This document shows, one piece after another, positions 1 to 34,390 of a stretch of DNA of 34,390 nucleotides. Location of the stretch: the NCBI GenBank assembly GCA_027081015.1, contig JALWMA010000121.1:1-34390 (forward strand), read 5' to 3'. Position 1 is the first letter of the stretch, and each line of letters opens with the position of its first letter. The stretch is from Campylobacterales bacterium (GTDB lineage Bacteria > Campylobacterota > Campylobacteria > Campylobacterales > Hydrogenimonadaceae). The notes under the pieces were generated by a model, which made no database searches, had not been told where the DNA came from, and was given only the letters and a program-made list of their open reading frames with translations. Position numbers and translations under genes: made by a program.

Positions 1-116
1 ACACTCTTTATAACTTCCGCCGCATCTACAGCTTCCGCATCTTTGGTGACAAGAGACTCTTTTATCTCCTCACAGCTCTTCTGGACAACGTCGGTGATCT
101 TTTCCGGTGATGGCAT
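1..116 (-). CDS. Unknown protein, N-terminal part only (cut by window edge)
   Basis: An open frame begins at an ATG at 114-116 on the minus strand and runs off the left edge, giving 38 residues that start MPSPEKITDVVQKSCEEI. The start is supported by a GGAG-like ribosome binding site about 8 bases upstream and by a candidate TATAAT box at 175-180 on the same strand. The visible part is hydrophilic, rich in Glu, Lys and Val, and probably helical, with no signal peptide or membrane segment. I do not recognise the family from this fragment. It lies downstream of aroG on the same strand but is separated by about 280 bases and seems to have its own promoter. Confidence 0.6.
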   Translation of the reverse strand, partial: MPSPEKITDVVQKSCEEIKESLVTKDAEAVDAAEVIKS

Positions 117-167
117 GGATTTCTCCGCTTCGGGTTATTTGTCGTTCGTTTTTAGAGGCAGTCTAAA

Positions 168-186
168 ATATTTTATTATAAAATAT
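168..186 (-). promoter_or_regulatory. Candidate -10 region inside an AT-rich palindrome
   Basis: Bases 168-186 form a perfect inverted repeat with 8-base arms (ATATTTTA, spacer TTA, TAAAATAT). Read on the minus strand it contains TATAAT at 175-180, about 60 bases upstream of the ATG of the partial gene at 114-116. No convincing -35 box is visible, as is usual for the vegetative promoters of Campylobacterota. The palindrome could also be an operator. The remaining gene-free stretch to 399 holds a GC-rich hairpin at 327-351 and nothing else I can name. Confidence 0.4.
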
Positions 187-326
187 CGAAGCTGAAATAA
201 AGTTATGTAGAGGCGGCGAAATGCTATTTTACGGGAGTGTGTATGGATTTTTCCGAGCTTCTCCGCCACTGCCGAACACAGCACGGCAAAAATCGTTGTT
301 TAAAGCCCCTTTTATCGTGCTTGGGG

Positions 327-351
327 GGGGAGAAGCGAGCACCTTCTCCCC
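327..351. terminator. Strong GC-rich hairpin downstream of aroG, possible terminator
   Basis: A perfect 9-base stem (GGGGAGAAG at 327-335, CTTCTCCCC at 343-351) encloses a 7-base loop. It lies about 50 bases beyond the aroG stop codon (400-402, minus strand). No T tract follows on the minus strand, so it is not a classical intrinsic terminator. It may still stall transcription or protect the aroG mRNA 3' end. Confidence 0.4.
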
Positions 352-399
352 GGTTGAGGGCCGGGTGAAAAAAGTTCTCCCGACCTATTCCGCAAAGCC

Positions 400-1749
400 C
401 TATTTCATATCTTTGAAGAACTCGGAGATCATGAACGCCATCTCGAGCGCCTGGTTGGCGTTGAGGCGCGGGTCGCACTGGGTGTGATACCTGTTCCCGA
501 GTGCATCGACGGTGATGTTGCAGCTCTGGCTTCCGGTGCACTCGGTGACGTCTTCACCCGTCATCTCGAGGTGTATTCCCCCGGCCACCGTGCCTTCCGC
601 GTTGTGGATCTGGAAGAACTGCTTGACTTCGGAGAGGATATTGTCGAACTCCCTCGTTTTGTAACCGCTTTCGGTTTTGAATGTGTTGCCGTGCATCGGG
701 TCCGAGCTCCATACCACCTTTTTGCCCTCGGCTTTTACGCGTCTAAGAAGCGGCGGGAATATCTCGCCTATCTTGTCGGCTCCCATGCGCACTATGAGGG
801 TCAGGCGGCCAGGTACGTTTTCGGGGTTGAGCTTCTCGATCAGCGCTATGAGCTCATCCTCTTTCATGCTTGGGCCCACTTTTACGCCCACAGGATTGTT
901 GATGCCCCTAAAAAACTCTATGTGTGCACCGTCGAGATCACGGGTTCTGTCCCCTATCCAGAGCATATGCGCGGAGCAGTCGTACCACTTTCCTGTAAGC
1001 GAGTCTATGCGTGTGAGCGCCTCTTCGTAACCGAGCAGCAGAGCTTCGTGGGAGGTGTAGAGTACCGTCTCGTGAAGCTGAGGTGTGTTTTGGGGGGTGA
1101 TGCCGCATGCGGCGATGAACTTCATAGCCTGGGTTATCTTTTCGGCGAGCTCCTCGTAACGCTTCCCGAGAGCCTTGTCTTTAACGAAGTCGAGGTTCCA
1201 GTTGTGCACCTTCGTAAGGTCGGCCATCCCGCCGCGCGAAAAGGCCCGCAGCAGGTTCAGTGTAGCGGCCGACTGATAGTAGGCTTTTATAAGCTTTTCG
1301 GGTCTCGCTTCTCTGGCTTCCGGGGCGAAGTCGGCTTCGTTCACTATGTCTCCCCTGTAGCTCGGCAGCTCCATATCGCCCTTCGCTTCGGTGTCTGAGC
1401 TTCTGGGCTTGGCGAACTGGCCCGCTATGCGTCCCACTTTGACGACCGGCTTGCCGCTGGAGTATGTCATGACGACGGCCATCTGCATCATCACTTTGAA
1501 GAGGTTTTTGATCGTATCGGCGTTGAAAGCGTTGAAACTCTCCGCGCAGTCGCCGCCCTGAAGCAGAAACGCTTCTCCCTCGCTCACCTTTGCAAGCTTG
1601 CTCTGCAGGTTTCTGGCCTCTTCCGCGAATATCAGCGGGGGGAAGCCCTTGAGCTCCTCTTCTACCCTCTTTACGCTCTCCAAATCTTTATAGTCGGGCT
1701 GCTGTTTTATCGGAAAATCTCTCCAACTCGATCTGCTCCATCTGCTCAT
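400..1749 (-). CDS. aroG: Class II 3-deoxy-7-phosphoheptulonate (DAHP) synthase
   Basis: It condenses phosphoenolpyruvate and erythrose 4-phosphate to DAHP, the first step of the shikimate pathway in the cytoplasm. The 449 residues match the class II (plant-like) family throughout. Visible marks are the metal-binding cysteine in [11 protein letters not shown] (Cys68), the phosphate-binding stretch [36 protein letters not shown] and [15 protein letters not shown] near the C-terminus. The length is normal for bacterial class II enzymes. The ATG at 1747-1749 follows an AAGGA site at good spacing and a -10-like TATTAT at 1777-1782. The upstream neighbour pilT is unrelated and more than 100 bases away, so this is probably a single-gene unit. 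The symbol differs between databases (aroF, aroG, aroH). Confidence 0.95.
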
Positions 1750-1776
1750 TGCGTAAATCCTTGAAAAATTTGCGCA

Positions 1777-1782
1777 ATAATA
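1777..1782 (-). promoter_or_regulatory. Candidate aroG -10 box
   Basis: On the minus strand TATTAT preceded by TGG (extended -10 style) lies about 28 bases upstream of the aroG start. An AAGGA ribosome binding site lies between it and the ATG. No -35 box is obvious. Confidence 0.4.
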
Positions 1783-1828
1783 CCATAAAAAAGGCGAAAA
1801 AGGGGTGGCGCGGAAAGAAGGGGGTCCG

Positions 1829-1854
1829 TTTCGGCACGCAAAATGGTGCCGAAA
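1829..1854. terminator. Perfect 9-bp inverted repeat just after pilT
   Basis: TTTCGGCAC (1829-1837) and GTGCCGAAA (1846-1854) pair perfectly around an 8-base loop. The hairpin begins 8 bases beyond the pilT stop codon. On the minus strand it is followed by CGGACCCCC rather than a T tract, so it would need to act without the usual U run. It probably marks the 3' end of the gatC-arsC-pilT transcript. Confidence 0.4.
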
Positions 1855-1861
1855 TGAGAGG

Positions 1862-2938
1862 TCAGCTTATGTACTGGATCGCTTTTATCAGCTCGTCCGG
1901 CCGGGTGGAGAACCTGAGCGCTTCGCTCTTGTCTATTATGTGTCCCTGTACCAGTTTCACCATCACCTGTGTCTGTGTCTGCATACCGCTTTCGCCCTGT
2001 CCGAGCTGCATCTGGCTGTATATCTGATGGACCTTGTCTTCGCGTATCAGGTTGGAGATCGCGGGGTTGTTGATCAGTATCTCCGGTACAGCGACACGCC
2101 CTCCGCCCACTTTCGGAAGCAGTGCCTGGGAGATTACAGCCACAAGCGATGTGGAGAGCTGCGCCCTTACCTGCGGCTGCTCGTCTCCGCTGAATACGTC
2201 GATTATACGGTTCACCGTCTGTGCGGCAGAATTTGTATGGAGCGTACCGAATACAAGGTGTCCTGTCTCGGCCGCCGTAAGTGCCGCCGCTATCGTCTCT
2301 TTGTCGCGCATCTCACCGATCAGGATGACGTCGGGGTCTTCACGCAGGGCGTATTTTAGCGCCTGTGAAAACGAGTCGGTGTCGGTTCCGACGTTTCTGT
2401 GCGAAAAGAGGGACTGGTTGTTTTCGTGGACGAACTCTATAGGGTCTTCGACCGTGATTATGTGCTTGCGTTCGGTCATGTTGATCTCGTTCAGCATCGC
2501 TGCAAGCGTCGTCGACTTACCGCTTCCGGTAGGCCCGGTGACCAGGATGAGCCCCTTTTCGCGCTGGATCAGCTTTTTGTATATCTGGGGCGCTTCAAGG
2601 TCGTCGATGCTCGGGATCTGGGTAGGAATGACACGAAAAGCGGCCGCCACATCGTCCATCGTGCGGTAGTAGTTGGCTCTGAAGCGTCCCACCTCCGGGA
2701 TCTGGATCGAGAAGTCGAGCTCTTTGTGCTCTTCGAAGCTCTTTTTCTGCTTTTCGGTGATGATGGAGTAGCACATCTCTTCGATGGCCTCTCCGTCCAG
2801 CTTCGGCAGATTCAGGGGAACCAGCCTGCCGTCGATTCTGATCTGCGGTTCGCTGCGGCTGACGAGGTGAAGGTCGCTCGCTTTGTATGCGACGACATTT
2901 TTGAGAAGCTTCCTTATATCAAGGGTTATGTTGCTCAT
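1862..2938 (-). CDS. pilT: PilT-type secretion/retraction ATPase
   Basis: It is a hexameric ATPase of the GspE/PilT family that drives type IV pilus retraction at the inner membrane. With the start at 2938 it has 358 residues. It carries the N-terminal PAS-like region ([19 protein letters not shown]), Walker [10 protein letters not shown] near residue 135-143, the Asp box [10 protein letters not shown], Walker [11 protein letters not shown] near 203 and the His box [20 protein letters not shown] longer frame reaches 2995, but the ATG at 2936-2938 has a clear AAGGA site and gives the usual PilT N-terminus. The start overlaps the end of the ArsC-like gene by about 20 bases, suggesting coupling. 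No other pilus gene is in view, so it could serve a twitching system encoded elsewhere or a PilT paralogue role. Confidence 0.93.
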
Positions 2939-3275
2939 TGAAAATTTCCTTGTAGAGTTCTTCGTCGAATCCGACGATGATCTTTCCGTCGTCACACTCT
3001 ATGACCGGCCGCTTGATCAGCATATTCTCCCTGCAGAGCCACTCGCGTCTCCCCTTTTCGTCCAGGTCGGCACTCTTGAGCCCGAGTTTGCGGTATGTGG
3101 CGCTGCGGCTGTTGAAAAGGGCCTCTACGGGGATCTGCCGAAGCCAGCGGTCGACGGTTTCGCATCCGACGGATCTCATTTTAAAATCGACCGTTTCGAA
3201 ATCGATGTTACGACTTTTTAAAAATTTCACCGCCCTCTTTACCGAGTCGCAGTTTTTTATGCCGTAGAGTGTCAT
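2919..3275 (-). CDS. ArsC/Spx-family (YffB-like) thioredoxin-fold protein
   Basis: The 118 residues begin MTLYGIKNCDSVKRA, the signature opening of the ArsC/Spx/MgsR family, whose thioredoxin fold carries one redox-active cysteine near the N-terminus (Cys9 here). There is no CXXC pair. Later family features are the segment around LFNSRSATYRKLGL and the C-terminal IKRPVIECDDGKIIVGF, close to the family's IKRPV pattern. The length matches YffB-like proteins. Its substrate is unknown: a true arsenate reductase role is not supported, since no ars genes are nearby. It sits between gatC and pilT, 9 bases after the gatC stop, so the three probably form one transcript. Confidence 0.85.
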   Translation of the reverse strand: MTLYGIKNCDSVKRAVKFLKSRNIDFETVDFKMRSVGCETVDRWLRQIPVEALFNSRSATYRKLGLKSADLDEKGRREWLCRENMLIKRPVIECDDGKIIVGFDEELYKEIFNEQHNP

Positions 3276-3284
3276 GGGATGAGG

Positions 3285-3575
3285 TTATTCGATGATGCTC
3301 GGGACTACGAAGTAGTCATCCTTCGCATCGGGGGCGTTTTTTAGTATGGTCTCTCTGATTTCGGGGTCCTCTTTCGGCAGATCTTCACGCATGGGCGTAC
3401 CGCCTTCGAGCGTGCTGAACGACGGGTCCAGACCCTCGGTGTCGAGCTCCGAGAGAATATCTACGAACCCTACGATCTTCTCGAGCTCTTCTATCATCTC
3501 TTCACGTCTTCCCTCTTCGATCTTCAGCATCGAGAGCTTTTCGAGTTTTTGCAGCATGGTGTCGTCGAATTTCAT
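3285..3575 (-). CDS. gatC: Asp-tRNA(Asn)/Glu-tRNA(Gln) amidotransferase subunit C
   Basis: It is the small subunit of GatCAB, which converts misacylated Asp-tRNA(Asn) and Glu-tRNA(Gln) to the amide forms. It belts the GatA and GatB subunits. The 96 residues from the ATG at 3573-3575 match GatC: an N-terminal helix pair (MLQKLEKLSMLKIEEG) followed by a helix ending IVGFVDILSELDTEG and the conserved tail with MREDLP. An in-frame upstream start at 3626 is less likely because the internal ATG has an AAGGG site at normal spacing. gatA and gatB are absent from the window; a detached gatC is common in this phylum. Confidence 0.92.
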   Translation of the reverse strand: MKFDDTMLQKLEKLSMLKIEEGRREEMIEELEKIVGFVDILSELDTEGLDPSFSTLEGGTPMREDLPKEDPEIRETILKNAPDAKDDYFVVPSIIE

Positions 3576-3611
3576 TGTTTCAACCCTTCTCTTTTTTAAC
3601 AAATCTTTTGA

Positions 3612-3617
3612 TATGAT
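3612..3617 (+). promoter_or_regulatory. Candidate promoter for the YfgM-like/BamB-like operon
   Basis: TATGAT at 3612-3617, preceded by TCTTTTGA, resembles the T-rich plus -10 pattern of Campylobacterota vegetative promoters. Transcription would begin near 3624, leaving a leader of about 85 bases with a strong hairpin at 3648-3682. No -35 box is visible. Confidence 0.4.
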
Positions 3618-3647
3618 AGCACACAAAAAATTAAGGGCGGCTCTAAC

Positions 3648-3692
3648 GTGCCGGAGTGTCGCAGTGGTGATGCGCTCCGCACCGGGGCCCCG
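3648..3692 (+). promoter_or_regulatory. Structured leader: long stem-loop plus 10-bp palindrome
   Basis: GTGC-c-GGAG (3648-3656) pairs with CTCCGCAC (3675-3682) with one bulged C. Inside it, CGCA (3660-3663) pairs with TGCG (3671-3674) around a 7-base loop. It is followed directly by the perfect palindrome CGGGGCCCCG (3683-3692), and then by the AGGAG ribosome binding site at 3700-3704. Its position between a candidate promoter and the start codon suggests an RNA structure in the mRNA leader. I do not recognise it as a named riboswitch or ribosomal-protein leader. Confidence 0.45.
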
Positions 3693-3709
3693 TTCATTCA
3701 GGAGTTGGA

Positions 3710-4327
3710 GTGAGTATCAAAGAGCAGATAGAGTATGCAAAGGATGAGCTGACGCAGGATGAGAAGCTGCTTGCCGGACTGATAAAGATAGAGCGTTTCT
3801 ACAAGAGGAACAGGGTGGCGATAATAGCCCTTGCGGTGATACTCCTTTTGGGTGCCGTAGGGTATATGGGTATGGAGTACTACAAGAGCGAGAGGCTCGA
3901 GGCGGCAAACAGAGCCCTTCTGGCGCTTCAGAAAAACCCCGACGACGCATCCGCACTTAAGCTTCTGAGAGAGAACGATCCGCAGCTTGCAGAACTATTC
4001 GAGCTCAAAAAGGCGGCCGGCAGCGGAGATATAAAGAGCCTGGAGTCGTTGAGCGCAAGTGAAGATCCGATCGTCTCGGATCTCGCCGCATACCATCTTG
4101 GAGCATGGAGGGAGGATGCCGAAAAGCTGAAGAGCTACAGGATGCGCAGCGGGGCGCTTCTTAGAGATTTCGCCCTCTTCGATGAGGCGTACCTTCTCAT
4201 GAAAGAGGGCAAGATAGAGGAGGGTGCTCAGCGCCTTGCGATGATAGAGCCGGATTCTCCGCTCAAAGCGGTGGCCGACATGCTGGAGCACTACGGGGTC
4301 GCGAAGAGTAAAAAAGGCGGCGAATGA
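3710..4327 (+). CDS. YfgM-like membrane-anchored TPR-type protein
   Basis: The 205-residue protein starts at a GTG preceded by AGGAG with 5-base spacing. A cytoplasmic stretch of about 33 residues leads to one membrane segment (RVAIIALAVILLLGAVGYMG, about residues 35-54). A helical, TPR-like periplasmic domain follows. E. coli YfgM has the same architecture and nearly the same length; it is a periplasm-facing chaperone partner of the Sec translocon and is encoded beside bamB. Here the next gene encodes a BamB-like lipoprotein and overlaps by 4 bases (ATGA). This context is the main reason for the assignment, since direct sequence similarity is weak. Alternatively it is a lineage-specific TPR protein of unknown role. 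Confidence 0.7.
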   Translation: MSIKEQIEYAKDELTQDEKLLAGLIKIERFYKRNRVAIIALAVILLLGAVGYMGMEYYKSERLEAANRALLALQKNPDDASALKLLRENDPQLAELFELKKAAGSGDIKSLESLSASEDPIVSDLAAYHLGAWREDAEKLKSYRMRSGALLRDFALFDEAYLLMKEGKIEEGAQRLAMIEPDSPLKAVADMLEHYGVAKSKKGGE

Positions 4328-5337
4328 TCAGAAGCTCCCTCTACATTCTCCTTCTCGCGTTTTTCGCCTTTACGGCCGGCGGGTGCAGCGAGAAGAACTA
4401 CTATGAGCCGTCGAAAATCGACGGAACCGTCACATACGACGGAGAGCTGCCGGCGCCGATAGCCGAGGTCGGTTACAGAAGCGCGACGCTCGAAAACGGT
4501 GCCGTAATAACCTCCGAAGGTTTGCAGAAGTTTCGCCTTCCCGAAGGGTACCGCTTCATAGCCCGCAGCGGTAAGCTGGTAGTCGCGGCAGGTGACTGCA
4601 AACCCAATATCATCTACAACACGGAGACGAATGAGAGTAGTGAAGTCGATCTTCCCAGGAGGGTAGTGGCGGCCATGTTCATACCCGACAGCGAGAAGAT
4701 CGCTTTTGTGCTGGAGGGGAACAGCTACGGAATCTACGACTACGGCAAAAAGGGTGTCGTCGCCAAGTATGAGTCGGACAAGGCCCTGACCGCCGATATC
4801 CGCATAGCCTCTCCGATGATGCTGGAAAACCTGATCCTCATACCGACCCTCGACGGAAAACTGGTGATAGTGACGGCGCAGGACGGCACCAAAGTACGCG
4901 AAATAATCGTCGGAAAAGGGGAGGAGTTCAACAACGTGATCTTTCTCGATGTGGTCGGTGACCGCCTCGTGGCCGCCACCCCGCACCGGATCATCTCTGT
5001 CAGTCCGAAGCTGATGGATGCGCTCGATATGGAGATCAGCGACGTATTGTTTCTGAAAGACGGCATCTATATCCTCTCCAAAGAGGGAAAGGTCTACCGC
5101 TGCGACAGCGAACTGAAGATTCTAAACAGTGAAAAGTTCCCTTTCGCCCACTTCGTCGGTGCCATATACGGCGACTATATCTACCTGATAGAGAGGGAGG
5201 GGTATATCATAGCTACAGATACCGACCTTTCGAGCTCTCATGTCTTCAAGATCCCCGACAGGATAGAGAACTGGTTTTTCGCCGCCAAAGAGAGGCTCTA
5301 CTACGATCGTTACTACTTCAGGCTCCACAGGGACTGA
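4324..5337 (+). CDS. BamB-like beta-propeller lipoprotein
   Basis: The 337 residues open with a lipoprotein signal peptide whose lipobox is TAGGC, giving acylated Cys21. The mature part alternates short beta-strand repeats such as LVVAAGDCKPNIIYN, LILIPTLDGKLVIV, DGIYILSKEGKVYRC and YIYLIEREGYIIATD, in the style of a PQQ/WD-like beta-propeller. It starts inside the stop codon of the YfgM-like gene. BamB is the lipoprotein scaffold of the BAM complex that inserts outer-membrane beta-barrel proteins, and the yfgM-bamB neighbourhood is also seen in E. coli. The repeats are degenerate, so a BamB function is an inference from fold, lipobox and context. Confidence 0.68.
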   Translation: MIRSSLYILLLAFFAFTAGGCSEKNYYEPSKIDGTVTYDGELPAPIAEVGYRSATLENGAVITSEGLQKFRLPEGYRFIARSGKLVVAAGDCKPNIIYNTETNESSEVDLPRRVVAAMFIPDSEKIAFVLEGNSYGIYDYGKKGVVAKYESDKALTADIRIASPMMLENLILIPTLDGKLVIVTAQDGTKVREIIVGKGEEFNNVIFLDVVGDRLVAATPHRIISVSPKLMDALDMEISDVLFLKDGIYILSKEGKVYRCDSELKILNSEKFPFAHFVGAIYGDYIYLIEREGYIIATDTDLSSSHVFKIPDRIENWFFAAKERLYYDRYYFRLHRD

Positions 5338-5340
5338 GAG

Positions 5341-5670
5341 ATGATGAAGAGTGTTTTGAACCCCCTTCTGGAGAGGGGGTACGTTTTCAGACGATTCGAA
5401 CCCTTCTCTTTGAAGGCTGTAGGCAGTCGTAAGAGGATCTCCGTCTATCACGGGCTCGATCAGCAGAACAGGTATCTGCTCGTTTTTGCCGTCAGGAGGC
5501 GAAGCAGGGTGCTGCTGAAAGATGTAAAAGAGTGGCTCGATCTCAAGACCGCGATAGAGGGGTACTACGGCCACTCGATAATGGTCAACTTCGCTATCGT
5601 GGAGGCCCCGCTCTGCTCGAAGGCGAAGCGGCTGCTGGAGTCGGAGGGGTGGAAGGTAATCGTTCCATGA
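5341..5670 (+). CDS. Conserved-looking protein of unknown function
   Basis: I do not recognise the family. The 109-residue basic protein is soluble, with no signal peptide or membrane segment. A central strand RYLLVFAVRRRSRVL is followed by a helix with KEWLDLKTAIEGYYG, then a second strand MVNFAIVEAP, and a C-terminal helix ending GWKVIVP. This mixed alpha/beta order and the final strand recall small nuclease-like folds, but no catalytic set can be pointed to. It begins 3 bases after the BamB-like gene, and its stop overlaps the coaX start (ATGA), so it is firmly inside the operon. An alternative ATG lies one codon later. Confidence 0.75.
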   Translation: MMKSVLNPLLERGYVFRRFEPFSLKAVGSRKRISVYHGLDQQNRYLLVFAVRRRSRVLLKDVKEWLDLKTAIEGYYGHSIMVNFAIVEAPLCSKAKRLLESEGWKVIVP

Positions 5671-6290
5671 TCCTGTGCGATGTCGGAAACAGCCGAATGC
5701 ATTTTCTCGATAACGGGACTCTCCTGCATCTGGGCTTCGCAGAAGGTCTGAAGCGCTATAGAGATCGCTCCGTCTACTTCATATGTGTGAACGGGAATAT
5801 GCGTGCAAAGATTGCCGAAGAGGCGCCGGGATGGGTAGAGCTCGACGGAACAGGGGTGCTAAAGAGCGACTACCGCGGCCTCGGTGTGGACAGGCAGGCC
5901 GTATCTCTCGCGATAGAGGAGGGTGTGGTGATAGATGCCGGAAGCGCCTTGACCGTCGATGTCGTACGAAAAGGGGTGCACAGGGGCGGGTGGATCTGGC
6001 CCGGAATAGCCTCTTTCATGAAAGCGTATGCCGGGATATCTCCGAAGCTTGCTGTAGAGATAGACCCGGATGTCGATCTCTCCCGGCTTCCGCAAGATAC
6101 CGTAAGCGCCGTCAGCTTCGCGGTTCTTGCCCCGGTAAAGAGGCTCGTGGAGAGTTGCGCCGACCAGCTGCCGGTTACGATAACAGGCGGGGATGCCCGC
6201 TTTTTTGCGCCCCTTTTCCCCGAAGCAGTCGTAGATGAACTGCTCGTTTTCAGGGGAATGGAAAAAATGATAAAGGAAGATGGATGTTGA
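5667..6290 (+). CDS. coaX: Type III pantothenate kinase
   Basis: It phosphorylates pantothenate, the first committed step of coenzyme A synthesis, and belongs to the ASKHA fold. The 207 residues show the expected motifs in variant form: the phosphate-binding DVGNSRMHF at the N-terminus (Asp5), GVDRQA in the middle, VIDAGSALTVDVV with the second phosphate loop, and the later GGWIWPGI. CoaX is usually about 250 residues, so this is a short version, as is common in this phylum. The frame is open further upstream, but the ATG at 5667, overlapping the preceding stop codon, gives the family N-terminus. It overlaps hisG by 7 bases downstream. Confidence 0.9.
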   Translation: MILCDVGNSRMHFLDNGTLLHLGFAEGLKRYRDRSVYFICVNGNMRAKIAEEAPGWVELDGTGVLKSDYRGLGVDRQAVSLAIEEGVVIDAGSALTVDVVRKGVHRGGWIWPGIASFMKAYAGISPKLAVEIDPDVDLSRLPQDTVSAVSFAVLAPVKRLVESCADQLPVTITGGDARFFAPLFPEAVVDELLVFRGMEKMIKEDGC

Positions 6291-6901
6291 CCGTTGCTTT
6301 GCCGAAAGGGCGGATTGCCGATGAGACCCTGGAGATTTTCGAGACCATATTCGGACGTGAGTTCAAGTTCGAGTCCAGAAAGCTGATACTCGAAATGGGT
6401 GATTTCCGCTTTCTTCTGGTGCGCAACCAGGATGTCCCGACCTACGTGGCGCACCAGGCTGCCGATATAGGGGTCGTCGGCCTCGATGTGATAGAGGAGC
6501 AGGGGCTCGATATCGTCAGGCTTCTCGACCTCGGCATAGGCAGGTGCAGGGTGGCCGTCGGAATAAGGGACGAAGATGAGATAGACTGGAACAGGCCCAA
6601 CATGAAGGTGGCGTCGAAGATGGTCAACATCACCCGTAACTACTTCAGCAAAAAGGCGATGGGGGTCGAGGTGATCAAACTATACGGCTCCATCGAACTT
6701 GCTCCGCTCGTGGGGCTGGCCGATGCGATAGTGGATATAGTGGAGACTGGAACAACGATGAGGGAGAACGGCCTGAAGGTGGCGGAGACGATTATGGAGT
6801 CGTCCGCCCACCTGATCGCGAACAAGCAGAGCTTTCTGGCCAAAAAGGGCGAGATAATGGAGCTCTACACTGAGATGGAAAAGGTAGTACGTGGGGCTTG
6901 A
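6284..6901 (+). CDS. hisG: ATP phosphoribosyltransferase, short form
   Basis: It joins ATP and PRPP to start histidine biosynthesis. The 205 residues open MLTVALPKGRIADETL. They contain DVPTYVAHQAADIGVVGLD and the PRPP-binding loop near DAIVDIVETGTTMRENGL. The length is that of the short HisGS type, which lacks the C-terminal regulatory domain and needs HisZ as partner. No hisZ gene is in this window. The ATG at 6284 has an AAGGAAG site and overlaps coaX; a methyltransferase overlaps the 3' end by 11 bases. No other his genes are adjacent. Confidence 0.95.
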   Translation: MLTVALPKGRIADETLEIFETIFGREFKFESRKLILEMGDFRFLLVRNQDVPTYVAHQAADIGVVGLDVIEEQGLDIVRLLDLGIGRCRVAVGIRDEDEIDWNRPNMKVASKMVNITRNYFSKKAMGVEVIKLYGSIELAPLVGLADAIVDIVETGTTMRENGLKVAETIMESSAHLIANKQSFLAKKGEIMELYTEMEKVVRGA

Positions 6902-7598
6902 GCTCTACGCCAAAGTGGAGCCCCTTCTCGGATTCGAAGAGGAGATAGAGGGGCTCTACAGGCTATTTGTAGAAATTGTCGCGCCGTGGAGCCCCGAGTC
7001 GCTTCTGGACATAGGGTGCGGCAGCGGCAAGTTTCTGAAATTCGCGCAAAGGAGCCTCTTCTTGAAGAGGGCCCTCGGGGTCGACCTTAGCGAAACGATG
7101 GTGGAGCGTGCAAGGCGGAGCGGGGTCGAGGCGGAGGCTGTGGATATCTGCGAACTCGACGGAAGGTTCGATGCCGCGACAGCGGTGTTCGACGTCTTGA
7201 ACTACCTAAACGGCGAAGAGCTGCGCCGCTTTATGGGGTGTGTCGAAAAGGTGCTGGAGCCGGGCGGGATTTTTGTCGCCGACATCAACACCCTCTACGG
7301 TTTCGAAGAGGTTTCGCAGGGGGCTCTCGTAAGGCGCTCGGAAGATCGGGTGCTGGTTTTGGAGTCGATATTTGAGGAGGGGCGGCTCGAGACCTCCATT
7401 GACTACTTCGCCAAAGAGGATGGGGAGTGCTACGTGCGCGAAGAGGATCGCGTCGTGCAGTATTACCACGATGTGGAAGGTATAGCCTCTTCAAGCCCCC
7501 TGGAGCTGGTCCAGGTCTACCCCCTCGCACTCTACGGCGGGGACGAGCCGGACAAGGAGGTGCTTCTCTTTAAAAAAAGGGATGGTTGGTTGTCATGA
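6891..7598 (+). CDS. Class I SAM-dependent methyltransferase
   Basis: The 235 residues carry the Rossmann-like methyltransferase core: motif I SLLDIGCGSGKFLKFA (about residues 37-51), the acidic residue ending beta-2 in ALGVDLSETMVERA, a motif with DAATAVFDVLNYL in the post-I region, and EPGGIFVADINTLYGF. The substrate is not evident. The GTG at 6891 has AAGG upstream and overlaps hisG by 11 bases, placing it last in the run that starts at 3710. Its C-terminal half is similar to other stand-alone small-molecule or protein methyltransferases, and I cannot narrow it further. Confidence 0.85.
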   Translation: MGLELYAKVEPLLGFEEEIEGLYRLFVEIVAPWSPESLLDIGCGSGKFLKFAQRSLFLKRALGVDLSETMVERARRSGVEAEAVDICELDGRFDAATAVFDVLNYLNGEELRRFMGCVEKVLEPGGIFVADINTLYGFEEVSQGALVRRSEDRVLVLESIFEEGRLETSIDYFAKEDGECYVREEDRVVQYYHDVEGIASSSPLELVQVYPLALYGGDEPDKEVLLFKKRDGWLS

Positions 7599-7599
7599 C

Positions 7600-7758
7600 G
7601 TTATACCAATCCCAAATGAAAACGAAACACCCGGTCCTCATCCTCGCTCGACAAGTGCTCCGCGCCCTTCGGCCGGCTTTCGTTCGACTCGCTCCCGCAG
7701 GTCTCGCTGTGGTGACGACCGAACATTTCGTTCTCTTTTTATTTCGGATCGGTATTAC
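7600..7758. mobile_element. MITE-like element: long imperfect terminal inverted repeats, no ORF
   Basis: The 159-base segment begins GTTATACCAATCC and ends in the reverse complement of GTAATACCGATCC. The outer arms of about 40 bases match imperfectly on both strands: ATACC(A/G)ATCC(C/G)AAAT, then AACGAAA, then CGGTC(C/G)TCA. The right arm carries about 5 extra bases. The centre is a GC-rich stretch around GCCGGC. No convincing coding frame is present. A short non-coding element bounded by imperfect inverted repeats between convergent genes fits a miniature inverted-repeat element. I saw no clear target-site duplication and no matching transposase in the window, so its mobility is inferred. 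Confidence 0.55.
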
Positions 7759-7773
7759 GCAAATTACGCGCCG

Positions 7774-7840
7774 AGCCCGCAGTTTGGCAGGGGTGGACGG
7801 CCCTGCAACCCATGAAGCTACAAAACTCAAGATTTCGAGA
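7774..7840 (+). repeat. Interspersed repeat, copy 1 (67 bp)
   Basis: This stretch matches 16142-16209 in the same orientation with only one length difference. Shared blocks are AGCCCGCA(A/G)TTTGGCAGG, CGGCCCTGC(A/G)ACCCA, AAGCT and TTTCGAGA at conserved spacing. GCAGGG and CCCTGC can pair as a hairpin. It starts 15 bases after the MITE-like element and ends 11 bases before the stop of the convergent gene at 7852. The rest of 7599-7851 holds only these two elements. Confidence 0.7.
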
Positions 7841-7851
7841 GGTTAAATCGG

Positions 7852-8436
7852 CTACATATCTTTCTCTATCATATTCTGCTTTACGATTTCGCTTTCGCTC
7901 CAGTCGGGACGGAGAGTTATCTCTTGTGCACCGGATGGGTTCGAAAACCCTTTTTTCATACCTTTTACAAGACACTCCACAAAGATGCTCGCCGTCTCCT
8001 CATCGAGTGGGTAGAGCATCTCGAGCCTGTGTCCAATTTCCGGCACGGCCAGAACACTGAAGACTCTCCCTTTTGAATCTTTACCTTTTATAACCGATAT
8101 GTGCCGGCTTTCGGCCTCCACGCTGTAGCCTGTAAATCCGAAAACTTTTGCGACCACCGCATCCGGCGGGAAAGAGAAGTCGTAGGTTGCCGGAAAATCG
8201 ACACTCTCGTAGAGCAGTGTGGAACCGTTTGGAAGCTTGACGACTCTTCTCGAGATCTCAAGAACGTCTACAAGCTCATCTTTTTGCCCATATGTAGGCA
8301 GATCTATCGAGCAGGCACCGCTGTGCAGATGCAGAGTTTGACCGCTGAATTCAAACGGAGCTCTCTTTACGCTGTTAAGGCGCCATAGGAGGAATACGGC
8401 GATGAGGAAGAGTATGGCGATCGCGGCTGTCTTCAC
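7852..8436 (-). CDS. Unknown membrane-anchored protein
   Basis: I do not recognise the family. From the GTG at 8434-8436 it has 194 residues: an N-terminal anchor (VKTAAIAILFLIAVFLLW) followed by a predicted periplasmic domain of mixed strands with the segments SGACSIDLPTYG, PATYDFSFPPDAVVAKVFGF and RVFSVLAVPEIGHRLEMLYP. Only one cysteine pair is possible (GACS and EC in IFVECLVKG). The frame opens further, to a TTG at 8466, but a TATAAT box lies at 8466-8471 on the same strand and would place the transcript start downstream of that TTG, so the GTG is favoured. It stands alone, convergent with the methyltransferase gene. Confidence 0.7.
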   Translation of the reverse strand: MKTAAIAILFLIAVFLLWRLNSVKRAPFEFSGQTLHLHSGACSIDLPTYGQKDELVDVLEISRRVVKLPNGSTLLYESVDFPATYDFSFPPDAVVAKVFGFTGYSVEAESRHISVIKGKDSKGRVFSVLAVPEIGHRLEMLYPLDEETASIFVECLVKGMKKGFSNPSGAQEITLRPDWSESEIVKQNMIEKDM

Positions 8437-8465
8437 GAAAAGTCTCTTGTTGTGGGATCTATGCA

Positions 8466-8471
8466 ATTATA
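8466..8471 (-). promoter_or_regulatory. Candidate -10 box for the gene at 7852-8436
   Basis: A consensus TATAAT on the minus strand is preceded by AAAAAAATTG. The transcript would begin near 8459, giving a leader of about 22 bases to the GTG start at 8436. This box decides between the two possible starts of the gene. Confidence 0.5.
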
Positions 8472-8573
8472 CAATTTTTTTACAACATCTTTGCATATTT
8501 GCGGTTCATGCAAGCTGTGCCGGTCGCTGCTACACTTTGCGATTGAAGGGTGGAGTAGTCTCGAGAGGGATGC

Positions 8574-8594
8574 CGCTCCGAAAAGTCTGGAGCG
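8574..8594 (-). terminator. Small hairpin downstream of rpsR
   Basis: CGCTCC (8574-8579) and GGAGCG (8589-8594) pair around a 9-base loop, starting 10 bases after the rpsR stop on the minus strand. No T tract follows, so terminator activity is only a possibility. Confidence 0.3.
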
Positions 8595-8603
8595 ACAGAG
8601 GTG

Positions 8604-8867
8604 TTACTTGATCTCTTCGAACGGGTTTGCGATAACGCGTTTGTGGTCGACGATGTACGGTACGAGTGCCGCCGCGCGTGCTCTCTTTATGGCCTTCTCC
8701 ACCATCTCCTGGTGTCTTTTGCAGTTGCCGGTGAGTCGGCGGGGCATTATCTTGTAGCGCTCCGAAAGGGAGGCTTTTATGCTGTTTAGATCTTTATAGT
8801 CGATAAACTCGACCTTCGCTTCGCAATATTTGCAGTATCTTTTGGAGTATTTTCTTCTTTCTGCCAT
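8604..8867 (-). CDS. rpsR: 30S ribosomal protein bS18
   Basis: The 87 residues are those of bS18, a primary-platform protein that binds as a dimer with bS6. The N-terminal basic segment carries a CKYCE pair (Cys12 and Cys15), the zinc-ribbon-like opening kept in some lineages. The core [20 protein letters not shown] and the C-terminal [10 protein letters not shown] are typical. It is the last gene of rpsF-ssb-rpsR, the standard order for this operon, so bS6 and bS18 are made together. The ATG is preceded by an AAAAGGAT site. Confidence 0.97.
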
Positions 8868-8910
8868 CTTATATCCTTTTTTCTTGTTCTATCTCCGTTT
8901 CGGCTCTACG

Positions 8911-9384
8911 CTAAAACGGTATGTCGTCTTCATCGATGTCGATACTCGGCAGCTCCTGAGACGGCTGCTGCTTCTGTGGAGCGGAGTAGGCCGGCTCTGC
9001 CTGCCTGCCGCTCGGTGCCGGTTCTGCGTATCCTCCCTGTACCGGGGCCTCGTTCTCACCCTTGCGGTCGAGCATCTTGAGGTTCTCTACGGTTACGGAG
9101 TGGCGGCTTCGCTTCTGGCCGGTCTGGTCGGTCCACTGCTCGAGTGTGAGGCGCCCCTCAAGAAGCACACGGCTCCCCTTGTGCAGGTACTGGTTGGCCA
9201 CCTCCGCGGAGCGGCCCCAGACGGTGAAGTCGATAAACATCGTCTCGTCTTTCTGGGCTCCGCTGGCATCTTTATAGCGACGGTTGGTCGCTATGCCGCA
9301 CTTTGCTAGCGCCTGGCCGCTGGGAAGGTAGCGCAGCTCCACGTCACGTGTCAGATTCCCGATCAGGATTACCTTGTTGAACAT
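8911..9384 (-). CDS. ssb: Single-stranded DNA-binding protein
   Basis: The 157 residues form an N-terminal OB fold (MFNKVILIGNLTRDVELRY to about residue 105), a low-complexity Gln/Pro/Ala linker and the acidic tip DIDEDDIPF. That tip recruits replication and repair partners. SSB coats single-stranded DNA during replication, recombination and repair. It lies between rpsF and rpsR in the usual order. The linker is short, and the whole protein is close to the typical tetrameric SSB length. Confidence 0.97.
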   Translation of the reverse strand: MFNKVILIGNLTRDVELRYLPSGQALAKCGIATNRRYKDASGAQKDETMFIDFTVWGRSAEVANQYLHKGSRVLLEGRLTLEQWTDQTGQKRSRHSVTVENLKMLDRKGENEAPVQGGYAEPAPSGRQAEPAYSAPQKQQPSQELPSIDIDEDDIPF

Positions 9385-9402
9385 CGAATGGCCTTGAAAT
9401 TT

Positions 9403-9798
9403 TTATGCAGTCTCGCCTGCCGTTTCGGCCGTCTGAGCGGCTTCCTCTTTTTTCGCACTCGCGGCACCCGCTCTGTTTACGAGGTTCTGCCACGCGTTGA
9501 TCTCTTTTTTGTTTTCATATTTTACGTTTAGAAAGCGGATAATCTCTTCGTTGTAGCGGAAGTTCCTCTCAAGCTCCTTTATCAGGCTGCTCGGAGCGGT
9601 ATAGTAGATTACATAGTAGTATCCGCGGGGATTCTTCTCTATTTCGTAAGCCAGTTTCCGCATTCCCCAGTCGAAGGTTGCGGCGATTTCGGCACCGTTT
9701 TTCTCCAGGATCGACTTGACCCCTTCGATCTGTCCCTTGATCTCCTCTTCCGTCAGTGTCGGTTTGACGACGAAGAGAGTTTCGTAGTGTCTTCTCAT
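9403..9798 (-). CDS. rpsF: 30S ribosomal protein bS6
   Basis: The 131 residues open [20 protein letters not shown] and match bS6 through [24 protein letters not shown] and the [10 protein letters not shown] segment. A C-terminal tail rich in Ala, Glu and Lys follows residue 110. bS6 binds bS18 on the platform of the small subunit. It heads the rpsF-ssb-rpsR operon. AAGGAG lies 10 bases before the ATG. A hairpin in the leader may be the site where the S6-S18 complex represses its own message. Confidence 0.97.
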
Positions 9799-9832
9799 TT
9801 GGATAATCTCCTTGTGGTATTAGCCCTTGTGG

Positions 9833-9866
9833 TTTTCTCTTTTCGGTTCTGTTCGAAAAGAAAGAG
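9833..9866 (-). promoter_or_regulatory. Leader hairpin of rpsF, possible S6:S18 autoregulatory site
   Basis: On the minus strand a stem built from TTTCTTTTCG and CGAAAAGAGAAA closes around an AACAGAAC loop in the rpsF leader. The 3' arm begins with an ACCGAAAAG block. Ribosomal S6:S18 leaders in many bacteria carry a CCG element at the edge of such a stem-loop. Position and the CCG support this; the full consensus could not be checked. Confidence 0.4.
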
Positions 9867-9880
9867 CAAAGAGCATCGCG

Positions 9881-9886
9881 ATTTTA
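9881..9886 (-). promoter_or_regulatory. Candidate rpsF operon -10 box
   Basis: TAAAAT on the minus strand overlaps the holA stop codon (TAA at 9884-9886). Transcription would start near 9874, just upstream of the leader hairpin. No -35 box is apparent. Confidence 0.35.
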
Positions 9887-10864
9887 CCCTAAGAAAGATT
9901 TAATTTTTATTAAAGTCGAGAGCAGGAGTGTCTCCTTCTGTGACGACCCGCCTGCCGTCTTTATCGCCGTCTCCCCCTCGGCGAGCGCATCGAGTATCTT
10001 CTCGAACCGGTCGGTCGATATCCTGGCAGCCAGCTGCGCCCTCTGCTGCTCGATGGGTTTCGGCAGGCGATACCCGAGAACGGCGCTCGAATCGGCCGTA
10101 CCGAAGAGCTTTATGTGGGCATGGAAGAGAAAGAGCTGCGAGGCGAAGTACTCGACGGCACGCAGTATGGCGAACTCGTCTTCACCCAGCTGGTTTATCT
10201 GCTTCAAGATCTCGTCGATCCCCCTTTTTGAAAAGAGAGAAACCAAAAAGCCCTCCATCGCCGCCGGAACAAGCGAAAATATATGCTCGTCTATCTCTTT
10301 TATGCCTATAGGCCCGGGCAGTATCGAGAGCTTCTTCAGTTCGTTGACCGCCATCGAGAGGTTGATCCCGAGGGAGTTGAGCAGATGCTCCACGGCGTAG
10401 CGGTCTATCTCGACCCCCATCTGCGCGGCCTTCTGCTGCACGATCGAAACCGCTTCGTTCAACTTCGGCGGGAAGAAGCGTACATGCTGTGCATCGGCTT
10501 TCGGAGAGAAGGCCGATGTCATCGTCTTGAAGTCGCTTCCCGTATATGCGTATATGAAGTAGCTGTTGTCGTTTCTTGCCGCAAGCTCTATGAGCTGCGA
10601 GAGCTCCTTTTTGGGAATCTTCCTGTCGCTCTTTATCAGCAGAAGGTTCAGATCTCCAAAGAGCGAGCTCTGCCCGAGGTAGTTTTTCGCGCTCTGGAAA
10701 TCGTACTCGTCGAAGTAGAGCTTGAGCATCGTCTCTTCGGCTCCGGTCAACTCCGTAATGCGCTCTATCGATTCGTCTATGTAGTAGTCGTTGTCGCCGT
10801 AGAGCATTACCGATTTGGGTATCTCTTTTCGCTCGAGCAGCATGTCGAAGTCGCGTTTGTACAT
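9884..10864 (-). CDS. holA: DNA polymerase III subunit delta
   Basis: It is the clamp-loader wrench that opens the beta clamp. The 326 residues carry the HolA order: an N-terminal P-loop-like but non-catalytic domain (SVMLYGDNDYYIDESIERI), a middle helical bundle and a C-terminal collar domain. The ATG at 10862-10864 is chosen over the frame's upstream start because GAGGAGGG lies at ideal spacing, inside the end of rnr. It begins 4 bases after the rnr stop. Recognition rests on the N-terminal pattern and the collar segment near GGSSQKETLLLSTLIKIKS; the family is divergent but this context with rnr is common in the phylum. Confidence 0.88.
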   Translation of the reverse strand: MYKRDFDMLLERKEIPKSVMLYGDNDYYIDESIERITELTGAEETMLKLYFDEYDFQSAKNYLGQSSLFGDLNLLLIKSDRKIPKKELSQLIELAARNDNSYFIYAYTGSDFKTMTSAFSPKADAQHVRFFPPKLNEAVSIVQQKAAQMGVEIDRYAVEHLLNSLGINLSMAVNELKKLSILPGPIGIKEIDEHIFSLVPAAMEGFLVSLFSKRGIDEILKQINQLGEDEFAILRAVEYFASQLFLFHAHIKLFGTADSSAVLGYRLPKPIEQQRAQLAARISTDRFEKILDALAEGETAIKTAGGSSQKETLLLSTLIKIKSFLG

Positions 10865-10868
10865 CTTT

Positions 10869-12815
10869 TCAACCCTCCTCGAGCAGATGTTTCGATCGTT
10901 CGACAAGGACGAATATCTTTGCCTGAGGAAGGTGCACTATGTTTACCTTCGCCTCTATCCTGTCGAAGAGCAGCAGGTCGCTTTTGTCGCAAAAGAGCCT
11001 CATCCCTACAATCGGCGCATCGGTCGTCGCGGCCGGAATCTGCGCGGCTTCGACGACGACCGCGTCGAGGGTCTCTTCCTTGTGCGACCGGGCCCACCGT
11101 GCATATTTGCGCGCCATAAAATCCCACTCCACACGTGTCGCTTCACGCTCCAGTTCGCTTATTCTTATGCTGAGCGCCTCGACGTTTCTAAGCAGATACT
11201 CTTTTCTCTCTTCGTCTCCCGAATGGAGCGCTTTCAAGAGGCGGTGAACCGTCAGGTCCGAGTAGCGGCGTATGGGGGATGTAAAGTGGGTGTAGCGCTC
11301 GAAGCCGAGACCGAAGTGCCCCACGTTTTCGGCACTGTAACTGGCCTGCTTCTGAGTCTGTATTATGAGCTGGTCTACGTACGGCTCTATATCCATTCTG
11401 CGGGCCTCTCTCTGCAAAGATAGCACCAGCGAGTGGAAATCTTCCGTGCTCTCTTCGGTGTAGATCCCTATTTTTCCCAGTTCGTCCACCAGCTTCTCTA
11501 TACGCTCCGGCGTGGGCGGTTCGTGGATCCTGAAGAGTCCGTAGTCGAAATGCTCCGCCGCCGCTCTGTTGGCAAGCAGCATACACTCCTCTATCAGGCG
11601 GTGGGAGGGGGTCGACTCCTCTATGCGCGTGGAGAGGAGGTTCTGCTCTTCGTCCAGCTCCATGCGAACCTCGGTCGACCGGAAGTCGTAACCCTTTTCG
11701 AGACGCTTCCGGCGCAGCCTGTCGGTCACTTTTTTGAGTTCGAAGATGAACGGAAGTGTCTGCCTATCCGCCGGCGGGCACTCTTTGAGACCCTTTTGGA
11801 ACCAGCCGTCTATCTCGTCGTAGTTGTAGCGCCGTTTCGAGCGTATGACGGCTTCGAAGAAGGCATGCTTTTTCACTTCGAGGCTCTCCCTGTCGAGCTC
11901 CATGCGGCAGACATATGCCAGCCTGTCGACATCCGGCTTCAGGGAACATATGTTTTCGCTCAGGGCTCTGGGCAGCATCGGTATCGACTTGTGCGGAAAG
12001 TAGATGGAGAAGCCCCTCCTTTTCGCCTCCCTGTCGATGGCGCTCTCTTCCGTTACGTAGCTGCTTACGTCGGCGATGGCGACATAGAGGACTCCCCTTC
12101 TGTCGTCCCAGAATATCGCATCGTCGAAATCTTTCGCATCCACCGGGTCGATCGTACAGAATGGCAGGTGGCGAAGGTCCGTCCGCTCCGGGTACAAAGA
12201 GGCGTCCACCTCGTCCCCCCGACTCCGCGCTTGTGCTTCGGCCTCATCGCTGAAGCTCTCCCGCTTGCCGAAGATGGCCAGTGAAATCTTTTCGTCGACT
12301 TTCGGATCTTTCAAAGAGCCGAGTATGGCGGTGATTTTGGAGGTTCTGTTGTCTACCTGGAAGAGGGTATCTACCTCCAGCTCATCGGTCGGGCTTTCGA
12401 GCTCCATCGGCAGATCGGTCTTTATGTGAAAGGGCATAGGGCCCGATTCGGTCTGCTTTATGTAGCCTACCGAGTAGACGAAAGCGGGCTGAACGATCTT
12501 TACCACTTTCGCCGACGCTCTGCCCGCTTTGCCGAAAAGGCGGCGGACTATGACGTAGTCTCCGCCCTTCGCACCGTGTAGATTTTTAGGTTCGACGAGA
12601 AGATCTCTACCTTTCGCTCCTATCATCTCCACGAATGCGGTTCCCGATGGCAGCAGGTCTACGGTTCCGGCGCGGTACTTCTCGCCGAGCTTTACGGTTT
12701 TACCGCTCTCTTTTACGATATGCTCACGTATCAGCTCCTCAAGAAGCGGAATAAACCTCTTCTCTATGTCGCTTCTGTAGGCACCTTTCGCGATCTGGGT
12801 AAGAAACGCCCTCAT
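10869..12815 (-). CDS. rnr: Ribonuclease R family 3'-5' exoribonuclease
   Basis: It is a processive exonuclease of the RNB family that degrades structured RNA. The 648 residues contain cold-shock-like N-terminal OB domains, then the RNB catalytic domain with the acidic metal cluster in CTIDPVDAKDFDDAI (about residues 220-233). RNB landmarks RGFSIYFPHKSIPMLP, FGLGFERYTHFTSPIRRY and SDLTVHRLLKAL follow, then a C-terminal S1 domain (from about residue 565). The protein lacks the long basic C-terminal tail of E. coli RNase R. Its start at 12815 abuts the HDOD stop codon, with holA following by 4 bases, so HDOD-rnr-holA form one unit. Confidence 0.95.
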   Translation of the reverse strand: MRAFLTQIAKGAYRSDIEKRFIPLLEELIREHIVKESGKTVKLGEKYRAGTVDLLPSGTAFVEMIGAKGRDLLVEPKNLHGAKGGDYVIVRRLFGKAGRASAKVVKIVQPAFVYSVGYIKQTESGPMPFHIKTDLPMELESPTDELEVDTLFQVDNRTSKITAILGSLKDPKVDEKISLAIFGKRESFSDEAEAQARSRGDEVDASLYPERTDLRHLPFCTIDPVDAKDFDDAIFWDDRRGVLYVAIADVSSYVTEESAIDREAKRRGFSIYFPHKSIPMLPRALSENICSLKPDVDRLAYVCRMELDRESLEVKKHAFFEAVIRSKRRYNYDEIDGWFQKGLKECPPADRQTLPFIFELKKVTDRLRRKRLEKGYDFRSTEVRMELDEEQNLLSTRIEESTPSHRLIEECMLLANRAAAEHFDYGLFRIHEPPTPERIEKLVDELGKIGIYTEESTEDFHSLVLSLQREARRMDIEPYVDQLIIQTQKQASYSAENVGHFGLGFERYTHFTSPIRRYSDLTVHRLLKALHSGDEERKEYLLRNVEALSIRISELEREATRVEWDFMARKYARWARSHKEETLDAVVVEAAQIPAATTDAPIVGMRLFCDKSDLLLFDRIEAKVNIVHLPQAKIFVLVERSKHLLEEG

Positions 12816-13625
12816 CTACCCGAGTTTCTCGATCGCTTCGTGGAGTCTCTCCGCCTGAAGGCCGAATCTGTCCGCTTTCTCGTAGGCAGACTGCACACAC
12901 TCTTCACAGAGCGGTTCCAAAAAGGGGACCGCCTCCTTTACGACGTTTAGAATCTCGGTTTGAAGACGCAGCTGCTCCGGTGCATCTTCGGGATCGTGAA
13001 TATAGCGCATCATAGAGATCATGTTTTCGTGAAATTTCCAGTGCTTGAACATGAGTGCGGCGATCCATTCACTCGTTATATCGAGGAACCTCTTCTCCGT
13101 TTCGGCTATCTCTTCCAGGGTTTTCGCTTCTGTTATCGCCGCTTTGAAGGCGTCCGCCTTTCCCGCCTCTTCGAGGGTGATCGAAGCGATCACCTTGCCG
13201 ATCTCCATTAGCAGGGAGAGTGTAACCATCTCGTCCCTGTGTGTAGTGACCTGGCTTTTGCCCCACTGCAGTGCCAGCGCGTTCTGCAGTGTGGAGACCT
13301 CCATCAGGTGCGACGCTCCGACGCCGTAGGGAGAGAGGGTGGCGGGAAAGCTCTTTCTGACGGCGTAAGATATGGCGAACCCCTGTATGGTCCCCATTCC
13401 GAAAAGCGCTACGGCCTGATCGATCGAGGTGATCTGCCGGCTGAAACCGTAGAGGGGGGAGTTTGCGGCCTTTAGAATGTCGGCGGTAAAGAGCGGATCC
13501 TGCTTCACTACGGGGATGAGCTCTTTTACGGTCCCTTCAGGATCGTTGCATATCTGCCTCACTCTGTTTACGCTCTCGGGAAGCGGCGGAAGCGACTTCA
13601 CCTTTTTCAAAATTTTTTCGACCAT
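12816..13625 (-). CDS. HDOD domain signalling protein
   Basis: The 269 residues match the HDOD (HD-related output) domain over most of their length: KKVKSLPPLPESVNRVRQIC, VVKQDPLFTADILKAANSPLYG, then ISYAVRK and MEIGKV. HDOD domains keep the helical shape of HD phosphohydrolases but lack the metal-binding HD residues, and act in signalling, often beside GGDEF or chemotaxis genes. No second domain is present. It heads the rnr-holA unit, directly abutting rnr. An HDOD protein as the first gene of an RNA-decay operon is unexpected and its role is not known. Confidence 0.88.
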   Translation of the reverse strand: MVEKILKKVKSLPPLPESVNRVRQICNDPEGTVKELIPVVKQDPLFTADILKAANSPLYGFSRQITSIDQAVALFGMGTIQGFAISYAVRKSFPATLSPYGVGASHLMEVSTLQNALALQWGKSQVTTHRDEMVTLSLLMEIGKVIASITLEEAGKADAFKAAITEAKTLEEIAETEKRFLDITSEWIAALMFKHWKFHENMISMMRYIHDPEDAPEQLRLQTEILNVVKEAVPFLEPLCEECVQSAYEKADRFGLQAERLHEAIEKLG

Positions 13626-13657
13626 GGCTTGGACTCCGAAGTTTTGGAAGTTTGTAT

Positions 13658-13663
13658 ATTCTA
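13658..13663 (-). promoter_or_regulatory. Candidate -10 box for the HDOD-rnr-holA operon
   Basis: TAGAAT on the minus strand, preceded by GTG, lies about 33 bases upstream of the HDOD ATG (13623-13625). A GGAG site sits 8 bases before that ATG. Confidence 0.4.
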
Positions 13664-13709
13664 CACCATCGATACTTACGGACGTATTTATCTAAATGGA
13701 TCTGCCGGG

Positions 13710-15992
13710 CTATGAGCGCTCTGCGGCTGTCGACATCGCTTCGGCACCGTCTCTACGCCTGTTTGCATGAAGCTCCTCCCTCATGCTGTCGAGCAGCGTG
13801 AAGAGCTCTTTGCCGGCCTCTTCGATACGGACGAAATTCTCTATGATTCTCTCCTCCTGCTCGAGGCGGCGATCCTCTCCTCTTATGAACTGAAGGTTCT
13901 GCAAGATCAGGTCATGGAAGGTTTTGTGCGGGGCCTGCAGCTTCTGATAACTTGCAGTCGATCCAAACCTCTTTTTCCCTTCCGAGGTGTACCACTCGGT
14001 TAGCCTGCAGCTGTCGTAGTCGTATAGATTTATATCGCTTCTTGCTTCTACCATCGCGTTGTATCCGTTGGATTTGAGTATGATGTGGTCGATCTTCGTG
14101 CGTATTACGAAGACCTGGTCCCCCATCTCCTCTATGAGTTCGGACATCTCCTTAGCGTCCGAGTCGAGTCCGTGCATCATCTCTTTGAACTCGGAGACCG
14201 AATCGGATACGACCCCGGCAACTTTGGTCATGCTCTCCGACTTCTCCATTATAGAGCTCGACTCCTGCTTCATCGTGTTTATCGATACGTTTATCTCGCT
14301 CGTCGCCTTCTGTGTGCGCTCGGCCAGCTTTCTGACCTCGTCGGCGACCACGGCGAAGCCGCGGCCGTGTTCACCCGCACGTGCCGCCTCTATGGCCGCA
14401 TTGAGCGCCAGCAGGTTCGTCTGGTCGGCGATATCCTTGATGAGGTCCACCACGGAGGTGATCTCGTTGCTCATCGCATTCAGGCGCTCTATGGAGCTGT
14501 TGGAGTCGTTTATCTGCATTACGAGCGACTCGAGCTTCTGCAGAATATCTTCGAGCGTCTCAATGCTCCGGGAAGACTGCTCACTCGTGTTTCCGGTCGT
14601 CTTCAGGATATGCCCCAGATCCTCTATGAGCCTGGTTATTTCGTTCTGCATAAGCGATAGCCCCTCGCCTACATCGCCTATGGAGTGGAGCTTGGAGGCG
14701 AAGTTTATGATCTGCTGCTTCTTGTGTGAATCCTCCATCGCTTCTATGCCGTTTTGGACCATATGTATCGCCGTCGCGAAGTCCCCTTCCATGTTTCGGT
14801 CGCTCAGTTTGGTGCTGAAATCGCCCCTCGAGGCCATAGCTACGGAGCGGTTTATGCGGCCGGTCAGCTCCCTAATGGTCGATACGAGGGAGTCGATAAG
14901 TTTCGTGATCACATCCATCTCGTTTCGGCTTACACTCCTGCGCTCGATCTCTACCGAGAGGTCTCCCCTATTGATTCTCTCTATCAGGCCCCTCAGGCGC
15001 TCTATGGAGTCGATTATCGATTTTGTCACACTTCTTGAAATATACCCTATGACGACGAGTGTAAAGAGTGACAAGATAGCGAGTATCAGCAGTTCAGCCA
15101 GTGCGCTGTTCTTTGCATACTCCGATTTATCAAGTATCTGTTTTTGAATATAGTTTTCCATCTGTTTAAGGCCGTTTATCTTTTTTGTTATAGTCTTAAA
15201 CCAGTATGAAGCATCTACGCCAAACCCATCGTCTCTGTCAAGAGCAATGTTTCTCATCTTCTCTACCTCCTGAAAAGGGGGCTGAGACGCTATTTTTTTA
15301 TAAAATTTTTCAAGTTTTTCGTCGGCTGTTACTTCGAAGAGGTGGAAAAATGCTTTCTGCTGGGCCAGTACGGAGATGAATTTGGAGTATAGGAATTTGT
15401 CGAACCTGTCTTTTGAGAAGACACCCGACAAAATCGCACGCTCGATTCCGGCCCGCTCCTTGCCGCTTATGAATAGGAGTAGGGAGTTCATAAGGTTCTT
15501 CAGTTCGGGATCGGCGACTTTAGTAGAGAGCCTTCCGACGGTATCGATGATCGATTCATTGATGGCCGTGTAGAAGCCGACAGCCTCTTGCGTGCTGACC
15601 GACATCGAGTCGATCCTCTTTCTCATGCTCTGCAGTCCGGAGAGGTCAATGGACCTTTCGGCTTCGGCAGCAAATTCGTCGTTGTGACTCTCTATATATC
15701 TTCTGTAGTCTGATATCTTCTTGTCAGTAACTTCTCTCTGTTTCGTTAGGGTAACTTTGAATTTTTTGCCTTTCGAACTCAAGAAGCCGGCACTCGCGCC
15801 CCTCTCTTTCTGAAACTCGTGGAGCATGTCGCTCAACTTTACGGAGAGCTCTGTCTCCTTTATCGCCCTCGATGCGTCCAGGTATCTGTCATAGTTCGTA
15901 TGTAGAACCTTCAGGGCGTAGAGGGTGATGGTGACTATCGCAAGCAGGCTGAGAATTGTGAGCCGTTTTTTAATTGTCATGTTTTTTATCAT
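13710..15992 (-). CDS. Methyl-accepting chemotaxis protein with NIT and CZB domains
   Basis: The 760-residue transducer has a membrane segment at about 10-30, a periplasmic sensor from about 35 to 295, a second membrane segment near 297-320, HAMP, the signalling hairpin and a C-terminal extension. The sensor has the NIT pattern ([13 protein letters not shown] near 60-71, ERAILSGVF near 184), associated with nitrate or nitrite sensing. The hairpin tip [20 protein letters not shown] lies near 523-542. The tail is a CZB zinc-binding domain with the full 3His-1Cys set: His636, Cys662, His689 and His693. CZB domains sense zinc and hypochlorous acid in known receptors. No che genes are nearby. It is monocistronic. 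Confidence 0.93.
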
Positions 15993-16141
15993 AATCTATT
16001 GACCTTTGAACAGAAAGCTTTCGAATTTTATGTCGTACATGAGAGATGTTTAAGTACTACATAAAAACCGAGCTAAATCTATAATCGTCATTTTGCGAAA
16101 TTATTGCACTGATTTGCCGATGTTAAGAAACCTCCTGGCAT

Positions 16142-16209
16142 AGCCCGCAATTTGGCAGGAGGTAAGCGGCCCTGCGACCCACCAAGCTTCGAGATCGCTG
16201 TTTTCGAGA
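16142..16209 (+). repeat. Interspersed repeat, copy 2 (68 bp)
   Basis: It matches copy 1 at 7774-7840 over its whole length in the same orientation, with conserved blocks and near-constant spacing. Here the repeat is preceded by ACCTCCTG (about 16130-16137), which pairs perfectly with CAGGAGGT inside the repeat (about 16156-16163), and GCAGG can alternatively pair with the later CCTGC. It lies between the chemoreceptor start and the ilvC promoter, upstream of the promoter and so outside the ilvC leader. Apart from this and the ilvC promoter the gap 15993-16320 shows nothing recognisable. Confidence 0.7.
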
Positions 16210-16285
16210 AAACTCTATATTGCAATGTAAAATTTATAAACTGGGACCAGAAAGAGAATTTATATGCTTCAAAGTCCTCTTTCAA

Positions 16286-17343
<1,058 letters not shown>

Positions 17344-17389
17344 CTCTTTGGGTCGATGCCGTCGAGGCACCGACCCGTCCCCATCCGAT

Positions 17390-18418
17390 ATGGCGAAAAG
17401 AAGACAGCACCCGCGTAAACATTCGAAATCTTCGAAAAGAGGCAGAAAGAGCGGTCGGTCGGGCCGTTTTGTAAACAACCTTCTTGCAGGATTCGCCCTC
17501 TTTGTCATCATAGCCGTATTGATGGGGCTTGCCGGTTGGATCGGCTATGAAGCCGGCAAAGAGCATACGGTAAAGAGTTACGAAAAGAGGCTCGGAGACT
17601 ATAGAAGCGATATAGAGAAGCTTCGCGAAAGGCTCAAGAGCGTCAAACCGGCTCCGGTAAAACCCGCCTCCGGGCAGGAGCCCTCTGAAATAAGGGACTA
17701 CGCTTCGGCCGGCGGAGAGGTTTCCGCAGCAAAGCCGGCCGTGAAAAAGGAGGTGGAGCTGGCACGTCCGAAGCTGGCGATCATCATCGACGATGTAGCC
17801 TTCGCCGCCCAGCTCAAAGAGATAAAAAGCCTCCCGTGGAAAATCACCCCCTCGATATTCCCGCCGACTCCGAGGCATCCGGACACTCCGAAGTTCGCGA
17901 AAAATCTGAGCCACTACATGATACATCTGCCGATGGAGGCTATGAGCTACAACCGTGCCGAAAAAGAGACTCTTACGGTGGAGAGCTCCGAATCGCAGAT
18001 CGATCTTAGACTCAGAAAGCTGCGCCGCTGGTTTCCCGGCGCCAAATTCATCAACAACCATACGGGCAGCAGATTTACCGCTGACGCCGAGTCTATGGCG
18101 AAGTTCTACCCGCTCGCCAAACGTTACGGCTTTACGTTCATAGACAGCAGAACCACCCCCAAAACCGTCGTGCCGGAGATAGCGAAACTAAACGAAGACC
18201 CATATGTAGGGCGGGACATCTTCCTCGACAACAAACCGGATGTCGGCTACATCCGCAACCAGCTGAAAAAGGCGGTGAGGATCGCCAAGGCACACGGCTA
18301 CGCCATAGCGATAGGCCATCCCCATAGGACGACCCTTAAGGCGCTCTCCGAATCGGGGGATATTTTAAGAGGTGTCGATGTAGTCTACATGGATGAACTA
18401 TACTCCGTGATACGTTAG
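17390..18418 (+). CDS. Divergent polysaccharide deacetylase family protein (YibQ/DUF610-like)
   Basis: The 342 residues begin with a very basic cytoplasmic stretch (MAKRRQHPRKHSKSSKRGRK), then one membrane segment near 31-56, a coiled-coil and proline-rich linker, and a C-terminal NodB-like domain from about 125. Domain landmarks are KLAIIIDDVAFAAQ, HLPMEAMSYN, NNHTGSRFT, FTFIDSRTTPKTV and AIAIGHPH. The family is a divergent branch of carbohydrate esterase 4 proteins, probably acting in the periplasm on cell-wall glycans, though the substrate is not known. In other bacteria the family is often encoded near envC-type genes, which are not seen here. The ATG at 17390 is preferred over an upstream in-frame codon. 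Confidence 0.88.
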   Translation: MAKRRQHPRKHSKSSKRGRKSGRSGRFVNNLLAGFALFVIIAVLMGLAGWIGYEAGKEHTVKSYEKRLGDYRSDIEKLRERLKSVKPAPVKPASGQEPSEIRDYASAGGEVSAAKPAVKKEVELARPKLAIIIDDVAFAAQLKEIKSLPWKITPSIFPPTPRHPDTPKFAKNLSHYMIHLPMEAMSYNRAEKETLTVESSESQIDLRLRKLRRWFPGAKFINNHTGSRFTADAESMAKFYPLAKRYGFTFIDSRTTPKTVVPEIAKLNEDPYVGRDIFLDNKPDVGYIRNQLKKAVRIAKAHGYAIAIGHPHRTTLKALSESGDILRGVDVVYMDELYSVIR

Positions 18419-18429
18419 AAGGAGGAGCG

Positions 18430-19764
18430 ATGAAGAGGATAGCGGCGGCACTTATTATGGGGCTGGCGGTCGGTTTTTCGGCCGCTTCGGTATTTACCGT
18501 GCAGCAGGCGGAGCTTTTGGGTATCGTAACATTCCTGGTCGTTATGTGGACGAACAACGGACTCCCCCTCGGTGTAGTTTCGCTCCTGCCGATACTCCTT
18601 TTTCCGGTTTTCGGGATAATGGAGCTAAAAGCCGTTACCCCCAACTATGCGAAGTCTATAATCTTCCTCTTTCTGGGCGGTTTCATGCTCGCCATCGCGA
18701 TGCAAAAGAGCAGGCTCCATACGCAGATTTCGAACAGGCTCCTGCGTATCTTCCCGCATACACCGCGGGGAATCATCTATGCGATGGCGATAGTTTCGGC
18801 ACTTCTGAGCTCGATACTCTCAAACACTACGATAACGTTGATGCTGATGCCGATAGGCCTCTTCCTTACCGAAAACGTGAAGCTCAAGATAAGAATTCTG
18901 CTCGCTATAGCCTACGGGGCGAGCGTAGGAGGGATTCTTACCCCGATAGGTACGGCTCCAAACCTTCTGCTTCTGGGATACCTCGATACCCTTGGATTGA
19001 ATGCCCCGACATTTACGGGCTGGATGGGCATGACGGCCCCGGTGGTAGGTATGATGCTGCTTATAATACCCTGGATTCTCAGTTTGGGTGTCGAAGATGA
19101 GAAGATCGGCGAACCTCCCGAAACTCCGGAGCCCTTTACAAAGGATCAGAAGAAGCTCCTTGCGATCCTTGGGGGCCTCTCGCTTCTTCTGATACTGAAT
19201 ACACCGATAAAGCCGTGGTACCCCGGCCTGGGTCTGAACGAGAAGGGGCTGCTGCTGGCCGCCGGGCTCATGCTGTTTCTGCCCGGAGTCGATCTTTTGG
19301 AGTGGGAGGACAGCAGGGCCATTCCCTACGAGATCATCTTTCTCTTCGGGGCCGGTTTCAGTATAGCCGCCGCTTTCGGCTCCACCCACCTTGCCGAGGC
19401 GATAGCGCAGAAGCTCGAGTTCGTCCATTCGTTGCCGCTGTGGCTGACGCTCGCGGTAGTGGCGCTGGTGATCAGCTTCTCCACCGAAATCACCAGCAAT
19501 ACCGCTCTTACCTCAATAGCGTTGCCGGTAATGGCCCAGCTCTACGGTGTGGAGAACCCCGTTACGCTTCTGATTCTGATGGTCTCTACCGTGGCGGCCA
19601 GCTACGCCTTCATGCTCCCCATCGCGACACCGCCCAACGCCATTATAATGAGTTCGCGCATCATAAAGGTGAAGAGTATGGCGACGTTCGGTTTTTTTAT
19701 CGACCTTATCGGTGTGGTCGTCGTTTCGGCTACCGCCTATCTGCTATGGAGGTCGGTGCTTTGA
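18430..19764 (+). CDS. SLC13/DASS-family anion transporter
   Basis: The 444-residue membrane protein has about 11-12 hydrophobic segments and both signature regions of the divalent-anion:sodium symporter family: SSILSNTTITLMLMPI with TPIGTAPNLLLLGY in the first half, and STEITSNTALTSIALPV with LPIATPPNAI in the second. These SNT and TPxxTPPN-like motifs bind sodium and the carboxylate substrate. Likely cargo is a C4-dicarboxylate, sulfate or similar anion, which cannot be settled from sequence. It follows the deacetylase gene by 11 bases with a strong AGGAGG site. dprA starts 31 bases downstream. Confidence 0.9.
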   Translation: MKRIAAALIMGLAVGFSAASVFTVQQAELLGIVTFLVVMWTNNGLPLGVVSLLPILLFPVFGIMELKAVTPNYAKSIIFLFLGGFMLAIAMQKSRLHTQISNRLLRIFPHTPRGIIYAMAIVSALLSSILSNTTITLMLMPIGLFLTENVKLKIRILLAIAYGASVGGILTPIGTAPNLLLLGYLDTLGLNAPTFTGWMGMTAPVVGMMLLIIPWILSLGVEDEKIGEPPETPEPFTKDQKKLLAILGGLSLLLILNTPIKPWYPGLGLNEKGLLLAAGLMLFLPGVDLLEWEDSRAIPYEIIFLFGAGFSIAAAFGSTHLAEAIAQKLEFVHSLPLWLTLAVVALVISFSTEITSNTALTSIALPVMAQLYGVENPVTLLILMVSTVAASYAFMLPIATPPNAIIMSSRIIKVKSMATFGFFIDLIGVVVVSATAYLLWRSVL

Positions 19765-19795
19765 CGGAAAGTCGTCTATTATGGGTGGAGCGGCC

Positions 19796-20566
19796 GTGAA
19801 AGAGTTGCAGGAGCGCATTTCGGAGCTGGAGTCCATGCGGAGGTACCCCGAACGGCTCTATGTCAGCGGAAACGTGGAGCTGCTGAATCGCAGGAGGGTC
19901 TCGATCGTAGGGAGCAGAAGGCCTACGCAGTATGCGTACGCCGCAGCCCATCGCATCGCGTCGGCACTTGCCGCATGCGGTGTAGCGGTGGTCAGCGGAG
20001 GCGCGATGGGTATCGATGCAGCCGCCCACCGTGGAGCCGGAGCCGCAAACACTATCGCCGTGCTTCCATGCGGGATCGACCTTCGATATCCGGCCGTAAA
20101 CGCCGCGCTTTTGGAGCAGATCTCTGCCGAAGGGCTGCTGATAAGCCAGTTCGAGCCGGGATTCAGGGCGACCCCTTGGAGCTTCGTGGCGCGTAACGAG
20201 GTGGTCGTGGCTCTCTCGGAGGTGCTGGTGGTCGCAGAGGCGCAAAAGGGGAGCGGTTCGATGCGTAGTGTCGAGTTTGCCGGGAGGATGGGCAAAAAGA
20301 TCTATGTCCTGCCGCATCGGATCGGTGAGAGCGACGGAACGAACGCCCTGCTTGAAGAGGGGGCGGCAGAAGCGATCTACGATATCGATGAGTTTGCGGC
20401 ACTCTTTTCGGATGGGGACTCGAAGAGGGCAGAAGAGGAGTTTATCGACTTTTGCGCAACCCACCCCGCATATGAAGAGGCGCTGGAGAGGTTCGGCGAA
20501 CTTCTCTTCGAAGCTGAGCTCGAGGGGAGGGTTGCGGTGATAAACGGCAGGGTAATACCCCGTTAA
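19796..20566 (+). CDS. dprA: DNA-processing protein DprA
   Basis: It loads RecA on incoming single-stranded DNA during natural transformation. The 256 residues carry the Rossmann-like DprA core: ERLYVSGNVELLNRRRVSIV, GSRRPTQYAYAAA, GGAMGIDAAAHRGA and the later LFEPGFRATPW-type and AQKGSGSMRSVEFAGRMG regions. A short C-terminal winged-helix-like stretch ends the protein, and the N-terminal SAM domain of longer homologues is missing. The GTG at 19796, with GGAG 5 bases upstream, is taken as start; an ATG at 19781 is also possible. Its stop codon overlaps that of the convergent small gene at a shared TTAA. Confidence 0.9.
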   Translation: MKELQERISELESMRRYPERLYVSGNVELLNRRRVSIVGSRRPTQYAYAAAHRIASALAACGVAVVSGGAMGIDAAAHRGAGAANTIAVLPCGIDLRYPAVNAALLEQISAEGLLISQFEPGFRATPWSFVARNEVVVALSEVLVVAEAQKGSGSMRSVEFAGRMGKKIYVLPHRIGESDGTNALLEEGAAEAIYDIDEFAALFSDGDSKRAEEEFIDFCATHPAYEEALERFGELLFEAELEGRVAVINGRVIPR

Positions 20567-20955
20567 CCGCTCTTTATCTCTTCCAAGCGTGCGTAGAGGC
20601 TGCTTATGAGTTTGAAGGCGTCTTTTCCGTCTGTCGGGTACTCCACCACACAATCTTCCACAGGGGGCTCTCCCAGCGCTTCCAAAATGGTACGGTGAAC
20701 CTTTTGGGCTCCGTTCCAGTCGGTACCCGGAAGCATGGCTATGAGGTTTCCTTCGATATAAAAGAGTCTGTCTGACTCCCTCAAGAGAGGCTTGACGAGC
20801 TCCCTGATTCTGCCCTCGTCCGCATCCGCCAGCGGTATCAGAAGAACCGAGAAGGTCTGTTCGTACCCTTCGCGTGAGAGTCTCTTTATGAAGTGGATGT
20901 GATACTCCAGAAGTGTTTTGAGCAGCTCTTTGTAACCCAGAATTCTATCTGCCAT
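20563..20955 (-). CDS. Small protein with degenerate GGDEF-like domain
   Basis: The 130 residues have the layout of the later part of a GGDEF domain. The stretch LLRESDRLFYIEGNLIAMLPGTDWNGA lines up with the usual R-S-D-x-x-x-R-x-GGDEF-x-x-LLP pattern, but the GGDEF residues are replaced by IEGNL, so diguanylate cyclase activity is not expected. The C-terminal YPTDGKDAFKLISSLYARLEE resembles the final helix of such domains. It may be a c-di-GMP-binding or purely structural relic. It starts with an AAGGAT site, is divergent from the YbhB-like gene, and ends in overlap with dprA. Recognition is by pattern only. Confidence 0.6.
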   Translation of the reverse strand: MADRILGYKELLKTLLEYHIHFIKRLSREGYEQTFSVLLIPLADADEGRIRELVKPLLRESDRLFYIEGNLIAMLPGTDWNGAQKVHRTILEALGEPPVEDCVVEYPTDGKDAFKLISSLYARLEEIKSG

Positions 20956-20980
20956 GCAACATCCTTAATCTGAATTTCTA

Positions 20981-20987
20981 TATAATA
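20981..20987. promoter_or_regulatory. Divergent overlapping -10 region
   Basis: The AT core TATATAATAA reads as TATAAT (20981-20986) toward the YbhB-like gene and as TATTAT toward the degenerate-GGDEF gene. The two transcription starts would be close together, so the two promoters probably compete. With the plus-strand start near 20993, an ATG at 20994 would be leaderless, favouring the TTG at 21018 as the true start. Confidence 0.45.
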
Positions 20988-21017
20988 ACACAAATGGCGG
21001 AACGAAAAGGGGCGAAT

Positions 21018-21563
21018 TTGAAAAAGATAGTTTCGATTTTATTGACGGCGACACTCACCGCTGCGGCGCTGTATGCAGGGAACTTTACACTCAAAAGTCC
21101 CGATCTGTCGGGTCAGCTGAGTATCGAGCAGGTCTACAGCGGCTTCGGATGCAGCGGCAAAAACATCTCTCCCAAGCTGGAGTGGAGCAGTGCCCCGAAA
21201 GGGACGAAGAGCTTCGCCGTAACGGTCTACGACCCCGATGCGCCGACCGGAAGCGGCTGGTGGCACTGGATCGTCTTCAATATCCCGGCGTCGGTACACG
21301 CTCTGCCCAGGGGTGCCGGCGACCCATCCGGCCGCCTGCTTCCGAAGGGTGCCGTGCAGAGCCGTACCGACTTTGGGGGTGTAGGCTACGGCGGAGCCTG
21401 CCCGCCCGTGGGCGACAGACCGCACCGCTACATCTTTACCGTATATGCGCTCGATGTGCCGAAACTGCCGCTCGATGCCGACACTCCGCCGGCGCTTGTA
21501 GGTTTCATGCTCGAAAAGCATGCAATAGCAAAAGCGTCGCTGATCTCCTACTACGGAAGGTAG
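21018..21563 (+). CDS. YbhB/YbcL-type (PEBP family) secreted protein
   Basis: The 181 residues begin with a signal peptide (LKKIVSILLTATLTAAALYAG) with likely cleavage near AYAG-type sites, so it is periplasmic. The mature protein is a phosphatidylethanolamine-binding/Raf-kinase-inhibitor-like fold with the conserved anion pocket: VYDPDAPTGSGWWHWIVFNIP, then GYGGACPPVGDRPHRYIFTVYAL. The physiological ligand of bacterial members is unknown. The TTG at 21018 is taken as start because AAAAGGGG lies 5 bases upstream and the promoter lies at 20981; the frame also opens at an ATG at 20994. A small membrane protein and ruvX follow closely. Confidence 0.87.
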   Translation: MKKIVSILLTATLTAAALYAGNFTLKSPDLSGQLSIEQVYSGFGCSGKNISPKLEWSSAPKGTKSFAVTVYDPDAPTGSGWWHWIVFNIPASVHALPRGAGDPSGRLLPKGAVQSRTDFGGVGYGGACPPVGDRPHRYIFTVYALDVPKLPLDADTPPALVGFMLEKHAIAKASLISYYGR

Positions 21564-21566
21564 AAG

Positions 21567-21887
21567 GTGTTCGTCTACCTTCTTGCCGGGGCTTTTATAG
21601 CGGTGATTTCGGTGCTTCTGCTCAGGGCATATAGAAGCGACAGGAGCATCTCCACCCTTCTGGTAGGCGTCGGCTTGATAGCGGCGGCCTCCTTTTATAC
21701 GGCCTTTACCCGGACGATGATCGTATACAAACCGATAATGGTTCTGCATATAGCGCTGACGCTTTACAGCTGGTACGGGGTCTTTCTCTACCTGCTCAAA
21801 AGGCGTCTCGACCCCTATGCGATACTCTCTCCGCTCGGTACAGTTCTGCTCTTTTTCGGGGTCGCATACTACTTCAGGGAGCGGTAG
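21567..21887 (+). CDS. Small four-helix membrane protein, unknown function
   Basis: I do not recognise the family. The 106 residues comprise about four hydrophobic segments: FVYLLAGAFIAVISVLLL, TLLVGVGLIAAASFYTAF, IMVLHIALTLYSWYGVFLYLL and AILSPLGTVLLFFGVAYYF. Short basic loops (RAYRSDRS, KRRLD) lie between them. It starts at a GTG 3 bases after the YbhB-like gene and ends one base before the ruvX start, so it is translationally linked to both neighbours. No charged or catalytic pattern stands out. Confidence 0.75.
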   Translation: MFVYLLAGAFIAVISVLLLRAYRSDRSISTLLVGVGLIAAASFYTAFTRTMIVYKPIMVLHIALTLYSWYGVFLYLLKRRLDPYAILSPLGTVLLFFGVAYYFRER

Positions 21888-22292
21888 GTGAAGAGCGGGA
21901 GGATAGCGGCTATAGATGTGGGGCTCAAAAGGATCGGAACGGCAATCTGCCTCGATGGCGAGAGTGCCATTCCGCAGCCTCCGATTTTTCGCAAAAACAG
22001 GGAGCAGGCCGCGAGGGACGTAGATGCTTTTTTGAGAGAGTGGGGCATAGAGCGGCTTGTCGTCGGTGTGCCGATGAGCGGAAGCGGTGCCGAGCAGATG
22101 CAAAAGCGCATCTACCACTTTGTAAATCTTCTCTCGTTTGACGGTGAGATCGAATATATCGACGAGTATGGCAGCAGCGTAGAAGCGGCGGAGCGGATGA
22201 GGGGGGTTACGCGCCAAAAGAGAGACGGAAAGCTCGACTCCATCGCGGCGCAGATCATTCTGGAGCGCTATCTTTCGAAGAGCAGGAGGTAG
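21888..22292 (+). CDS. ruvX: Putative pre-16S rRNA nuclease / Holliday junction resolvase-like
   Basis: The 134 residues have the RNase H-like YqgF fold: AAIDVGLKRIGTAI with the first catalytic Asp, RLVVGVPMSGSG, EYIDEYGSSVEAAERM and DSIAAQIILERYL with the last Asp. The family matures 16S rRNA 5' ends in E. coli and has also been proposed to resolve Holliday junctions. The start is a GTG immediately after the membrane-protein stop, preceded by AGGGAGCGG. Its 3' end overlaps the convergent diguanylate cyclase gene by 38 bases. The length is usual for the family. Confidence 0.93.
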   Translation: MKSGRIAAIDVGLKRIGTAICLDGESAIPQPPIFRKNREQAARDVDAFLREWGIERLVVGVPMSGSGAEQMQKRIYHFVNLLSFDGEIEYIDEYGSSVEAAERMRGVTRQKRDGKLDSIAAQIILERYLSKSRR

Positions 22293-24138
22293 ATTCTCCA
22301 TCTTTTTCGTCGCCGGGCAGCTCCTCACTGAAGAGCACGACGCGGTTCTTACCGCTCTTTTTAGCTTTGTAGAGGGCGATATCGGCGAACTTGATGGCCT
22401 CCCTCAGGTTTGCCGAACACTCCGGGTAGAAGCTCACACCTATCGATACCGTGGAGCTTATCTTCTTGCCTTTAACCGATACCGGAATTTTTGAAAAGAG
22501 CTCCCTGATCTTTTCTGCGACTTTCAGCGCGCCTTCGGGTGTCGCTTCATGGAGCAGGACGACGAACTCCTCCCCTCCGTAGCGCGCCGCGATGTCGGAG
22601 CTTCTTATCTCGTGGTTTATCGTCTCTACCAGCAGTTTTATGAAGGTGTCACCGACATCGTGGCCGTATGTGTCGTTTACCATTTTGAAGGAGTCGATAT
22701 CGAGCATCAAGACGGCGTACCTGGTTATGTGCCTGCTTCCCTGCCTGTTGATCTTGTCGATCATCTCTTCGAGGAACTTGCGGTTGTAAAGACCCGTGAG
22801 CCCGTCTCGGAGCGACTTCTCTTCGAGCTGCTGCATAAGCAGTTTGCTCTCTATTACAGGTTTAGAGTTCTCCAGATAGTAGCGCAGCACAGTCTCCTCT
22901 TTTTTGAAGTGCTCGATCTTCTGTTTGCTGTCTGTAAGGAGCGTGATTATCAGGCTGCGCCTTTCGGTTATGTCGAACGGAATGCAGTAGTAGAAGGAGT
23001 AGCCGCCGCAGTAGCCCGGGCAGAGCTCGGGGTACTGGTCCGATACGACCGGGGCGTCGGTTCTGAAGGCTCTGCAAAGGTCGGGGTTTTCGAAGGTGTC
23101 CGATTTGCAGATACTCCCGTTTTCGCTGCTGTAGACAACCCTTCTGGTCCTGGCCGCGGAGTCTACATCGAATATCGCCATACCTTCTGCCGACATGATT
23201 TCGTCGGTTATGGTCGCCAGTCGTCCGTAGATCTGGTTTAGATCTTTGTCGAGCTCTATCGTGTTTTTGAAGCGGTGGATATCCGAGAGCATATCGATGG
23301 TGTGCGTCGCCTTTTCGAGCGGATCTTCGCAGTAGTGCGAAGACCCTTTCAGGAATATTGCGAGCTTCTGCTCGATCTTGCCTATCGTATTCTGAAACTT
23401 CTCTATCAGTTCGTTGTACCTTTCGGCTACCGCCCGTATGTCGGCAGCATCTATATCTGTCTGCACCTTCAGGCCGAAGTCGCCGTGCTTCGCCCTCTTC
23501 AGCGAAGCTTCGAGCGTTTTGAAAAAGCGTATGTAGGGAGTTACCAGGTACCTTACAAGGAGCAGCGAAAGGACGATGAAGACGACCGTGATCATCGCGA
23601 TTTTCGCAAGCGTCCAGAGCCCCTCTCTTCTAAGATCGCTTATATCGAACTCCAGGCTCACCGCACCCAGCACGTCACCCTCTTTGGCCCTATGGCACTG
23701 TAGGCAGTCAATCTTGCCGTATGACGAAGCGGTGTAGGGTATCGTGACTCTTAAAACGGCGCTGTCGAAATCTTCGTAGAACCTGTCTATCTCTTTGCCG
23801 GTTTCGAGTACCTCTTTGTCGATCTCGTCTCTGGGCATCTCGCTTTTTAGCCCCTTGCCGTACTGTTCTTCTACATTTTTGGAGCGGACGACCCACAACC
23901 TTTTTACATCGTTTCCTGTCGACATCATCTCAAGGAAGTGGCCGCGTTTGTCCATCATGTCGTTCACCATGTGAGCCGTAAGGCCGTCTCTTACGATTTC
24001 GGCAGCCATATGGGCTTTGTCTATTGCGTTGTTGTATGAGTAGTTGCGGAAATTTAGGGCAGCGTTTATCATGATCGCTATCGCGAAGAGCGTAAGGGTT
24101 CCGGTGAGAAGCAGAAAGAGTTTACGGCTGGTTTCCAT
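22255..24138 (-). CDS. Heme-motif sensor diguanylate cyclase
   Basis: The 627-residue protein makes cyclic di-GMP, judging from an intact GGEEF motif (521-525) with an RSSD inhibitory site at 512-515. A membrane segment near 7-28 is followed by a periplasmic sensor of about 140 residues with one CXXCH motif (Cys145, Cys148, His149), a c-type heme site of the DUF3365/Tll0287-like kind. A second membrane segment near 178-198 leads to a HAMP-like coil. A GAF-like domain (about 290-405) carries a cysteine cluster: Cys344, Cys355, Cys373, Cys377 and Cys385. The start has no strong ribosome binding site. The 3' end overlaps ruvX by 38 bases. It probably converts redox or gas signals into c-di-GMP. 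Confidence 0.9.
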   Translation of the reverse strand: METSRKLFLLLTGTLTLFAIAIMINAALNFRNYSYNNAIDKAHMAAEIVRDGLTAHMVNDMMDKRGHFLEMMSTGNDVKRLWVVRSKNVEEQYGKGLKSEMPRDEIDKEVLETGKEIDRFYEDFDSAVLRVTIPYTASSYGKIDCLQCHRAKEGDVLGAVSLEFDISDLRREGLWTLAKIAMITVVFIVLSLLLVRYLVTPYIRFFKTLEASLKRAKHGDFGLKVQTDIDAADIRAVAERYNELIEKFQNTIGKIEQKLAIFLKGSSHYCEDPLEKATHTIDMLSDIHRFKNTIELDKDLNQIYGRLATITDEIMSAEGMAIFDVDSAARTRRVVYSSENGSICKSDTFENPDLCRAFRTDAPVVSDQYPELCPGYCGGYSFYYCIPFDITERRSLIITLLTDSKQKIEHFKKEETVLRYYLENSKPVIESKLLMQQLEEKSLRDGLTGLYNRKFLEEMIDKINRQGSRHITRYAVLMLDIDSFKMVNDTYGHDVGDTFIKLLVETINHEIRSSDIAARYGGEEFVVLLHEATPEGALKVAEKIRELFSKIPVSVKGKKISSTVSIGVSFYPECSANLREAIKFADIALYKAKKSGKNRVVLFSEELPGDEKDGESTSCSSKDSAPE

Positions 24139-24239
24139 GATTGATCTATTATCGGCAGTTTCGCTCTCTTTTTTAGGCGCCGGGCCCCTCTTTTTGCACT
24201 TTTACGGAGTCTGTGACACCGAGCCGGCCGGATTCATCC

Positions 24240-24259
24240 AAAAAGCGGATTTAGTCCGC
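24240..24259 (-). terminator. Intrinsic terminator with the xth stop codon in its loop
   Basis: On the minus strand GCGGA, loop CTAAA, TCCGC is followed by TTTTT (24240-24244 in plus coordinates). The xth stop codon TAA (24251-24253) lies in the loop, so the last codons of xth form the 5' arm. It should end the tatB-tatC-queA-xth transcript just before the diguanylate cyclase gene. Confidence 0.65.
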
Positions 24260-25078
24260 AGTTTGCTTGAGATCGGTTACCGAAGAGCCGCCTAAACTTC
24301 CAAACTCCGCGATCAGGGGTGCATGGTCGCTCGGCGTAGGCGATCGTCGCCTCCTGGTCCAGAGGTCGACCTCGGTGCCGAAGCACTCGCCGCACATCCT
24401 CTCGTTTGCGAGGATGTAGTCTATGCGCATCCCCTCGTCCCTCCAGATGCCGGCACTTCTGTAGTCCCACCACGTAAAACTCCTGCTCTCGGGGTGCAGC
24501 TTCCTGAAGCAGTCGTGAAGTCCGCATTTGAGCAGGCTGCGCATCTTCTCCTTTTCCGAAGGCAGAAACCCTACGGCCCCTTCGAAGAGTTCGGGGTCGT
24601 AGACATCTATATCTTCGAGGGCTACGTTGAAATCACCCAGCACGACAACCCTCTCCTCCTTTTCGAGGAGCCCTTTCACATAGGCTCGAAGGGCGTCGAA
24701 AAACTCCATCTTGTAGTCGTATCGTTCGCTGCCAACCTCTCCTCCGCGTGGTATGTAGCAGTTTAAAACGGCGGTCTGTTCCGTTTTGACTTCGATAAGG
24801 CGCTTTTCGCGGTCGAGAATCTCGTCGTTAAACTCCATCCTTATTTCGGAGAAGGGGATTTTCGAACAGACAGCCACGCCGTTTAGCCTCTTTTGGCCGT
24901 TTACCGCGCAGCTGTACCCGAGCGACTCGAACGCTTCGAACGGAAACTGCTCGCTTTGGCACTTTATCTCCTGCAGGCAGAGTATGTCGACATCCCTTTT
25001 TTCGCTGAGCCAGCGGGAGATAAGGTCGATACGGGAGCGGATCGAGTTTACGTTGAACGTACATACGGAGAGCGCCAT
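24251..25078 (-). CDS. xth: Exonuclease III
   Basis: It removes abasic-site 5' ends and degrades DNA 3'-5', acting in base-excision repair. The 275 residues contain the endonuclease/exonuclease/phosphatase fold marks: CTFNVNSIRSR, LCLQEIKC (metal-binding Glu), YIPRGG, VVLGDFNVALEDIDV, MRIDYILAN and SDHAPLIAEF. The ATG at 25076-25078, with AAGGA upstream, is chosen over a TTG 9 bases earlier. It follows the 49-residue membrane protein by 5 bases and ends in the terminator loop. Confidence 0.95.
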   Translation of the reverse strand: MALSVCTFNVNSIRSRIDLISRWLSEKRDVDILCLQEIKCQSEQFPFEAFESLGYSCAVNGQKRLNGVAVCSKIPFSEIRMEFNDEILDREKRLIEVKTEQTAVLNCYIPRGGEVGSERYDYKMEFFDALRAYVKGLLEKEERVVVLGDFNVALEDIDVYDPELFEGAVGFLPSEKEKMRSLLKCGLHDCFRKLHPESRSFTWWDYRSAGIWRDEGMRIDYILANERMCGECFGTEVDLWTRRRRSPTPSDHAPLIAEFGSLGGSSVTDLKQTAD

Positions 25079-25083
25079 CCGGT

Positions 25084-25233
25084 TCAATCCTTCAGCATAT
25101 CGTTCATCCGCTTCGTATCGGGATTTTCGTTCGGGTCCCGTTTGGGCTTTCTAAGCTCCCAGACAAGTGTCGCGATAAGTCCTGCGGCGATCAGGCCTAT
25201 GGCTGTTATCTTTATCCAAAACTCCTGCGGCAT
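25084..25233 (-). CDS. Small membrane protein, 49 residues
   Basis: A short frame with a consensus AAAAGGAG site 5 bases before its ATG (25231-25233) encodes 49 residues. They begin MPQEFWIKITAIGLIAAGLI, with one hydrophobic segment at about 6-24, and end in a charged tail with KPKRDPNENPDT and KRMNDMLKD. The charge pattern suggests an N-out or N-in single-span anchor. It lies between queA and xth with tight spacing on both sides, so it is probably translated. I do not recognise it; the strong ribosome binding site and operon position are the evidence that it is real. Confidence 0.7.
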   Translation of the reverse strand: MPQEFWIKITAIGLIAAGLIATLVWELRKPKRDPNENPDTKRMNDMLKD

Positions 25234-25256
25234 AGAAACTCCTTTTCTGCATGGGG

Positions 25257-26333
25257 TCACAAAATCAGCATCGCGTCGCCGTAGCTGTAGAAGCGGTAGC
25301 GCTCTTTTATCGCCTCATTATACACTTTTATCGTCGTTTCGAGCCCCAAAAAAGAGGCGACCAGCATAATAAGCGTAGATTTTGGCAGATGGAAGTTCGT
25401 CAGGAGGTGGTCTACCCGTATGGGAGGGTTGCCCGGATGTAAAAAAAGGTCGCACTCTCCCGAGCTTTTTTTCGTGCGCACGTAGTACTCGACGGTTCTT
25501 GTGACCGTGGTACCGATAGCCAGAAGAGGCTTGGGCGACTCTATGAGCCCCGCCGTCGAGGGCGGAATTTCGTAATATTCGCTGTGCATCGGGTGTTCGG
25601 TGATTATCTTCGCCTCTACGGGCTTGAAGGTTCCGGCTCCCACATGGAGCGTGACGGGGGCGGTTTCATGTTTTTCGGCAAGCTGTGCAAAGAGCTCGTC
25701 GCTGAAGTGCAAAGATGCGGTGGGGGCGGCTACAGCACCTTCGCGTTTCGCGAATATGGGCTGGTACATCTCTTCATCAGCTTCGGTATCCTCCCTGCCG
25801 ATGTAGGGAGGAAGAGGCATATGGCCCACTCTCTCGAGATGCGGCAGCAGCTCCTCGAAGGAGATTCGCTTCTTTCCGCTCTCCGAAAAGGTTACGACCC
25901 TGCTTCCGTCGGGGCGGAGCTCTTCGACCCTCGCCGACAACTCACGGTCGAAGAGGAGCTCTGTTCCTACCCTGACCCTGCCCTTTACGAGGACGCTGAA
26001 CCGGTTATTCTCCAGCGGCCTGTTAAGAAGCAGCTCTACCGCTCCGCCGCTCCTTTTTCTGCCGAAAAGCCTCGCTTTTACCACTTTGGTGTCGTTGAAG
26101 AGGACCCCGCAGCCTTCGGGGATGAAAGAGAGTATCTCGCCGAATCTCGCATGGGTCACCCTGCCGCTCTTTCGATCTATGACCATCAGCCTCGCACTCT
26201 CTTTCGGCTCGGCCGGCTCCGTCGCTATCAGCTCGGGCGGGAGAGTGTAGTCGTAGCTTTCGGTCTCGAGGAGCTCTTTCGGAACTCCCTTGCTATTCGG
26301 CACCGTTCTCACCGCTTCCATCTTCGTCATCAT
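25257..26333 (-). CDS. queA: tRNA preQ1(34) S-adenosylmethionine ribosyltransferase-isomerase
   Basis: It transfers ribose from SAM to preQ1 at tRNA position 34, forming epoxyqueuosine in the queuosine pathway. The family landmarks run the length of the protein: SYDYTLPPELIATEP, ARLMVIDRKSG, VLFNDTKVVKARL, MPLPPYIGRED, FAKREGAVAAPTASLHF, VTLHVGAGTFKPV and FHLPKSTLIMLVASFLG. The start is uncertain. The frame opens at 26333 (ATG-ATG), with an ATG at 26321 and GTG at 26303 also in frame; none has a strong ribosome binding site, and homologues suggest starting close to the SYDY motif. All choices overlap the end of tatC. Confidence 0.93.
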   Translation of the reverse strand: MMTKMEAVRTVPNSKGVPKELLETESYDYTLPPELIATEPAEPKESARLMVIDRKSGRVTHARFGEILSFIPEGCGVLFNDTKVVKARLFGRKRSGGAVELLLNRPLENNRFSVLVKGRVRVGTELLFDRELSARVEELRPDGSRVVTFSESGKKRISFEELLPHLERVGHMPLPPYIGREDTEADEEMYQPIFAKREGAVAAPTASLHFSDELFAQLAEKHETAPVTLHVGAGTFKPVEAKIITEHPMHSEYYEIPPSTAGLIESPKPLLAIGTTVTRTVEYYVRTKKSSGECDLFLHPGNPPIRVDHLLTNFHLPKSTLIMLVASFLGLETTIKVYNEAIKERYRFYSYGDAMLIL

Positions 26334-27048
26334 CCGGCGGTCTGTAGGGGTTTACAAGTTTCGCTATGATTATCGATACGCCGTAGAGAACTATCAGCGG
26401 TATCGCCATGAGCAGCTGCGTAACGACGTCCGGCGGCGTAAGAAGTGCCGCCAGTACGAATATGAGGATTATGGCGTATTTGAAGAAGCTCTTCAGAGTA
26501 TTGTCGTCGACGAGCCCCAAAAGGGCCAGGAAAAATGTCAATACCGGAAGTTCGAAGGCTATTCCGAAGCCGATCATGATCTTCGTGAAAAAGCTGACGT
26601 ACTCATTTATCTTCGGCGCCACGGTGACCACCTGCTCGGCGAAGTTTACCAAAAACGCGAATCCGTAGGGAACGACGATGTAGTATGCAAACAGCGCACC
26701 GAGGAAGAACATGCCGGATGCGAAGAAGACGAAGGGCCAGATATATCTCTTTTCGTGCTCGTACAGACCTGGAGCCACGAAGAGCCAGAACTGGTAGAGG
26801 ATGAACGGAAGGGCCATGAGAAAGCCGGCGAACAGCGACACCTTTACGGCTGTGAAGAAGACTTCCGGCACTCCGGTGGCGATCATGTACGAGCTTTCGG
26901 GCAGTACCGTTTTGAGGGGCTCGGTCATCCACTCCAGAATCGGTTCGTAAAAATAGAAGGCCACGAAAAAACAGACTACGAGCGCCGCCAGCGAGTAGGC
27001 GAGCCGCTTTCTGAGCTCCGCTATGTGCGGTTTCAGTTCGTCAAACAT
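26293..27048 (-). CDS. tatC: Sec-independent protein translocase TatC
   Basis: It is the core receptor of the twin-arginine pathway, which exports folded cofactor-bearing proteins. The 251 residues have six membrane segments and the TatC opening MFDELKPHIAELRKRL, with the conserved FELPVLTFFLALLGLV and PPDVVTQLLMAIPLIVLYG regions. The C-terminal tail is acidic (DDDEDGSGENG). The start overlaps tatB by 8 bases and the end overlaps the queA frame. TatA is not in the window. Confidence 0.97.
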   Translation of the reverse strand: MFDELKPHIAELRKRLAYSLAALVVCFFVAFYFYEPILEWMTEPLKTVLPESSYMIATGVPEVFFTAVKVSLFAGFLMALPFILYQFWLFVAPGLYEHEKRYIWPFVFFASGMFFLGALFAYYIVVPYGFAFLVNFAEQVVTVAPKINEYVSFFTKIMIGFGIAFELPVLTFFLALLGLVDDNTLKSFFKYAIILIFVLAALLTPPDVVTQLLMAIPLIVLYGVSIIIAKLVNPYRPPDDDEDGSGENGAE

Positions 27049-27490
27049 TCCTCTCCTTTTGCTTTTCGTCCGGATCTTCTAAATCTTTACTCTTTTTTGC
27101 GCCGCTCTTTTTTGTGAAGGTGACCACCTCCCTTTTCGGCTCGATCTTCTCTTTTATCTCTTCCGCTTCGCTCTCGAGACGATCCTCCGATCTCTTAACC
27201 TCTTCTACCGTCTCTGTCAGCTCGTCGAGCGTGGTGAGGTCGGGCGAAGAGATGCTCTCGAGCTTCGCCGTCGCCTCGTCGAGCTGCTTTTTGTATCTGA
27301 AGGCCTCCTCTTTCAGTTCGCTCACTTTGAGCTCCTCTTCGAGGGTCGTCTTTGCATCGTTTACGGTCCGTTTGATGCTTCTGAAAAACTTTGCTATCTG
27401 CACCATCGCATCGGGGAGTTTGTCCGGTCCCAGAAAGAGGATGGCGATCACTACTATAAAAAATATTTCGCTTAGTCCCATGCCGAACAT
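27041..27490 (-). CDS. tatB: Sec-independent protein translocase TatB
   Basis: The 149 residues have the Tat N-terminal anchor (GLSEIFFIVVIAILFLGPDK LP region), then the amphipathic helix and a long acidic, heptad-rich tail (about 55-140). TatB hands signal peptides from TatC to the pore. The 8-base overlap with tatC is the usual tight arrangement. The ATG has AAAGGAC 6-7 bases upstream. TatA and TatB are hard to separate by sequence; the long coiled-coil tail and the place beside tatC favour TatB. Confidence 0.9.
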   Translation of the reverse strand: MFGMGLSEIFFIVVIAILFLGPDKLPDAMVQIAKFFRSIKRTVNDAKTTLEEELKVSELKEEAFRYKKQLDEATAKLESISSPDLTTLDELTETVEEVKRSEDRLESEAEEIKEKIEPKREVVTFTKKSGAKKSKDLEDPDEKQKERNV

Positions 27491-27592
27491 CGCATGTCCT
27501 TTTGTACTGCTTGAATTTCCTAACCGAATTCTGCTTCATTACTACGGTTTGGCCGCCGTGAGCGACTCGGGCAAAGTCTATCAAAAAAGTGA

Positions 27593-28660
27593 TTAGCCGA
27601 TGATAAAGAGGGCCACCTCGTCGCTTAGCAGATAGTCGCGGTTGAAGTAGCTCCCATCTCTGTAGAGGAGCCTGCTTTCGTTTACAAGAAGCTCCGCCCG
27701 CTCCCTCATCTTCGCGTCCAGAAGCCCGCTATCGACCCCTATACAGCTTCTAAGGCCCAGAAGAATCTGCTCATGCAGCATCTCTTCATCCGAAAGTGTC
27801 TCAAGCTCTTTGAAACGAGGATTTTCCACATAGCGTTCCACCACCCTGTGCGGGGAGTAGCGGACATTTCCGATGCGCCCGACCGCGCCGCTGCCGATCC
27901 CCAGGTACGGCCTGTACTCCCAGTAGCCGAGGTTGTGCCGGCACGGCGAGAGGGCGAAGTTGGAGACTTCGTACTCCATCCATCCGCGCCGCTTCAGCAG
28001 CTCTCGTACCGCTCGTGCCTGCTCTATCGACTCGACACGCACTTCGGGAGAGTTCTGAAAAGGGGTCCCCTCTTCGATAGTGAGCTCGTATGCGCTCAGA
28101 TGGTTTATGGGCAGCTCCAGCGCCCGCCCGATCTCATCTTCGAGACGCTCGACGCTGTCGAGTGCCGTGGCGTAGATCAGGTCGACCGATATGTGTTCGA
28201 AACCTGCTTCGGCGGCCCACTCTACAGCCTTTACGGCGTCATCGGCCCCGTGGGAGCGTCCAAGCAACCGGAGCTTGTCGTCGAAAAAGCTCTGCACGCC
28301 GATACTGATGCGGTTCACCCCGAGATCCCTCATACCCTTCAGCCACATTTTCGTCGCACTGTTGGGATTGGCTTCGCTCGTGATCTCGGCATCTTCGCTC
28401 AGGTACCCTTCAAGTGCCGAGAAAAAGGGTTCGTAGAGCTCAGGTTTGACCGTGGAGGGGGTTCCGCCGCCTATGAAGAGTGTCGTCAGCGAGCCTCTCT
28501 CTATCCCGTATTCGACCAGGTCGTTTCGAAGCTGCTTCACCGCCGCCTCCATGTAGCCGTTTTTGAGCCCCGACTTCTCTACATAGGAGTTGAAGCTGCA
28601 GTAGTGGCACTTGCTGTCGCAAAAGGGTATGTGAAGATAGAGTAGTGTTCCGTTTCTCAT
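27593..28660 (-). CDS. hemW: Radical SAM heme chaperone HemW-like protein
   Basis: The 355 residues begin near MRNGTLLYLHIPFCDSKC and carry the 4Fe-4S radical-SAM motif Cys14-x3-Cys18-x2-Cys21 (CDSKCHYC). The SAM-binding GGGTPS and the following SEANPNSAT and RISIGVQSF segments are as in HemW. This family was formerly called oxygen-independent coproporphyrinogen III oxidase-like, and it now includes heme chaperones. The frame continues far upstream of 28660, but that extension has no family match. The gene is separated from tatB by about 100 bases and points away from nudH. Confidence 0.9.
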   Translation of the reverse strand: MRNGTLLYLHIPFCDSKCHYCSFNSYVEKSGLKNGYMEAAVKQLRNDLVEYGIERGSLTTLFIGGGTPSTVKPELYEPFFSALEGYLSEDAEITSEANPNSATKMWLKGMRDLGVNRISIGVQSFFDDKLRLLGRSHGADDAVKAVEWAAEAGFEHISVDLIYATALDSVERLEDEIGRALELPINHLSAYELTIEEGTPFQNSPEVRVESIEQARAVRELLKRRGWMEYEVSNFALSPCRHNLGYWEYRPYLGIGSGAVGRIGNVRYSPHRVVERYVENPRFKELETLSDEEMLHEQILLGLRSCIGVDSGLLDAKMRERAELLVNESRLLYRDGSYFNRDYLLSDEVALFIIG

Positions 28661-28699
28661 TGATGCTATTTTCTCAGATGGTCTTAATCCGTTTTTTTC

Positions 28700-28705
28700 T
28701 ATAAT
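28700..28705 (+). promoter_or_regulatory. Candidate promoter for the nudH-lysC-hobA-holB-folP-ligA run
   Basis: TATAAT preceded by GTTTTTTTC matches the T-rich -10 context of this phylum. Transcription would begin near 28712 and give a leader of about 75 bases, most of it able to fold. It is the only evident promoter for the long plus-strand run, though internal promoters are possible. Confidence 0.5.
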
Positions 28706-28721
28706 CATACCCAAAAAAAGA

Positions 28722-28769
28722 GCGCGCCGGGCGGAGCTTAGAGTTTGCACTCTTTCGCGGCGGCAGCGC
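28722..28769 (+). promoter_or_regulatory. Structured nudH leader
   Basis: GCGCGCC (28722-28728) pairs with GGC-a-GCGC (28762-28769) with one bulged A. Inside it lies a perfect small hairpin, AGAGT-TTGC-ACTCT (28740-28753). The stem ends 17 bases before the ATG at 28787. It may affect translation of nudH or mRNA stability; it does not resemble a named riboswitch that I know. Confidence 0.4.
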
Positions 28770-28786
28770 CGAAAAGTAACCAGTCT

Positions 28787-29272
28787 ATGAACAATCTTAA
28801 ATCGTCGAAGGAGAAGAGGTACCGGCCAAACGTTGCAGCTATCGTTCTCTCGTCCAAATATCCCGAAAAGGTGGAGTTCTTTATAGCGTCGCGCAGTGAC
28901 ATAAAGGATGCGTGGCAGTTTCCGCAGGGGGGCATCGACAAGGGTGAGACCCCGCGGGAGGCCCTCTTCAGGGAGCTGAAAGAGGAGATAGGTACCGACC
29001 AGGTCGAGGTGGTGGCGGAGTTTCCGGAGTGGGTAAGCTACGACTTTCCGGAGGTGATCGCGAAGAAGATGTACCCGTTCGACGGTCAGCGCCAGAAATA
29101 TTTTCTGGTGCGCCTCAAGCCGGGTGCCAAAATAAACCTCGACACCGAAGAGCCGGAGTTTCTGCACTATACGTTCGTTCCGTACAGCAAGATCTTCGAC
29201 TATATCACATACTTCAAACGGCCCGTATACAAGAGGGTGTTGAACTATTTCAGAAAAAAGGGTTACCTGTAA
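28787..29272 (+). CDS. rppH: RNA pyrophosphohydrolase (Nudix)
   Basis: It is an RppH/NudH-type Nudix hydrolase that removes pyrophosphate from mRNA 5' ends and starts decay; in this group an Ap4A hydrolase role is also known. The 161 residues contain an intact Nudix box, with GGIDKGETPREALFRELKEE at residues 48-67 of the predicted protein. The flanking KDAWQFPQGG and the C-terminal tyrosine-rich tail are typical. The ATG at 28787 is preferred over a longer reading; no strong ribosome binding site is visible, in line with a leader-controlled start. lysC follows after 19 bases. Confidence 0.93.
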   Translation: MNNLKSSKEKRYRPNVAAIVLSSKYPEKVEFFIASRSDIKDAWQFPQGGIDKGETPREALFRELKEEIGTDQVEVVAEFPEWVSYDFPEVIAKKMYPFDGQRQKYFLVRLKPGAKINLDTEEPEFLHYTFVPYSKIFDYITYFKRPVYKRVLNYFRKKGYL

Positions 29273-29291
29273 TGCTTCAAAAGGATAGTCA

Positions 29292-30497
29292 GTGCTGATA
29301 GTACAAAAGTTCGGCGGTACCAGCGTCGGAGATCTCGACCGTATCGCAAACGTTGCAAAGCGTGTAGCGCGTACGAGGGACGAAGGTCATGACGTGATCG
29401 TAGTCGTCTCGGCCATGAGCGGCGAGACCAACAAGCTGATAGAGTATGCCCACTTCTTCTCCAAAACCCCGCAGAGAGAGGCGATGGATCTGCTTCTGAG
29501 CTCCGGGGAGCGTGTGACATCCGCACTCTTGAGCATAGCGTTGAACGAGATGGGGTACAAAGCGGTCGCCATGACGGGGCGTCAGGCCGGTATCTTTACC
29601 GACAAGAGCTACACCTCCGCCAGAATAGACCGTATAGACCCGGCTCCGATGGGCAACGCGATAAAAGAGGGCAGAATCGTGGTCGTGGCCGGATTCCAGG
29701 GGATTGACCCCGACGGCAGGGTAACTACGCTCGGACGGGGCGGAAGCGACCTCACCGCAGTTGCGATAGCCGGTGCGATGGGGGCGGACCTTTGTGAGAT
29801 ATATACCGATGTCGACGGCGTATATACGACCGATCCGCGCATAGAGCCGAAGGCGAAGAAGATGGATCAGATCAGTTACGACGAGATGCTCGAGCTCGCC
29901 TCTCTGGGGGCCAAGGTTCTTCAGAACCGCTCCGTAGAGCTTGCAAAGAAGATGGGTGTAAACCTCGTCACAAGAAGCAGCTTCAACGACAATCCCGGAA
30001 CTTTGATAACGAAGGAAGAGAATATCATGGAAAAACCACTTGTCAGCGGTATCGCACTCGACAAAAACCAGTCACGAGTAAGCCTCAAAGGGGTCGAAGA
30101 CCGTCCCGGTATCGCTTCGGAGATCTTCAACGCACTGGCGGAGGAGTCGGTCAATGTAGACATGATTGTCCAGACCATAGGCGCTGACGGAAAGACAGAG
30201 ATAGACTTTACGGTGCCGCAGAGCGAAATAGAGCGTGTAAAGGGCGTCATGGAGCGCTTCAGAGAGAGTATCGGCGAGATCGAGTATAAAGAGGATGTAG
30301 CGAAAGTATCGATCGTCGGAGTCGGGATGAAGAGCCACAGCGGAGTGGCGGCCAAAGCGTTCACCACAATGGCGAAAGAGAATATAAACATCGAGATGAT
30401 AAGCACGAGCGAGATAAAGATTTCGATGGTGATCGACGAAAAGTATGCCGAGCTGGCCGTGCGTGCGCTGCACGAGGCGTATGAGCTGGACAAGTGA
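29292..30497 (+). CDS. lysC: Aspartate kinase
   Basis: It phosphorylates aspartate, the first step to lysine, threonine, methionine and diaminopimelate for peptidoglycan. The 401 residues begin MLIVQKFGGTSVGDLDRIAN and contain the kinase landmarks VTSALLSIAL, TTLGRGGSDLTAVAIAGAM and DVDGVYTTDPR. From about residue 250 two ACT domains follow (GVEDRPGIASEIFNALAEE and VGVGMKSHSGVAAKAF), which bind feedback effectors. The GTG at 29292 has AAAGGA 7 bases upstream. The gene order nudH-lysC-hobA matches my recollection of Helicobacter pylori. Confidence 0.96.
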   Translation: MLIVQKFGGTSVGDLDRIANVAKRVARTRDEGHDVIVVVSAMSGETNKLIEYAHFFSKTPQREAMDLLLSSGERVTSALLSIALNEMGYKAVAMTGRQAGIFTDKSYTSARIDRIDPAPMGNAIKEGRIVVVAGFQGIDPDGRVTTLGRGGSDLTAVAIAGAMGADLCEIYTDVDGVYTTDPRIEPKAKKMDQISYDEMLELASLGAKVLQNRSVELAKKMGVNLVTRSSFNDNPGTLITKEENIMEKPLVSGIALDKNQSRVSLKGVEDRPGIASEIFNALAEESVNVDMIVQTIGADGKTEIDFTVPQSEIERVKGVMERFRESIGEIEYKEDVAKVSIVGVGMKSHSGVAAKAFTTMAKENINIEMISTSEIKISMVIDEKYAELAVRALHEAYELDK

Positions 30498-30522
30498 GTA
30501 GAGAGAGCGGGAGCGGCAGGAT

Positions 30523-31071
30523 TTGAAAGATCTTCTAAGCTGGACGCTGGAGGCGATCCGCGGCGACGATACGATGATGAGCTGGCTGGAGGAGCGGCGC
30601 TACGAGTGGGCCCCGATCGTCGGAAACGCCATCTCCAAAATCCTGGAAGGGCGGAGCGTCATCGTTGTAACCGACGACAACAGCAGGTGGTTCGAAGAGT
30701 ACCTCGTAAGGCAGATAAACCGCCCTGGCACCAACAGACCGCTTCTGCCCTTCTTCTCCTTCGAGGCCCTCTACCCGTTCGCCTCTTCGATCAGAAAAGA
30801 TCAGGATGTGGATCTGCTCTTCGATATGCTTGCGCTCTCATACCCGCAGGGCTTCTTCTTCTGGTATATAGGCAAAGCAGACCACCCTCTGGCGCGTATC
30901 GCTCTAAGAAGCGACGACTCGCTGCTATGGGTCATGGACGAGGAGGTCGCCAACAGCTTCACCCTCAAGTCGTACGACGAGATGATAGACATCAAACTGC
31001 TTCAGCTCTTCAGGCTTTTCGACAAGACGCTCGGAGCCGCACTCTTCGCCGAAGTGGATGTGGACGGATAG
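30523..31071 (+). CDS. hobA: DnaA initiator-associating protein HobA
   Basis: HobA is a Campylobacterota-specific replication factor. It forms a tetramer that binds domain I of DnaA and promotes its assembly at oriC, like DiaA in E. coli. The 182 residues have the SIS-type alpha/beta layout and the segments RRYEWAPIVGNAISKILEG, VIVVTDDNSRWFEEYLVRQI and LPFFSFEALYPFASSI, which match HobA proteins. The start is a TTG at 30523, behind an AGGA site. Its 3' end meets the holB start within a few bases. The placement between lysC and holB supports the call strongly. Confidence 0.9.
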   Translation: MKDLLSWTLEAIRGDDTMMSWLEERRYEWAPIVGNAISKILEGRSVIVVTDDNSRWFEEYLVRQINRPGTNRPLLPFFSFEALYPFASSIRKDQDVDLLFDMLALSYPQGFFFWYIGKADHPLARIALRSDDSLLWVMDEEVANSFTLKSYDEMIDIKLLQLFRLFDKTLGAALFAEVDVDG

Positions 31072-31072
31072 G

Positions 31073-31684
31073 ATGGATGCTCCCGTATCGAGGATCGTCC
31101 TTACCGAGTCGTTCGAGAGCGTATGCGACGAAATAGCTTCCAGCTTCCCAGACCGTGAGATCCACCGCGTAGATGCGGAGGATTTCCTCATCGAACATGC
31201 GAAAGAGGCGGTTCACAAAGCGACACTGACGAGCGATAGAGAGAAGATCATAATTCTGTCGGCGCTCAGATTCACCCCTATCGCACAGAACAAGCTTCTC
31301 AAAATTGTCGAGGAGCCGCCCCCGAAAACCTCATTCATCTTGATGACGCCCTCCAAATCGGGGCTTCTGCCCACGATCCGCTCCCGCCTGGTGATAGAGA
31401 ACCGTCTCGGGCATAAAGAGCTCGTCGAGAGCGGTGTCGATATAGAGAGATTCGATCTGGCCGCTCTCTACAGGCTTCTGCAGGAGAACAGGCGCACGGA
31501 TGCCAAGAGTATGGCGAGGCTCATAGAGAGCGTAGCCAAAGAGGTGCTTGCGAGCGGGCGCTACAGGGCCGACGAAGAGCTGCTCGATAGCTTTTCGCAG
31601 AGCATTCGGCTGCTCGATATGGGTTCGCCTCCCGCTTTCGTGCTTACAAGAGTCGGACTGAAACTTCTTAAGAGGAGGCGCTGA
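31073..31684 (+). CDS. holB: DNA polymerase III subunit delta-prime, short form
   Basis: It is the stator subunit of the clamp loader. The 203 residues hold the conserved core IILSALRFTPIAQNKLLKIV, EEPPPKTSFILMTPSKSGLL and PTIRSRL, the last corresponding to the SRC motif of RFC-like proteins. The N-terminal P-loop region of typical delta-prime is missing: the protein begins directly with a short stretch before the DREKIIIL strand. Helicobacter HolB is likewise short. The ATG at 31073 follows the hobA stop directly; an in-frame ATG at 31058 inside hobA is possible. folP overlaps its end (ATGA). Confidence 0.85.
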   Translation: MDAPVSRIVLTESFESVCDEIASSFPDREIHRVDAEDFLIEHAKEAVHKATLTSDREKIIILSALRFTPIAQNKLLKIVEEPPPKTSFILMTPSKSGLLPTIRSRLVIENRLGHKELVESGVDIERFDLAALYRLLQENRRTDAKSMARLIESVAKEVLASGRYRADEELLDSFSQSIRLLDMGSPPAFVLTRVGLKLLKRRR

Positions 31685-32834
31685 TGGAGATATACAGAGT
31701 TGACGCTCCGGCCGATGCCGCGGCACTTTTAAAGAGGCTCGGGTGCGACAGGGGCGGCGTCTCGATCATGGCCAAAAAGATGGAGACGATGCTCTTTGCC
31801 GTGCGCGGTCTCTCCTGCGGGGCGGCGAACATTCTGAAGCAGGACGCTATCAGTGTCGGTGCGGACCTGGCGCTTCCAAAGGGTGCTGTAAGCTGCGACC
31901 GCGAGAGTTACGACGCCCTCTTGATGGGGACGCGCAGGCAGATAGAGGCGCTGATAGAGAGAGAGAAGGTTCAGCCGCTCGGCCTGAAGAGGCTGGCGGA
32001 GTCGCTGACGGGCTTCATGCGCACCCGGCACAAGGAGCTGCGGATCATGGGTGTAATAAACGCGAACGACGACAGCTTCTACCCGGCCAGCCGCTTCAGG
32101 GAGTCGGCGGCCGTAGCGGCTATCTGGAAGCAGGTGCAGGATGGTGCCGACATCATCGACATAGGCGCTGTCTCTTCGCGCCCCGGAAGCGAACCGGTAC
32201 CGGCCGACGAGGAGCTTTTGCGGATTGTTCCGATCGTAGATGCGATAAAGCGCGAAGGGCTTCTGTCGCGCGTGAAATTCAGCATCGACTCATATACGCC
32301 TGAGGTCGTGGCGTATGCGCTCGAGAACGGTTTTGAGATAGTCAACGACATAACCGGTCTCGGTGACGAAAGCGTTGGGGTGCTTGCCAAAGAGTTCGGA
32401 GCGAAGCTGGTTATAATGCATATGCAGGGAACCCCCCTTACGATGCAGCAGAACCCGACATACGAAAACGTCGTTCTCGATGTGGACCGATTTTTCGAAG
32501 AGAGGATAGAGAGGGCGCTGGCACTGGGGCTCGACGAGAGGGAGCTGATTCTCGATGTCGGTATCGGTTTCGGAAAGAGGCTCGAGCACAACCTGATGCT
32601 GCTCAAAAATCTCGAGCACTTCGGCAGGTTCGGCTGCGAGCTTATGATAGGTGCGAGCCGGAAGTCGATGATAGACAGGATATCGCCCTCTCCGGTGGAG
32701 AAGCGGCTTCCGGGGACCATCGCCCTGCACCTGCAGGCTGTCAGACGCGGTGCGCAGATAGTGCGGTGTCATGACGTCGCCGAACATAGACAGGCATTGG
32801 CGGTCTATGAGGCTGTAGAGAGAGGAGAGACTCT

Positions 32835-32838
<4 letters not shown>
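31684..32838 (+). CDS. folP: Dihydropteroate synthase with N-terminal extension
   Basis: It joins p-aminobenzoate to hydroxymethyl-dihydropterin diphosphate in folate synthesis. The catalytic TIM barrel spans about residues 118-375: MGVINANDDSFYPASRF, DGADIIDIGAVSSRPGSEPV, FSIDSYTPEVV, IVNDITGLG, VIMHMQGTP, LILDVGIGFGK and MIGASRKSMI. The sequence differs from the textbook form (NANDDSFYPAS instead of NVTPDSFSDGG), as is usual in this phylum. Before the barrel lie about 115 residues that most DHPS proteins lack. Helicobacter FolP is similarly long. The ATG overlaps the holB stop, and a lipoprotein gene starts 4 bases before the folP end. Confidence 0.93.

Positions 32839-34390
<1,552 letters not shown>

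Follow-up and report, generated by a model that had tools for sequence, protein, structure and literature searches.

In the window, by which we mean the whole 34,390-nucleotide stretch of Campylobacterales DNA analysed here, sequence at 7774-7840 recurs at 16142-16209. What are these two stretches? The original prediction took them for a two-copy family of 67 bp, either a dispersed element or a structured RNA, and listed short words shared by the pair. All of these words are there, at the positions claimed. Both the length and the copy number were too small: with worn terminal repeats included, the element extends over approximately 7749-7851 and 16117-16236, and at least 57 further matches to a unit of ~122 bp occur elsewhere in the genome (2.14 Mb in 147 contigs).

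The two copies in the window

The following features were placed in the window.

7749-7851, folding strand minus: copy 1, whole decayed element (85% to the consensus from 7755; by alignment, ends by eye)
7753-7820, minus strand: conserved core of copy 1, comprising linker, hairpin 2 and hairpin 1 (model R1, 47.7 bits, E 3.8e-11)
16117-16236, folding strand minus: copy 2, whole element, more decayed than copy 1 (consensus match and alignment, ends by eye)
16121-16189, minus strand: conserved core of copy 2, comprising linker, hairpin 2 and a partly broken hairpin 1 (model R1, 26.1 bits, E 2e-5)

The covariance model R1 was trained solely on copies that lie elsewhere, and its scan of the window gave nothing significant beyond copies 1 and 2. 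Aligned with each other, the two copies are 83% identical (39/47 bp, E = 1e-10), and the core pattern, with up to three mismatches allowed, has one match in the window and none in 100 shuffles.

Both copies are relics. The terminal repeats of copy 1 are worn (left, ~7749-7760; right, ~7840-7851; by eye) and its right-end hairpin is deleted, and copy 2 keeps remnants of the left terminal repeat (CCGATGTTAAG, 16117-16127) and of the right one (~16225-16236). No target duplication is visible at either copy, having been lost, and most of hairpin 3, whose intact form is TCGAAATC-NNN-GATTTCGA, is gone from both. The 13 unconserved bases of equal length that the original prediction pointed out within the repeat correspond to the 5' arm and the loop of this hairpin, in decayed form.

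The contexts of the copies differ, as had been noticed. Copy 1 has on one side a methyltransferase-like gene (6891-7598, plus strand) and on the other a 204-aa open frame (7852-8466, minus strand; no Pfam match), whose 3' end it abuts. The stop codon of this frame falls exactly at the edge of the copy, so the decayed element starts the frame's 3' untranslated region. The neighbours of copy 2 are a chemoreceptor gene (13710-15992, minus strand) and ilvC (16321-17343, plus strand). Its place ~85 bp upstream of ilvC could suggest a cis-regulatory leader or riboswitch of that gene, a reading that we consider extremely improbable: the folded strand of copy 2 is antisense to ilvC, Rfam gives no match, and the neighbours vary from copy to copy with random orientation. 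The early argument against a riboswitch holds.

A mobile element with recurring ends

Intact units in the genome have CTGATGTTACGC at the 5' end and GCGTAANATCAG at the 3' end. An intact unit opens CTGATG-TTACGCAAATTCCGGGC and closes GATTTTACGC-TTTNT-GCGTAA-AATCAG, and most intact copies are ~115-145 bp long. In the elements of relatives the ends keep the form CTGAYNTTACGC and the middle differs. Among 101 elements with both ends, identity between the 7-bp flanks was 0.666, versus 0.447 +/- 0.014 when flanks were re-paired between elements, and it was 0.29-0.42 at other lengths and registers. Exact 7-bp duplications flank 26 of the 101 elements; the consensus of the target duplication is TTANNNA, which many fit. 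Only 3 of 112 copies lie inside open reading frames (genes being called by open-frame length alone), and orientations relative to neighbouring genes are even (30/30/28/21), which argues against a host regulatory role of the dispersed copies. The element is short, multicopy and intergenic, with terminal inverted repeats and a target duplication of fixed length, and this combination identifies a non-autonomous transposon (MITE). It is thus very probably a non-autonomous DNA transposon of ~122 bp that has spread through intergenic DNA, and the dispersed element first suspected proves to be a transposable one. A transposase acting in trans would recognize the ends and make a 7-bp staggered cut.

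Some copies in the genome form head-to-tail arrays whose period is exactly 120 bp, separated by spacers like GCCATCCATG (L014-L037, on contigs C40, C41, C125, C20, C30 and C36 of G000), and contig ends in G000 often lie in or near copies. In another genome, G156, a truncated copy (L227 132-180) runs directly into what look like a ribosome-binding site and a start codon (CCCCCTAAAGAAGGAAAAAAGATG); judging from this arrangement, the insertion may now be part of the gene's leader.

The covariance model has matches in 94 of 397 Campylobacterota genomes and in 18 of 68 genera. The core pattern occurs in at least 111 stretches of the GTDB genome collection, all of them from Campylobacterota among the matches listed, with Sulfurimonas, Sulfuricurvum, Sulfurovum, Sulfurospirillum, Hydrogenimonas and their relatives as hosts. 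The closest named copies are those of Hydrogenimonas sp. S141_77, which makes Hydrogenimonas the probable genus of the host. Viral contigs and phages have no match to the element, and plasmids have one, in pSULKU01 of Sulfuricurvum kujiense. Rfam 15 holds no match for the window, for intact copies or for the rRNA-operon copies described below, and literature searches found no published description of the element; element and module are new to the libraries searched.

A second non-autonomous element, ~257-267 bp long, has the same ends (CTGATGTTACGCAGTATA.. or CTGACCTTACGCA..) and is otherwise unrelated. In its ~267-bp form, from two sister genomes, it has exact 7-bp duplications (e.g., TTAAAAA and TTATGAA). 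Because two elements have the same ends, one transposase probably moves several MITEs. Loci of the second element are L094-L102 (G007, G001) and L229 (G043); its interior looks strongly hairpinned, and similar between families.

The autonomous partner would be an insertion sequence bounded by CTGAYSTTACGC. The search, which covered the larger contigs of the genome collection, found no autonomous transposon with these ends, a weak sign of its absence. A Tn5/IS4-like partner, hinted at by the CTGA ends, was set aside: PF02281 had no match in 150 genomes, a weak negative since no control match was obtained either, and matches to PF01609 came without the ends. Two candidates with paired ends 0.5-6 kb apart were also rejected. 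The one on contig C8 of G156 consists of two separate copies flanking ordinary genes, and the one in G001 has ordinary genes inside. Sulfurimonas sp. Kmv11 (L237, L238, L249, L252) has two further kinds of repeat that share their outermost 14-15 bases with the element. They start CTGACCTTACGCACCAAGG and CTGACCTTACGCACCTTTT, are known from their ends only, carry inverted repeats of ~50 bp and break contigs. Their ends point to more elements with these termini, and one of the two types may be the autonomous partner.

The hairpin module and its relatives in rRNA operons

Three hairpins and a conserved linker, AGCUUYRGGGGGKUGYR on the minus strand, recur in 197 unique cores. In 25 divergent sequences, 95.4% of the cells in hairpins 1 and 2 are standard pairs, and covariation is 0.446, versus 0.170 +/- 0.014 when shuffled and 0.08-0.13 when slid. 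Hairpin 2 contains the pairing of GCAGGG with CCCTGC that had been proposed, and this pairing is real. Among 31 copies in the genome of the window, unpaired columns and loops vary and stems hardly do, a sign that the stems were under selection while the element spread. The interior of the element is a covarying hairpin module, probably one that works at the level of RNA, much as the alternative of a structured RNA had it, except that folding is on the minus strand and not on the one read at the time. A lack of further copies in the genome and of covariation across relatives would have spoken against the original prediction; the search of genome and relatives found both. We think it highly likely that the element is a MITE with a selected fold.

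The assignment to the minus strand comes from mismatches in the stems. Read on the plus strand, these are A.C in 351 cases versus G.T in 117, counts that give a direction and no p-value, as the copies are not independent. An A.C on the plus strand is a G.U on the minus strand, so it is the minus strand of the window that folds. Energy alone cannot decide the strand, because either strand folds much more stably than its shuffles do (z ~ -5 to -10). This strong folding of both strands would also suit a fold whose importance lies in single-stranded DNA, perhaps as a substrate of the transposase or of replication, and not in RNA. End-to-end pairing and the extra right-end hairpin would resemble structures of DNA transposition, and DNA tolerates G.T pairs too. 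We nevertheless regard a single-stranded DNA role as unlikely, given that the mismatch bias favours one strand, that target duplication and inverted repeats indicate double-strand cut-and-paste, and that rRNA operons retain the module where terminal repeats are missing.

In one genus (L339-L358; G072, G059) the repeats look modular. One hairpin 1 with its flanks is joined there to five or more different versions of hairpin 2, which looks like an exchange of hairpins between copies.

The matches from one family, probably Campylobacteraceae to judge by its three rRNA operons and inserts in 16S, came as identical triplets, from which a tRNA origin was suspected. Rfam and BLAST placed them in rRNA operons, beside tRNA genes and not inside them. 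These copies lack transposon ends and are all rRNA-sense, at the following distances.

Before 16S: 0 nt, sense, four genomes
Before 23S: 1-10 nt, sense, nine genomes
Before tRNA-Ala: 5-7 nt, sense, two genomes
Before 23S, farther: 55-313 nt, sense, four genomes

Of the 19 tabulated copies, 15 are no more than 10 nt away from a mature 5' end, at positions that are partly inherited and not independent between genera. One copy, in G294 (L290 1498-1635), lies within a 16S intervening sequence bounded by CCCTATATATT and AATATATAGGG; the same operon has two more copies, before 16S and before 23S. A model made from the rRNA-operon copies together with other divergent members finds copies of the Hydrogenimonas type at ~1e-11, and with matches in both model directions the two sets are related.

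That these copies are all sense and abut 16S, 23S or tRNA-Ala, and that the module is kept across families without transposon ends there, could mean that it is mainly a host RNA. In one family it would serve pre-rRNA maturation by defining or protecting mature 5' ends, and only later would a transposon have captured it and spread it as a passenger elsewhere. Several observations make this rather doubtful. A number of genomes of one rRNA-copy genus have a normal 16S leader with no copy before 16S, and the boxed leader and RNase III stalk seem, by eye, to be present without the module. Two genomes of the family have 22 and 34 matches, mostly dispersed. In addition, two 23S loci of a Hydrogenimonas relative (G001), examined with 1.5-kb flanks, carry no copy.

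A possible role of the fold, and known systems

The interiors of MITEs are commonly taken as junk. Here, compensatory changes preserve the interior across a phylum, and it turns up again in sense orientation at the edge of rRNA genes; the fold may be more than junk. By analogy with repeats whose transcripts are cut by RNase III (see below), we tentatively suggest that the transcript of the module is itself cut or marks cut sites, an idea that we favour less than its opposite. The minus-strand transcript would be a substrate of cellular RNA processing, with RNase III-type cutting of the hairpins. Copies in transcribed regions would then be cut out or mark a cut, and cutting would render insertions in transcribed spacers harmless. 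A module that acts as a cut site would explain why sense relatives persist in the removed parts of rRNA operons, beside mature 5' ends.

A more far-reaching version, which we put forward with considerable reserve, is that of a phylum-wide RNA module that marks or creates processing sites. In one family it would define where mature 16S, 23S and tRNA-Ala begin. Elsewhere it would travel as cargo of a MITE, and the insertions of that MITE would in this way be removed or neutralized at the RNA level. If transcripts are cut at the module, the maturation of rRNA would be tied to a selfish repeat, in a phylum to which both pathogens and primary producers of the deep sea belong. The element also explains repeats that lack annotation in many genomes of Campylobacterota.

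Three known systems invite comparison. The copy in a 16S insertion with complementary ends is a likeness to the rRNA intervening sequences (IVS) of Campylobacter, in which isolates with IVS show no intact 16S or 23S on gels (PMC2801512). However, IVS sit inside mature rRNA and are excised, whereas most of the rRNA-operon copies precede it and one (in G294) is inside 16S. The insertion that G096 has at this 16S site is not matched by the model, so element and IVS are different things. The BOX, RUP and SPRITE repeats of Streptococcus pneumoniae are small and dispersed, have extensive RNA secondary structure and are judged parasitic (PMC3049150). They are nearly confined to the pneumococcus and its near relatives, whereas the element described here is found in many genera, and BOX is modular, whereas we see hairpin swapping in one genus only. 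Neither BOX, RUP and SPRITE nor the rRNA IVS match the element in all defining features.

The Correia elements of Neisseria (NEMIS/CREE), as reported (PMC2649163, PMC2229807), are likewise small and non-autonomous, with terminal inverted repeats, a target duplication and many intergenic copies. Their transcripts form strong stems, as the element here is predicted to do, and are reported to be bound and cut by RNase III. Correia elements belong to another phylum and have other ends, and, like BOX, RUP and SPRITE, they differ from the element in host range; it is by their descriptions that we set these repeats apart. Moreover, the stem reported for Correia is made by the terminal repeats, whereas the element of Campylobacterota has three internal hairpins that covary across a phylum and, unlike Correia, has relatives in rRNA operons.
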